This document shows positions 1 to 64,000 of a stretch of 64,000 bases of DNA, one piece after another. The stretch comes from Cercospora beticola (taxonomy: Eukaryota > Ascomycota > Dothideomycetes > Mycosphaerellales > Mycosphaerellaceae), in the NCBI RefSeq assembly GCF_033473495.1, contig NC_088938.1:124001-188000 (forward strand), read 5' to 3'. The translations under genes were made by a program, and so were the position numbers. The notes under the pieces were generated by a model. That model saw only the letters and a list, made by a program, of their open reading frames with translations. It was not told the DNA's origin and searched no databases. Numbering within the stretch: position 1 is the stretch's first letter; every line of letters begins with the position of its first letter.

Positions 1-1718
1 CGGGACGTTGGAAAACTGTTCTTCGAAGCTGCCCGATTCCTGGTATTGCATTCTCGTAGGCATTTCTTGCCGCCAGCTGTCGAGCGCAGTGTCCAGGTAC
101 TCGGAGACCATGCTGGAACTGCCAAAAGAGGCCTGCTTGCTATTGTAGACTGCCCTCCAGACATCAGCTGCGATTCGAGATTGGGATACATGCGCCTCGA
201 GATACGGCAAGATCGTGACTTTCTCGAGACTCTTCTCTTTCTCGATCTCGCCTTGCAACGATGCGATACTCGTACTGGTCCGGCGATAGGCCTCTAGCCA
301 GGCATCGCTGACATCTAAGGGAAGTCCAATCTCAATATTGGAATCCTGAATGAGGAAGGGGCGGCTGCTTTCGAGAGACATTCTACGATCTTGCAGGTAG
401 ATGCACCACCATAGGCGGCGAAACATTTCTTCGTCGAAAGCACACATATTAACATAAAAATCTGTGCGGTATATGCCCAATATATGAGCACTCGAGATGA
501 CGTGTGCAAGTGTGCGCTCCGCCCTTTCGCAAGCGTCGAGTCGGAATAAGTAAATGACCTGCTTCAAGGTTAGACTTGACATAGTGCGATGTGTAACACT
601 GAGGAATTTACCATCATCGTCAGTGCCTGGAGACTGTGCAGAGACGGCGGTGAATCCGATGTGACATCAAGGTAGGGACGCATGAGCTCTACTGCGACAT
701 TGTAGATACTCCAGCCCGCCGAATGCGCAGCTTCTGCACTCGGTGTCCGAGGCGAAGCTGTGCAGCGCCCTAAGGCGATGCACATGAACAACAGGGCAAC
801 AGTAAGCTTGCTCTCGCCATGAGCCTCCAAATCCTCCAAAGTGACTTGCAAGGAGCGACTCCAGAGGTATTCGAAGGTTTTCCAGACACATGGGCGGTGA
901 ATGAAAGGATATATCATCGCCACTTCGTCGAAGAAGACGTTGAGAAGACCTTTGCAGTCTAGTGAGTCCGGGCGAACGTCAAATGAGGAGAGTACATCTG
1001 TAAGCCAGGTGGTGGACCCTCTGCTGTTGCGCTCATCGTGAGAACTGATAGTCGGCGTCAGTGGCCTGCGATTAGCGATCGGGCTATGCGTAGGAGACTC
1101 CGATATCTCGTCGTCTTCATTACGGACAGATGCTTCTCCTACAAACGTCTGTCGTCCTCTTGCATTGTCATGACATGTTTCCGGTGACGCATGATCCGTA
1201 ATGGCAGCCGCAGAATACAGATCCCCGTTGCTTGAAGAGGCCCAGGCGCTCTGAGACAGTGATGCATTGAGTCGTTGCTCAACATTGAGCAGCCGTTGAT
1301 AGACTTCGGTGGTCGTGATGTGTGAACTGTTCGCATTCGTCGAGGACGAATGATGGGAGCTCCGGCGCTTGTTCCGCGCATTCCCTGGAATCTCATCTCG
1401 TCGAGGCGTGGAGGCTCTGCGAGCCGGAGCTGGCGGTTCATCAACCAGGAAGCATTCTCGGCCTTTAATCGAACAATTTCTACACGGTAGACCGCCTTCA
1501 CACTGCGCAGGTCAGCACTGCCTTGGGCTAGGTGCATATTTATCTGAACATACTTTGATCTTGCGTTGCTGACACTGGTAACTACCACTACTGGTCAGCG
1601 ACTGATGGAGACCAAAATTTGGAGAACGAAATTACCATGCTTTGGCAGCATATGGCGTTCTTTTCGAGCGCTTTTGCGGTCCAGGGCGACCTTCCCGGCC
1701 TTCCATTCCGTTTGCCAT
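1..1718 (-). CDS. Zn2Cys6 transcription factor, 3' end cut by window edge
   Basis: Fungal binuclear-cluster regulator, presumably nuclear. My model has exons 1718-1636, 1581-1554, 1502-612 and 561 (or 558) running off the left edge. Joining the first three gives the zinc cluster: C-Y-Q-C, then RKIKC, then LPCRNC and REC, which is the full C-x2-C-x6-C...C-x2-C-x6-C pattern around residues 28-54. The splice inside the cluster is forced, because only the acceptor before 1581 restores the second cysteine. Downstream, residues such as FIHRPCVWKTFEYLWSRSL and FRRLWWCIYLQDRRMSLE match the fungal-specific transcription factor (middle homology) domain. The third intron, about 50 nt, begins at 611. The frame is still open at base 1, so the C-terminus is missing. 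The gene lies just downstream of, and on the same strand as, the FAD monooxygenase gene, so a role as regulator of the adjacent catabolic genes is a reasonable inference. Confidence 0.85.
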
Positions 1719-2131
1719 GGTCAAGTGAATGCGGTTCGCGGATGTTAGGTCAACTAAGCAGGATTATTGTCCATAATACCGCAGACCCATCATGATGGTG
1801 GTCGGCACATATCTCCGGACCGCTGGCTGCCGTCAGCATAGGAACAGTCCGGTCTTTGTAGCACTTCCGCCGGTGGCGCTGGGCCAGCCCAAGAAGAACG
1901 ACTCCAGGTGAGATTTCATGTTTTAGGAGACGTGGAGTGCATAGGGTTGGTCCCGCTGCGGAGAACCTGGGACCTTCTCGGAACTGTTTGCCAAGACTTT
2001 GTACGGCATCGGGGGCTTTGGAAGCCGAAAGCGCGAACTTCACGCGTTGTGCAACACGAAACAACACGTCTTCAATATGACCCGCCAACCACTGATCAAT
2101 AAGTCACAGCAGCCATGGAATTTCACAATAT
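1719..2131. other. Intergenic gap between TF start and monooxygenase 3' end
   Basis: Holds the promoter and 5' UTR of the regulator and the 3' UTR of the monooxygenase. I see no convincing coding frame. Confidence 0.5.
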
Positions 2132-3958
2132 CTATGCGGGCACCGCCGCCGGCAACAGCTGCTCCAGCACTTCCGCAAGTCTTCCTGGACCCACAGACGC
2201 TACAGATTTACATCTCCAGCAAACAAAATGATCTGGACGAACAAGCACTGCGCCATCATCCTCGACTCCTCTGATATTCCGCCAGTCATCGTAGGCATCA
2301 TGATATTCTTGGCGCCAGCCTATTGACGCGACCTGCAAGTCGAGTCCTGGTCGCCTGGCATTGATCTCATTGGCATATTGTCGCCACAGGTCACCCCCTA
2401 GCCCTATGAGCAAGGTGAAGCGCCCGCGCCCACAGATGTCCAAGGTCGATATCCTTTGAGACTGCCCTGCCGGAACTACCCAGACGTGTGGAAGATGGTA
2501 GCCTGGAAAAGTCGTGACAACGAGTTCCATCTCCAGATCGACTTCTGCTACATCTGGCTTCTCGGTGTCGTCAGGCTCTGTCACTGACAAGGGTGATGCG
2601 CAGTACTGCTGATTCATCTGGATACCCAGGGCGTTTCCCTCGCGATCATTTGTCTTGATGGCGCTCCACCACTCTTCTCTTAGCTTGCTACCAGCTAATG
2701 AAACAGAACTCATGAGCTCGAGCTTCTTGATCCGCTCTTCTTTGTCCAGTCCGATGACTTTCCATAGTCGGCGTTGCTCTTCCATGCCTTCGTTGGCTCT
2801 TCGAACTACGCCATCGCCGACAGGTTTCCGTTCTAACGTGACAGTATCCAGGATCTTCGGGTGCGCGAGTCCCTTGATGACATACGCCAGTTTCCAGGAA
2901 ATGTTCATCGCGTCACTGATGCATGTATTGCTCCCGAGCCCATTGATAGGAGGGTGTCGATGTACGGCATCGCCAATGCAGATCACTCGGCCTTTCTGGT
3001 ACTCACGAGCAACCTGATTGTTGACGTGCCATCTGGAGACCGACAAGATTTCAATATCTCCAACCACATCTCTATCCGCTCCAATCATCTGGTACAGTCG
3101 AGCGCGAATGTCGTCGTGAGTTGGCTCAAATGCAACACCTCCTTCCTTGGCCGCCGGATGCATTGATACTGCAAACTCTGTCCATGGCTTCACCATCCTG
3201 AAATTGCCCACCGCTGACCATTGAGGTGCATCTGGATTTAAGACCCAGTTGAGGACTCCGGGTCTGTCTTGTATAAAGCGGCTCAGATCTGTTTTGATGT
3301 GAACGTTGAACACCGAATTCAACTGTTTCCCGTCAACGGGAATCCCAAGGCTTTGCAGTACAACGCTCCGTGCTCCATCTGCGCCGACGAGATACTTGGA
3401 CCGAATGCGCCGCTCGACGTTGGTATCCCGGTCACGCAACACAGTCTCGATCAGACGGCCGCCATCCACTTCGGTCTGGCTTACAAACTCCATCCTCCAC
3501 AAGACCTCCACACCTGCCTCTTTTACCTTCTCAATCAGGATCGGTTCAAACCTCATCTGTGGCAGATCGACAATCTCGCAAGGGCTTGCTCTTTCATAAT
3601 CGCCTTTCCTGCTCCAGCCTGCACCCTGGAAGTACAGACGAGCGTACTCTTCACCATTCAAAGAATGCGTCCAAGACGTATGCTGTAGATACTGGCGAGG
3701 AGTCGCTGCTTTCAGCAGATCTGCTTCAATTCCCGCGTCTCGCATCACTTCCATCGCTCTCTGATTGAAGAGATGTGCACGAGGCGTGGGTGACGTGCCT
3801 GAGTGACGAGACACCACCAGCGACGAGATGCCGAGTCTGCTCAGCAATAGTGCTGTTGTTGCGCCCGAATGCCCGGCCCCAATGATCATGACATCAACAT
3901 CGTGCGTGCCATTCTGCTCTATCCTGAGAGTCCCCTCTTCGGAGCCGATGTCACCCAT
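2132..3958 (-). CDS. FAD-dependent aromatic hydroxylase (phenol hydroxylase/TfdB-like)
   Basis: Single-exon, 608-aa class A flavin monooxygenase. It would hydroxylate a phenolic ring with NAD(P)H and O2. Visible motifs are the dinucleotide-binding IIGAGHSGATTALLLSRLG near the N-terminus (about residues 25-43), LVGADGARS (DG motif, about residue 190) and GRVICIGDAVHRHPPINGLG (GD motif, about residue 325), followed by SDAMNISWKL. The C-terminal 150 residues resemble the thioredoxin-like tail of phenol 2-monooxygenases and end with the VRPDHFVCWR block. The ATG at 3958 directly precedes the flavin domain, and the length is normal for the group. It is divergent from the CMD-like gene at 4405 and followed by a Zn2Cys6 regulator. 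The exact substrate cannot be read from sequence; halogenated or alkyl phenols, hydroxybenzoates or a plant phenolic are all possible. Confidence 0.9.
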   Translation of the reverse strand: MGDIGSEEGTLRIEQNGTHDVDVMIIGAGHSGATTALLLSRLGISSLVVSRHSGTSPTPRAHLFNQRAMEVMRDAGIEADLLKAATPRQYLQHTSWTHSLNGEEYARLYFQGAGWSRKGDYERASPCEIVDLPQMRFEPILIEKVKEAGVEVLWRMEFVSQTEVDGGRLIETVLRDRDTNVERRIRSKYLVGADGARSVVLQSLGIPVDGKQLNSVFNVHIKTDLSRFIQDRPGVLNWVLNPDAPQWSAVGNFRMVKPWTEFAVSMHPAAKEGGVAFEPTHDDIRARLYQMIGADRDVVGDIEILSVSRWHVNNQVAREYQKGRVICIGDAVHRHPPINGLGSNTCISDAMNISWKLAYVIKGLAHPKILDTVTLERKPVGDGVVRRANEGMEEQRRLWKVIGLDKEERIKKLELMSSVSLAGSKLREEWWSAIKTNDREGNALGIQMNQQYCASPLSVTEPDDTEKPDVAEVDLEMELVVTTFPGYHLPHVWVVPAGQSQRISTLDICGRGRFTLLIGLGGDLWRQYANEINARRPGLDLQVASIGWRQEYHDAYDDWRNIRGVEDDGAVLVRPDHFVCWRCKSVASVGPGRLAEVLEQLLPAAVPA

Positions 3959-4404
3959 CTCTTCCTGTTATGTGGAAGTATGACTGGAATTGAGGCAGGA
4001 AGACCGATTTGACAGCAGTACAGGAAAGATGCTATTCGACGACGAATCAGGAATGTAGATTTACATTTACATCAGCTGTCGCGAAGCTGCGGAGTTCTAC
4101 AGTTCCCTGGACCAGCTCTCATTCCGCCCGCAATGCCATTAGAACTTTCTGCTGACCTGTCGGCTTACTACAGTAGCTCCGGCGACATGGAAAGCTAGTG
4201 ATCGAGCTTGCATAGACTCCTGACGCGCTTCCGAAACACTTGTCGGAATGAGACATCCCCAGATTTCCGAAAAGCTTGGCATTCATGTGCCACACGCCCA
4301 GGATGAGCTATGGCTACTGGTAGACTTGACGAAGCCTCGGAGCACAGGTCTAGACAACAACTCAGAACTCCAAAAAATCTCAGCTCGAGGAATAAGATTT
4401 CGAT
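3959..4404. promoter_or_regulatory. Divergent promoter region, monooxygenase / CMD-like gene
   Basis: This 446-bp region separates two divergently transcribed cluster genes. It contains a CCG-N10-CGG everted repeat at 4231-4246, the kind of half-site pair bound by dimeric Zn2Cys6 factors. The assignment is weak because CGG triplets are common. Confidence 0.35.
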
Positions 4405-5061
4405 ATGCGACTCAACTATGTCTCCAACCCTCCTACAGGCCTGGAAGCCGACGATGAAGCTATAGTGGAACGTATCAAAGCCCGTCGAGGAGCTAAGGGT
4501 CTGATACCATTGGATCTGACACTATTACACGCTCCAAAGGTCGCAGATGGTATGTCCTGGTTCGATATGACACTATTTCAACGTTATTCTCATTCTCCGT
4601 GCAACGCTGACAACAACTGTCCACGAACAGGCTGCAACGCCCTCTTCGCCGCAGTCCGAACCAAAACTTCCCTCACAGACGAAATCCTCGAAATAGCCAT
4701 CTGCCGCACATGTCTCGTCCTCGGCGCCTGGCACGAATGGAACGGCCATGTTCCGAAACTCCTCGCCTCCACAGCTTTTCCCGGCGAAAGTGGTCTAGAG
4801 ATCGTCAAAGCCGTCCATTTAATTTCCCCAGGTCCTTTGAACGCGCGGCAATGGGCTGCATTGAATTATGCAGACCACATGTCGAGAGCTGTTGCAGTTC
4901 CTAATGACGTATTCGAACAGTTGGGCAAGGCAGGCTTCAGTGAGAAGGAAATTGTGGAATTGACGACGCTGATTGGGGCGTACAACATGATTGGACGGGT
5001 GTTTGTTGCTCTGGATATTGCGGAGGCGAATGAGAAGCCACCACAATGGATAGCTCAGTGA
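4405..5061 (+). CDS. Carboxymuconolactone decarboxylase / AhpD-fold protein
   Basis: Model: exons 4405-4549 and 4631-5061 joined across an 81-nt intron (GTATGT...AACAG), giving 191 aa. The splice turns GAT-G plus GC into the Asp-Gly of VADGCNALF. The fold is the all-helical CMD/AhpD type: LTDEILEIAICRTCLVLGAWHEWNGH is the central helix pair, and it holds a C-x2-C and a following His, as in peroxidase-like members. Family roles include gamma-carboxymuconolactone decarboxylation and thiol-based peroxide reduction; sequence alone does not decide between them. It is flanked by an aromatic hydroxylase and a ring-cleavage dioxygenase, so a part in aromatic breakdown or in detoxifying peroxides formed there is likely. 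The intron is a multiple of 3 and has no in-frame stop, so intron retention would give a 218-aa variant. Confidence 0.85.
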   Translation: MRLNYVSNPPTGLEADDEAIVERIKARRGAKGLIPLDLTLLHAPKVADGMSWFDMTLFQRYSHSPCNADNNCPRTGCNALFAAVRTKTSLTDEILEIAICRTCLVLGAWHEWNGHVPKLLASTAFPGESGLEIVKAVHLISPGPLNARQWAALNYADHMSRAVAVPNDVFEQLGKAGFSEKEIVELTTLIGAYNMIGRVFVALDIAEANEKPPQWIAQ

Positions 5062-5315
5062 AGCATAGAAGAGCGTCTCGGACCAGCATCAGCTATTTAT
5101 CGGTCGTAGACTGGTTGACTCAATTCCATCGTTTGTGCTTCATTCTAGTATATTGAGCTTTGATGGAGCAATCAGTCAAGCTGCACACCTTGATCGAGAC
5201 CTCAGCTTCCATTGAGGACATCTTCTAAGAGTGCGGCAGAATCTTCCGGCAGGGAAAGAGAATCGGGAGGCATGCGCGGCATGTAACTACCACGCTCCAG
5301 GGACTCACGGAGCAG
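5062..5315. other. 3' flank of the CMD-like gene
   Basis: Short non-coding stretch before the tandem array. Nothing else seen. Confidence 0.4.
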
Positions 5316-5755
5316 CTTTGCACTTTCACGCTTTCACGCTTTCACGCTTTCACGCTTTGACACTTCCACACTTTCCACCCTTCAAGTTCACGTTCACACT
5401 TTAGCACTTTCACAATTTCACAATTTCACAACTTCACAATTTGACAAATTCACAAGTTTATAATTCCACAATTTGACAATTTGACAATTTGACAAGCTCA
5501 CAATTTCACAATTTGACAAGTTCACAATTTCACAATTTGACAATTTGACAATTTCACAATTTCACAATTTCACAATTTCACAATCTGACAATTTCACAAT
5601 CTGACCATTTTACAGTCTCACAAAATGACAAAATGACAAAATAACAATCTCACAATGGCACAATATCACAATATCACAATATCACAATATCACAATATCA
5701 CAATATCACAATTTCACAATTCGACAATTTGGCACTTTCACAATGTGGCACTTTG
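5316..5755. repeat. 8-bp tandem repeat array (about 55 units)
   Basis: About 440 bp with a regular 8-base period. Units are variants of TTTCACAA: CTTTCACG at the left end, mixed ATTTCACA and ATTTGACA in the middle, ATATCACA clustered near 5655-5710. Identical variants sit side by side, which suggests local slippage and expansion. The array lies between the convergent 3' ends of the CMD-like gene (+) and the dioxygenase gene (-). It has no spacers and no coding potential. It is a minisatellite-like low-complexity tract of unknown function. Confidence 0.9.
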
Positions 5756-5929
5756 GGTGTTGAACTCTAACCTTCCACGCATCCCTTCACAAACTAGCAC
5801 GCCGAACTTGAGATGAGATAGAATCAAGACTGTCTGCCCTGTAAACCAAACTGAACTCTCTAATCTGAGATGAAAGAGAGCAAGTGAACATAATGTGATG
5901 CGTTACCAAAGCTGCATGAGTCCAACTAT
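5756..5929. other. 3' flank of the dioxygenase gene
   Basis: Unique sequence after the array, probably the 3' UTR of the minus-strand dioxygenase. No gene seen. Confidence 0.4.
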
Positions 5930-7023
5930 CTAAAACACTGCTGGAACAGCTGGACCCCAAACAGACAACGCTTCCGGCCCCGCAGGAATGCTACCAACAG
6001 GTGTATCTTTGTTCACCATATCTCCATCTGCATAGTGCTCCTATAAGCGAGTCTCAGCATTAGCTGTCGTAACAAGAGCACTTCCCGGGGACGGGAGAAA
6101 GGCTTACCACAACGAATTGACTGGGATCAAACCAGTAGTCAAAGATCTGACTTCCGAGCAGATGCTATGCAACTCCATCAGCATCACGAAAGGCGTTTGA
6201 AAAGACTGTAACTTACCCTCCCCACACCCCAACACAGCTTATATCCCTGATTTTCCAAATGCTGATGACCAAGCTGCTGCACATCCAGATCATGAACCTC
6301 AAACGCCGCATGCGCAACATCCGGCTTTGCATGCGGTTTCGCACTCTTGATGAAAAACGCATGATGATCAGTAAACTCCTCTCCACGATCGATATGCAAA
6401 AAGCAAGTCGAAGGCTTTCCATCCCGTGTCAGGACATCCGAAGGCGCGAATGATAAGTTCTTCGTATACCAATCGAACATCTCCTGGAAAGTGCCGATGG
6501 GATATGCCACTCCTACATGACTCCAGCGATAGACAGGCGCCGGGCCAGGTGGAACGCGATGAAATCTACCGAGGCGAGATTTCTCGTTTTCGAAGTTGAG
6601 GACAAGCTTCTCTCGTGGAGGTGGGTCGGGTATTCGAGGTTGTTGGCCATAGACCAGGTGACATTTGTAGCCTGCTGGGTCTGTCAAGGTCACTGCCTCG
6701 CCGCCGCCAGGGTAGCCATCAAGTTGATAGATTTCTGTGGCGCCTGGGATTTGCTTGGCCGCCTTCTCCAGTTCTTGATGAGACTCTACTTCAAAAGCGC
6801 CGCCATCGAAAGATGATTGTCCATTTTCTGATTGTCGGGCAACGTAACAGATTGGTTCTGAGCCGTATCCTCGAAAGAAGATGATCTTGCCCGGTTCTTC
6901 TTTCTCGATCTTGAGGCCGAAGTCAAGCAGAAATTGACGAGCGTTGGCCAGGTCTGCGTGACTATAGCTCACAAAGGCGGTCTTCAGGATGCGGACTCGA
7001 TTGTCGTCGTCTGGCAAAGGCAT
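5930..7023 (-). CDS. Extradiol-type ring-cleavage dioxygenase (VOC superfamily)
   Basis: Model: exons 7023-6217, 6164-6108 and 6040-5930, giving 324 aa. The two small 3' exons were recovered by hand and are in phase. Two VOC modules are visible, about residues 10-125 and 165-300. The Fe(II) facial triad of type I extradiol dioxygenases is present in the second module: His169 (WSHVGV), His238 (VAHAAFEV) and Glu289 (FVVEHYADGD, in exons 2-3). The segment WGVGRHLLGSQIFDYWFDP matches the GRH...F-x-Y-x-x-x-P block of catechol and biphenyl-diol dioxygenases. The predicted reaction is O2-dependent meta cleavage of a catechol-like diol. I chose the ATG at 7023 because the VOC fold starts just after it; the frame stays open to 7323, so a longer N-terminus is possible. 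It is divergent from the FAH-family gene. Confidence 0.88.
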
Positions 7024-7477
7024 CTTGTGATTCTTGGCTAGGGCTGGTGGACTAGGCCCAAAACGATTAGCCGGTAATGAAGCTGAGTGTTGATGTTCGT
7101 TGACAACGCCAAAGACAATCACAAAACTCCAGCATACAGTATATAGCAGCTTCTGACGCTTCGAGATGCGCCCGCAACCACAATGTACATCCACAGCGTC
7201 ATGTGCATCAGCATGCACTCGTGCGACTGCCATGCTGCGTGAAAGTATCGGCGTTCCGAGAGAGCTTTCCGAGCAGGGGTCCGTTTCCGACACACTGTAG
7301 CTGTTCCGCATTTTCTGAATCACACCTTCGCAGCTGATTCCCGATCATAGCTCCAGAGCAGCGAAAGCATTGTACTATAGAGCATCAGTTGTAGCACATC
7401 AACAGTGTCCAAAACGCGCAATCCCTGATCCAGTTTCATCCGCACGAACATAATCTCCTCTTCTTGTTGTAGCAGAA
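7024..7477. promoter_or_regulatory. Divergent promoter, dioxygenase / FAH-family gene
   Basis: This 454-bp region is shared by two divergently transcribed pathway genes. It includes CGG-N4-CCG at 7249-7258, a possible weak Zn2Cys6 half-site pair, and an ORF continuous with the dioxygenase frame up to 7323. Confidence 0.35.
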
Positions 7478-8493
7478 ATGGCGCCTGTCAAAGTTTCCTG
7501 GCACCGACTTGTTCGATACGTTTCTGCCGATGACGGGCAGGTTCATTATGGAGATGCAATCATCGACGCCAACGATGTCGATCGGATCGCCGAAATAGCT
7601 CGCGAAGGCAAGCTCAAGGTGACTGTCTTGGAGGGGAATGAGCCAATCACTCTCACACGTACGGACAGAACCGATACTGTAAAGAAGCTTCTGGGTCCCA
7701 TAGAGGTGCAAAACACGCCAGGCTTCAGGTGCATTGGGTTGAACTACAAGTCGCATAGTCAGTGTTGCCCATTGCGAGCACGATTCACAGTCGCAGAGTA
7801 TCAGTGGCTGATTGCTGTCATCATAATGCAGTCCTAGAAGCAAGCAGAACTCTACCACCTTACCCAACGACTTTCACCAAACCGCCACACTCCGTAGCGG
7901 ACCACGACGAAGACATCCCGATCCCTCGATGGGTATCAAGGAAGCTCGATTATGAAGGCGAGCTCGCGTTCATTGTCGGTAAGACGGGCAAAGACATCTC
8001 TGAGAGAGACGCATTGGATTATGTGGGCGGCTACACAGCCGTGAACGACGTCAGCGCCCGAGATTGGCAGCGTGATCCCGAACTCGCAGGCAAAGTACCG
8101 CAGTGGAACTATGGCAAATCGGTCGACAAATTCGCACCACTGGGTCCAGTCCTCGTCGCACCTCACGTCCTAGGTGCGGCTGATAATTTGGGGCTGAAGA
8201 CGTATCTCAATGGCGAGCTGAGACAGCAAGGCAACACATCAGACTTGTGCTTCGGAATACCACAAATCATCGCGTTCTTATCCCGTGGAACCACATTGGA
8301 GAAGGGCACAGTGGTCTTGACTGGTACTCCGGGCGGCGTAGGCTTGTTCATGAACCCGCCAGGCTTCATTCAGGATGGCGATACATTTTCGGTGTGGGTG
8401 GAGAAGATCGGTACGCTGTCGAACAAGTACGTCTGGACAGGCGAGGATAGACTGCATTTGTTCGATAGAGCAGCAGAGAATGGCAGCAGCTGA
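7478..8493 (+). CDS. Fumarylacetoacetate hydrolase family protein
   Basis: Model: exons 7478-7757 and 7832-8493 joined across a 74-nt intron, giving 313 aa. The join makes NYKSHILEASRTLPPYPTTF, the normal start of the FAH fold. Metal-binding FAH signatures are clear: LDYEGELAFIVGK, then GYTAVNDVSARDWQ, then GKSVDKFAPLGPVLV and KGTVVLTGTPGGVG near the C-terminus. The family cleaves or isomerises C-C bonds in beta-diketo acids, for example fumarylpyruvate, fumarylacetoacetate or the meta-cleavage product 2-hydroxyhepta-2,4-diene-dioate. Sharing a promoter region with the extradiol dioxygenase, it probably acts on that enzyme's ring-opened product. The product identity is inferred from context. 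Confidence 0.9.
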
Positions 8494-8801
8494 GCAGGGA
8501 GATGGTATGCAAAGGGCGATGGTGGGAAAGTGAAGAAAGAGAGATGTGAAGAAAGACGCGTTGAGAAACAAGATGCCTGCGCGCCGACAGAGTTTGAATA
8601 ATGAATAGTTGATTCTGTCTTAATCAAATATTCAGTTCAACCCCGAACAGACACGAGGATAGTATATACGAAAAAGCGTCGGAAGGGTTCACTATAAGAT
8701 CGCTGAAACTTAGCGTTTCGAAAGGTATGGAATGTGCATGCACGTCGAAGTCAATGAGTCATGTCCTATTCCATCGTTTCTGCATAAATCATCGATAATA
8801 T
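8494..8801. other. Convergent intergenic gap
   Basis: 3' UTRs of the FAH-family gene and the minus-strand secreted-protein gene. The first part, from about 8500, is shared with a degraded copy near 15.22 kb. Confidence 0.5.
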
Positions 8802-11800
8802 TTAAGCCATCAACGGCAGGAACCCAGGATGCGTCAGAATCAACGGCGCACACTGTGTAACCTCGGCACCAGTGACCAGCCATTGCACATCGGGTGATTT
8901 CAACATTGCTGTGCCAGCCTCGTGCGTCCGCACCAGGAAGACCTTGGCTGCAGTATACGCAGGGGAATTGCACCACACCAGGCCATAGGTCAGGTCGGTT
9001 GCCTCAGGACCCCACTTGCTTCCTCTGATCGTGTAAATGTTTCGCTCACCAGGAACAATCATGGCGAAGTTCTGGCCTCGTGTGCCGCTTTCAACATCCA
9101 CAAGGCGGAAACGAGAAACTCCGTATGCAGCCATGCTGTCGGGATGCCCTGTTCTTATTGTCAGCTATCGTGAGAAACATATGGCGCAATAGAGTCGTGA
9201 CTTACACGCCAGGAACTTTCCTTTGGCCCCGTAGGTCACATTCGAGGACATGTCGAACACGGTATCGGGATTCGAAGCGGAACCGAGGTAGATGCTGCCA
9301 TCGTCGCCAGCCACAAGGTATGCTGCGTTAGTCACATCCGAGATGCGAACTTGGCCAGCCTTCAAGGGCACAGAGTCTTTTACGGGTTGACCCTGAAGGA
9401 GCGTCGGCACTGGTGGCAGCTCATAGATCGGGTTCTCGACGGGCTCGACGGATCGAGTCGAACTCTCCTCAGGATCAGCGGGCTCGATCGGCGTTGGTTC
9501 CTCTTCCTCTGGAATCTCATTTCCAAGACATCCTTCTGCAAGCTTAGGACCTTCAAATTCTCCAAGGGCATACGACTTCTCGAAAACGCTAAGCTCGAAG
9601 TCGACGCCAAGACCGAGTTCCCAGTCGATACCATCACACTTGTCCTCATCCTTTGCCATGGGCGTGTTCCAGTGGGCTTTGGCGCCGAGATTCGGCCTGG
9701 AAACCACCGCAATACCCTGCGTCCACAGGCCGTTAAGCACGTCGATACCAATGCCGACACTAATGGGAAGGCCGATTGATGCCGAGAGTTCGAGCTCGCC
9801 CACTGCTTCAAACGTCGTGGTCACGGTGGGCTTGAAGCCTGAAAGTCCAGTTCTACTCGTGTCGATTACGTCCAACACCACGCTCATTTCTGGAAATTCC
9901 AGTTTCGCACCCGCAAGGACCCTACCCAGGGCTTTCACCCCAGCTTTGCCATCGACGCTTAAAGTGATCATTGGTCCAAGCGTGATGATACCAGGAATCG
10001 AAAGGCCCGGTAGCCCTGCAGAGTAGAGCTGTTTCTTGAGAAATTCGAACTCCTTTTCGACCATAGCTTCGATGCCAAGATGGACGCCCACGCCGATGTT
10101 ACCATGCAGTTCAACTGCCAGAGAGGTGGGTCCTTCAAGAAGAGAGATACTCGCAGTCCCTGCGACGCTCAACGAGCCAGTCACGCCGCAATCCACGCAC
10201 CAGACATTTACTCGTGGCTTCGGATCCTGGATAGCGTACTTTTCGGCAATAGCCTTTGCCTTGGAGCTTGCCGCAGAGAATACCGCCGTACCCACCTCTT
10301 CTTCCTTGAGTTCCAACGCATATAGAGGGATGCTGTTCCCTTCTCCAAAAGAGGAATCGACCTTGAAAGGGTTCATGTCGAATGGTATCGTAAATCCAAT
10401 AGAGGGTCTGATGGTCGTGAAGGTATCCACCACCATTTTTATCGTTTCAATCGCGCTGTTGACAAGCCGTTCCAAATTATTAAAGAAATTAGCCATATTC
10501 TTGGCGGCTGCCGCAAGACCCATCGCGCCGGCAAATCCATCGATGATCATCGAAATCGGCCAGCCCTCTTCGAAGCCGATGATGCCCATTTTCTCCCGCA
10601 ACCCGGTCACGTTTCCCGCTATGCCGGGCTCATACTTGTGAAAGCCGTATGCCATGTCCAGCTCGTTGTCGAAGGTCGGCCCGCATGGAATGAAGGGGCT
10701 GTTGAGCACGGTTTGCGAGAAGTCGTAGGTGCTGGAATATTTGCCACCCTCTCCTTCTCTGCCATTCGCGTTCAACGGGAATGTCGAGGGCTTTCGCCCA
10801 CATGCTGCAGTTGGATCGTTGCTCGCTCGTGTGTTCGTATTCGATGGTGCCTGGGGCGCAGTGCGATCCGGCGGTGGGCGGCACTCGTTGAGGTCCATGA
10901 GAGAAAAGTTGTCCAGCAAGAAGTCCACGGATTCGGAGTGATCATAACCTTTGCCGCATTGGAATTCAACTTCCTGCCGGAGTAGTACACTGGTCAGCAG
11001 ACATTCCGCACAAAGGCACATGGTTGAAGTCCACTCACTAGGCGAGCTCTCTCGAAACCTGGCACCCTCTGCACAGTTGCCTCCCACAGGTTCTACTGTC
11101 CTGCCTGTTGCGGGGTCGTGAAAGTCATTGTCGTACCGGCCTGTGTAAGCTCCAGGCCGTTCGTGTTGAAGTACACTCTGAGGAGGCACCCTTTCGGCGC
11201 CCAAGTCTGATGAGTTCCGAACGCCCAGTAAAATCTGAGACGGTATTCTCTATTAGGTTGCGTGCCGAAAAGCACTAGTCCTGGATTTTGATAGATAAGT
11301 GTTGCCGGGTCCTTGTAGCTACGCATTTCCGTTAGCACTGATTGATGTAGCTTGTGTTGACGAGTCCGGGAGAGATAAAGATGATGACTTACAAGAAGGC
11401 TGTTCCGTCCTGAGCGGAATACACCGAGTTGCTCTCTACACGCGCGAAGCCAGAATCGGACCATTGATATCGTCCCATCGAGGCGATTGGCTCTTCAAAA
11501 CTAGGATTTTGTAGTATATTGACGCTTGGCTCGGGGCAGGCGGGTTGCGTGGAAGTCGGTGTGCCGGCTGCTGGTGTTACGGTTACACAAGTCTCCCTGG
11601 GTCCTTGTGTGAGCGAAAAATCATCCAGCAATAAGTCAACCTTGGTCAGTCCTGGTTGCGTACAGTTCACCTGGAAGTCCTAGACATAGAGTTTAGTGAG
11701 ATTCAAACAGAATAGTGCAGCCATCACAGACGTACGAGTTGGCTTGGGTATTTGAAATTCGAGGAAAACTTGTCCGTTCTCACAACTCTTTCCACTCGAA

Positions 11801-14128
11801 TCCATTTTCCAGCTGTTCCTTTGCCAAGCTCGATGGTCGGAGCAGGTGTGGAATCCCAGAAAAAGTCGGCTCTCATTTGACAGGTGCCATCTCCGAACTC
11901 TTGACGTTCACCAATAGCATAGCTGAAGCCGAGGACGAATTCCTTTTGGCCCACTAGGTCGTCGTTGGTACCGATCAGCATTTGGAGGTAGTTGAAACCA
12001 GAATTTCCATCCCACGGGAATGATGCGTGTCTATTGCAAGTCAGTTCAGCACAACAGTCAGCTCGAGGTCACGCGTGGTCACTTACACGAAATGCTCTCC
12101 ATCTGCTGGAGCGTACACACCACTGCCTTTTTCTATACTGCCAGGTATGATTGTCCATTCCGTCAGACCGCTGCTAGCTGGCGTACGCTCGAAGCTGGGA
12201 TTATCAAAAAGATTGACCGCGGTGGAGCAACTGACCGAGGGTCGAGGTGGAGAACTCGAGGTAGTGGAAAGAGTCGTCGTCATCTGCGTCTGCGAAGTGG
12301 TTGCAGTGGTCGATGAGGTTCCATATGATGTACCGCTGGTGCTGCTCGAGGACACGGTAGACGTTGTAGTCGTCGTTATAGGGAGGGAGCTTGACGAGCT
12401 CGATGTCGTGCTGTGACTCGTGCTAGTTGACGTGATCAATTGTAAGACGCGAAGACCAAGCACACAACCGCCCTCATCCTTAGTCTCTCCTACATCAGTT
12501 TTCAAAGTGCATGACTGTGCACCTTGATCATTGGTCCTCATTTCTCATGCTTGGCATGTGGCCTTCAGGGCACAAGCTGCGAGGCAAGCCGACTCAGCGG
12601 CGCTGTCGGATACCACTGCGCGCGCTCTTATCTTGCGTGGGATATTGAAAGTCTCGAGGACGGTACCGACCACGGACGATCCGCGAAAGACCTTGAAAGA
12701 TACTGGCTTGCCATCCGGACCAGCAGAAGTCGCAGTCTCAACAGATGCTGCCGGATCTGTCGTTGTTGTGCTTGAAGTGCTGCTCAATTTGGAGGTACTA
12801 CTAGACGTAGTAGACGAGGATGTCGTGGTGCTAGATCTGGAGGTGCTACTGGTAATAGTAGTAGACGAGGATGTCGTGCTGCTAGATCTGGAGGTACCAC
12901 TGGTAGTAGTAGTAGAAGACGATGATGATGTCGCGCTGCTCCTGGAAGCAGTAGACGAAGATTTCGTGGTGGTACTGGAGGCAGTGGCCGAAGACGATGT
13001 CTTCGACGTCGTTGTCCGACTGCTAGTCGTAGATGCCTTGCTGCTACTGGAAGTGGTCGTCTGCCTCGACGTCGATGTCGTAGAAGATGAACTCAACGAT
13101 TTTGTAGACGATGATGTTGCCGTACTTTTGCTCGTCGAGGAAGTGGTGGTGGTAACTCCCGAGCGCTGTTCCTGGCAGCCCCAGCAGTTACGTTGGTAGT
13201 AAAAGGTCGTGGACTGGGAAGTCTTCTTAGCTGCGGTGAAGCCTTGCTTTTGCAGACCATCCTTGTAGAGGGAACACAGCTTGCGAGCGTGCGAGTACGA
13301 GAATGATGCACATTTGCTGTTCGCCAGACAGTCTCGTGCGCATTGTTTCTTCGTCAACGTTCGTGAGGAATAAGCTCGTTTTAGCGGAGACGTCCTCCTC
13401 AACGAGCCTCGGACATGACAGATGCGCGTGCGCGGGGCGTTCTCGATGCGGATGGCATCACACGAAGGCAGGAACTTGCCCGGCTGGATTGTTGGGGGCG
13501 CTTGATAACCATATTGGCGACGCTGCAAGGGCGCCTGATCTGTGCTGCCAGTATCGAATGTACCCCAGGAGATATCAAAGTCACTGACTGCGTCCTTGAA
13601 TTCGCTTAGTCGGCCTGTAGCATGCGCAATGGCTTTCCAAGGATCAAAGTTCAGCGCAGAAGCACGAAAGAACCCGAGTTGTCCAGAATTGGGAGTGCTG
13701 CAACTTGCTGCGGCGGAGATGAAGGTGATTTCTCCAGCTGTCCATCGTTCCCGAACATGATCAAGAGCGTCCCGATGTGTGAATTGGATCGTCATGGAGT
13801 CATGGCGACAGACCACCGACTTGATCCACTCGGAATGATCCAGAGGTACTGCTAACGAGTGTGTCTGCGCCGTGATGGTAGCTGCGATCACTTTCTCCCG
13901 TCGCCACACCGGTACATCTTCTGTGAAGAATATCGAGGTTCCATTGGAAGGCTGAAGGTGGTTCAAGTCTCGTTTGTTGAGATGCGGATGTATTGCTGGG
14001 ATTAGGATTGGATGGCCTTGTTCGGGAAGCGGCGTATCCAAGTTCGTCCTAACGATATCTGCGGGTGTGTGTTGTGAGCCATGTGCCAATGCTGACAGGC
14101 AGAACGTCCACACCGCGGCCGATAGCAT
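8802..14128 (-). pseudogene. Large secreted mosaic protein gene with two in-frame stops
   Basis: Six-exon model: 14128-12087, 12030-11736, 11679-11393, 11318-11039, 10973-9206, 9148-8802; every junction is in phase and the total is 1,673 codons. The ATG at 14128 opens a signal peptide (MLSAAVWTFCLSALAHG). In order: an N-terminal globular part (resembling, from memory, the DUF7029 type), a cysteine-containing PAN/apple-like stretch near residues 240-330, a long Ser/Thr linker, and a second PAN-like piece. Two modules of about 170 aa carrying NLFDNPSFE and NILQNPSFE (galactose-binding/CBM-like) follow, then a Gly-rich C-terminal domain of about 550 aa (perhaps DUF7223-like). Codon 528 is TGA (12547-12545) and codon 950 is TAG (11095-11093). 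Homologous residues continue on both sides of each stop, and I found no plausible intron to remove them. Either the gene is recently inactivated, the sequence has errors, or the pieces are expressed separately. The product would be a cell-wall or extracellular protein. Confidence 0.7.
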
Positions 14129-15119
14129 CGTCTGGAGTGCCAGCACGGCGTACGACGAAAGTATACGATTATTGAGAATGTGGGCGGAACAGAAACCAGC
14201 GGCAGGGGATCAGAACCTACCTAAAGCTTCGTGATTGCGGCTCGAATTGTTGGAAGCTCCACGACGGCAAGTGTATGAGAACTCTAGAAGAGTTTACAGA
14301 GCGCCTCTGCGCCAGCTTGGTTCTTTCTGGCATGGTCGTTCAGCCATACTCATGGTCTCTCATGCAGCGCTCTCCAACCGGCTAGCCACGCGCTGCCAGC
14401 CCGACTGCAGATGCCATGCGAGACTCTCCATGGCTGACCACGAGCTGCTGAGCCGCGAAGACGTCTTGTTATGGCTGAACTCTCGTGCAATCGCAAAGGA
14501 AGTCAAAGACGTATGACAGCGAGTAACAGGCAAGAGTTTGAAGCCACCAGACTTGCGGCTGAGAGCAGACCACATGGCGAGCAGACGCTATCCCGGAAGG
14601 TTTGTTGCATGGAGATAGAGCTTCTTTAATTTGCATTAGAGGTCGGTCTTGTCCGCGTGCCACGTTGTTCAGGAGTCTTGAGCGAGACGGCCAAGGAGTC
14701 TAGTCCGTTCAAGCTCGGTGCCGACAATGCCATGTTGCCATGCTGCAGTTGAAGGCCAGAATTTCGAAGGCTATTAGTGATGCCTGAGGTGTCTGCCAAG
14801 CGTCTCCTTCTAGCCTTCCTTTCTGGGAGCAACATATCGTGCAAGAAGCTACAAGATAACCGAAGCTCCAGGCTGGAATACCGATACATCAAATCTCGTC
14901 ACGCGCGAACTTTCAATTGAGATTGCCGTCCATGGATATCCGATTGAGTCACCGTTGTCATTGCCAGTCAAGACGTGAGCCCAAAAGATTGGGATCTGGA
15001 CGAATGACGGATTGATCGCTGCTCCACAGTCTTCAGCCGTCAATCATCGGACCGCTGAGGGGCAGCCATTCCGACTTGATGTAGATTGTCCAAGACATGG
15101 GCTTCTTAAGCGTTGACTT
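14129..15119. other. Gene-poor gap, left part
   Basis: Upstream region of the secreted-protein gene. Short frames on both strands lack family signatures or plausible starts. I see no gene. Confidence 0.4.
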
Positions 15120-15345
15120 TGCCATATGATAGATGCGGCGCTTGTGTGTGAAAAAGGTTCACGACAACTTCCACGCTGCGTTCGTTCAACAGAGCAAGGG
15201 GTAAGGGCAGAAGCTGATTGTAGGAGATGGTATGCAAAGGGCGATGATGGCAAAGTGAAGGAAGTGGAACGTGGAGGAAGTCGCGTCGAGATCTGTGGTG
15301 CCTACGCGCCAAGACCGGATTTGGTCAAGTCGCGACGCGACTTCG
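15120..15345 (+). pseudogene. Relic copy of the 3' end of the FAH-family gene
   Basis: A 41-base block from about 15222 matches the bases after the FAH-family stop codon (from about 8503) with only about four differences. The similarity continues more weakly on both sides: AGCTGA followed by GGAGATGGTATG upstream, and TGCCTxCGCGCC downstream. Both copies are on the plus strand. No usable reading frame remains. This looks like an old duplication of the gene's terminal part, now decayed. Confidence 0.55.
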
Positions 15346-16317
15346 ACCCCGATAATTCATCATCCTCATCCTCATTCATCGTGATAGATTGCTCGCACAA
15401 TCATCAGAAAGTCATGATGCGAGCTCAACCTATGCGAACACTTACTGATAGCAAGATCTCTTTGCGATACGCGTCGTTGCCTCATACGGGTTATTGTCGC
15501 AAGCTTGGGGATGACGCTTCCGCTGCCTATTGGCCTATTGGCTAGCCTCCAAGAACTCTCCGCCTAACGATAATTGACGGCTGATAGGCTTAGGGTTGTT
15601 GAGGGGGTACAAATCGAGTGGCAGCAACATTGCTGATTCGTACGAATGTGGACCGAACGACTACTACGTCGTGCTCTCCAGCCTCTATTGAGTCGTAAAT
15701 AGCGAGTGAGTGCGATTCTGAATTCACGAAATGTGCAAGAAATCCGGATCTTCAAAAGGTGATAGTGCAATAGCATATATGCAACCCAGTTTCAAAGCTG
15801 GCGATGATCATGCGACAATGCAACATTTCTATGCGGTTTGATTGTGCAGGAATAATCCTCTGATTCTGCTCGTAACTCCGTGCTATCGAAGAAGTGGAAT
15901 GGCCTGGCCCCCAGGTTGTGACAGTGAACCAAATAAGCCATGCGAGGCCAGTGACTCTGGGCTACAGCGATATCTCGTTATCTTGGCGGCAATGTCTGCC
16001 AGACGGCATAATATCGTTGCGGACATATCACGCTGCAGCGAGACATCGACATCGGCTTGCCTTCGATATTGTTCTCTGTAGCCTGAATGGATTCCATCCA
16101 GCGGCCGCTTGGCCAGGCTCTGCTCAAACTTCTCGCTCTCCTTCTCGTCTGTTCCCCAGTGTGGTCGCCATCCGGCAAAGTGCGCTCAGATGATTGGTTC
16201 TGGCAACATCGCCGTCGCCTTTCCCCCAATGACGGGAGCTGACAGAAGCGAGTTTGTCATGTCTGTATTCCAGACCGCACAGTGATCGATGCATGCGACA
16301 GCCTCTCCTGCAACCTT
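15346..16317. other. Gene-poor gap, right part
   Basis: Non-coding as far as I can see; it ends in the 3' flank of the PWP1 gene. Confidence 0.4.
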
Positions 16318-17949
16318 CTAATCTTCATCCATCGACTCCCAACCACCCTCACCTCCATTTTCCTCCGCCTCCGCCTCTTCTTCCTCGACCTCATCATCGC
16401 GCTCAATCCCTACAAGTCTCTCCTTGACATCTCCCTCGGGCATCTTGACCCTCGTAGCAAAAGCTTCTCGGACGGCCTTGTTCGTACTCGTGTCCCAGAT
16501 CTGTACAGCGCCTTTGCTTCCCGCCACAGCCAATCTGAATGCGATCTCCTTGTCCGGAGCAAAGTTCGCAGAGAAGACTTTGCCAACTTCGAGGTCTCGA
16601 GAGGTGACCATGCTTGGTCCTGATTCTTCTGTGATGTTCCACAACTTGACTGTCTTGTCTGTTGATCCCGTGGCGATGAAGCCTGGGACGGCGGGGTTGA
16701 GAGAGAAAGTTGAGAGCTCGCTCTCGTGAGCTTGAAGACGCCAGAGCGGTTTGCTCTTTTCGGGTGTGGAGGGTTGTTGTCGAGCGTCGAAGCAATGTAG
16801 GACACCGGATTCTGTGCTGACGTAGAAGTTGTTCTCGTTGTGAGGATCCCACTTGATCTGCTCGACGTCGCTTTCAACACCCCAGCGGGGAACTTTGCCG
16901 TCTTTGACTCGCATGTCTGCTGCTACGATCGTTCGATCGTATGACCCAGACAGGAGGATCGCCGATTGTGTTGGATGCCATGCGAGCGCGCATACTTTGT
17001 CTGTGTGATGCTCGTACGAGTGTGCCGCTGTGCAAGTGTTCAGATCCCACAGCTTGACCGTCTTATCCGCCGAAGCACTTGCAAGCAGGTTCCTGTGATT
17101 CCTGTTCGCCGCCAGTGACAGCACAGCATCAACGTGGTAGTTCTCGTTCGCCTTCTTGCTCTTCTTCTTTTTCTTCTTCGGGGCCTCCTCTTGTGACTGC
17201 GAACCTTGGCCCAGCACAGCATTCGGATACATGCAATCCACGATGTCCAAGTCCCAAAGCTCGATGTCCGGATCCATCGTGCCAACAGCCGCGAAGTTGC
17301 CGCCCTCTCCAGCATCTGGTTGTCCGACTTTCATCCCAATCCATTCAACGCACAGCGGCACAGCAGGAAGCATGACATCGTGGTGAACATAGAGGTTGTC
17401 TGCTTCGTCCTCGTACACGTACACCTCCAAATGCGCAACCTCGTCTTCTATCCTCGCTGCCAAAACCATATTGTCTGTGGGCAGAATCTGCAGCTCTTCC
17501 CTCTCTTCATCGTCCGAGGCTTCACCTTCCGGTAGTGTCAAATATGGATCTTTCTCCCCATCTGCATGATATGCCAGCGCCTTGATGTTGCTGAAAATGC
17601 CGTTGTTCCCCTCTTCCTCCTCCTCTGCATCTGGCAAATCTGGTTCGTCATCATAGTGCTCCATGTCGTACTCGGCCAGGTCGTCGTCTTTGGCGATATC
17701 ATCATCGTCGTCGCTTTCGCTGTCGTCCTTCTCAATCTCTTTCTTCGCCTCCTCTTCTGTGACCTCGCCCATGTTGACTTTATTGAGCGACTCTCTCGCC
17801 TTCTCCAAATCGTCCTTCGCATCGTCCAATTCGAGCTTCGCCAGCTTCGCGATTCGCGCGTACTCTTCGTCGTCCATGTTGTACTTTGTTGGGAAAGCCG
17901 CCGCGTGGCCGCGAGGCACCCATGCTGTGGATGTGATCATGGAAGACAT
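16318..17949 (-). CDS. pwp1: Periodic tryptophan protein 1 (PWP1), WD40 ribosome-biogenesis factor
   Basis: Intronless, 543 aa from the ATG at 17949; the frame extends further upstream but conservation starts at MSSMITSTAWVPRG. The N-terminus has the PWP1 head (STAWVPRGHA), an acidic coiled stretch (EKARESLNKV, then Asp/Glu/Ser runs) and DLAEYDMEHYDDE. The conserved block VYEDEADNLYVHHDVMLPAVP and the sequence WDLDIVDCMYPNAVLG, followed by a Lys-rich KKKKKKSKK tract, are diagnostic. At least four WD40 blades follow (LASASADKTVKLWDL, LLSGSYDRTIVAADM, FIATGSTDKTVKLWNI, GSKGAVQIWDTS). The family is nucleolar and acts in rRNA processing and large-subunit assembly. The C-terminus is Glu-rich. Confidence 0.95.
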   Translation of the reverse strand: MSSMITSTAWVPRGHAAAFPTKYNMDDEEYARIAKLAKLELDDAKDDLEKARESLNKVNMGEVTEEEAKKEIEKDDSESDDDDDIAKDDDLAEYDMEHYDDEPDLPDAEEEEEGNNGIFSNIKALAYHADGEKDPYLTLPEGEASDDEEREELQILPTDNMVLAARIEDEVAHLEVYVYEDEADNLYVHHDVMLPAVPLCVEWIGMKVGQPDAGEGGNFAAVGTMDPDIELWDLDIVDCMYPNAVLGQGSQSQEEAPKKKKKKSKKANENYHVDAVLSLAANRNHRNLLASASADKTVKLWDLNTCTAAHSYEHHTDKVCALAWHPTQSAILLSGSYDRTIVAADMRVKDGKVPRWGVESDVEQIKWDPHNENNFYVSTESGVLHCFDARQQPSTPEKSKPLWRLQAHESELSTFSLNPAVPGFIATGSTDKTVKLWNITEESGPSMVTSRDLEVGKVFSANFAPDKEIAFRLAVAGSKGAVQIWDTSTNKAVREAFATRVKMPEGDVKERLVGIERDDEVEEEEAEAEENGGEGGWESMDED

Positions 17950-18300
17950 CTTGGGCAGTATGTCAAGATCACAAAGATGTTGGTTGCAAGTCCAGCTCAA
18001 TCGTCCTGCCTCTGCTTTGACTCTCCAAAAATTTAATGTGGAGCCTCGAAGCTGGACCCTAGAGCGCATCGGCATTCGGAGAAACTGCAACAGCGACACG
18101 CACGCCAGCATGTGATCTCGTCTCGACTCCGGATCGGCAAGGGTCATGAGCACTTATTGTCCAAGGCACTCGCATTACTGGACTAATCAACATCTCAGCT
18201 GATACATATCCCACACTACTTCACCTTCACCTCCATCCACCTCTTCTCTCACACTCCAAATCATACACAGTATAGAATCCAAACGACCTCGACCTCCAAG
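17950..18300. promoter_or_regulatory. Divergent promoter, PWP1 / copper transporter
   Basis: A 351-bp region between two divergent genes, holding their promoters and 5' UTRs. No specific element recognised. Confidence 0.4.
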
Positions 18301-19197
18301 ATGGATCCACATGCGCACATGGACCACGGTAGCGGCAGCAACATGCCGGGCATGGACCACGGCCACATGGGCCACGGGTCCCCCGACGAGCCTATGATGT
18401 GCAACATGAACATGCTCTTCACCTGGGACACATCGAACCTCTGCATCGTCTTCTCCAGCTGGAGGATTTCCGGCGCGTGGTCCCTGATCTGGTCGCTGGC
18501 TGCTGTGGTGGCGCTTACAGCAGGGTATGAAGCTGTGCGGGAGGCGAGTAGGAGATATGAACAGCAGCTGGAGAGAAGGACTGGTGGACGTGAGTATATC
18601 CCCGATTTTGATATTTTGTGTTCTGTTTCCTGTTTTCAGGCACGCGTCGAGGCAGGCGTCGGCCGTGTACAAGAGCTGGAAAGTCCTCCACAATTTGCTT
18701 CTATCAAGATGATGATGCCCCAGAATCATCACATCCCCAGAGTCCTTCAAATTCACACACCTCTTCGCTTCGATTCAGAACTTTTGTTTTAATTTTCTCA
18801 AAAATGAGATACTTACCCTCTTCCCAAAATCAAAAGTCACCCTCCCAGATACTGAGAACGACGCATCTACACACTCCGTCCCCCACAACGAACGAAGCTC
18901 ACTCCTCTGGATCCCAGGAACCCAGTCTGTTTCCGAGGAGAAGAAAGGAAAATTAATCAAAGCGATTCTCTATGGTGTTCAAGTGTTTTATTCGTTCTTC
19001 ATCATGTAAGTTGCACTTTTCGCATGCTGAGATGTTTGGAGGACAGGAGGATGAGACGCTGATGCGCAAATTCTAGGCTTCTGTTCATGACCTACAATGG
19101 CTGGATTATGATCGCTGTCGGCGTTGGAGCTACTGTTGGGTATCTGATGTTTAGTGGAGCGGGGAATAGTGCTACGAAGTCGGCAGCGTGTCATTGA
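18301..19197 (+). CDS. Ctr-family copper transporter
   Basis: Model: exons 18301-18589, 18849-19005 and 19077-19197, giving 188 aa, close to the usual size of vacuolar/low-affinity Ctr proteins. The N-terminus is rich in Met and His (MDHG, NMPGMDHGHMGHG), which bind Cu(I) outside or in the lumen. TM1 is about 50-72. TM2 contains the copper-filter M-x3-M (MLLFMTYNGW). TM3 has the G-x3-G packing motif (GATVG) and the protein ends in a Cys-His. The first intron (259 nt) is long for this window; I chose the acceptor after CCTCCCAG because it alone restores the frame to the TM2 exon. Alternative exons inside it from 18640 are possible. The protein forms a trimeric pore for copper uptake or vacuolar release. 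Confidence 0.85.
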
Positions 19198-19334
19198 GAG
19201 CCGGCGGCAAACTAGGATGCATCCCAGGTGAAGGTAAAGACAGGAGCGAATGGCTCACAACGATCTTCGAGATCTGCATCGCATATCATACCGCAGCAGA
19301 AGGCAATAGAGGGCGATGATACACCACACACACA

Positions 19335-21344
19335 CTACAACCCCCTCCACGCCACCTTCGCAACATGATCCACCCTCTTCCTCGTACTCTTCACAAAACC
19401 CAAATACCTCAAATCCGCCAACGAACGCTGAAACAACGCCATAGTCTTCTCCTCACTTCCCTCTCCATCCTCATCATCCCCAATAACCGCCTGGAAAGCC
19501 TTCCACAAATCATGCACATTAATCAAACTCCCCGACTCCAAATAAAGCTGATACAAAATCGCCGTAGCAGGCTGCGTACCCGACAACGTCGCCTCCTCAT
19601 TCGTGCCCGGATCACAACACTCACAATCCAGATAATCATGCGGAGCAGCAAGAGCACGTTCCACAGCGTGACGGGGTCGAGGCATAAAAACTTCTCTGTA
19701 AGGTGTTCGGGAATCGTAGACGAAGATTTCATTGAGAGGGAGTTCTTTTACGCCGATGAGGTGTTGGGAGAAGTAGGTTTCGAGGAGAGTTGAGAGGCGG
19801 CGGACGAGGGCTGTGTAGGCTGCGTCTTGTTTGGAGAGGGTGGATTTTTGTTTGCTGAGTTCGACTTTTTGGGCGACGACTGTGGTTCGGAGGGTGGAAT
19901 TTTTGATGTCGTCTTCGCTGCGGAGGGGTTTGGTGGAGGTTTGGTGGTCTTTTGTGAGGGATTTGAGTTCCTTTTCGATTGTGTGGAGTTCTGTTTCGGC
20001 TCTGGGAGATAGGCTGATGGAGTGGAATTGTTCGATGACTTGGAGGGCTACGTCGGAAGGCGATTTGCGGAGGATTAAGAGGAGTGATCTGATCAGGGTC
20101 GAGTCGGTGAGCTTGCCAGACATGGCTTGGATGTAGAGGCTTGGCTTCGAGGAGACTTGAGTGGACGGCAGGCATGCTTGAATCTTTCTGATTGCTTCCG
20201 TTGCTGCCATCGTGCCTGCAAGCGATTGTCGCCCAGCTGCAACGCTCTTTTTCGCAAAATCGAAAAGCGCTTGATCTGAGTCGAGAAGCTCTCGCACTTG
20301 CTCCGTCTCTCCATCATCGAGCAATTGTCTCGCATAGTCACGCAAAGTTGGCAAATTGCGCAAAGCCTCAAAATGATCTTTCGGAACGTCTCTGAACGTA
20401 ATGTTCGGGTCCAGCAGCAGGCTCGTCGCATTGGCATAGTGGTGTGACATGTAAGCATACCGCGTAGCCTGTACCAGACTATCTATGCCTTGGATATAGT
20501 CGCTTTGTCGTTCCAGGATCATTGACGCCAAATTTGGACCCAGCCAGAGCTCCGATTCTGGGCTTGTGAGCACCTCGAAAACCTGCTCGACTTCGTCTGT
20601 CGACACTGCTGCATCGAACAGCTTGCCATCGAGAGATCTGATGGCGGCAGACGATAGCCTTTGCTGCAGGAACTCCACTGATGTTGCCACGTTTAGCAGA
20701 AACGCAAAAGGAATGCGATCCTGCCAGCATGCCAGAATTTCAATGAGTTCAGACAGCAGGTCGCGATCAAAGGCTTCCGTGTCTTCAAAGGCAATTACAA
20801 CTTGCTGGAGTTTTCGTTCCTGCACGTAGTCGTACAGTATCTGCAAGTCGTAGTTCAGTCGCTTGGGACCTTTGCGAGATGTGGTTGTCTCTTCCAGTTC
20901 GTCGGCATCATCATCAGTAGATGTAGTTGAGGTGGCCTTCTGGTTGATTATCTTGAGTAGCGCTTTCAAGTTTGAGCCAGATCCTGATGACAGTGATACG
21001 AAGCACCTTTTGGCCGCTGAATTTGTGCTCAGGCTGGAAAGCTGAGAGGCGATAGAGTTGCGCAGAGCAGAATTTGGGCCGGCGAGGATAAGACCTGTGG
21101 GAATGCGCGTACTACTCCCCGCTGCAGAAGACTCGCCCAGGAACTTCGCGATCTCGTTGACTGTTGATGCGTTGATGGTATCGAGTCTCTCGTTGATGCG
21201 CTGCTGTTGGGCGCCCCATGCCTGGTGATACGCTTTCTTTCTCAGATTCCAGGATGCTTGCAGGCCTTGAGGTTCTGTACGCCTTCTCTTGGCAGGTCTG
21301 TTGTCTTCTTCTGGCTCGAAGACATAGCACTTTTCGTATTCCAT
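19335..21344 (-). CDS. orc3: Origin recognition complex subunit 3
   Basis: Intronless, 669 aa from the ATG at 21344 (MEYEKCYVFEPEEDN). The N-terminal ATPase-like domain has the degenerate nucleotide site typical of ORC3: GLILAGPNSALRNSIASQL in place of a good Walker A. It continues with VVIAFEDTEAFDRDLLSELI and the characteristic IPFAFLLNVATSVEFLQQRL. The C-terminal winged-helix domain ends with ATAILYQLYLESGSLINVHD and LRYLGFVKSTRKRVDHVAK. ORC3 is part of the six-subunit complex that marks replication origins and loads MCM helicase. An insertion with Thr/Ser/Asp-rich low complexity lies near residue 155. The gene is tail-to-tail with the copper transporter, 137 bp away. Confidence 0.92.
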   Translation of the reverse strand: MEYEKCYVFEPEEDNRPAKRRRTEPQGLQASWNLRKKAYHQAWGAQQQRINERLDTINASTVNEIAKFLGESSAAGSSTRIPTGLILAGPNSALRNSIASQLSSLSTNSAAKRCFVSLSSGSGSNLKALLKIINQKATSTTSTDDDADELEETTTSRKGPKRLNYDLQILYDYVQERKLQQVVIAFEDTEAFDRDLLSELIEILACWQDRIPFAFLLNVATSVEFLQQRLSSAAIRSLDGKLFDAAVSTDEVEQVFEVLTSPESELWLGPNLASMILERQSDYIQGIDSLVQATRYAYMSHHYANATSLLLDPNITFRDVPKDHFEALRNLPTLRDYARQLLDDGETEQVRELLDSDQALFDFAKKSVAAGRQSLAGTMAATEAIRKIQACLPSTQVSSKPSLYIQAMSGKLTDSTLIRSLLLILRKSPSDVALQVIEQFHSISLSPRAETELHTIEKELKSLTKDHQTSTKPLRSEDDIKNSTLRTTVVAQKVELSKQKSTLSKQDAAYTALVRRLSTLLETYFSQHLIGVKELPLNEIFVYDSRTPYREVFMPRPRHAVERALAAPHDYLDCECCDPGTNEEATLSGTQPATAILYQLYLESGSLINVHDLWKAFQAVIGDDEDGEGSEEKTMALFQRSLADLRYLGFVKSTRKRVDHVAKVAWRGL

Positions 21345-21514
21345 GATCGCATGGACAGGAAATGATGTGGAGCGTGAAGACAGGAAGTTGAGGAACGCGT
21401 TCAGAGACGCGCTTTGACGAGTTGTGATTGGTCGGCTGTGGCTGCATAAAGTTGTGCATTGCACAACTGCTCATTTCGTCTATCTACTTGGGATCGCCTC
21501 CTTCGAAGCGTATA

Positions 21515-22444
21515 CTAGCCATGCTCATCCTCTGTAAGGCCTGGACAATCCTCACTCAATGCCTCCTCACTGGCATAGCGGTATTTGCACCAGAAACAGT
21601 AGTGGTACTTCTCACGAAGAAACGACAGTATCTTCTCCAGCCTGTCTTCCACAGGCAGGGCTTCAAACTCATCCAGCTCTGGATCTTCTTCTTCCAAGTC
21701 TTCTTCCACCTCATTGCCATACGCCAAGTCTTCATCGTCATCAGCAGTCGTGTAGTCTTTGTGCCGTGACAGACTCTGGTCCAGATCATAGCGCATACGC
21801 CGCTCCCTCTCCTTCTCAAGCCTCTGCTTGACAAGAGGTCGCCATAACAGATTCACAGATCGTAGCGGTAACTCCTTCTTCGATGACTTCTCCAACGTCG
21901 ACTGAGTATCACGTGGCGCAGATCCATCTGCCACAGCCTCCCCATCCTCCGTCTCAAACCCCTCCAGCGTCCTCATCGCAGACCACATCTGCCCCTCAAA
22001 CCTCTTCTGCTCAACCTCCGCCCGATTCCTCTCTCGATACTCCTCCGCAGTAAGCTTAACCTTCTTCTCCTTAACATCCATCGCCTCCGCCGCCTCCCGA
22101 ATTTTCCTCTTCCGATCATTCTCCATTCCAATGCCACCTCGGTCCTCTTTAATCTGAACCTCAATCGGTCGCGTCCTTGCACCTTCAGTTTTGCCAAGCG
22201 CGCCACCTTTAAACCCCATTTTTGCCATCATTTTGGCACCTTTGTTGGAACTGTCGAGTTCTGTGGCGAGAGCTGTTTCGAGTTTTTGACGTTCTTCTTC
22301 CGCTCGTTCGGCTTTGGATTTTACTTTTCCGCGTTCGAGGGCTTCTTTTTTGAGGCGGGCTGTTCTTTGTAGGGAAGTTTCCTTTTTGGCTGGGGTTTCT
22401 TCGAAGGTCATGTTGAGGTAGTCATCTTCTTCGTCGTCGGCCAT
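21515..22444 (-). CDS. GPATCH11-like G-patch protein with C-terminal DUF4187
   Basis: Intronless, 309 aa. After an acidic, Lys/Glu-rich N-terminus comes a G-patch at about residues 68-105 (KMMAKMGFKGGALGKTEGA, then RGGIGMEN). Charged helices follow, with LRSVNLLWRPLVKQRLEKE and an acidic tract. The end carries the DUF4187 Cys motif: YHYCFWCKYRYASEEALSEDCPG, a CxxC plus a distal Cys. This order matches the conserved eukaryotic GPATCH11 (CCDC75) family. G-patch proteins usually activate DEAH helicases in pre-mRNA splicing or ribosome assembly, so a nuclear RNA-processing role is expected. The gene is 170 bp downstream of the ORC3 start on the same strand. Confidence 0.9.
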   Translation of the reverse strand: MADDEEDDYLNMTFEETPAKKETSLQRTARLKKEALERGKVKSKAERAEEERQKLETALATELDSSNKGAKMMAKMGFKGGALGKTEGARTRPIEVQIKEDRGGIGMENDRKRKIREAAEAMDVKEKKVKLTAEEYRERNRAEVEQKRFEGQMWSAMRTLEGFETEDGEAVADGSAPRDTQSTLEKSSKKELPLRSVNLLWRPLVKQRLEKERERRMRYDLDQSLSRHKDYTTADDDEDLAYGNEVEEDLEEEDPELDEFEALPVEDRLEKILSFLREKYHYCFWCKYRYASEEALSEDCPGLTEDEHG

Positions 22445-23212
22445 GGTTGCTGAGATGGCGCCGCAGATTGGCGGTATTCAATCTTCGGTACGTAACGAGG
22501 CGATGCAAGCCAGAACGTGATGCCAGAATGAACACGCGCTCGATTCACCTCACTTACAAAGTCCAGCTTGAAGTTGCCAAAATTCGCAGCACGTCACTGC
22601 CACAGCTTTTGGCCGTGCCGGCTCAGTCTCCGATCGGCAGGCACTCCCGCTCCCTGCCTGACGGGTCGCCGAGTGGCCTTGCAGCTTCATCACAACCAGA
22701 GCAACAACGTTTCCCCCACTCTCCGCAAATGCAGTCCAGACTGCCAGCAGTCTTCTCCTCCATCGCTCGATCTACTCGACTTGACATGGGCTCACAACAC
22801 GCCGCTCGTGTTTTACCTGCTTTGCGATCCGGAATTGGTCCGTACAAGTTCGCCGAGCCATTGACAAAGCATCACAAAGCCAGGCCCGGCGATCACCCGC
22901 AGGCACGCCTTCGGTAATGCACTTATGCATCATTATAAATTCCAGTAAACATACACTCTCAGCTAGCGTTGTGGCTTCTGCGCTGCTAATATCCTGCTTT
23001 GGGGCATTCTGGATGCGCGCTCCGGCGCTGATGATGCATGAAGCTTCGGTTGCGTGTTGATGGTGCTGTGAGCAGCAGGAGGGCTTGCTGCAACGAGGAA
23101 GCTGTATAAGAAGTGGAACGGCCTGCTTTCAGCCCACTGCCCCCACTGACTACTCTTGCTTCTTCTCGCGTACACTTCACACACCCAAGAAACACAGCTG
23201 AAATCACTCACG
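22445..23212. promoter_or_regulatory. Divergent promoter, GPATCH11-like / quinone reductase
   Basis: A 768-bp region between divergent starts. No recognised gene; pyrimidine-rich sequence precedes the 23213 start. Confidence 0.4.
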
Positions 23213-23960
23213 ATGGCTCCAAAGATCGCCATTCTCTTCGTAAGTGCTCGACAGCACCCCACCTTCAACCACTTCTGCGAAAGCATGAGCTGACCATGAA
23301 TGTCTAACAATAGTACTCCATGTACGGCCATGTCACTAAGCTGGCTGAGGCTGAGGCCGAGGGCATCAAGGCTGCTGGCGGCCAGGTCGACATTTACCAA
23401 GTCGAGGAGACTCTCTCCGAGGAGGTCCTGAGCAAGATGCACGCACCTGCAAAGGCCAGCTACCCAACCCTCACCGACCCAAAGCAGCTCGAGCAATACG
23501 ACGCTTTCCTCTTCGGTATCCCAACCCGATACGGTAACTTCCCAGCACAATGGAAGGCTTTCTGGGACCGCACTGGAGGCCAATGGCAGACTGGTGCTTT
23601 CTGGGGCAAGGTGAGCGATATTCTCGAACGAGTCAGTCGCGAGTATGATCATACTAACACATCTCACAGTACGCCGGTCTCTTCATCTCCACTGGCACTC
23701 TCGGCGGAGGTCAAGAATCCACCGCCATCGCCGCCATGAGCACCCTCGCCCACCACGGCTTCATCTACGTTCCACTGGGCTACAAGACCACCTTCGCCCT
23801 CCTCGCCGACCTTTCCGAAGTCCGCGGTGGCTCCGCCTGGGGTGCCGGAACCTTCTCTGGCGCTGACGGCTCTCGCCAGCCTTCAGCCAAGGAGATCGAG
23901 CTCGCTCAAGCTCACGGAAAGCAATTCTACGAGGCCGTGGCTCGCGTCAACTTCGCGTGA
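23213..23960 (+). CDS. pst2: NAD(P)H:quinone oxidoreductase, flavodoxin-like (Pst2/WrbA/Alt a 7 type)
   Basis: Model: exons 23213-23239, 23314-23610 and 23670-23960, giving 204 aa, the usual length for this family. FMN phosphate-binding loop YSMYGHVTKLAEAEAEGI follows the first splice. The conserved GIPTRYGNFPAQWKAFWDRT, GLFISTGTLGGGQESTAI and HHGFIYVPLGYK blocks are intact, as is GSAWGAGTFSGADGSRQPS. The family makes tetrameric FMN enzymes that reduce quinones by two electrons and protect membranes from oxidative damage; in yeast some sit in eisosomes. The same fold is known as the minor allergens Alt a 7 and Cla h 7. The stop codon TGA at 23958-23960 is followed by CTAG and by a long open extension (separate entry). 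Confidence 0.95.
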
Positions 23961-24182
23961 CTAGATGGCGGTGCTGCGGGGAAGCAGGAGAATAGCACAG
24001 CGGGTCAGAATGGGACGACCACTGCTGCTGCAGGGAATGGCAATTTGAAGTCAGAAGGACAAGCATCACAACAGCAAACACAATCACAACAGAAGCAGAC
24101 AGGTTCATCTTCTGCGCCGCAAGAGAAGGATGATGACAGCAAGGGACCTTGTGGTCTTCCGTTCAAATGCACTGTTGCTTAG
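23958..24182 (+). other. Possible stop-codon readthrough extension of the quinone reductase
   Basis: The TGA stop is followed by CTA-G, the best-known readthrough context. After it the same frame stays open for 73 codons to a TAG at 24180-24182. The extension is Gln/Ser/Gly-rich with few large hydrophobics (QQQTQSQQKQTGSSSAP). It ends in GPCGLPFKCTVA, a C-terminal C-a-a-X-like box with a second nearby Cys, suited to farnesylation plus palmitoylation. Read through, the product would be 278 aa with a membrane anchor. Alternatives are a nonsense mutation that recently truncated a long isoform, or a sequencing error. I saw no workable intron that removes the stop. Confidence 0.6.
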
Positions 24183-24456
24183 AAAGATAAATTCAAATGA
24201 TACCAGAAGAATTGATGACAATGACAAGAAATGAAGTTTCATGATAGAACTCGTTTGTTTCATTCCCAAGATATCCCATCGCTTCCTGTTGTCCCGACAC
24301 CAATGTCGGATATCTATATCCCAAACCCTCTAGCCATGCATATAAATCATGTGTCTATCGTAAATGTCGTTACCAAGATGGGCAGGACTCGCTGTCACTC
24401 ATGCACTCTGTGGTGCTCAGCATGGTATCCCGCCTGCAAAAGAAGCACAAAACCCA

Positions 24457-26595
24457 TCACTCCATATCCATATCCTCATCCTCATAAATCTCCTCCTCCT
24501 CCCTCTCATCAAACTCCTCCCGCCTCTCAAACCTCCCAAACGGTGCTTGCACCTGCTGTATTGCCCCCATCCCACTCCCTCCCATCCCACCACCCAACCC
24601 ACTCTCATGCCCCAAACTCGGCTTCTCCGGCAAACCCCTCAACAACTTCCCCGTCGCACCCAACATCTCCAACGCCCTCTCAATCCACCCCGCTTTCCTC
24701 CTACTAACCGTCAACGTCCAACGAAACTCATTCAATCTACAAGCATAAAAATGGCTTTCCTCTTTTCCTGGTGAAGTCGTTTGTAATAAAGCGCCGAAAG
24801 TCCCGATGAGAGCGAAATTTGAAGAGGAGGGGAAGTACCAGAATGCGTTCAAGTGTTCGGGTTTGAGGCGGTTGACGAAGTCCAAGGCGGAGATGAGGCG
24901 GGTTTTGGCGGCGGAGCGGCAGATGTAGAGGAGGTAGGGGTCGATTGTACTAGACTGTAGATTCTGAGTGGAGGGGGTTGTGGATGTGGCGCTGCTATCG
25001 AGGGATTGCACGATGCGGCGGTGGATACTGATTTCTGTTGCGAAGTAGGCGAGGTGGAGGTAGCCTTGCGGAGAAAGAGTTCCAGGTGTGAAACTGTCCA
25101 TTTTGCAAGATGCGGGCAGCTTAGCAATCCAGTCCTTCAATTTGAGTTGCACAGGTTTTGCGCGATTGAGGACGAGTTGTGTTGCGAAGCGACCTGCTTG
25201 GGCGAATTGCGCTTTGGCTGTTTCGCTGTAGAAGGTTTCGCAGACTTCGGCCATGATTGCTGTGAGGGAGATCATTTGCATGAAGACCATGCGGCCTTTG
25301 GTGGAGTAGGAGTCGACTTCTTCGGACGAGGTGTTGTTGGCGGAGTCGATGCTTTCGTCGAAGTCGTCTTCGGTGGGTTGCGGGACGTTCCAGTCGGATG
25401 CGTTGATGTGAGATGGACGACCGTAGATGACGGCGCTCCATTTGTCTTGCATGTATAAGGCCCATGCTAGTCGTTTGCGAAGTAATCGCTCCCAACGTGG
25501 TATTGACCAGTCGGAGCAGTCGAGGTGAAGGCCAATGTCCTGGCCGAGTGCGACGAGCTGGACTGTCAGTGTCCATGTGCTGGCTTTTGCACGTTGCAGC
25601 AGTAGAAGTCCTGCTTGTACTGCAGAGATCTTTGGTCTCTGCATTGCGATCGTCAAGCTGGCCATCGCGATGTATTCCAGTCTCGTGACATCTGGTTTAG
25701 GATGTGAAGCCAATGCCGGGTCATGTTCCCACCAAACGAGTGCCATCAAGTACATCGCAGCAAGTAAAGGTGGGTTGAAGTGCCTGTCACCATGTCGATG
25801 TCGATCGAGGAAGGCCTGCTTCTGAATGATCGGATAGCTGGGATGCACATTGCGGAAGTAGATGTCGATCAGAGCAGGGCCATGGCTGCCGACGACTTGC
25901 TCAATCTCTTTCAGAGCACGAGCTTCATCGTCAGGTATCGCAACACTGGCATCGTCATGTGTGCTAAAGTACTCAGTGCTCGTGACCTGACGAAGCGTGC
26001 CGAGCCGTGACTGGGTCTCGTTCTTGTCATTGAACGTTCCCAGCCCTATGAGAGAAGCATCCAATGGCGTCGTCTGGCCCAAGTACTTGCAGTGTCGATG
26101 TCTCTGCAAGCTCAATGACTCGTCCACTGCAAAAGGCTTCCTCATCGGGGGCTGACTGGACACCGGTAGTGAGATGGGTTCCGAATGAGGAACAGAGACG
26201 GCCCTGACAGCAGGAGGAACAGCGACTGCTTTACGCTGAGCGACAGGGCTACTCTTCTTCATGGGGCTGCTGCTATCGTTCTTCGATGCATCGTCCGGCG
26301 CTTTGCGCTTCCTGGGCTGTGCGTTCTCCACAAACGTGCATTCCTGTTTGTGGAACTCGCAGAGAACGCATTTGCGGTTCTCTTGCAGCACACACTTGGA
26401 CTTGCGGCGTCTACAGCCGTCGCAGGGTCGTTCTCTCTTGGGCTTGGCAGGTGGTGTGGTGCTTTGGACCTGCTTCAAAGCTGGGCGGTTTTCCTTGCCT
26501 TCCCCGGCGGTCTGTTGTTTGGGAGAGGACCAGGCGGCAATGGGGCGAGGAGAAGGTGGTGGGGCCATGGGGGCAATGGCGATCGCTGTAGCCAT
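24457..26595 (-). CDS. TamA/Dal81-like Zn2Cys6 nitrogen regulator
   Basis: Intronless, 712 aa from the ATG at 26595. The zinc cluster is near residues 55-85: RPCDGCRRRKSKCVLQENRK, then CVLCEFHKQEC and FVENAQPRKRK. The long spacing and PRKRK tail are typical of the TamA/Dal81 group. The middle homology domain follows, with FRNVHPSYPIIQKQAFL and the diagnostic WTLTVQLVALGQDIGLHLDC, WERLLRKRLAWALYMQDKW and YGRPSHINASDWNVP. Known members act as co-activators for pathway-specific nitrogen genes; in Aspergillus TamA the zinc cluster can be dispensable. The C-terminus is Glu-rich. Confidence in the subfamily is good, in the exact targets low. Confidence 0.88.
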   Translation of the reverse strand: MATAIAIAPMAPPPSPRPIAAWSSPKQQTAGEGKENRPALKQVQSTTPPAKPKRERPCDGCRRRKSKCVLQENRKCVLCEFHKQECTFVENAQPRKRKAPDDASKNDSSSPMKKSSPVAQRKAVAVPPAVRAVSVPHSEPISLPVSSQPPMRKPFAVDESLSLQRHRHCKYLGQTTPLDASLIGLGTFNDKNETQSRLGTLRQVTSTEYFSTHDDASVAIPDDEARALKEIEQVVGSHGPALIDIYFRNVHPSYPIIQKQAFLDRHRHGDRHFNPPLLAAMYLMALVWWEHDPALASHPKPDVTRLEYIAMASLTIAMQRPKISAVQAGLLLLQRAKASTWTLTVQLVALGQDIGLHLDCSDWSIPRWERLLRKRLAWALYMQDKWSAVIYGRPSHINASDWNVPQPTEDDFDESIDSANNTSSEEVDSYSTKGRMVFMQMISLTAIMAEVCETFYSETAKAQFAQAGRFATQLVLNRAKPVQLKLKDWIAKLPASCKMDSFTPGTLSPQGYLHLAYFATEISIHRRIVQSLDSSATSTTPSTQNLQSSTIDPYLLYICRSAAKTRLISALDFVNRLKPEHLNAFWYFPSSSNFALIGTFGALLQTTSPGKEESHFYACRLNEFRWTLTVSRRKAGWIERALEMLGATGKLLRGLPEKPSLGHESGLGGGMGGSGMGAIQQVQAPFGRFERREEFDEREEEEIYEDEDMDME

Positions 26596-28983
26596 GTCCG
26601 CTCGAGTGGCGAAGGGCTTTGACGTAGTGTGCTGATAGGTGAATATGTAGATAGGCACGACAGGCCGCGCTTGGCTATTGTCAGCAGGACGATCCAGCTG
26701 TTGCACGGCGCGATATGCAGGAGCCAGGTGTCAGTTATCTCCAGATCCAGTGCGGCGAAGAGATGATCGCTTATCAGTAGTGACCAGTGTCGCCAGGAAT
26801 AATATGGAGGAGCGCAGTCCGTTCGAACCCGGGGATAATGGCCAGTCCAAGCAGCACTAGTTAGGCGTGTTCAGCAGGACCGCACAGGGCGGCGAGAAAG
26901 ATGAGATGATCGAGCGTCTTTGGGGTCATTGGGATGGAAGAAATGCCTCGTCAAAGACTGCAGATCGCTGCCTCGACGCTGGCAACAACCACGAAAAGAC
27001 GCAACAAAACAATTCAGTAAAATGCCTCAGCACCGGGCCAGAAAGAAACGCAGCCGGAGAGCACGCGAGCGCTGTGCGCGGGCGAGATAATAACTCTGCG
27101 CAGTCTGACCCCAAGACCTACCACAATTTACAATCTGACGTGCCTTGACCGGCAGCGATCTTTGAGATGCTGAACACAAGCGCAAACTTCCATGGAATGT
27201 GTTGCGTAAAATCAGCTTTCCATTAAGTAAAGAGAAAGTCGAAAAGAGGTACACGAGGAAGGGTCAAGAGATAAGAGCCACGAAAGGACCAATGAAAAAG
27301 GACTGCCGTCGAAAAGAGTTTAGTGGCAGCTCGAAATTGAGCCCAGCGACAAGGTGCCGCGACTCTGCGACTGTGGAGGATCTGACCTCACACTCTCTGT
27401 CACATGTCCACCCTTTGAGCTGCAGAAACGACCATTTTTTGCCTTTTATCACATGCTGTTCCCGCCGGAATGGAGTTGTCTGGAGTCATCGACTCGTGAC
27501 CGCTGGTTCTCCATCTTCATCTCCACACGACACGTCTCCAACTGTAATTTTCTTCACGGCAGAAAAACGGCCGGGATGACCTGGGGATGATGACACCCGC
27601 AGACCCTGAGGATCTTGTCTGAAGTGTTGAATGTCAACCCAGAACACCCGACCCGAGACAGACGACAGGTCAATTGCTGTATTTCGGATACAAAAACTAG
27701 GAACAACCCACTCGACTTGGCAGGAACTGCTGATCTCATACTGGGGTACTAGCGACGCGGCCGCTCTCACTGAAACCTCGTGGCTGACATGGAGTTGGCC
27801 GGGAATAATCCAAATGCTTCTCGGCATTTACAGTTTGGTGAGCTTGTCAGACAGCGGTCTGCTTTTCATCAATCCAGAATCTATATGCGAAGACATATCA
27901 GTATGCTCGGAAGAACACCTATTCCACTCCTGCTTTCCTCGAAGTGACGTTCAAGCGCATCCCAGCATGATGGCGCAATCATTCGGTCTCGCGGTCCTAA
28001 GCTAGTCGCTCTATACACACCGCCTCGCCAGTAGCTCCGACCGCAGTATAGGCAACACGATAAGCACTGAAGCAGAAAGCCAAGTCCGAGTAGACGCCGA
28101 ACGGAGCAATCGAGGCAGTGTTACATTTGTACGGAAAATCCGTTCGGCCTCTGTGTTGAGCTCGTCAGCCTGCAATGCGCTCGAGACAGCAACCTACCAT
28201 AAGAAGATGTGCGAGGTATTAGTATGTTTGAATGAGCATCGCTTCACAGCCGCGCTGTTCAAGGCAACCAAGAATTGTCCGAGTCCTGTGAAAGGGTCAA
28301 GCCATGTAATCACATCGACAGCCAGTATCCATTTTGCACGCGAATTGTGCCGAGCGAAGACAAAACGTACCAACTGAAAGGGAAGAAAATACGAAAAAGT
28401 CGGACTTGGCAACGTGGCGAGAGTGCAATATCTCTTTGTTGTATAAACGTTCTGCCTCGCGTCCCATTCCGTCTCCAATACTGCATTAATCTGTGTCTTC
28501 GCCATTGACTGATGTTTGTCATGTCCCACAATCGACATGAATACCATTGAAGAATGCAAGCGCAAGAGGCCTGCTGTTCGCTGCCTTCGACGTTCACCGG
28601 GTCTCAATGAAGCAACTTCTCTGGCCTGCATATGAAAATTTAGATCCCTGTACCTTGCCGCAAATGCCACTCCAGACCTTTGTCGCTCGATGCCCGTTAA
28701 GCAACGTTCTCATGGCTGGGACTGCTAATTGCAGTACGAAGCAGACCCGATGCCTTCCCCATCAGGCATCGCGAGGATGCAACTTCCAAGACACGCTGCT
28801 CTTCCCTCGATGATCAGCATTTATTCTCGCCTCCGGTATTGATCCTTGTCGTTGCAGATGTAATGTACAAAATCTGCCAGGCCACTCCCCTGCTCATTGT
28901 CAACAAAGATGGGCTCTGCGGAACGCGCAGACGAAGTCGCAATTCAGCTGGTCCTACATCTCCGGTCCACATCATCAAGAGTA
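26596..28983. other. 2.4-kb gap without a convincing gene
   Basis: Upstream of the TamA-like gene and downstream of the NLR. A 124-codon ATG frame at 27631-28005 (+) and one at 28194-28670 (-) have no recognisable domain or intron pattern. I do not call a gene. TTTA and GAAA-rich stretches are common. Confidence 0.4.
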
Positions 28984-31900
28984 TCACTTCTTGCTGGAGT
29001 GTGGGCGAGTAGTCCGTAAATTATACCGGCGTTGATCGGGCACTCGTGGGACTTCGCATAGGCGTTTTCTTGATTCTTGCGGCTCTTCGAATTGGCGTTT
29101 TCTCGATGCTCGTCCCACTTCAATCGCACCTTGATCAGATGTTTGTGAATCATCGGACCGGCTTCCATCGTGTGATTGTACTTCATCCGACCGACTCTGA
29201 TCGGTTGTTTCTAAATCGTCTTCCTCTTGGCTTGAACTAGATCCTTGTAGTCTTCGTAGTGGAAATTTTTCCACTCCCAGTGCTCTCAGCTCTTGCTCGA
29301 AGATTGCGAACTCATCACGAACATCTGTCGAAAGATTGTCCTGCGCCGCAACTAGCCGATGATACATCTGCTCCGCCTCCGGCCGCCTGCGTTGCTTTGC
29401 ATAGAGGCGGCCAATCTCAAAGACTGTGGCCAGCGTTGACGGGTGATCGGGTCCCAGTGCCTTCATGAAGCCCTGCAGTGCCTGCTGAAACGATTTCTCC
29501 GCCTCTACTAGCTTGCCTTGATCGCCATCGCGATAGAAGCAACCGAGATTGTGGACAGTCTCTAGCGTTGAGGGGTGATCAGGTCCGAGTGCTCTCTCAG
29601 AGCCCTGCAGTGCCCGCTGATACATCTCCTCCACCTCTACTAGCTTGCCTTGTTTCTCGTAGAGTAAACCGAGATTGTGTACAGTGTCTAGCGTTGACAG
29701 GTGATCGAGACCGAGTGCCATCTCATAGCCTTGCAGCGCCCGCTGATACATCCGCTCTGCCTCTACCAGCTTACCTTGACTTGCATAGAGTGTCCCGAGA
29801 TTACAGACAGTGTCTAGCGTTGACGGATGATTGAGACCGAGTGCCCTCTCCCCCCCCTGCAGCGCTCGGTCGTACATCTTTTCTGCCTCTGCTAACTTGC
29901 CTTGGTCAACGTACAGCAAGCCGAGATTGTTGACTGTAGCAAGATTCCACGAATGATCCAGCCCTAGTGTCCTCCTTTCCCGTTGTAGTACTCGTTCGTA
30001 CAATTTCTCTGCCTCTACCAGCTTGCCTTGCTTTCTATAGATGTCGCCGAGATTATGGACAGTGCTAAGCGACAACATGTGTTCCGGCCCTAGTGTTCCT
30101 TCTGCGCTCTGTAGTGCTCGGTCACACATCTTCTCTGCCTCGGCAAGCTTTCCTTGCCTTTTGTAGACAACGCTAAGATTGCAAACTGTGAGAAGAGTCG
30201 ATTCGTGATCCGGCCCTAGTTTCCTCTCGTGACCCGGTAGTGCTCGATTGTACATCTCCTCTGCGTCTGCTAGCTTGCCTTGGTTCTGATAGAGCACACC
30301 AAGGTGGTAGCATGCCCAGCTTGCATCGTCTCCAACACTCGCATGCCCATGAAGCTGCCTGTTGGCATGATTGAACAAACGCCGCTGGATCACCCACCAT
30401 TCGGCAGAATCTGTGTTCGGCACGAAGTTTGCGACACAAAAGAGGGCCGTCCTTGCCAAATGCTCATCCGGTTCGGCGTTCAGAACATCTCGGGTCCACG
30501 AATGTACGCAGCTATGCATGCTATACCCGTTCGTTTGTCCACGCGTAGGAGGATGTGCATCTACAATGCCATGGTCGCATAGGACCCGAACTGCACTGTT
30601 GAAGTCAAGCTCATCATCGGTCAACTTACAAAGCCATGCTGGGAAGTACCTTTTCGCGTGCTTGTAGCAGAGAAGTTCGTACCAGATGTCTTCGTTGTCA
30701 AAGTACGCCCATAGTCGCAGTAGCTGGGCCGCGGCTTCGTTTCTTTGTTGAATCTGATCGAAAGAGATCTGCCAAGTCGAGTACAACTGCTTATCTTCGT
30801 ATGAGTCCAGAGACGGGCTGGTCTGTTGCAGCTTCGCCCATGACGCCTGGTACAGATTACAGTATTCTGTAAAAGTCATGGACTTTTGACGCAGGTAAGC
30901 ACCGGCAGTGGCCAAAGCCAGAGGCAGTCCATCTAGCTTCTTCGCGAGCTTGACTGCGTCGGGGTCTATTGTTGTACATTAGTGACTGTCCAAAAGCGGA
31001 CTGGAATCCTCACCGTCTGCTAACGGGCTTCGATCACAGCTATGCGACAGAATGGCCAAGCTGTCCTCTATTGTTTCCAGTTTTCGAATTCGCATCTGTT
31101 GACCGAATCTAACCTCTGAGGATCGAGTCGTGACGATCAAGCAACCTTGATGCGACTCTGGAACGTACTTACGAAGATCGAGGGCGAATGAATCTGTATT
31201 GCTTGGGATTTTGGGGTTGTCGTAATTGTCGTAGATGATCAACCACCGGGTGTTGTTCGCCAGATTGAGCCACCGTTTCACAGCATTGACAGCTTCGTCG
31301 CGATCTGAGCTGTTGGCTGCATTACGCATTGCGTCGGCGGAAGGATGTTCACGAGCGATCTGCTTTGCTATATTCCCGAAGCTCAGCTTCAAACTGTCTT
31401 CGTCTTTAGCATTGACCCAGAACACAGCCGAGTAGTCGTCCTTGTATTGCATTGCATATGCGATCGCCAATTGCGTCTTGCCCATCCCGCCTAGTCCATG
31501 TATGGTTACACCTCGCCGGACGCCACTGGAACTTAGCACCTCGTGTATTTCTCGTAATTCGGATACCCGTGCTACGAAGTGTGCGGTCTCGGCTACTTCA
31601 GGGGACGCAAAGGTGACAGAGAATGACTCGTGATCCGGTCCTAAGTCAAATGAGACCCAAAAATATCCTAAGAGTCCACGGAAAACGTACTCATCACGAG
31701 TACTACTCACCTTTGCGAGAAATGTCAATTTCGCGGTCCAGCCTTGTTCGAGCGTGATCCCTTCCCTCGCCATAAAGGACTGGTATCGACACGTCGAATA
31801 TGCCGATAAGAGAATATACGATGTCTTCCTCCTCTTTCGTCTGCCGACTCCGTTGCCAGGAGAACCGCTCATGCTTGGTGAAAGAAGACAAGGGCCTGCC

Positions 31901-32455
31901 CAGAAGCGCTGCAACAGGTATGTTCGTGACTTCTCGTATTTGCCGCTCTAGGCCTGCCTTGTCTCCAAGCTTGACCCCATGTCTGGAAAAGAACTCGACC
32001 GAAGCAGGCGCAAGGAGCTCCTGCAAGGTCCAGCCGCGCTTGAACCATCTGCTCTCGCAGAAGTCTTTCTCCCAGTCCTCAGTGTCGCGGATTGGCTCTT
32101 TCGAGTCCCGGGGGACGTCCGAGAGATAGACGTAGCACTTCTCCGCGCGTTGGTACCACCGAAACATCGAGATAATCGATTTGGAAAGCTCAAACTGGTT
32201 GTTCTTGTTAATGCAACAAGTATCGATCCAGAAGTACTTGATACCGTCACATTGTGCTCGCTCAGCGCAGAACCTGATCTTCCCAAACCCAGGCTTGTCT
32301 GTCCCGCCCCCCTGTTGCATGTCCTGAAATATAACTTCGTCCCCATCTTCACCCCATGTGTGCGAAAGAACCGCGTAGGTACGTGAGATATCGTTCTCGG
32401 GGAAGTCTCTGGTGAGACGGAAGCCGTCGCCGTCGTCGACTTCGAGGAAGCGCAT
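28984..32455 (-). CDS. Fungal NLR: HET - NB-ARC - TPR protein
   Basis: Model: exons 32455-31711, 31640-31014 and 30965-28984, giving 1,117 aa; both introns (70 and 48 nt) join in phase. Residues about 25-170 are a HET domain (YAVLSHTWG, WIDTCCINK, WFKRGWTLQELLAP). The NB-ARC domain follows, with Walker A GLGGMGKTQLAIAYA, Walker B RWLIIYDNYD and GCLIVTTRS, then the GLPLAL block and a winged-helix part. The C-terminal third is eight TPR units of 42 aa (about residues 665-1005) of the kinesin-light-chain type, each with a QGKL-x-EAE core. A basic tail ends the protein. Such proteins drive vegetative-incompatibility and are proposed fungal innate immune receptors: the TPR array senses, NB-ARC oligomerises, HET executes cell death. 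The ligand is unknown. Confidence 0.92.
29320..30340 (-). repeat. 126-bp coding repeats (TPR array) in the NLR
   Basis: Units of 42 codons begin with LG-x-[DN]H near 30220, 30094, 29968, 29842, 29716, 29590 and 29455. Nucleotide similarity between units is high, with shared words such as CTTGCCTTG. The sixth LG-x-H unit has a two-codon insertion (FYRDGDQGKL), so the next spacing is 132 bp. The degenerate first TPR precedes them. Confidence 0.85.
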
Positions 32456-32915
32456 AGTGTCGTGATCTGCTCACTTCATGTCCCAGGCGTGCGGACAGGA
32501 TATGACGAGTGATATCGCTCGTCAGCCTGGGAGGGCTCAGCTGGACGCCTGGGCGCCTCTGCGGCGCAGCAAGGAAGCATCGTTGCACAGCAGTCGCCGG
32601 AAATAGAATCCACGCAGAAGACCATCGTAAAGCTCTGGCAAGCAATCAGTGCGAATCCAGCTGATATCAGGCTTGCTATTGCATTGCCCGTGTACTGTGT
32701 GTGCACTTTTTTTCTACTGGAGCAGGAGCTGACATCGAAGCGCGATCTCCACGCGTAGATGGAAGTGACGCACGGACTTGTTAGGGCTGATCGGCTACGC
32801 TACCGAAGCATCAACAAATGCGATTGCGATGCCATATCTCACGCACGGTATGTACTGTATCATGCACGGATGCTGTATTTCGCTTTTGCATACGTACCCA
32901 CATTCAATTCCATCT
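32456..32915. promoter_or_regulatory. NLR promoter / ligase 3' flank
   Basis: 460 bp holding the NLR promoter and the 3' end of the ligase transcript. No other feature seen. Confidence 0.4.
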
Positions 32916-34705
32916 CTATAACTTCGCCCTCCCACCCGCTCCACCCTCCTCCCTAACAACAACCCCCCTCACCCTCTTCCCATCCCTATCCCCCACCTTC
33001 AACACCCTCCTCAACAACTTCCCCGTCGGACTCTTCGGAATCCCCTGCCCACTCCTCACAAACTCCACCTCCTTCAACCACTTAAACCGACTCTTCCTCT
33101 CTTTCACATACTCCAACAACTCCCTCCCCAACTCCTCACTCCCTTCCCCCTCCCACCCACCATCTTGTTTCACTACAACATAAGCCTTAGGTTTTTCTCC
33201 AGAATACTCATCTTCAATCCCCAAAACCGCAACATCCTCCACAGCAGAATGTCCTTGCAACACATCTTCCAATTCCGCAGGAGCCACTTGTTGACCGCGA
33301 ACTTTGATCATTTCTTTTATACGGTCGGAGATGTGGATTAAGCCTTCGGAGTCGATATATCCTACATCACCTGTGTGGAAGAAACCTTCTTTGTCGAAAG
33401 TTTCAGCTGTAGCGATAGGATTATCGAGATATCCCATTGCGATTTGCGGTCCTCGAGCACAAATTTCCCCCGTTTCGTTCGGTCCAAGAGATTTCGTAGG
33501 ATCTTCGAGTGAGAGAACTTTCGCGACTGTATTCGCGCAGAGTTTCCCACCTGTGGTTGCGTATTTGTAATCGTAATGAGAGGATGGATGGCAGGAAATA
33601 CAAGCTGTAGATTCTGTAGCGCCGTAGCCTTGACGGAAACCGGTGTTTGGGAATTTCTTTTGCAAGAGGGCGATGATTTCTGGTGGAGTGGGAGCGGAGC
33701 CTGAGGACCAGCGTTTGACGATTCGTTGGAGGTCTGGGAGGTATTTTGTTACGATGGGGTCTTTGACGATGCGGATGACGATGGGTGGGACGAGGATTAG
33801 TTCGTGGATGCGGTAGGTGATGATGGTGCGGAGCATGGAGTCCATGTCGAAGGAGGGGAGCATGATTGATACGCCGTTCATCAGGATTGGGTAGTGAATG
33901 TATCGGACGAGGCCTGTGATGTGGAAAAGGGGGGTGACGGCGAGCGCTTGGAGACGTTCTCCTGGTTCGATGACTTGCAGCTGGCGAAGCTGATGGCATT
34001 GGGCTATGAGGTTATGGTGTGAGAGCATCACTGCCTTGGGAAGTCCTGTTGTGCCAGAGCTGAAGTTGAGGTACCCGCAGATCTCTTCGTTCGTCTTCCC
34101 TGATGGAATGCTATATGGCCGACCTGGAGCGTACCTCGAGCCGATGTGAAGGAGATCTTGAATATTATTGAAGCCTGGTCTGCTTCCTTCGAGCAGAAAC
34201 ACTTGGATTGACGGGATGCCCGCATTCTTGGCCGCGGCGACAGCAACATCAAGCGAATTCGGTAGAGTGAACAATATTTTCGTCTTTGCAGTTTTCAATG
34301 CATAAGTCATCTCGTCCACATTGTATCCCGGAGAGGCTCCATTGATGCGTCCACCGGCTCTGATCGTTGACCACAGAGCGACTGGGTACCATACGGTATT
34401 GGTGGCCAGGATGGACACTGTCTCTCCAGGTCGAAGTCCATAGTCACGCACCAAAGCAGTGCTTAATTTTGTTGCAACATCTTTGACTTGGGAGTAGTTC
34501 AAGCGTTCTTTCGTGATGGCATTTTCGTAGAAGCCAATGTTTTCTGGCTCTGCGTATTGTGTTGGCGAGTATTCTTTCGATTCAAACGCCCATTCCCAAG
34601 TCGTCACATTGCTAGGTACTTTGGCCAGGAATCAGCTTTGCCAATGGCCTAGATCTGTGCGTGTCTCTTACTGTCCAGATCGGGGTGTTCTGACTTCCAG
34701 AGCAT
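32916..34705 (-). CDS. Peroxisomal AMP-dependent acyl/4-coumarate-CoA ligase-like enzyme
   Basis: Model: exon 1 34705-34672 and exon 2 34618-32916, giving 578 aa. The short first exon supplies MLWKSEHPDLDIPSNVTTWEW, the usual N-terminus of fungal 4CL-like proteins. The adenylation signature LNFSSGTTGLPKAVMLSHH is present, followed by GYGATESTACISCHPSS, the motif TGEICARGPQIAMGY and DRIKEMIKVRGQQVAPAELE. The C-terminal lysine for thioester formation lies in IPKSPTGKLLRRVL. The protein ends in AKL, a type 1 peroxisomal targeting signal, so the substrate (a fatty, hydroxy-fatty or aromatic acid) is probably activated for beta-oxidation in peroxisomes. It lies head-to-head, about 1.8 kb away, with a CTF1/Far-type regulator of lipid catabolism. 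Confidence 0.92.
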
Positions 34706-36490
34706 TTCTCGCTCGACTGGTGTATCACGTCAATTCTAGCACGAAGCGCCCACTCAGTCAATCAAGAAGCACTATTGGATTTGATGATGATATGTCTCGC
34801 CAAGCAAGGTTGAGCTTGTCATTTGTTCGTCTCGACATGCTATGGCGGGGCTTAGGCGAGGTAAATCGTGCCGAGGTCGCTGGAGTAAAGATTTGCCGCA
34901 GAGCGAGCTGGGAATAGAGCTATACAGTTATAAATGTTGGGACTGCTGTGGTCTTCCTCACATTCTGCGAGCTGTCTCTGGTGAGCAGTCAGTCGGTTTG
35001 CACAAGTCAACTTGCTCACATTCAGTGTGACTAGCAATGACTGGATCTCTTCCCACCGACTTCACGAGCTTACGACTATGCTATTTGAGGCAATTGCATG
35101 GCTGTACGCTGCCGCAGTGCAGAATTCACGTCTGGATCGTGAAGACATCGCTGCAAGTCATGTCTGGATGGCCCACTGTGGTAATGGCAAGGCACTAAAT
35201 TAGTAGACTTGACCTTGCGGGCCAAGTGCAGATGCCTGGGCAGCTCCAGGCTGTGGTTGCAGGTCTTCATAGACGATCGTATACTTTTTCAAGAAGGAGA
35301 TCATTATTCATCACCTCAATGTCGTGCCTCAGCTCCACGTGGAGGAAGATCCAGGTGAAGTTTGTCTGCCGTTCGAGCGATGACCAATGAGGGTCATGCA
35401 ATTGGCGGGTTCGTTACCAGATGCGGCTGAATTCGGCGAGCCCCAGTGAGCGCTAATTGTCATGATGCCAAAATCTTGCCATGGCGTCGCACGCGGGACA
35501 TTTCGCGATCCAGCACTTCAAGCATAAACGGGAAGCTTGCTTGGTTGTGGAGGAGGCTCGCACACCGTCTTGCGCCTCATCTGGGGTCTGCAGAGCTTCG
35601 TTTCATGACTGAAGGTCGTACGGTATAGCGCGGACCTGATGAGCAATCACTCGGATCTAGATCCAGCTTGGCATCGTGCATGGTTGAAATCGCGTGTTGA
35701 TGATCGTATGCAGACCAGCAGAATATGGTCGTTGGATGCCAACTGCCGGGCTTGATCAGGCAAGTATGTCGGCGCTTCTGTGGAGAGGTGACGCCCAGGC
35801 TCTCCGAACCGTGCGAGAGGCGCATATAGCACGAACGCCAGGAACCGGATGCATCTTGGCCTGAGAGGCGGCTACATTAGCTAGCGTGGCAGCAGGCCCA
35901 GATCCAACAGGCACCGTGGGGCGTATAGTTGCATTTCCGCCGAGATGCATTTGTGCGAAGGGGCTTGGGTGGTTGCCTGATGATGATCGCTGGCACGCTG
36001 TTCGTGTAGAGAGGAACCGAAAGCAGGTGGGAGAGCAGAGAAGCAGGGCCAGAATCGCCGAGGCATCTCTGGCAGCTGCACTTCACCTCTGAGATCAGCG
36101 AGTGATGCTGTAGTCGGGGCGCTCCGGAGCAGACAGCATGATGTAGGGCAGCATGACGGCCAAGCTACGGGCGGCAGCATATGAGCAGAGCATATAGACA
36201 GCCACTGGAGCACGCGGAGGGCTGGTGGTGGAGGAGATGTTTGTAAATAATACCAAGATCCCCGCAAACGCTAGTGGCCTGGATCCTTGCCGGCTCACAT
36301 GCACTCTGCACAGCTACACCTCGCGCTCCCACTGCGCTCGCAGCCCGCGACACCAGCAGCACACCACGACGACGACGCAGCGTCGCCGGAGTCGCACCTG
36401 TCGGAAGCCGCGGGCGATGGCCAGCACAGCCCTGCGAACGTGAACCAGCGCCCGTCACTATCACAACGCGCCCGCCATTCAAGCTTCACC
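34706..36490. promoter_or_regulatory. 1.8-kb divergent intergenic region
   Basis: Separates the divergent peroxisomal ligase and CTF1/Far-like genes. No gene or repeat recognised. An in-frame upstream ATG at 36299 could extend the regulator's N-terminus by 64 residues. Confidence 0.4.
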
Positions 36491-39400
36491 ATGGCCGAAC
36501 CGCGCCCTCTCGCCGCCGCAACCTCCAATCCCGATCCGCCGAACCCAGCGTCCTCGACAGGCGTGTCGCCCGGCGGCGGCGGTGGTCCTGCGACATCCTC
36601 GGCCGCACCGAAAGATCAGATTCCCGGACATCCATCATTTCGACGGTACGTGTGTGAGACAACGCGAGGTGCTGGGACGCAGCGTGGCTAACGGCGCATG
36701 CACAGACAACGCGCATCGCGAGCTTGTGAAGTGAGTGCATTGCAGTGTGTATACGCATCCGGTGCTATGCTAACACTATTCAGACATGTCATGCGCGCAA
36801 GGTAAATTCAATCTGCAGCGTCGCGCATGCCCAGAAACTCACGTCTGCAGGTCCGTTGCGATGCCGCTAGTCTCGGTGTGCCATGCACCAACTGCGTGGC
36901 CTTCTCCATCGAATGCAAAATTCCCACTCCCAAGCGGAAGAAGACGGCGGCAAAAAAGGATAGCGAAAGGTGCGATGCATATGCAAGGAAGGTGCAGGCA
37001 GCAGTGGCTGACCACAGGACAAACAGCGAGCGCGACCGCACAGAATCGATCAAAGATGACCGCTCACCCGCCGCGCCTCAGAGCACCACGAGCACCACAT
37101 TCCCGACCAGAGGCGAAATGGTCATGTCCCGGGAAGTAGAGCCCGAACAGATCGGCATGAACACTCCAGCGGGGATGCCGAAAGTGGAGGGCTCCGAATC
37201 CTACTATGCTGGTCAGCAGGCGACCAACGGCACCTATGCGCAGTTCATGAAGCCCAAATTTGCTCGTGCCCCGATTAAGGAAGCAGGTCGCGTGGCATAT
37301 CTCGGCGAGTCTTCGAATCTATCATTACTGGTCCAGGATCGACACGGGACGACCGACGTGGTTCACTATCCTCTGCCGGAAAATGTCAGAGGAACGCGAG
37401 CGCGGATCAACGAACTGGATAACGTCGAGATTGACATTCTGCACCAAAGAGGAGCGTTCCTGCTGCCTCCACGACAGCTTTGCGACGAACTGGTGGACGC
37501 ATATTTCACATGGATCGCTCCCGTGGTGCCGGTCATCAATCGGAGCAAGTTCATGCGGCGCTATCGTGATTCGAAAAATCCCCCTTCACTTCTCCTTCTA
37601 CAATCAATTCTGCTCGCCGGCTCACGAGTCTGCAATAACCCACAGCTCATGGACGCGAATGGATCTACTACCCCTGCGGCAATGACGTTCTACAAGCGTG
37701 CAAAGGCACTTTACGACGCCAACTACGAAGATGATAGAGTCACAATCGTCCAAGCCCTCATCCTCATGGGATGGTATTGGGAAGGACCAGAGGGTAAGGA
37801 TAGGGCAAAAATGGATAGGTCAGTTCCTGCTCAGTCTGACATTGGTGCAGACGTAACAAAGAATGTTTTCTACTGGAGCAGAGTAGCCGTCATTGTCGCA
37901 CAGGGTTCCGGAATGCATCGAAGGTCTGTACATCAGCATCCGTGTATTGGGCTGACTACTGACATGAAACAGCGTCGAAGGCTCACAACTCAGCAAAACT
38001 GACAAGAGGCTCTGGAAGCGCATTTGGTGGACCTTGTTCACGCGTGACAGATCTGTCGCTGTTGCTCTCGGCCGCCCGGTTTGCATTAACATCGACGACT
38101 CGGACGTGGAGATGGTCTCACCTGACGACTTTATCGACGACGAGCCCGACCGGCCAGCAGAATATCCTCCGGACCCGATTCACGTACAGTTCTTCCTCAA
38201 CTATGTCAAGCTGTGCGAGATCATGGGTTTGGTCCTCTCTCAACAGTACTCTGTCGCTTCCAAATTACCGCGGAACAATGCACTGGACCTGACACACAGC
38301 GATATGGCACTCGCGGATTGGCTCCAGAACTGTCCTCAAGAGGTGAGGTGGGAGCCACAACGGCACCATTTCTGGTCTGCGTTGTTACATTCAAATTATT
38401 AGTAAGTATCACGGGTGTGACGACGGAACGACGGACTAACTTCATACAGTACGACACTGTGTCTCTTGCACAGGGCTCACATGCCTCCAGCTGGATCACC
38501 AGGATCGCGCCCCACGAACGGCTACCCTGAGGAGACTGCGTACCCTTCGCGAACTATTGCATACCAGGCCGCCGCCATGATCACATCGATTATTGAGGCA
38601 CTGCAAAATCACGAACAATTGCGCTATGCGCCTGCCTTCATGTGAGTCCTGTGATCAGTGTTGTCGTGCTCGCGTGGAAGACTAACAACGATTGTAGTGT
38701 CTACAGCTTGTTCTCTGCACTGATCATGCACGTGTACCAGATGCGGTCCTCGAATCAATCAATCGTTTCGGCTACACAACAGCGGTTACAGGTCTGCATG
38801 AACGCGCTCAAGGATGTTTCAAAAACTTGGCTGGTCGCTAAGATGGTCCACACCCTGTTCGAATCGATCCTTGGCAACAAACACCTCGAGGATAGGCTCC
38901 AGAAAGCTGCAGGTCGCCGCCACGCTAAGACCAAACACAATGGAGCGAGCAGCAAGGCGAGTAAGGGTACGCCGGTTGTGCCGGATGCCGCAGAGGCTCA
39001 AAAGCGCAAATTCGACGAGATGGAAATGGGCTTCGCCAATGGGCCGCCTGCGCCGCAAATGTCGTACGAGCGATCACGACCTGTCTCACCAGCCATCACT
39101 CCCTCTCGCGAGTTGCCTGGTACTGGCCAAAACGCCCAGCAGACACCACAGATGCCACAGATGACCGCTGGAAGCCCGCCTTTGCGTCAAGCTACCGATA
39201 CGTTCATGGGAGCCTCACGGTCCAACACGAGGCCGACCACACCGGCCTTCCACGCATTGCCTTGGTCGCGATTGGGTTCCCCCGATGTCTTCCTCCACAC
39301 GCGGAACTCGCCGAAGATCTCCGAAGATCTGTGGCAGAATTATCAACCGGAACAGCTCTTCCCTCCCGAAACGAATGGTCTCTTCCCGGTCACCTCGAAC

Positions 39401-39724
39401 AGTCCTAACCAGATGGTCGATCCGGCATTACGGGCACAGTCGCACTCCAACCCACAGTTCTCGCATCCGTTGTCAACACCACAAATGCAAGGTCAGATGT
39501 CGATGGGCGAAGGACAGTCAATGCATTACCAGCAGGATCCAGCCGCGTGGTCTCAGCTGAATATGGGCAATAACTCTCAGCAAGATGACGCGTGGAGCAA
39601 CTCGAGTAGTGCCGGCGGGCCGATTGTGCCGACGACTCTTAATGTGGGAGATTGGTTCGAATTCTTCGGCATTCCTAATGGGAGCGACATCAACGGCCTG
39701 AATGGTGCCGCCGGCTACGGCTGA
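36491..39724 (+). CDS. CTF1/FarA/FarB-type Zn2Cys6 regulator of fatty acid and cutin catabolism
   Basis: Eight-exon model: 36491-36645, 36706-36730, 36784-36801, 36851-37793, 37851-37923, 37973-38401, 38450-38641, 38698-39724, giving 953 aa. Every junction is in phase. The first four exons assemble the zinc cluster: RASRACETCHARKVRCD, then GVPCTNCVAFSIECKIP and PKRKK. This is almost invariant in cutinase transcription factor 1 and Aspergillus Far proteins. Exons of 25 and 18 nt fall inside it. The middle homology domain follows (LVDAYFTWIAPVVPVINRS, WKRIWWTLFTRDRSVAVALG, then GRPVCIN). The C-terminus is Gln/Pro/Met-rich and ends with VGDWFEFFGIP. Known members bind CCTCGG-type sites and switch on beta-oxidation, peroxisome and cutinase genes. 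The ATG at 36491 has a good CACC context. Confidence 0.92.
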
Positions 39725-40319
39725 GCTGAGTGAACACTTCCAGCAAAAATTCTCAAAGTTGACCAAGGAAGCCCACAAAAGTGAAGCGGAGTTTGTGCTC
39801 CGTCGTGCGAGGATGTAAGACAAGCTGTTCAAGAGAAGGTTCCCAACGCGCATCTGCTGCGATGGAGTTCTAATGTCCCTGCCATCCAGTTGACGCAGGT
39901 GGTAGAAGAGTAGAGGTTACAGTCGAGCACTCCGGAAGCGAAGGACGACGTCGACAAGCGCAAGGGCCGTGGGAGACTCAGGTAGTACGCCATACAGTGT
40001 GCACGAAATAGCTGACATGCAATAAGAGGCTTTCAAAATGCGAGTTACACCTCGTTCCATCATTCTTTGCTGAAGAATCTCGCAGCCGGATGTCGAAGCT
40101 GGAGCTCGTATCGATCTACCCCACGCGGGGTTTCTGACTTCACCAGGTGGAGCGAAGCGAGACGTCATTCCATCTCCAGCTTCAACGACTTTTGTGAAAA
40201 CACATTGCGCTCCTATCCTTACTGACTGCAACAGGAAACCTTGAGCAGTCTATCTTCTCTTCCCGAAGCAATCCTTTCTACTCTCAACACCTCCCCCTCC
40301 CATCCTCTCAACCAAAACC
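39725..40319. other. Intergenic gap
   Basis: 3' UTR of the CTF1/Far-like gene and promoter of the next gene. The last 80 bases are C/T-rich, as expected of a fungal promoter. Confidence 0.4.
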
Positions 40320-41111
40320 ATGCCGCCACCCACACCTTCCTCAAATTCCACCAAATCCCTAACCACTCACCTCCTCTCCCTCGACCCATCCTCTCTACAC
40401 CAAGCCACAACCCACCCTTTCCTCTCCCTCGCCGCCACAGCATCTCTCCCCACCCCAAAACTCCAAACCTGGCTCGCACAAGACCGACTCTACGCCCTCT
40501 CCTACATCAACTTCATCGGCTCTTTACTCTCTGCCATCCGCATCCCAGCTCACGCCAAACGAGAAGAAAGTCTAGAATGGAGAATTGCGGATGTGTTGAT
40601 TGATGCGCTGGAGAATATTAGACGAGAGGTGAGGTTGTTTGAGAGTGTTGCGGAGGGGGAGGGGTGGAAGAATGAGGTGCTTTGTGGGAAAAAGAGTGGC
40701 GGGGAGGAGGGAGACGGGAATGATGGGGAGGACGTGGAAGTTGAATGTGAGAAGGCGACGAGATGTTATAAAGATTTATTCGCGGGGTGTGTGAGTGGTG
40801 GGAAACCGGTTATTGTGGGGTTGGTTGTGCTTTGGGCTACGGAGGAGTGTTATTTGAGGAGTTGGAGGTTTGCGAGGGGGGTGATGGAGAAAGAAGAGAA
40901 AGAGAATGGGAAGAGGGATGGGGAAGGGGATGTTGTGCAGAGGGTGCTCATTCCGAATTGGACGAGTGTGGAGTTTGAGGGGTTTGTGAGGAGGTTGGGG
41001 GATTTGGTTGATGAGTGGGGAGTTGAAGAGGGAGGTTGGGTTTGGAGGGAGTGTGAGGCGGTTTGGAGGCAGGTTATTTGGGTTGAAGGGGAGTTTTGGC
41101 CGGAGTGCTGA
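40320..41111 (+). CDS. TENA/THI-4 family protein
   Basis: Intronless, 263 aa. The all-helical haem-oxygenase-like fold of TENA/THI-4 proteins is supported by FLSLAATASLPTPKLQTWLA and QDRLYALSYINFIGSLLSAI near the N-terminus. WATEECYLRSWRFAR in the middle supplies the conserved Glu/Tyr region, and a Trp-rich end carries ECEAVWRQVIWVEGEFWP. An acidic Gly-rich insertion lies around residues 120-140. Family members hydrolyse thiamin pyrimidine derivatives; the fungal stand-alone type is poorly characterised. The 3' half of the gene is unusually G-rich on the coding strand and the 5' part C-rich, a strong strand-composition switch. Confidence 0.8.
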   Translation: MPPPTPSSNSTKSLTTHLLSLDPSSLHQATTHPFLSLAATASLPTPKLQTWLAQDRLYALSYINFIGSLLSAIRIPAHAKREESLEWRIADVLIDALENIRREVRLFESVAEGEGWKNEVLCGKKSGGEEGDGNDGEDVEVECEKATRCYKDLFAGCVSGGKPVIVGLVVLWATEECYLRSWRFARGVMEKEEKENGKRDGEGDVVQRVLIPNWTSVEFEGFVRRLGDLVDEWGVEEGGWVWRECEAVWRQVIWVEGEFWPEC

Positions 41112-41306
41112 TTTAGGAAGTGAGGTGAGTGGTCTAGGTTGTTTGGCTGGCTCACACCAGGCGACTGCGCAATGGTGAAGTGATTTGGGAAGTGAACTGA
41201 CTGGTTGGAGCAGAAATAGCCTCTGTGCACTACCTCTGCTCCAAATCCTGCGACAACATCTTTTCATCATCCCGAACACGACAGGACACCCAGCCATTCT
41301 TCGACG

Positions 41307-42180
41307 ATGATGCCTCTTTTGCGGAGCATGCCAAACACTCTTCGCACTGAGCTGTGTGCTGCACAAGCGAATATTGCAGACTTGACCGACTTCGTGATTT
41401 CCTGTGGCGAACGCGAATGGCGTGTGCACAAGTTCCTACTGCGCCTACACAATGGACCTTTGGCTGCGGCATGTCAGGGTGATTGGAAGGTAAATATCTC
41501 CGAGAACCCCATGATGCACACCTTGCTGACACGTTGCAATTGCTTGTTAGGAAGCGCAACAGGGTAGGATTGATCTCTCAGCCGATCCAGCCTCAGCCAT
41601 TGACGCACTGGTTCAGTACCTTTACCGCTTTGACTACGAAGTTCCCGCAACTGAATCTGACCGCGAGCTGAGCTTGCACACACAAGTTCTTATCGCTGCG
41701 GATAAATACAAGCTCCACGATCTTGCAGAGCTTGCAGAGACCAAATTTGGAGAGAGTATCAGATTTATCGAGGAACCGCACGATGATTTGGCTGATGCTC
41801 TTGCTATCGCATACGGCGCACCAGACACGACCACCACTATCCAGGAAGCTATCTTTAAGCACACTGTCGGCACCGAAGACTTCTTCACAGACAAGAAATA
41901 TAAGGGTTCTAGGTTCACCGAGGTCGTATTCGGCAACCCGGCCATCGCTCGCGACTTCATGGAAGCAGCCATGCGTCGAAATGAGTTGCAAGGAGTGATC
42001 GCTGCGAGAGACGGTGAGGAACGGTTCCAGTGCGAAACTTGTGGAGGGACTTTCATTCTCGACACCAGTTATCTGGAACGCAACAAAGATAAGGAGCAGA
42101 GTATGGTGTGCCCTGATGGCTACTGCGAAAGCGAGGCCCGCAGGGTTTGGGATTGGGAATCGGTCGACTATGCGTATTAG
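41307..42180 (+). CDS. BTB/POZ protein with C-terminal putative zinc ribbon (copy 1)
   Basis: Model: exons 41307-41489 and 41551-42180, giving 270 aa; the 61-nt intron falls after GDWK. Residues about 22-125 are a BTB/POZ fold (DLTDFVISCGEREWRVHKFL, then ALVQYLYRFDYE and VLIAADKYKLHDLAELAETK). The C-terminus has CETCGGTF followed about 25 residues later by CPDGYC, a likely structural zinc site. BTB proteins of this fungal type often start with D-x-x-I/V-x-C-G and serve as dimerisation modules or Cul3 adaptors; the Cys motif is not part of the standard domain. It is followed directly by a paralogue with the same intron. Confidence 0.85.
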
Positions 42181-42537
42181 CCTTTCCCACCGCGGACCAG
42201 CTTGAGTATTGGCTGGCAAAGATTGAGATCCTGAGATATCTGTTTTCAGCTGCAGAAAGTTAGTGAGTCGAGTCAAGCGTTGGAGTACTGTACCACTGGA
42301 ATAACACACAAATAGCTTAATTGCTGACAACTGGTGAGATCCGTTCAGGTGAATCAGCCAAAGGCTCGTGCTCGTGACGTCTGACTTGATCGCCTCAGGC
42401 AGGTGCCGGTGATTCTGAAAGTCGAAGAAATGACGTGGTGCCCGAACTGGAATGAGCTGTCGTGTCTTTCCGCGCGGCTTCACCACAACCTCCTCCGCTG
42501 ACATCTCAATTTCACCCATAGTGGCCTACAGCGCGCC
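42181..42537. other. Spacer between the BTB paralogues
   Basis: 357 bp holding the 3' UTR of copy 1 and the promoter of copy 2. No similarity to the copy 1 promoter was obvious by eye. Confidence 0.4.
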
Positions 42538-43403
42538 ATGTCGGTCACCATGGCTGCTGGAACAGCGCGAAAGAAGCTTGTAAATAGACTGGCAAACGCC
42601 CAGGAGGATGACACAGACCTCTCTGACTTCGCGATCACTTGCGGCGAAAAGGAGTGGCGAGTGCACAAGCTTGTACTCCGCTTACATGATGGAGCGCTGC
42701 GTGCAGTCACGCAAGGAGAATGGAAGGTTAGTCTTTGGTCCCGGATTGGTTTAAGACGATGCTAATCCGATCTCGGTGGCAGGAAACTCAGAATGGACGA
42801 CTCGATCTCTCCGCCGATCCGGTCGTGGCTGTTGACGCGCTCGTTCAGTACCTCTACAAGCTCGAATACAAGCTGGCAGAAGACCACGCCCCCTTGACTT
42901 CACACACTCAGATTTGCATCATCGCGGACAAGTATAGAATGTCAGACTTGAAATTTGCTGCAGAGTGCCAGTTCCGCACCGCCATTGAGGCATTGGAGGC
43001 TCCAAATGAAGACCTACTTGACGCCATTCGCTCTACCTGGGACGCCCCTGGGCCAACATCGGCAATGAAAGCGGCAGTCTTGAAGTACTCTATCGGAAGA
43101 GGGGACATATTTACCGACGATAAGGAAGAGAGGTCACCGTTCGTGGCGCTGATGGCTGAGAACGTCGACTTTGCCATCGAGGTAGCACAAGCAGCATCCC
43201 GACGGATCTCGAGAGTCGTGCAAGGGAAGTGGGGCGAAGTACGACGCAAATGTTTTGATTGTGGAGGAACCTTCATCGCGAGCTACGACACCTACTCTGA
43301 AGACAAAAATGGGATTGCCTGGCTGAGATGTCCAAATGGTCGCTGCAGCAGCAATGCGAGGCAGGCCACGGACTTCGAAATCGTTGATCCTGTTGCTGAC
43401 TGA
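42538..43403 (+). CDS. BTB/POZ protein with C-terminal putative zinc ribbon (copy 2)
   Basis: Model: exons 42538-42726 and 42783-43403, giving 269 aa. It is a diverged tandem paralogue of the preceding gene: DLSDFAITCGEKEWRVHKLV, intron at the equivalent position (after GEWK), then GRLDLSADP and ALVQYLYKLEYK. ICIIADKYRMSDLKFAAECQ follows. The C-terminal pair CFDCGGTF and CPNGRC is conserved, which argues that the motif matters. Identity between copies is roughly 40-50% by eye, so the duplication is not recent. Confidence 0.85.
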
Positions 43404-44890
43404 GTCCATATCACTAGACACGGTCACGCTCCATGAGCAACGGATGGCGAGATATGATATTGTGGAGGACCGAGCTGAGAAAGATTGTGCTTGGAATAAC
43501 TGCGCTTCGAGCAGAACAATCAAGCAAGCATTGATGAAAGGAGCATCAAATATCGAATGGACTTTGATGGCCTACAAAGGCAGGTGACCCGTGCACTGCT
43601 TACGTACGCTGAAAGCCGCGCGACACTTCGCCGTCTATTGAGCACCTTTCCTTTTCTTATTTTCTACCTCCTACATGAGATCTCACCGAGGCACCAAGTC
43701 GCATTCCAAATGCATCATCCTGTTTACATGTGAAGATGACGACAGGGCTGCCATGTCATATCGCGGATGAGGCTCCGGCACTTGAGAAGATACTGTCATC
43801 ACCCTATCGGCCAGCGATGCGAGATGCGGCGATCCTGCAGGTACAAGGTCCCAATGACCAACGCATAGGGGCGACGGGCGAGTCCGGGAATCCCGGTCGA
43901 GCCGATGCTTCGTTGTCTGCTATCTTTTCCCAAACATCCAGAAAAGGGAAGAATCAGACTCCAGGCTAGAGTTTCGCCGCATCGTAGCCGCACTCCGTGG
44001 AGGTCGACTTCATCACTGGCCAAGTGCGACATGTACGGTCACTGTCGATCAACGGATAGTTATCTTTCTGATGCACTCGGCAACGAACGTCCTTCTGCCC
44101 GCCCAACTTTCTTGGTATTCGCACTATACGAGGCTTGCACAAAGACAAGACGTGAGATCTGACTTTATGAATGCATGGCGCATTATAAGATTATCACTGA
44201 AGTGCTTATTCGGAGAATAAGTTGCTGGGTCTTAGGTGACTAGGTTGTGGGGGTTGGAACGTCAATATCGGCCGCACAAGCTATTCTTTTCCGACAATGC
44301 TTCGGGAAGAACATGCTAGAATCTCACTCATCGGCATGAGCGACTGCAACAACGACTTTTACAACACAAAGACGCGTCTGTCCTCTGCTGACCCTAAAGT
44401 CTCGCACCCGCCGATCTTCCGACGGCCGGACGATCACTACCAACAGCGGTCTATCTAGACTTTATACCCACTAAATATTAGCTTTCACGTCTCGGATTTG
44501 CAGGGAACGAGTTCGAACCTCACAGCCGCACACGATCACTGTACTGGCTGGCCATACGACGAGAAGAGACGAGATATCTCGATGGATCCCAGATCTCCAT
44601 CGATCTGGTTCTCGGATCAGGGCCTTCTGGCGCACTAGATCAAATAATTTGCCCTATTCCTTGACTAGTGCTGTCTGCTGGCATCCCACGTACGCCGTCA
44701 GCGACTCAACAGTGCCTCAATTTCCCAAGATGGAGAGACGATCATCGGAGGTCATCGCATTTCAAGCGCGGCGGCGAGAGATAAGCTGATAGATGTGACA
44801 TGAGGATGGAAAAGCAATAGATTGAACGGCGAGTATGGTAACGAGGTCGTGGCAGATGAGCAGAACGACGGAGGCAGAGCAGTCGACAGA
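43404..44890. other. 1.5-kb gap upstream of the hydrophobin
   Basis: No gene seen. The sequence nearest 45 kb probably holds the hydrophobin's regulatory elements. Confidence 0.4.
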
Positions 44891-44892
44891 GA

Positions 44893-44903
44893 CATATATA
44901 AGT
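44893..44903 (+). promoter_or_regulatory. TATA box of the hydrophobin gene
   Basis: CATATATAAG lies about 100 bp upstream of the hydrophobin start codon, a normal distance for a strongly expressed small secreted protein. It is followed by a CA/TC-rich leader. Confidence 0.65.
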
Positions 44904-45000
44904 CCAGCACCAGCACGCCATTCTCGACATCATTCTCGTCATCACTTCAATCAGCCGATCAGCGACGACCCAGCCAAACAGCAGCAAGATCACCTTCAAC

Positions 45001-45409
45001 ATGCAATTCATCATCCTCGCTCTTGCCTCACTCGCCGCTGCAGGCACAATTCCCGCCAAGCTCGCCGAGCGTGCTCCTTCCGATGTGTGCCCGGCTCTTG
45101 ACACTCCTCAGTGCTGCCAGGTCGATGTTGATGGAGTCTTGGATCTGACTTGCGAGTCTCGTAAGTGATGACCAGAATTACCGAGCGATTATTCCTTCCT
45201 TACTGATTTCCTATTCCAACACAGCTGAGGACACATCCTCTGTCTCCGCTTTCAAGAAGTCTTGCGCAGAATCTGGTCATGCAGCCAAGTGCTGCACTTT
45301 GCCATTGGTAGGTGCCAGTCTTCACACATTCTACCAACTGAAGAACACAGTTGTACTGACTCCAACCGATCGACAGCTCGGCGAGGCTCTCCTCTGCACC
45401 GATCCATAA
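45001..45409 (+). CDS. Class II hydrophobin
   Basis: Model: exons 45001-45160, 45225-45307 and 45377-45409, giving 91 aa. A signal peptide (MQFIILALASLAAAGTIPA) is followed by eight cysteines in the hydrophobin order C, CC, C, C, CC, C. Spacing is 7, 11, 15, 8 and 10 residues, which fits class II (CPALDTPQCC, DLTC, KKSC, AAKCCTLP, EALLC). These proteins self-assemble at air-water or hydrophobic surfaces, coat hyphae and spores, and aid surface attachment. Two introns at these positions are common in class II genes. A TATA box about 100 bp upstream suggests strong, regulated expression. Confidence 0.93.
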
Positions 45410-46150
45410 GTCACGCACCTCCCGAAGACGAATCCTCTCATGCTTGCTTGTTGCAACACGCTCCTGAACGACGTATACAAGGATATGATATCGACAGGAC
45501 AAGAATGTTCATGCTTCCGTCATGCCAACTGTAAGGAGTACATACTTTACAGTGGAAGAAGATGCATATTTGGCATAATTGTGAGGGGTTCATATGCAAG
45601 AGCAGAATTAAATGTGGATTAAACATATCTCTACGTCCGCAACAGACTGGCAGGTGTCGATGCTGTCCTGCATCGCCCTCAAATCGCAGCTTGGCAGCCG
45701 CCGCAGCCTTACTGACTAAGCCTCATGGAAGCTGCAAGTTGCAGCTGCTGGTTACACTAATGACGCTGGTGGTGCTGGTGGTCGCCAATCATATTCGAGG
45801 TCTACGCCAACACTTCATGCGAGGATGCCGCCGGCGGTGCTGGCACTTGTGTCAGTACAGCATTAAAAACCAGTGCACAGCACGTTTGTCTTTGGATCAC
45901 TACTTGTCAAGTTCTACACACCCACCGTCTCCTTCGCGGGGGCGTCTTTGCGCCCCCGAGGTCACCAAATCTCGGAACAATATGCGCGATCTGACGATGC
46001 GTCGCCTACGCTTCTCCGCCCGGGGTTAAGTGCTTGCGGCCTGGCTGATTGCTTACACCTCTGCCAATGCTTACTTTCTGCTCCTGCTTTTGACTTGGGA
46101 TCAAGTAATCTTCGATCCACCGATTTTGCGAACAATTTCTTGCATTACAG
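45410..46150. other. Region between hydrophobin and C2H2 gene
   Basis: 3' flank of the hydrophobin, and probably the unresolved 5' exon(s) of the C2H2 gene. The C2H2 reading frame stays open back to about 45873 but contains no ATG. Confidence 0.4.
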
Positions 46151-47194
46151 CCATGATTTACACGAACCTTGTTTTGATGCTTCTGCGCCACACCCGTCCC
46201 CTGATCAACTCTCAGCAGTGGTTAATGCCTCGCTTTCGGTATATCTCAAAATTATCTTACGACTTGCGCGGTGACAATGTACTGACACCAAGCTCTAGCC
46301 ACGCCATATCCGCCCCTTGGATCCGTCGACCGAACCAGGACACACAGATGTCTGGCCATTCGGATACTATGGCGATTCGCAATGGAGTGGCTATCAGGGG
46401 CAACAGGTGCTACGTCCTTGCCTCTCCACAGCCAGGGTTGCAGTGCTGACATCCTCGTAGGCATTGATGTCCTGGGATTCGAGCAGCTATGCCACTGTAC
46501 AGCTAAGGGCATCAGATGATATGTCCCTTGATTTGGCCACATTGACTCAAATATCAAGCTGGACCGAAAGTGAAGACTGGGCATATCTGTTATCGAGTAC
46601 TAACCCGATCCAAACTCGTGGTACTGGCAATTTCGACTCTCTTGCGGCGAACGCAGACAATGCACGTCCCAAGACTCCCCAGCATTCCTCATTCACAGAC
46701 TTGGCATGCAACGATTGGGCTGAGGAACTCTGGTACGGCGGTACTATTGGCGATCTGGAGCCGCCTCTCAGCCCTGGTACTCCTCACATGGTATCCGGCC
46801 AAAGAAGTCATGCGGGATCCCAAGATCTGACCGTGTCTTCCACGTCAGCCTTGATGTCCTCCAATCTACCAGGTTATCCGACTCCCCGCCCAAGTCTGGA
46901 AACTTTGAGGTAATGTCCAAACCTGGTGGCAACAGAGTTCGCGAAGACGGCCACTAAAATGCGTGTAGATTGCAGCAACCCCACCAGCATAATCGATCTC
47001 ACCATTGCTTCGTTCCGCACTGCAATAAAAGTTTTCAGGCAGCTCGAACGCTGAAACGCCACCAACGCACAGTTCACGCGAGCGCGAGACAGATCCTATG
47101 TCCAGTGGATGGCTGCGAATTCGCCACGAAAGGCTTCACAAGGAGGGATATTTGGCGCAGACATATGAGCAGAAAGCATGATACTAAAGACTGA
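46151..47194 (+). CDS. C2H2 zinc-finger protein, start not resolved
   Basis: Exons I can support: one ending at 46238, then 46299-46406, 46461-46909 and 46969-47194, all in phase with consensus splice sites; TACTGAC lies just before the 46298 acceptor. The middle part is Ser/Thr/Asp-rich and acidic, like an activation region (WPFGYYGDSQWSGYQGQQ, DLATLTQISSWTESEDWAYL). The C-terminus holds two adjacent C2H2 fingers: CFVPHCNKSF...H-x4-H and CPVDGCEFATKGF...H-x4-H. The protein stops six residues after the second finger. I could not find the start codon; a further upstream exon is needed. It is a likely DNA-binding regulator between a hydrophobin and a small secreted protein. Confidence 0.6.
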
Positions 47195-48277
47195 CACTGT
47201 CCCTTCTACGGCTGAACATACATAATCTTTGATGTTTCCGACTTTCATATGCGACAATACATCTCGCGCTGGTGGATGGATCTTCCGGGCAAGGACCTCC
47301 AAAAACCGATACGTTGAAGATGTGCGGATTGATTTTTCCGAGGCCATGATGTAGCTAGCTGACGTGCAAGCGCATTCCATTGCAGCTCGACACCAAAGCG
47401 TTAGACACATGGTCGAATTGTCCAATGCAGCGCATTCCATTGCAGCGCATCGTTGAAAAGTTGGAAACAAGAGCCCGAAGCTATTCATATTTCTAGTTAG
47501 TACCAAATAAAGCATTGGCAGAACACGACCCTTGCGTGACACCTTCCATCTTCTTGCCTCCGATGTCGATCCTGCCAAATGTCCCTTTGCCGGGTATGTC
47601 TCAGCCACTGCTTGGCACTTCTAGATTTAATGAGCCATGTAAAGGACTTTCCGTCAGTTGAGAAGGGAATATCGATAGAAATGTCTTTCACCACGGGACT
47701 ACACTTTTCCAGGCACCATTGACAGTATCTCAAAAACCGGGAAGTTCTCTGGTTTCTGAATTTATGTGCTCTGACCCTATACTTTAGCGTAAGGTTGGCA
47801 GTAGAGCTTGATGTCCGACCCCATATCTGTAGTTCACATTAGACGAGCTGGCGGGTAATCAGGATGAAGAGCTGTGTGTTCACTAATCATTCTTTGATAC
47901 AGGCATATCGGGATGTGCTTGGCTTGCCGCATCTAGTGTAGCCCCGTACCGGGTTTGATTCGCCTTGCGATCCGTACACGATAGTGTGTCAGGAGGCTAG
48001 TGGTTGCTGAGCTTCGTCTCCTAGGATCTCCCAGCTCTAGAAGTCCGAGATTTGTTCTCATTGGCCAACTATGTATTCGAGATCGCTGGCACTGCAATAG
48101 CGGTCGCACGAAAAGCCAACGGAGGAGCGCTATCAGGACACCGTCGATGGTCCTTAGATGTATCCAATCTGTCAGGGGCAGAGGTGGTCGGTGAGCGAAG
48201 CAATAGAAACCTCCTGCGAGCACTGCGTAGCGGTCAACTTTCTCTGCTCAACCTCCAGCCCCCAAGGTACGCTGGCC
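47195..48277. other. 1.1-kb gap between C2H2 gene and small secreted protein
   Basis: No gene recognised. A 17-base word, GCGCATTCCATTGCAGC, occurs twice, near 47370 and 47430. Confidence 0.4.
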
Positions 48278-48638
48278 ATGCAGTTCTTCTACCAGAGTCT
48301 CGTTCTCCTCGCTGCACTCTTGGCAGGTCACTGCCAAGCTGATTGCGCGCGTGGTGATCCATGGGTACGTAGCGACCTCTCCGATCTTCGTTCTGTTCGA
48401 CGATTTCCTTTCATTGAGAGCTCCACTGACCTAGAGATAGACCTGCGACAGCGAAAAGCAGTTTGTGAGTAACTCATGTTCTCCATACGCCTAGGTCCCC
48501 CTGGCATGCTAAGAAAGTCGTCTGCAGACAACTTGTGGCGAGAAGCCTTACACTGGCACGTGTGGAGAGGGCCACAGGTGCTACATTCCCATGCTTGGAG
48601 TAGGAGGACCTGCTTGCAAGCCGAATGGGCAGCCTTGA
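48278..48638 (+). CDS. Small secreted six-cysteine protein, effector candidate
   Basis: Found by eye; its exons are too short to be noticed as single frames. Model: exons 48278-48364, 48441-48464 (24 nt) and 48528-48638, giving 73 aa, with introns of 76 and 63 nt that have good branch sites (CACTGAC, TGCTAAG) and AG ends. A signal peptide (MQFFYQSLVLLAALLAGHCQA) is followed by about 52 mature residues with six cysteines, spaced 7, 8, 8, 5 and 11. The middle exon encodes TCDSEKQF. There are many Gly, Thr and Pro residues and no recognised family. Size, secretion signal and cysteine content fit an apoplastic effector or antimicrobial peptide, which is inference. It lies between a C2H2 factor and an MFS transporter. 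Confidence 0.7.
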
Positions 48639-49264
48639 TTTTCGTGAAGGTTTTCGCGGGCGCCTGAGTGCGTGAAGGCAGGATGTGGATAGGTCCAAGC
48701 AGACCCCGATACCTTGAGTAGTCCATCTCTTTCTTATTACCGATGCTCTATGTTACGGCAGCACGGAAGACGGATCTTTACAACAAGTCATACCATGGAC
48801 CAGACTGCACAAAAATATCCATGCCATCATCATCGTCGCCTACTGATACCATTCCGTGCTTCAAAATCTCCTGACCAGTAAGCTAGCGGGAAAGGTTCAG
48901 CGGTACTTGATCTGTTGTCCGAAGGTACGGCCGAGCTGTCGGACGATGTTTAGTTCACCGGCAGCCTTCCGCAACTAGATACGGTCTCGGTAGCTGCATC
49001 GGCATGGCGAACCGATCGTGCACAGCAACGCACGGATGGGGGTGGCGTCTCATAGCCGCTTCTAGCTCATGTGCTGTAACGTTATAGGTCCACACACCAG
49101 AGCGTGCGCTCGAGTGGCTTGCGTCTCCGCTGGAGGCGTTGAACAGATTGTGGGGTTGTCCGAACAATGCGACAGCAGCAATTGCGAGATCTGCAGCATA
49201 TAACGATCGTCCACGCGGACAGTCTGGTTCTGTTCGCTGCACACTTTCGAAAACTAGTTTCAGC
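48639..49264. other. MFS transporter promoter region
   Basis: 626 bp with the 3' flank of the small secreted protein gene and the promoter of the transporter. No other feature seen. Confidence 0.4.
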
Positions 49265-51227
49265 ATGTCTACCACGCGTAAAAGTCTGGAAAAACCGGAT
49301 TTCGATGTCGAGCACAGAGAGCATGGTCAAGATGGATCAGCTCCTCAGCTCTACACCAAAGATGAGGAACCTGAACTACATCTCAAGACCTGGCTGGCAC
49401 TGGCTGCAATGTGCGTTCTGCAGTACGTTTCGTTGCTCGCTTTAGTCGGCCCTCCCACAGTGGTAGGTAAATTTGAACGTTTTCCTTGTATCGTAAATTG
49501 GTGCAACAGCTGAGGTGTCGATAGCTTGTGAACATAGGAGCCAGTTTCGGCGAAGATGAGATCTGGAGATACTGGATCCCAAATGTTGTGACCCTCGTCC
49601 AAGCCGCGCTCAGTCCGATGCTGGCATCCATCTCCGACGTGTTCCAGGCTCGAAAGGCAGTCATGGTGGTGTTGACTACAATCTCGTTTGTGGGAGCAGC
49701 TATTGTGCCAAACTCTGGATCCATCTTTCGTCTGATCGGGGCTTCTCTCATGATCGGATTTGGCTTGGCCGCCGCTCCATTGAGCTATGCTGTGCCCTCT
49801 GAGATTGTACCGCGCCGATGGAGACCACTGTGTCAAGCTCTCATCAACGTCGCTGCTGGCCTCGGTGCTATCACCGGCCCGCTCGTCAGTGAGTATAACA
49901 TTCATTCGTATTCTTATCCTAGCTGATCAAGTTTCAGTCGGAGCTCTCACCCAACAGGATCCCATAGACGGATGGAGAAGATTTTATGTAAGTTGACGAC
50001 CTTGAATACTGGATTAGTCCATCGCTAAACCTGAACAGTGGGTGCAAATGGCGCTCTGGGGCCTCTCTGTAGTGGGAATCCTGTTTGGCTACCTGCCGCC
50101 CAAGCGAACATCTGATGCATCCACCTTGATGAATAAGCTCGGCCGGATCGACTGGGTTGGAAGTGCTCTCCTCACTGCAGCAATAGCTCTCTTCGTGGCT
50201 GGATTCAACCTAGTGTCTGTCTTCGCGTGGTCCAGTGCAAAAGTCCTTGGTCCACTCGTGTCTGGCGTAGCAGCATTCATCATTTTTGGTCTGTACGAGG
50301 CGTTCGGCACAAAAACAGGAATCCTCCCACACGAACTGTTCCGAGGCGGCGGAAGACATGGCTGGGCATTTGCTATATTCTGCTTCCTGTTCTTCATCGA
50401 AGGTGTTACTTTCTTCGCCTTGGTCACGTTCTATCCTGTCATGTAAGTGGGCCAAATACAAAAATAGCGTCGCGCGTACTAACACAAGGCCGATCAGGAC
50501 CAATGCCCTCTTCACGCAAGATCCTTTAGGTGGAGCAGTCCGTCTGCTACCACTCTTCGCTGCCAGCAGTGCGTTCACTGCCATCTACGGCTGGGCAAGT
50601 TCTCACTTCAAAGACATCAAGTATTGCATGTTCGTCGGCTTTGCGCTTTACACTGGAGGAATCGTTGGGCTCGCAACCGTGCAGCCAGGACAGCCCGGAG
50701 TTGCCATTGGGAGTCTGACCCTGTGCGGAATCGGTCTTGCTGGACCTCTGGTACTGATCCTCACCGGAACCCAGCTTTCCGTACAGCATCATTTGATCGC
50801 CACAGCAACTGCATTAGTGGTCGCTTCTCGGACTCTCGCTGCATCAATGTTCGTGGCTGCGTATAGTACTGCCTTGAATCAGCGCTTGGGCACTTATATC
50901 CCGACATATATTGCCAATGCCGTGGTGCCAGCCGGTCTGCCTCCGCAATCGATCGGTGCCTTCATCGGGGCTTTTGCAAGCGGGGCACGAGAAGCAGTAG
51001 CGCAGGTTCCTGGAGTCACACCAGCTATTATCGCAGCAGCAGGAGCTGCGTATCAGCAGGCTTTCGCTGATGGCGTGCGCGTGGTCTTCATAATCGCCGC
51101 TCCATTTGGTGCTGTTGGCTGCGTCCTGTGCTTGCTGCTACCAAGCTTCAGTGACAAGATGGATTACCTCGTTGAGGCACCACTCGAAGACCTGCACAAG
51201 CGTGCGAACCATGGAGGCAAGGTTTAG
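49265..51227 (+). CDS. MFS transporter, Tri12-like 14-TM efflux family
   Basis: Model: exons 49265-49462, 49525-49888, 49938-49987, 50039-50442 and 50498-51227, giving 581 aa. A hydrophilic N-terminus is followed by about 14 hydrophobic segments. Family features include WIPNVVTLVQAALSPMLASI and SDVFQARK (loop 2-3), the antiporter-like VPSEIVPRRWRPLCQALINV, RIDWVGSALLTAAIALFV and a long C-terminal loop. The order resembles the fungal Tri12 group of the drug:H+ antiporter family, whose best-known member exports a sesquiterpenoid. No biosynthetic genes are adjacent, so a role in siderophore, drug or metabolite transport cannot be separated. The last acceptor (before 50498) was chosen over one 9 bases upstream because of its distance from TACTAAC. 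Confidence 0.88.
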
Positions 51228-52314
51228 ACTGCAAGTTCATGTAGAATTGTGTCGCCGTTTGTACTTGTAGAAAGAGTATGCGTATTATTGTTACAGTTCT
51301 GCGCTGCATAATTCAAAAGTGAGAAGCGAGTTTCCTATTTCCGAAACATATCAAGCAAACCTTCAAGCTCACTGATGCTGCAGTCATCTGTGTGGAAGGG
51401 CAAACCAATGAATACCCTGGAATAGTGAAGTGGCGGAGGAAAGAGAATAGGAAGCGAGATGGAATGCCAAGACTACAGTACGAGTCTGCCTCAGGCACTC
51501 ACCACATGACTTCCTCAGCTCGCCAGACTGCGGATACCAACCATCTCACACCACCTACTTCTATCGAATTCGGACGCTTCGGTGGAGAAACGCACAAGAG
51601 ATCTACAAAATGATCGTCTGGATTCATGCAGTGAGAAGGACTCAAACGCCGACGAGACTTGAAAGTTTTGATCTTGCAGAATCAGAAGAAACCTCTTGAG
51701 AGCAAGGCCTGGTGCTCATGCACTGAGCTGGATACCTTCCACCAGAATGCTGACGCTCATCGAGAAGTTGAGCTACTCAGAAAGACGAGTTGAGGATCAA
51801 GATAGCTCGAATTGCACGTGCTGGCGTACGGACGAAGACGGAAGCATGAAAGACTTGCTCTCCAACTCCTAACGACAGGCTCAACTCCGCCGTGTCCACG
51901 TATCGTGTTTTAGTATTGAGACTCAGCCACACAAATAAGAGCGTCTGAAACAAGCCTCGATCATCGCTGCACCAGCAGCAAGGCACCGCTAGAAAGGTCC
52001 TTTCAAGTCGGCAAAGTCATACTACAGCCAGTCCCAGGAGCGGTACGAAGTCTCGTATCCTGTCCCTGCATTGTTTTACGATGTCCGAGCAAAGCCAAGC
52101 GCGCAGCAAGGGCGAATAGCAGTCGAGATCTTTGGTGGCTGATCATATGGCTCGCTGACTTGGGTTCTCAGCCTTGTGCGCAGCCTTGTGCGGGGACCAC
52201 AAGCCGCAGCAGTTGGAATGTATGAACAGCCCTGCCCTCCAAAATGTCACCGCCACACGTTGTTTTCTACTCTGCTTACTCAACTTGGTACTATCAATCA
52301 GCTCCGCGCAGGCT
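51228..52314. other. 1.1-kb intergenic gap
   Basis: Nothing recognised beyond flanking UTRs. Confidence 0.4.
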
Positions 52315-54266
52315 ATGGCTACGCAACGGAGCCATGCCGGCATCCACTGGCGAACACCGACTGTCATGCTCCTGTCTCTCCTTGCCGCCATCGCTCTCGC
52401 AGTAGGGCATCACTTCTTTTACGCAGCCCTGAGAGATTCAGAAGTGGACACGAAAAGCATGAGAATCGCAGGACTAGCCACTACATCGCAGCAGATCAAC
52501 ATCTCCGCCGGAACAGCTTTCGCGTTCTTTGTCAAGTCAGTTTTGGTGCTGGCGACTTCCACGGCGTGTTGGGTCACACCATGTGTCGGTGCCTGCGTTC
52601 GAAAGTTCCGCGTTTGATGCGCTCTCGCAATCCCACGTGGAAGACCAGAATTCTAACAGAATTACACTGGAATATACAGGTCCTGATCAAGAAGTCGCGC
52701 GCATTGTACAAGCAGTGGCGTTAACTGGCGACATCCTCTCGATTCCTTCCCCTGGACTCAATAGCTCTTGGAGCACGGACCTGATAGCACCTAGCTTAAG
52801 CTGTGAGGACATGAATTCGACCTATCGCCAGGCCTTGAAAGTCAACATCAGGAACGTCATGAATGTGACTGCGACTGATCGTAGGTTCAAATGCGGAGGA
52901 GGAAAGCAGGACAGCCTGTTTGACTGCTCGGTGGATGATTCTGTACCCTTCATGTTCTCTTATTTGGCATGGCTCGGCGCGGAGTTGCCTTTCTCATGGC
53001 CAAATAGTTCCAGCTCGGCAGCTTCGATGACCTCTCCCTCCCAATCTGTGACAGGGCGTCGCCCGAGGATTGACGACCATACTCTCGGCCTAGCGGTGTT
53101 CCCTCGTGCAATGCATGACTACGGTGGACGCTACTGGCTGGACAACCCGTGGGAAAACGCTACGTTGATAGACGAGGTGTTTCAGGGAGCAACATTACTA
53201 AGTTGCAAGTTTCAACCGTCGAAATATACCTTGCGCTTCGCGTACGAAGGAGTTGCGCAAACCCAGAGAGTACAAGTAATGTCAGTGACGCATTCTCCTG
53301 GAAATGTCGACCCGTGCACGATCGGAGCCTTTACTGCATATTTGAACTCATCAGACGCCGGACTGACGATCGAGCATTGTGATTGCGAAGAGAACAAGAC
53401 CTATGCCGATTGGTCGTCCGCATTCGCCAAACAAACGTTGTCTGAATGGTCGTATACCGCAGCTATTACAGCCTTTGCGTCTCTAATCACTGGTGGTCAG
53501 AACACCGCTGGTGCTATACCAGGATCGGCGATACTCTATGGATCCAATACCGATGAAATGAAGACCCAGATCTTCCCGACAGTACTCTCCGACACCATCG
53601 AGCTTGCGCAAATATCAAGTCATAACACCACACTCAACGCTACCTACGCCAATAGCTCTTCTGACAATGCATACGAACAAGCTTTGAGCCTGAGTCGTCC
53701 ACATGTCTCTTCAGGCCCGAGCATGAGCTTATCGAACGCCCTCGAAGAACTTTTTTTCAACATAAGCATATCCTTCGCATCATGGACACGAGCCATGTAG
53801 TCTCGGGCCAATTCACTAAACGCCACCCAGATACAATATCTCAAACCCTTTCGCCCCACCACCGGTTGACGTGACCTTCAAAACCTACGGAAATATCTAC
53901 GCCTACGATTCCTCCAAACTCTGGCTCACCTACGGTCTCGCAATCGGCGTCACGATCCTCAACGTAATCTTCGGCCTAGTCTCAATATTCCACACCGGAG
54001 CAAGTTTCACCGCAAACTTCTCATCAATAATTCGAATCGCGAAGAACGCCAGCATAGATGTAAATATGACAGAACCGAATCTCCCCGGCAAAGATCCTTG
54101 CCCGAAAGATGTGGCCGAAGCACAACTTGTTGTTGATTCACAGTATGGTGACATGCCAGGGAAACATGGAGTAAGAGATCTTGGGTCGATTTCTACGACT
54201 TATAAACCTGTAGAACAGACTGTGAGGGAAGTTGAATCTGAGCAGGAAAGTTTACGTAGCAGATGA
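52315..54266 (+). CDS. Fungal-specific large membrane glycoprotein, probably degraded
   Basis: The start MATQRSHAG and a TM segment (VMLLSLLAAIALAVGHHFFY) open a protein of a large ascomycete family of unknown function. A Ser/Asn-rich extracellular part with many N-x-S/T sites and Cys follows from about 52590 to 53795. A C-terminal TM (KLWLTYGLAIGVTILNVIFG) and cytosolic tail run to 54266. Two places are odd. Between FFVKSVLVLATSTA and SAFDALSQSHV the frame shifts, and the usual second membrane stretch of the family is absent; an intron 52533-52604 would join them but deletes part of TM2. Near 53793 only a 34-nt intron (GTAGTC...CCCAG) reconnects the C-terminal TM. It may be a pseudogene or a shortened family member. 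Confidence 0.5.
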
Positions 54267-54301
54267 GTTGAGTACAATCTAGTGTTGTCACTGTAGAGAA
54301 T

Positions 54302-55417
54302 CTACTCAATCTTTCTCCTCTTTGACTTCTTCTTTCCTCCATCACCACCCTCTCCATCTGCCTGCGGTCTGAACAGGTCGCGCTCGTTGACACCGAATGG
54401 CACACGATCACGACCTGGATCTTGAAGCCGCTGGGAACGAGCAGAGGTCGTTTCGATACGAGCTTGCATGCTCGCCAAGAGAGCGGTGTCCGCAGCTCCG
54501 CCGGTGAAAAGAGTGCTATCTTGTCTCGTTCTCTGAGACGTGGAGGTTGGTGTGACGGGCGGCGAAGCCGCATTCAAGGCGTTCGTGCGGCGAGCAGTCG
54601 TAGGAGCACGAGGAGAAGCTGGGGCCGTCTCAGGTCGCAGATGTCTTGGACCATAGTGGCCGGCTTCAATGGCGGCGGCAGCGTACGGTGAGAATGACGA
54701 GAGATACGCTGCTCTCTTTGGTGGTCGAGGCTTGCCGTCGGGAAAGGGTTGGCGAGCTTTCGGCCCAGGAAGCGACCGTGCCTCTGGTCGTGGTTGTGAT
54801 GGCCGGCGAGAGGAGTTGCTTGGCATGGTGGCACTGTCTGATAGTGCCGATTCTCGGGAAGAAGTCGTGCCAGAGTTGTCCATGAGAGAGGACTGCCGGT
54901 TGTAGGTGTTCCCGGTCCCAAGGATATCCTCAAAGCTGTCTTCCTCCTCCTCCCCCTTGACTCCGACCTCACCCTGCTGCCCCGTGGGCACAACCTCAGC
55001 AGAAGCACCACGACCTTCGACCGGAGTCACGCCAGCACCCCCAATACCTCCTCCCTCACCGCGCCCATCCTCGCCCTCTCTCAAGCCATCACCACCCTGC
55101 CCAGCCTCTCCAGCTCCCGAAACCCTGCGCTGCAACTCCGCCAACCGCTCCGAGTTCACCCTCATCTCCTCCCCAATCTGCCCGGCCGATAGCTTCCTCG
55201 CCACCAACCTGCTGTCCAAGCCTCTCAACTCCTCCTTCACTTCCTCCATCCTCTTCTCCAGACTCGAGAGCTCCTCTCTCCTCTCAGCTTGTTGGACCAG
55301 GATGCCGTCTATCTCTGCGGCAGTCTCCATGTGCTGCTCGTGCAAAGCAGCGTTCTCGTTGCCAAGGTGGGCGATTTGGAGCCAGGGATTTGCGGTGTTG
55401 GTGGCGTCGGTGTTCAT
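54302..55417 (-). CDS. Coiled-coil protein of unknown function
   Basis: Intronless, 371 aa from the ATG at 55417 (MNTDATNTANPWLQIAHLGN); the frame upstream has no ATG. Residues about 10-105 are a heptad-rich coiled coil (ENAALHEQHMETAAEIDGIL, EELSSLEKRMEEVKEELRGL, RVNSERLAELQRRV). A Gly/Glu-rich linker follows, then a Ser/Pro/Arg-rich disordered region and a basic KKKSKRRKIE end that looks like a nuclear localisation signal. No domain is recognised. Its stop is 35 bp from the 3' end of the membrane-protein gene. Confidence 0.75.
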   Translation of the reverse strand: MNTDATNTANPWLQIAHLGNENAALHEQHMETAAEIDGILVQQAERREELSSLEKRMEEVKEELRGLDSRLVARKLSAGQIGEEMRVNSERLAELQRRVSGAGEAGQGGDGLREGEDGRGEGGGIGGAGVTPVEGRGASAEVVPTGQQGEVGVKGEEEEDSFEDILGTGNTYNRQSSLMDNSGTTSSRESALSDSATMPSNSSRRPSQPRPEARSLPGPKARQPFPDGKPRPPKRAAYLSSFSPYAAAAIEAGHYGPRHLRPETAPASPRAPTTARRTNALNAASPPVTPTSTSQRTRQDSTLFTGGAADTALLASMQARIETTSARSQRLQDPGRDRVPFGVNERDLFRPQADGEGGDGGKKKSKRRKIE

Positions 55418-56335
55418 GATGGCGGAGAAGGAGGACTCGAAGTGGTGAAGAACTGGTTTACTTGTATTGTCAAAGGAGAGTGACTCGAACGAGTCAATGG
55501 TTAGGAGCGGTAGAGGCGGCGAGTTGTATTGGCGTTGTGTGTATTGTTGTTGATCGAAGGCGTGTATACGGCTCAAGTGGAGAGTAAGGCCAACGCAGAA
55601 TGTTGCTGCTTGTATTGTTGTTTGATGTCAGAAGGAAAGTCGCAAATGCTCGTCGACGAAGCAACTTTTATTTCTCGCGAAGCAAACAATTCAAAGAGCC
55701 TTAGCAAACTTCCGCCTGCTTCTCATTCACTCCAGTGACGTCTGTGCTTGACATGTGAAAAGACCTTGTGCCGACGTTTGCCCTAACAAGCCGAGCAGAC
55801 CCGCTGAACCTGGGACAATCCATCAGCAAGACTCGAGTATGCCTGAGGAGATCAGATAAATATGTCTTTTTTCACATTGTCATTATGCTAGTCCTTACTG
55901 CTCTGATCCAGCCTCCTCTGTCCTTTTGTTACCATCCGCCCCATACCGTATTGTCGCCGACAATAACCTTCTCCTCCTGCTCTAATAGAAAAGGAGTGAC
56001 AACCTCCCAAAAACACGAATCATTATCGTTGAGTGCCAATCAATCTGTTTTCTTCAAAGCACGCTCATATTGCAAAATGCAATCATACAACCCCGTGTAA
56101 GCTAATAATGAAATAACACAATGTAAAAAAGTCTCCGAAAAAAGGAAGGGGGTTTCGTTCCTGCTTGCTTGCTTGCTCAATGCAAAATGTATCTCTCTCT
56201 TTGCGCCTTTGTCATCCGTATGCAGGATCGTTTCGTCATTAGCTCCTTCATGACCCGCACTCGCTGTTGCTCTATAGGAGATGTGCCTCCATTCATGTAC
56301 TTTAGTCGTCGATCGAAAATGCTTGAGGAGCCCTG
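55418..56335. other. Gap between coiled-coil gene and MADS-box gene
   Basis: 918 bp with the promoter of the coiled-coil gene and a probable long 3' UTR of the MADS-box gene. A GCTTGCTTGCTTGCTT run lies near 56163. Confidence 0.4.
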
Positions 56336-58274
56336 CTAAGTTTTTACTCGCTTCGGATCGTTTCCGTCTTCGCCTTGGTCCTCGCTGCCTCGTTTGCGCT
56401 CATCCTCGGTCCGCCAGCTGGGGCCGTTCCCTGCTACGGGAGTTTGGAAAGTGAACGGCGAAGGCAACATGTTATTATTCCAATCCGAAGGATAGAAAGC
56501 AGATGGCGAGGGTAGTAGTTCGTTGTTCATGAATCTGCTCGGCAGTGCTGACAACGGTGTCTCGATGTGGTTCGCTTCGCGATTCGCAGCATGTGGATTA
56601 GTACTCATCGGTGGCGCAGGTCTGGCAAACGGATTAGGTGGTCCTTGTGCGCCAGCCGATAGTAGTGCGCCTGCACTGGGTGATGGCGGGGGTAAAACAA
56701 CTCCGTGAGCTGGCACTTGCGGTTGTCCCGCTGTCGTATTGGCAGTCTGCGCTTCGCTACTGGTGTTGAGATCCTGCGCAGATTCTGCTGTTCCACCTTC
56801 ATCTCCAGACTGCTCGCTGGGGATCTGCACTTTCAACCGCGGTCTCTTAGCCTCGGTCTGTACAGATCCGCTGCGACCAGGTCCCACTATGGTAGGTGTG
56901 CTAGCAGTCCGATGAGGTGGTTGAGGTGATTGCGTTGCGGATTGTGTGGTCGGAGGCGGAACGGATGGCGGCGGCCTCGGTGAAAGTCCATTGGCCTTGG
57001 CGTGATTCTCTCGTTGCATCTGAGCGACATCTATCGACTGTGACCGAGGGCCACCGCCTTCCAGTTTGACTGCCGGATCTGACCGAGGTTCTGCGTTGCT
57101 AGGCCCACCCCAGTGCTGTGCTAGCATTGATCTGCTGTCGTCTATTGGTGTGAATATGCTATTGACTTTGGCGTGTGCTGGTAAAGGCTTGGGCTGCGGT
57201 AAGGGTGGGCTTTGGAATTCATTCTGAGGCGGCTGCGGTGAAGGCGTGGGCCGTTGCTGTTGCTGGAGTCTGGGCGAGGGTTGAGCTTGTTGACCGGGAG
57301 GTGCAAGATGATCGCCGGAGGGATGTCTTTGCATGTTTGGCTGAGGTGGCGGCGGTTGCTGAGGATAATTGGGAGGCATGGATCGTCGCTGATCCTCCAT
57401 GAACGCTTGCTGCTGCATTGGGGGATGCTGTGGCTGTTGCGGTGGATATGGAGCCGGGAATGCTCCGGGCGGAGGCACTGATCCTGGCGGCGGTCGACCT
57501 TGCATTTGTGCTGCTTGGGGGTTGTAGAAGGGCGGATTGGGCTGGTAGGCATAGCTGGGCGGGGCGCCTTGCGGGTGCTGGGGAACCAAGTTCGAGCTTG
57601 TCCTGCGAATGTGCTGCGGACCTCCAGGGTGCTGTGCATTGCGTGAGTTCGGCCGCGAAACCGTCATGCCTGGTGGAAGCGGCGAAGGTCCTCGCGTGAA
57701 TTGTGGCATGGCTCCATTGTGCATTGGCGGAGACGCGTGCGGTGTCCCGTGTCTGACATGCTGAAAGCCTGGATGGTTCGCCATGTGGGCATGCATCATT
57801 GACGGGTCTGGTTGTGGTGTCCCTCTGTGTTCATCGCCACCCATGTCGTCCCCGCCCTCTCCATCTTCGTCGTCATCGTCGCCGCCCGCCTTGTCCGCGA
57901 AGTCCTGTGGCCCTTTGTGTTCGTGCGCGCCGCCATACTGCTCCCCATTAGTCCATCACTCTTTCCCATAGTATCACGCAGCGGAGATACGTACGTATTG
58001 AAATCTGCCGATGATCTCATTGATATCCGACGAGCTGTACTCGTACAATTTCTTGTTATGTCCGAAGATGACCACGGCAACGTCGACGGAACATAGCACG
58101 GAAAGCTCGTGGGCCTTCTTGAAGAGGCCGCCTTTGCGCTTGAGGAAGGTAACGCTTCGGTTTCGATCGTCGCGGACTGTGTGTTGATGGAACAGTGGTC
58201 AGTGAGGTTTCCTCGATGGCAAGTGTCTGAGAACGCGACGTACTGGGCTTGATCTCAATCTTTCTTCTACCCAT
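56336..58274 (-). CDS. rlm1: Rlm1/MEF2-type MADS-box transcription factor
   Basis: Model: exons 58274-58244, 58176-57995 and 57937-56336, giving 604 aa. The first two exons encode the SRF/MEF2 MADS box and MEF2 extension: [51 protein letters not shown], then [20 protein letters not shown]. An acidic stretch follows, then a very long Pro/Gln-rich low-complexity region ([12 protein letters not shown] and similar). Near the C-terminus come [20 protein letters not shown] and [11 protein letters not shown]. Rlm1 is the target of the cell-wall-integrity MAP kinase in yeasts and moulds, binds CTA(A/T)4TAG and controls wall genes. Phosphorylatable Ser/Thr-Pro sites are abundant. Homology is firm; orthology to Rlm1 rather than another MEF2-like factor is likely. 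Confidence 0.92.
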
Positions 58275-59699
58275 GGCTACCGGTGCACACGCAGCGGCTC
58301 GCTACCGAGCGCGAAGGTCCAAGCTGGTGATGAAGCTCTGGACACTCGATGCATCCACAGACTCGGCGCTTATCGATGGGCGATGGAACAGAGTCTGTCG
58401 GTCGTCGTCGCGGTTTGCACACGACGGGTGCTCTGGCGCGCGACGTGCTGCTGGCGGGGCTCGCAGCAATGGCCGGCGTGGGTGGTGATATTCAGCGCGA
58501 TCGTCGGGGTGTCGCGCACGCTGGCACGCGTGTCTGCCGCTTTTCTGAGGTTGTCTCTCGATGGATGCTATTGTTAGAACGAGCTACACAACTGGCTCCG
58601 AGCGGAGGGCAGCCTTTTTGGCTTTGGCCTGGCACGGACCACTCCAAGACTCGGCGATGAAACCAGGGAGGAGCGGCACTAAGCTGCTTCGAGCGGCCTG
58701 AATCGGCGCGCCGTTCGACACGTGAACTTCACTTCCTTCTGCCGTCCTTCTCCCACACCCTCCATATACTACTGCCGTGGCTCGTCGTGCACCGCCGCTC
58801 CCGCTGACCTACCTGTTACCCCGCCAAGCCATCGCGTGGACTGCTGCTGTGCTGCAACAACAACCCGCAGCTGGCACGCCTGACAGATCGGGCTACACCG
58901 CAACACAACGTTCGCCAAAGATGCAAGCATTCCCAGCTGACTGTCCGGGTGAACTACACATGGTTGTCGTCGCGACTCCGGTGAGATGATATGCAGCAAT
59001 TGGACAGGACGATTCCCTGGCGACCACTTCCGCGTTGGTCGTCTTCGACACTTTGGCAGGACAGAGCACCCATGTCGAGAGCGGCATGACGTCTGTCCTC
59101 TTAATCACAGCTGGCAGCTGTGAAGATTTTCGACATGGTTGGCGTGACAAATCTCGACCATTGGCGAAACTCAAGTGCTCATTTCGATGTGTGAGACTGT
59201 TTTGACTTGTCAATTGTCATTACCTCCTCTCAGCGCAATTTTTGCAGCACTTCGACCCCATTCTTGGTCGTACTCGGAGCCATCCGATCTCGATGGCGTG
59301 ACCTTGTTGGCTCGTGCAGAGTAGGAATCTGGAAGCCTTGGCAGTTGGTCTATGGAAGCTGACGTCTGGAATCTGACGTCTGTTTGGGGTGAGGAAGCCG
59401 GATTGGTATCCCAGCAACCAAAGCTTCTGTTGCCGACTGGCAATGTCAGATCGAATCTGAAACTGCTCCCTGTGTTTGCGGCCGACCCTGTTGCTCACCC
59501 CACGCGACTTCACGCTATTTACACCTACAAGTGCAGTGTCTGCTGCACGGGTAGACTTTAGCCTCCACTGTTTGACAGAGTTCGCATACGTATATATTCC
59601 GAGTGGCAGGCAGAACGGCGAATGTGTATTGTGTTCGCCGGTACGTGCGGTAATCCCATCTCCGTAGCCCTTCAATGGAGCTACGCTGAGACATTCTCC
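58275..59699. other. 1.4-kb gap upstream of the MADS-box gene
   Basis: Probably the promoter and long 5' leader of the MADS-box gene plus the 3' flank of the lectin-like gene. No gene seen. Confidence 0.4.
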
Positions 59700-61437
59700 T
59701 CAACCTGAACTTCTTACACTTCCAATTGCTTGCACCTCCCCGGTACGACGAATCTTGAGGTACTTCAACGCCGCTTGAGCTCCACTATCCTGGTAGAACA
59801 GTGTTGCTCCTCCATCGCCATCCTCACCATCGCTGTCGTCGTCGTACCAAGCGTGCAACTTGGTGCTGTCTGCAGGCGTTGCTTCGGATAGTACGTGAAA
59901 GCTTGTGAACCCGCGATCAGAAGCTGAGATGGCGCATACGAGGGTACCGGTGATGCTCTGATAGAAGACGTAATCTGTTCGGGTAGAAGCTTGGTCGTTG
60001 CAGGCAGTGATCGATGAACTGTTCGCAACGAGAGGATCGGTCGAGGAAGATGAGCCAGCTAGTTTTCTGTTAGATCATGATTCATCCCTGGCTTTTGTTT
60101 GTGTGTGCAGAAGCATGATCGTGAGCGCTCTTTCTCGCCTCTGATCCTTGAACTGAGAGGTCAACTTACTCTGCCACCATCCCTCGACCTCTGTGCCCCA
60201 GCCCAGAGCCCATTGAGCTAGGTAGCCGGTCGTACTATTCCGGACGTACAGCCGTGCCAAATCGTTCAAGCTGGTGGCTCCCACGCCGCTGTTCGGATCA
60301 CTCTGGTTCAGGAAGCTGAATTTGGCAAACCCATTCCATGACGCCACCGCATAATCATTATCGCTGCCCATACCCAGTTCTCGAACTCCTTGGGCGGGTG
60401 TTGCAGAGCCTGTCGTAGTGACATGTCAGTGAGAACTGAGAGTATGACTGGGTAAGGTGCATCTCTACCGTAGTATACTCGAATCGTGACTGGATCTTCG
60501 CCGAAGCCAGGATATAGGTTCACCTGGAGCGCAGATGTACCTGGTTGTGTGCCATCGTTTGAGAGAACACTGATCGGCTCGGACCATTGCTCGGGAGAAG
60601 TGGACGTGCGGTTAGTCATCATGATCTCGCCATCGTTATCTGTGTAGAAGACCAGAGCCTATGCAAAGTATGAGCGGATGATCGCTCTGATCGCCAGTAC
60701 AACCAAAAACTTGCCACACTTACGTAAGATGTGCCGTATAGCGTTATGCTCGAAGCCGCTATGGCTGTTCCAGGTGCCGCGCCTTGTGTCGCAATTGCGC
60801 TTTGCACATGCCAGTCCGTGTCATTGGCCATCCGGCTCTCAATGATCGAGCCATTCTCGGCTTGGTAATAGGCGAAGACAGCACTCGAAGCCGTTACGGT
60901 GGCGAGGCCACCTCCGTCGCGAATGACCAGCGGCGACACAGAGCTGTTCCCTTGCCTGTAACACTGTCAGTCACCATTGCAAAGGTATCAAGCGGTCAAC
61001 CTTTACGTCTTGTCTCCGCTGCCTCCGCTCGACTTCGCTCCTAGCACGGCTCCAACAACGATGGCTACGATCACTAACACAGTCAAGATGACCGCAATCG
61101 CGATGACGGTCCGCCTCCGGAGCCCACAGTAGGTCTTGGACTTCCGCGTCCCCGGCTCTTGAGACCAAGCGGGGATATGGCCATCGTCTGTTTCCTGTCC
61201 TGGTTTACTGTCGATGTATGTAGATCCGTAGTATGGCTCTGGGCTGTGGTGAGAGTGTCGAGAAGGTGTACGGGAGAGGTAAGTCGGAAGTACTTCGGGT
61301 GCGGCTGCTTCTCTATCAAAAGTCGGCTCAAGGCCTGCCTGTTCGACACGATTCGTGTCCGAGGCGTTGCTGACCTCCATACCCTCCAAGGCCGTGTACC
61401 TGATGGAATTGTGCGATGGTCCTCCCAGGAGAGCCAT
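59700..61437 (-). CDS. Membrane-anchored fucose-specific-lectin-like protein
   Basis: Model: exons 61437-61007, 60955-60724, 60658-60469, 60409-60170 and 60058-59700, giving 483 aa; all junctions are in phase. A cytosolic N-terminus of about 110 residues (PEVLPTYLSRTPS) is followed by one TM (VIAIAVILTVLVIVAIVVGA), making a type II membrane protein. The extracellular part of about 340 residues has repeating blades: VFAYYQAENGSIIESR, LVFYTDNDGEIMMTNRTS, LARLYVRNSTTGYLAQW and VFYQSITGTLVCA. This is the pattern of the Aleuria-type fucose lectin six-bladed propeller. Several N-glycosylation sites are present. Soluble family members bind L-fucose on hyphae or host glycans; sugar binding by this anchored form is not shown by sequence. 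Confidence 0.85.
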
Positions 61438-62474
61438 CAGATGGGAAAGCGTGTAACATGTGAACGTTTTGAAAGAGATCGCAGACCTACCGGCTGGGAA
61501 AGCAGTGATGGTGTCAACCCGTCATCTGCTCCTTCTCCAGAGGATGGGCAACAGTGACGAGAATGCGACCTGGAGCTGCGCCCCAATCAATGCATCGGCG
61601 GCTGTGCACGACGAATAGCATCTGGCCGCGAAACCAACTGCAGACTGTTATGCAGCCACGCGCACAAACTGGGCAATCTGGCGTGTCTGGCTCTTAGCGA
61701 GTGTATGAGTATTGGTCCTTCGGCGGAAAACCCCCGGAGCTGTGCATGTGATGCATTTTGAAGGAAGACAACTGAGTCGCCACGGCATCTCCACGCGGGC
61801 TGCACTTGTCAATGTGGTCAACAGAGTTCGCCTGCTACGCGACAAATGCGTTTCTCTGGCAGGCGCTCTATTCGGGTGCAGAGGTCTTCCGAGCTTGAGT
61901 TCTTCGTTCTGTTTCCGAGGTTGCATAAGCGCGCATGTCAGCCACCGCCAGGTTGATCCTTCCCGCAGGACCAGGGCGGCTATGGTCGAGCGTTCTCCAA
62001 CACGTTCGAGAACACAGCTGCAATGCAACTAGAACACTGAACAGGCACTGAGCCAGCGATACCGCGGAGATCTAATTCTTCCGCAGCCCTTGACCTGGGA
62101 GCAGCGTCTGCATCAGGCGGTAGGTGAGATTCCGTCCTAGATGCGGCCAGAATCCCGTTGTGTTGGTCCAGTCGTGGCGAAGATCGCGACAAGAGCAGGT
62201 ACAGGGTCATGAACAGAGTGCGTGAGAATGCTTAAAAGATACCGCACATCCGGTATGCGGCCGTAGAGTAGCTTGGCGATGCATGGGAAGAACATGAAGA
62301 CGTGATGTCAGATTTGAGAGTTGTGTTGGAAGTCGCGCTTTGACTTTCCGGGGCTTCGACCACGTCTTGGCGCGTCGCCGTTCACAGCTTCTTGAGCATG
62401 CTGTACTCTATAATCAACACGACATGCGATAACATATCCCGGAGAACAAGAACCGAACCCGATGAAAGGTTATC
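61438..62474. promoter_or_regulatory. Divergent intergenic region, lectin-like / ARV1
   Basis: 1 kb between divergent starts. Contains both promoters; no gene or repeat recognised. Confidence 0.4.
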
Positions 62475-63575
62475 ATGCCCATATGCATCGAATGCCGTTA
62501 TCCGGTCACCACATTATACACAACCTACAGCAAAGCCGATGACAAAGCGCTGGGCAAGGGTGTACGCTTGACACAGTGTCCGCGATGTAAGCGCTTCGCG
62601 GATAAATATGTTGAGCATGATTTCGTCGTGCTTTTCATCGACTTGGTCTTGATCAAGCCGCAGGTGTGTACCACGACTGCAAATTCAGCGGATATGGCAA
62701 GTTGTTCGAATACTGAGATTTGACCTAGGTCTACAGACATCTGCTATTCAATCGACTTGGCAGAGAAGATGGGCGATTCGATGTGAGCAGCAGACGTGGG
62801 ATATGCATATTCTGAAAAAGAGCAGCTGACATTATGAAAGCCCTCGATCATCCGCTTGGGAATCCTACTACTGCTATTCGACGTCTACCTGACTTGGGCA
62901 CGGATCGAGAAGGCCACATCAGACTCGCCTTCTCTACCACTGTCGCCGCCACCACCACTTCCCCCATTCCCGTCAGGCACAGCAAATGATTCGTCCTTGA
63001 CAGGGAACAGCACTTCCGATGGACTTGATGCCAGCAGCCCTCTAGCTGCTCAGCCGATCCTGGTGCAGTACATCTTCTTCCTGGTGCTGTGCACGCTGGA
63101 GTCCGCGTCATTCCACTTACCAATACGAGCTTTGCTGTCAACACGTCTGCCACGGCCGCTGTCTTCACTGGTTCCGCACTATCCACATCCGGCTCTAATC
63201 AGCACTGCGTTACTGGTATCTAGTTTCACGAAACTGTTTCCGCTCATGCTTCTGGTGTGGAACTATGATCTACCAAGCAGCGCAAGTGCTGTCTCGTGGG
63301 CCGTCATCATCAACAACGTGGCAGCTCTGGAAATTTTGCTTGATTGTGGGTATGTGAGAGCTGCGGGTCTAGCTGCTGTTGGAGCTGTATGCCGAGCAAG
63401 TATAGGATGGGTATGTCTCTTCCTCTACCATCCTCTCTTTCTTCGCTGACCCATCTCACAGTGCATCTTGCGCGCAGTCGGCGTAGGTGGAGGCGTTGCT
63501 GCTGCAGGAGTAGTCGAGACTGGCGACCTTATAGAGGTATGGCGCACGCTCATGGAGACAGTTGGGCTGGGATAG
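62475..63575 (+). CDS. arv1: ARV1 sterol/GPI homeostasis protein
   Basis: Model: exons 62475-62663, 62729-62782, 62841-63410 and 63462-63575, giving 308 aa, with every junction in phase. The N-terminal ARV1 homology domain is complete: MPICIECRYPV, a zinc-type CIEC, then LTQCPRCKRFADKYVEHDFV and VLFIDLVLIKPQVYRHLLFN. Several TM segments follow, including LGILLLLFDVYLTWARIEK, PILVQYIFFLVLCTLESASF and LFPLMLLVWNY. ARV1 is an endoplasmic reticulum protein needed for sterol trafficking and delivery of GPI precursors. A Ser/Pro-rich loop of about 45 residues (SLPLSPPPPLPPFPSG) separates the first TM segments. Confidence 0.92.
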
Positions 63576-64000
63576 TGCAGCGATATTCATACACTTGGTA
63601 TCACAGTACACATTTCTATTCTCCCAGTTTGCCGTCCCGCGCAGCGCGCATGCTCCTTCTGTCATGATGATGCCTGCCTTTCCCTTCTCACGAAGTACAA
63701 GTACGTGCTCTTTGCCCAAACGCCCCGAAACGCCTCGCCATGCCGAATCATGTCTGCTTTCCCAGCTCAAAACCTCTGGTTTGGCTCAACTTCTAATCGG
63801 AGATCGCTTCGCTCGGGTACGATGAGAGGATGCCATTGCGCGAGGAAAGTGATTGCTGTTGTCGCTGTCAGCGCATGATGCCAGGACCGTGGTCTGTGAT
63901 TGCCGTGCATACCCCACATGAGCCAACAACTCGCTGTTGACAGAATTATTGTTGACCGCCAGACACTGTATCCAGGATGTTAGCTACTGTGCGCAGCGAT
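63576..64000. other. Right-end flank
   Basis: 425 bp after the ARV1 stop. No gene start identified before the window ends. Confidence 0.4.

Follow-up and report, generated by a model that had tools for sequence, protein, structure and literature searches.

A conserved CaaX-ending extension behind a stop codon in a high-readthrough context suggests a lipid-anchored isoform of a Cercospora beticola quinone reductase

We found that the frame of a Cercospora beticola quinone reductase gene continues beyond its stop codon into an extension whose lipidation-type end is shared with many other filamentous ascomycetes. The reading that we favor, with a probability of roughly 77%, is that one gene and one mRNA would give rise to two isoforms through readthrough at the UGA; we infer the readthrough itself from the sequence of the stop region and from its relatives. 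The gene combines a stop codon in a high-readthrough context with an extension that is conserved at the protein level beyond a conserved stop, and it shares with Ycp4-like proteins a C-terminal extension with a CaaX end.

The gene is located on the forward strand of the window, which is the whole 64-kb stretch of DNA that was analyzed, in a genome of 36 Mb distributed over 10 contigs. It consists of three exons (Table 1) and encodes a core protein of 204 amino acids that ends in EAVARVNFA. This core is 100% identical to the database entry P0002 ('Minor allergen Cla h 7 [Cercospora beticola]') and shares 98% and 96% identity with the entries from C. kikuchii and C. zeae-maydis, respectively. 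Against the family model TIGR01755 (NAD(P)H:quinone oxidoreductase type IV) it scored 200 bits, which is above the curated cut-off of 132.5. As judged from its sequence, the gene product is a member of the WrbA / NAD(P)H:quinone oxidoreductase type IV family, with a predicted FMN-dependent quinone reductase activity, and the nearest solved structure by sequence was that of Saccharomyces cerevisiae Pst2 (5mp4, 1.6e-79). A second quinone reductase copy is present on contig C6 (2942262-2942944, minus strand; locus L008), with 82% identity over residues 108-203 and 63% over residues 4-117. This paralogue ends in VNFE TAG CTC and is without such a tail. The neighboring genes all lie on the opposite strand, namely an ORC subunit 3-like gene and a G-patch/DUF4187 gene at 19335-22444 (-) and, downstream, a gene for a fungal-specific transcription factor at 24457-26706 (-).

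Table 1. Features of the quinone reductase gene and its in-frame extension (positions within the window).
Feature	Position	Strand	Basis
Exon 1 (MAPKIAILF)	23213..23239	+	Sequence; protein identical to P0002
Intron 1 (GTAAGT...CTAAC...TAG)	23240..23313	+	Sequence, splice-site inspection
Exon 2	23314..23610	+	Translation; protein P0002
Intron 2 (GTGAGC...CTAAC...CAG)	23611..23669	+	Sequence, splice-site inspection
Exon 3, coding part, ending in VNFA TGA	23670..23960	+	Translation
TGA CTA G, stop in the published high-readthrough context UGA CUA (G)	23958..23964	+	Sequence; PMC4207609, PMC4359377, PMC12233894
CTA GAT GGC, L-D-G codons after the stop	23961..23969	+	Sequence; alignment of relatives
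In-frame extension, 73 codons, Gln/Ser/Gly-rich linker and putative anchor	23961..24179	+	Translation
GPCGLPFKCTVA, conserved C-terminal motif, putative anchor	24144..24179	+	Translation, alignment of relatives
First Cys codon of the motif, candidate S-acylation site	24150-24152	+	Acylation inferred
CTVA, CaaX box, predicted lipidation site	24168..24179	+	Translation, relatives; lipidation inferred
TAG, stop of the extended frame	24180..24182	+	Translation

The original prediction, which was made from the letters of the DNA, stated that the core reading frame ends in TGA followed by CTAG and that 73 in-frame sense codons come behind it, with a CaaX-like box and a second cysteine at their end. 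All of this is present at 23958-24182, with the TGA itself at 23958-23960 and CTVA closing the last 12 residues (GPCGLPFKCTVA). Eleven of the 73 extension codons specify glutamine, and the GC content at third codon positions, 0.716 in the core, drops to 0.419 in the tail. The claim that UGA CUA is a high-readthrough context is likewise in line with published work: UGA CUA (G) is described as leaky in Ustilago and human cells (PMC4207609) and as a high-readthrough context in PMC12233894, while readthrough of 0.61-2.29% is given for three genes carrying this motif in HeLa cells (PMC4359377). No RNA structure stood out in four stretches 3' of the stop (z-scores of -1.02, 0.06, -0.05 and 0.18), and the last 24 residues of the tail had no match among solved structures at E-values up to 10.

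The conservation of the tail and its CaaX box, which the original prediction had named as a check, was borne out by many relatives. When we searched with the Cercospora core plus tail, with an X at the stop, the tail motif was present in 13 of the 120 matches listed of 5034. A profile of the last exon and tail built from eleven sequences, tails included, yielded 74 tailed proteins among the 120 matches listed of 7240, a proportion that is no estimate of prevalence because the profile contained tails and therefore favored tailed proteins. All but one of these 74 end in C-x-[I/V/M/L]-X, the exception being P0152, whose name is marked as partial. Among the 73, the final residue is L (33), Q (17), M (13), S (6) or, once each, A, T, V and I. 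The named sources of tailed proteins comprise Penicillium, Aspergillus, Alternaria, Pyrenophora, Teratosphaeria, Aureobasidium, Phyllosticta, Botrytis, Sclerotinia, Lachnellula, Colletotrichum, Fusarium, Podospora and Tricharina as well as the lichens Flavoplaca and Variospora, and we take them to span several classes of Pezizomycotina. The position of the stop itself is also widely common, given that 64 of the 97 tail-less forms below 210 amino acids that we examined end in VNFA. Outside this set of relatives, a protein scan of the collection viral_contigs returned no relative, and the DNA pattern for GPCGLP..KC occurred in one stretch of viral_contigs and ten of genome_contigs, of which 0/11 was a relative (a tblastn search of the core against these 11 stretches gave one weak match, E 0.91, locus L015).

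Eight of the 74 tailed relatives read directly across the stop, with a tryptophan in its place (P0042, P0121, P0122, P0124, P0130, P0158, P0175 and P0193). P0121 and P0122 were first found by a query that carried a W at the stop. In all eight the sequence after the stop is in the same frame as in Cercospora, an agreement that is partly a selection effect since these relatives were found as continuous frames. The tryptophan is followed by L in seven of the eight and by L-D-G in five, as in Cercospora, which fits a conservation of the bases directly 3' of the stop; beyond these bases the linker is not conserved in the alignment of relatives. Over the core end and the tail, the eight sequences and that of Cercospora are only 53-72% identical to one another, so that recent copying does not account for the W-L and the anchor motif that they have in common.

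A second tryptophan directly after the CaaX box was seen in three of the eight (P0042, P0124 and P0193, from jgi, lgn and ena sources) and in none of the others. Because this residue sits where the second stop would be expected, the simplest reading of the protein letters is that TGA was translated as Trp at both stops in these three records. One of them, P0193, reads W-I-H-G rather than W-L-D-G, and the CUA context may have been lost in some lineages. In P0042 the complete frame runs without interruption on a contig of 1349 bases, whereas the Cercospora gene has introns, which suggests that this contig represents a transcript. For P0175, which comes from a record of a named organism (Sarcosagium campestre), the tryptophan is for that reason probably encoded by a TGG sense codon, and this lineage may make the tail constitutively. 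The original prediction had held that a sense codon at this position in relatives would mean a plain nonsense mutation; such codons appear to be mostly absent, with P0175 as the probable exception.

The tail could also be supplied by alternative splicing, if a small intron spanning the TGA were removed in some transcripts. Both mechanisms are at work in fungi, as the peroxisomal form of PGK is described to arise by alternative splicing in Aspergillus nidulans and by readthrough in Ustilago (PMC3798809). The remaining 66 of the 74 tailed relatives skip the stop by means of a gap of varying position, presumably a modeled intron. According to a rough pattern match, 42 of these gaps start after V-x-K, where a common donor of the form GTN AAY is conceivable, 11 keep A-[H/F/N], six start upstream, five keep V-N or V-H and two keep V-S-F or I-N-F. 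The common start of these 42 gaps does speak for splicing in the species concerned, and some of the public gene models may be based on RNA data. Two of five close pairs of gap models agree with each other (Alternaria P0164/P0168 and Penicillium malachiteum P0125/P0138), but the other three disagree (Alternaria P0135/P0164, Colletotrichum tofieldiae P0154/P0160 and Lachnellula P0142/P0187). Moreover, six of the 66 gaps reach into the conserved helix at the C-terminus of the core, and P0126 from Halenospora varia is nearly identical over the stretch compared to P0124, which reads across the stop, save for 13 residues that P0126 lacks, leaving an 'intron' of 39 nt. In four models (P0164 and P0168 from Alternaria, P0183 from Wetmoreana and P0187 from Lachnellula cervina) the protein picks up again with D-D-G-K, D-G-S-K or D-G-P-K, which would fit the use of the TAG within TGA CTAG as an acceptor. 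We read many of the gaps across the stop as annotation devices, possibly reflecting a systematic error (P0135, P0164, P0126, P0142, P0187 and others). Splicing also leaves the conservation of L-D-G after the stop unexplained.

For Cercospora itself, we compared the GT donors at or near the stop with those of the true introns 1 and 2, which match the consensus at 6/6 and 5/6 bases, respectively, and both contain CTAAC. GTGGCT matches at four, GTCAAC at three and GTGACT (at 23957) at five of six bases, the last being equal to the donor of intron 2 (GTGAGC), and donor strength alone may thus leave room for splicing. However, introns starting at GTGACT would measure 39 or 183 nt, and none of the 185 in-frame candidate introns that would remove the TGA (43 of them with GT donors) contains a CTRAY branch site, although 35 carry the looser motif YTNAY. 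Since CTRAY is lacking from all 185 candidates, readthrough is the best-supported route to the tail in Cercospora, and we consider splicing an unlikely source of it.

Alternatively, the tail could once have been constitutive, with the TGA being a recent nonsense mutation or an assembly error in the Cercospora lineage. The probable Trp codon in the distant relative P0175 and the constitutive tail of Candida albicans Ycp4 (PMC4556627) would be compatible with such a history. On the other hand, residue 204 is the last one in each of the three Cercospora entries (P0002, P0003 and P0004), the same position is shared by the short forms ending in VNFA, and one would not expect the motif GPCGLPxKCxxX to persist in a dead tail, all of which makes a recent lesion very improbable.

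A-to-I RNA editing occurs in the sexual stages of some ascomycetes and could in principle convert UGA into UGG (Trp) in some of the mRNAs. This type of editing prefers a U before the edited A, while the base at this position is a G, and editing would give no reason for the UGA CUA G context to be kept; we regard it as an exceedingly improbable source of the long form. Insertion of selenocysteine at the UGA was rejected as well, as fungi are without the required machinery according to PMC4207609.

Finally, the open frame and its CaaX-like end might be nothing but chance sequence of a 3' UTR, which the original prediction had dismissed as a coincidence. The local part of that argument turned out to be modest because open runs of this length are common: within the window, counting both strands and any frame, at least 73 open codons follow 376 of 3960 stop triplets, and in a first-order Markov resampling of the extension stretch 10544 of 100000 sequences stayed open. 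The CaaX end fared better, as only two of the 376 runs end in such a box, namely the extension itself and a run at 8895 (+). In the latter, 91 open codons with CQLS at their end come after TGATTTC; this run is tied to no gene and is probably due to chance. What carries the case that the tail of the Cercospora gene is real is conservation and not openness: its last 12 residues agree with the end that is conserved in 74 relatives, and the chance reading is effectively refuted.

Under the readthrough model, most ribosomes would stop at the UGA and release a soluble, Pst2-like enzyme of 204 amino acids, whereas a minority, helped by the CUA G context, would insert an amino acid and add the 73 residues. 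The tail would serve as a flexible linker ending in GPCGLPFKCTVA. The genome has matches to the Pfam families of both protein prenyltransferase subunits, and these enzymes would be expected to attach a lipid to Cys275 (of 278), the cysteine of the CaaX box. Cys269, further upstream, might be palmitoylated, which would give a double anchor of the Ras type; we take the motif GPCGLPxKCxxX to resemble the doubly lipidated end of N-Ras. A small share of the product would carry the linker and the double-cysteine anchor, and this long isoform might reside at the plasma membrane, on its inner face, where it would reduce membrane quinones; yeast flavodoxin-like proteins have been proposed to have this location and function. 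The original prediction had pointed to lipid-modified yeast paralogues of this type, in agreement with the literature: C. albicans Ycp4 carries an extension of about 90 amino acids that ends in a CAAX box and is 'likely to be lipid modified' (PMC4556627), and yeast Ycp4 is listed beside Ras1 and Ras2 as a substrate of the palmitoyltransferase Erf2 (Table 4 of PMC5364179). In addition, yeast flavodoxin-like relatives are termed eisosome proteins in PMC5753163. One might speculate that the leaky stop acts as both sensor and actuator, such that filamentous ascomycetes would use one self-regulating gene in place of the yeast Pst2/Ycp4 pair, an idea that we hold to be doubtful and more improbable than not by a wide measure.

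If the readthrough model is true, readthrough-based dual localization would extend from peroxisomes to lipid anchoring, the case in point being a family of antioxidant enzymes and allergens from filamentous ascomycetes. Yeasts and molds would then have arrived at the same functional split along different routes, the former with separate genes and the latter with a leaky stop. It would also suggest that many public gene models of the quinone reductase family are incomplete, with the tail either missing or attached via a doubtful intron that jumps the stop. The minor allergens Alt a 7 and Cla h 7 belong to this protein family and are usually given as the short form of about 204 amino acids. Among the titles and abstract openings of the openly licensed PMC papers listed by our searches, we found no report of readthrough in this family, Alt a 7 included.

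That readthrough can add targeting signals is already known, as is one case, Drosophila Syx17, of an extension of this kind with a predicted prenylation signal (PMC3840789). What is probably new is the combination of a probably leaky stop with an extension that bears a CaaX box and is widely conserved, by which one gene would do the work of the yeast pair. The case resembles the readthrough-derived peroxisomal targeting signals (PTS1) of Ustilago and animals described in PMC4207609 in that a metabolic enzyme, a UGA CUA (G) stop, a targeting extension and dual localization from one mRNA come together. It differs in that a CaaX box of the prenylation type, accompanied by a second cysteine, would act as the signal and provide a membrane anchor in place of peroxisome import, and in that readthrough was measured in those systems, whereas for the Cercospora gene it is deduced. 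Yeast Ycp4, Pst2 and Rfs1 belong to the same enzyme family, and the CAAX-ending extension of C. albicans Ycp4 provides a direct parallel to the tail (PMC4556627, PMC5753163, PMC5364179); in yeasts, however, separate genes encode the tailed and untailed forms, while here a single gene would yield both. Syx17, with a predicted farnesyltransferase signal in its readthrough extension, parallels the proposed long form of the Cercospora product, but it is a single insect gene, whereas the signal described here occurs in an enzyme family and is common to many filamentous ascomycetes.
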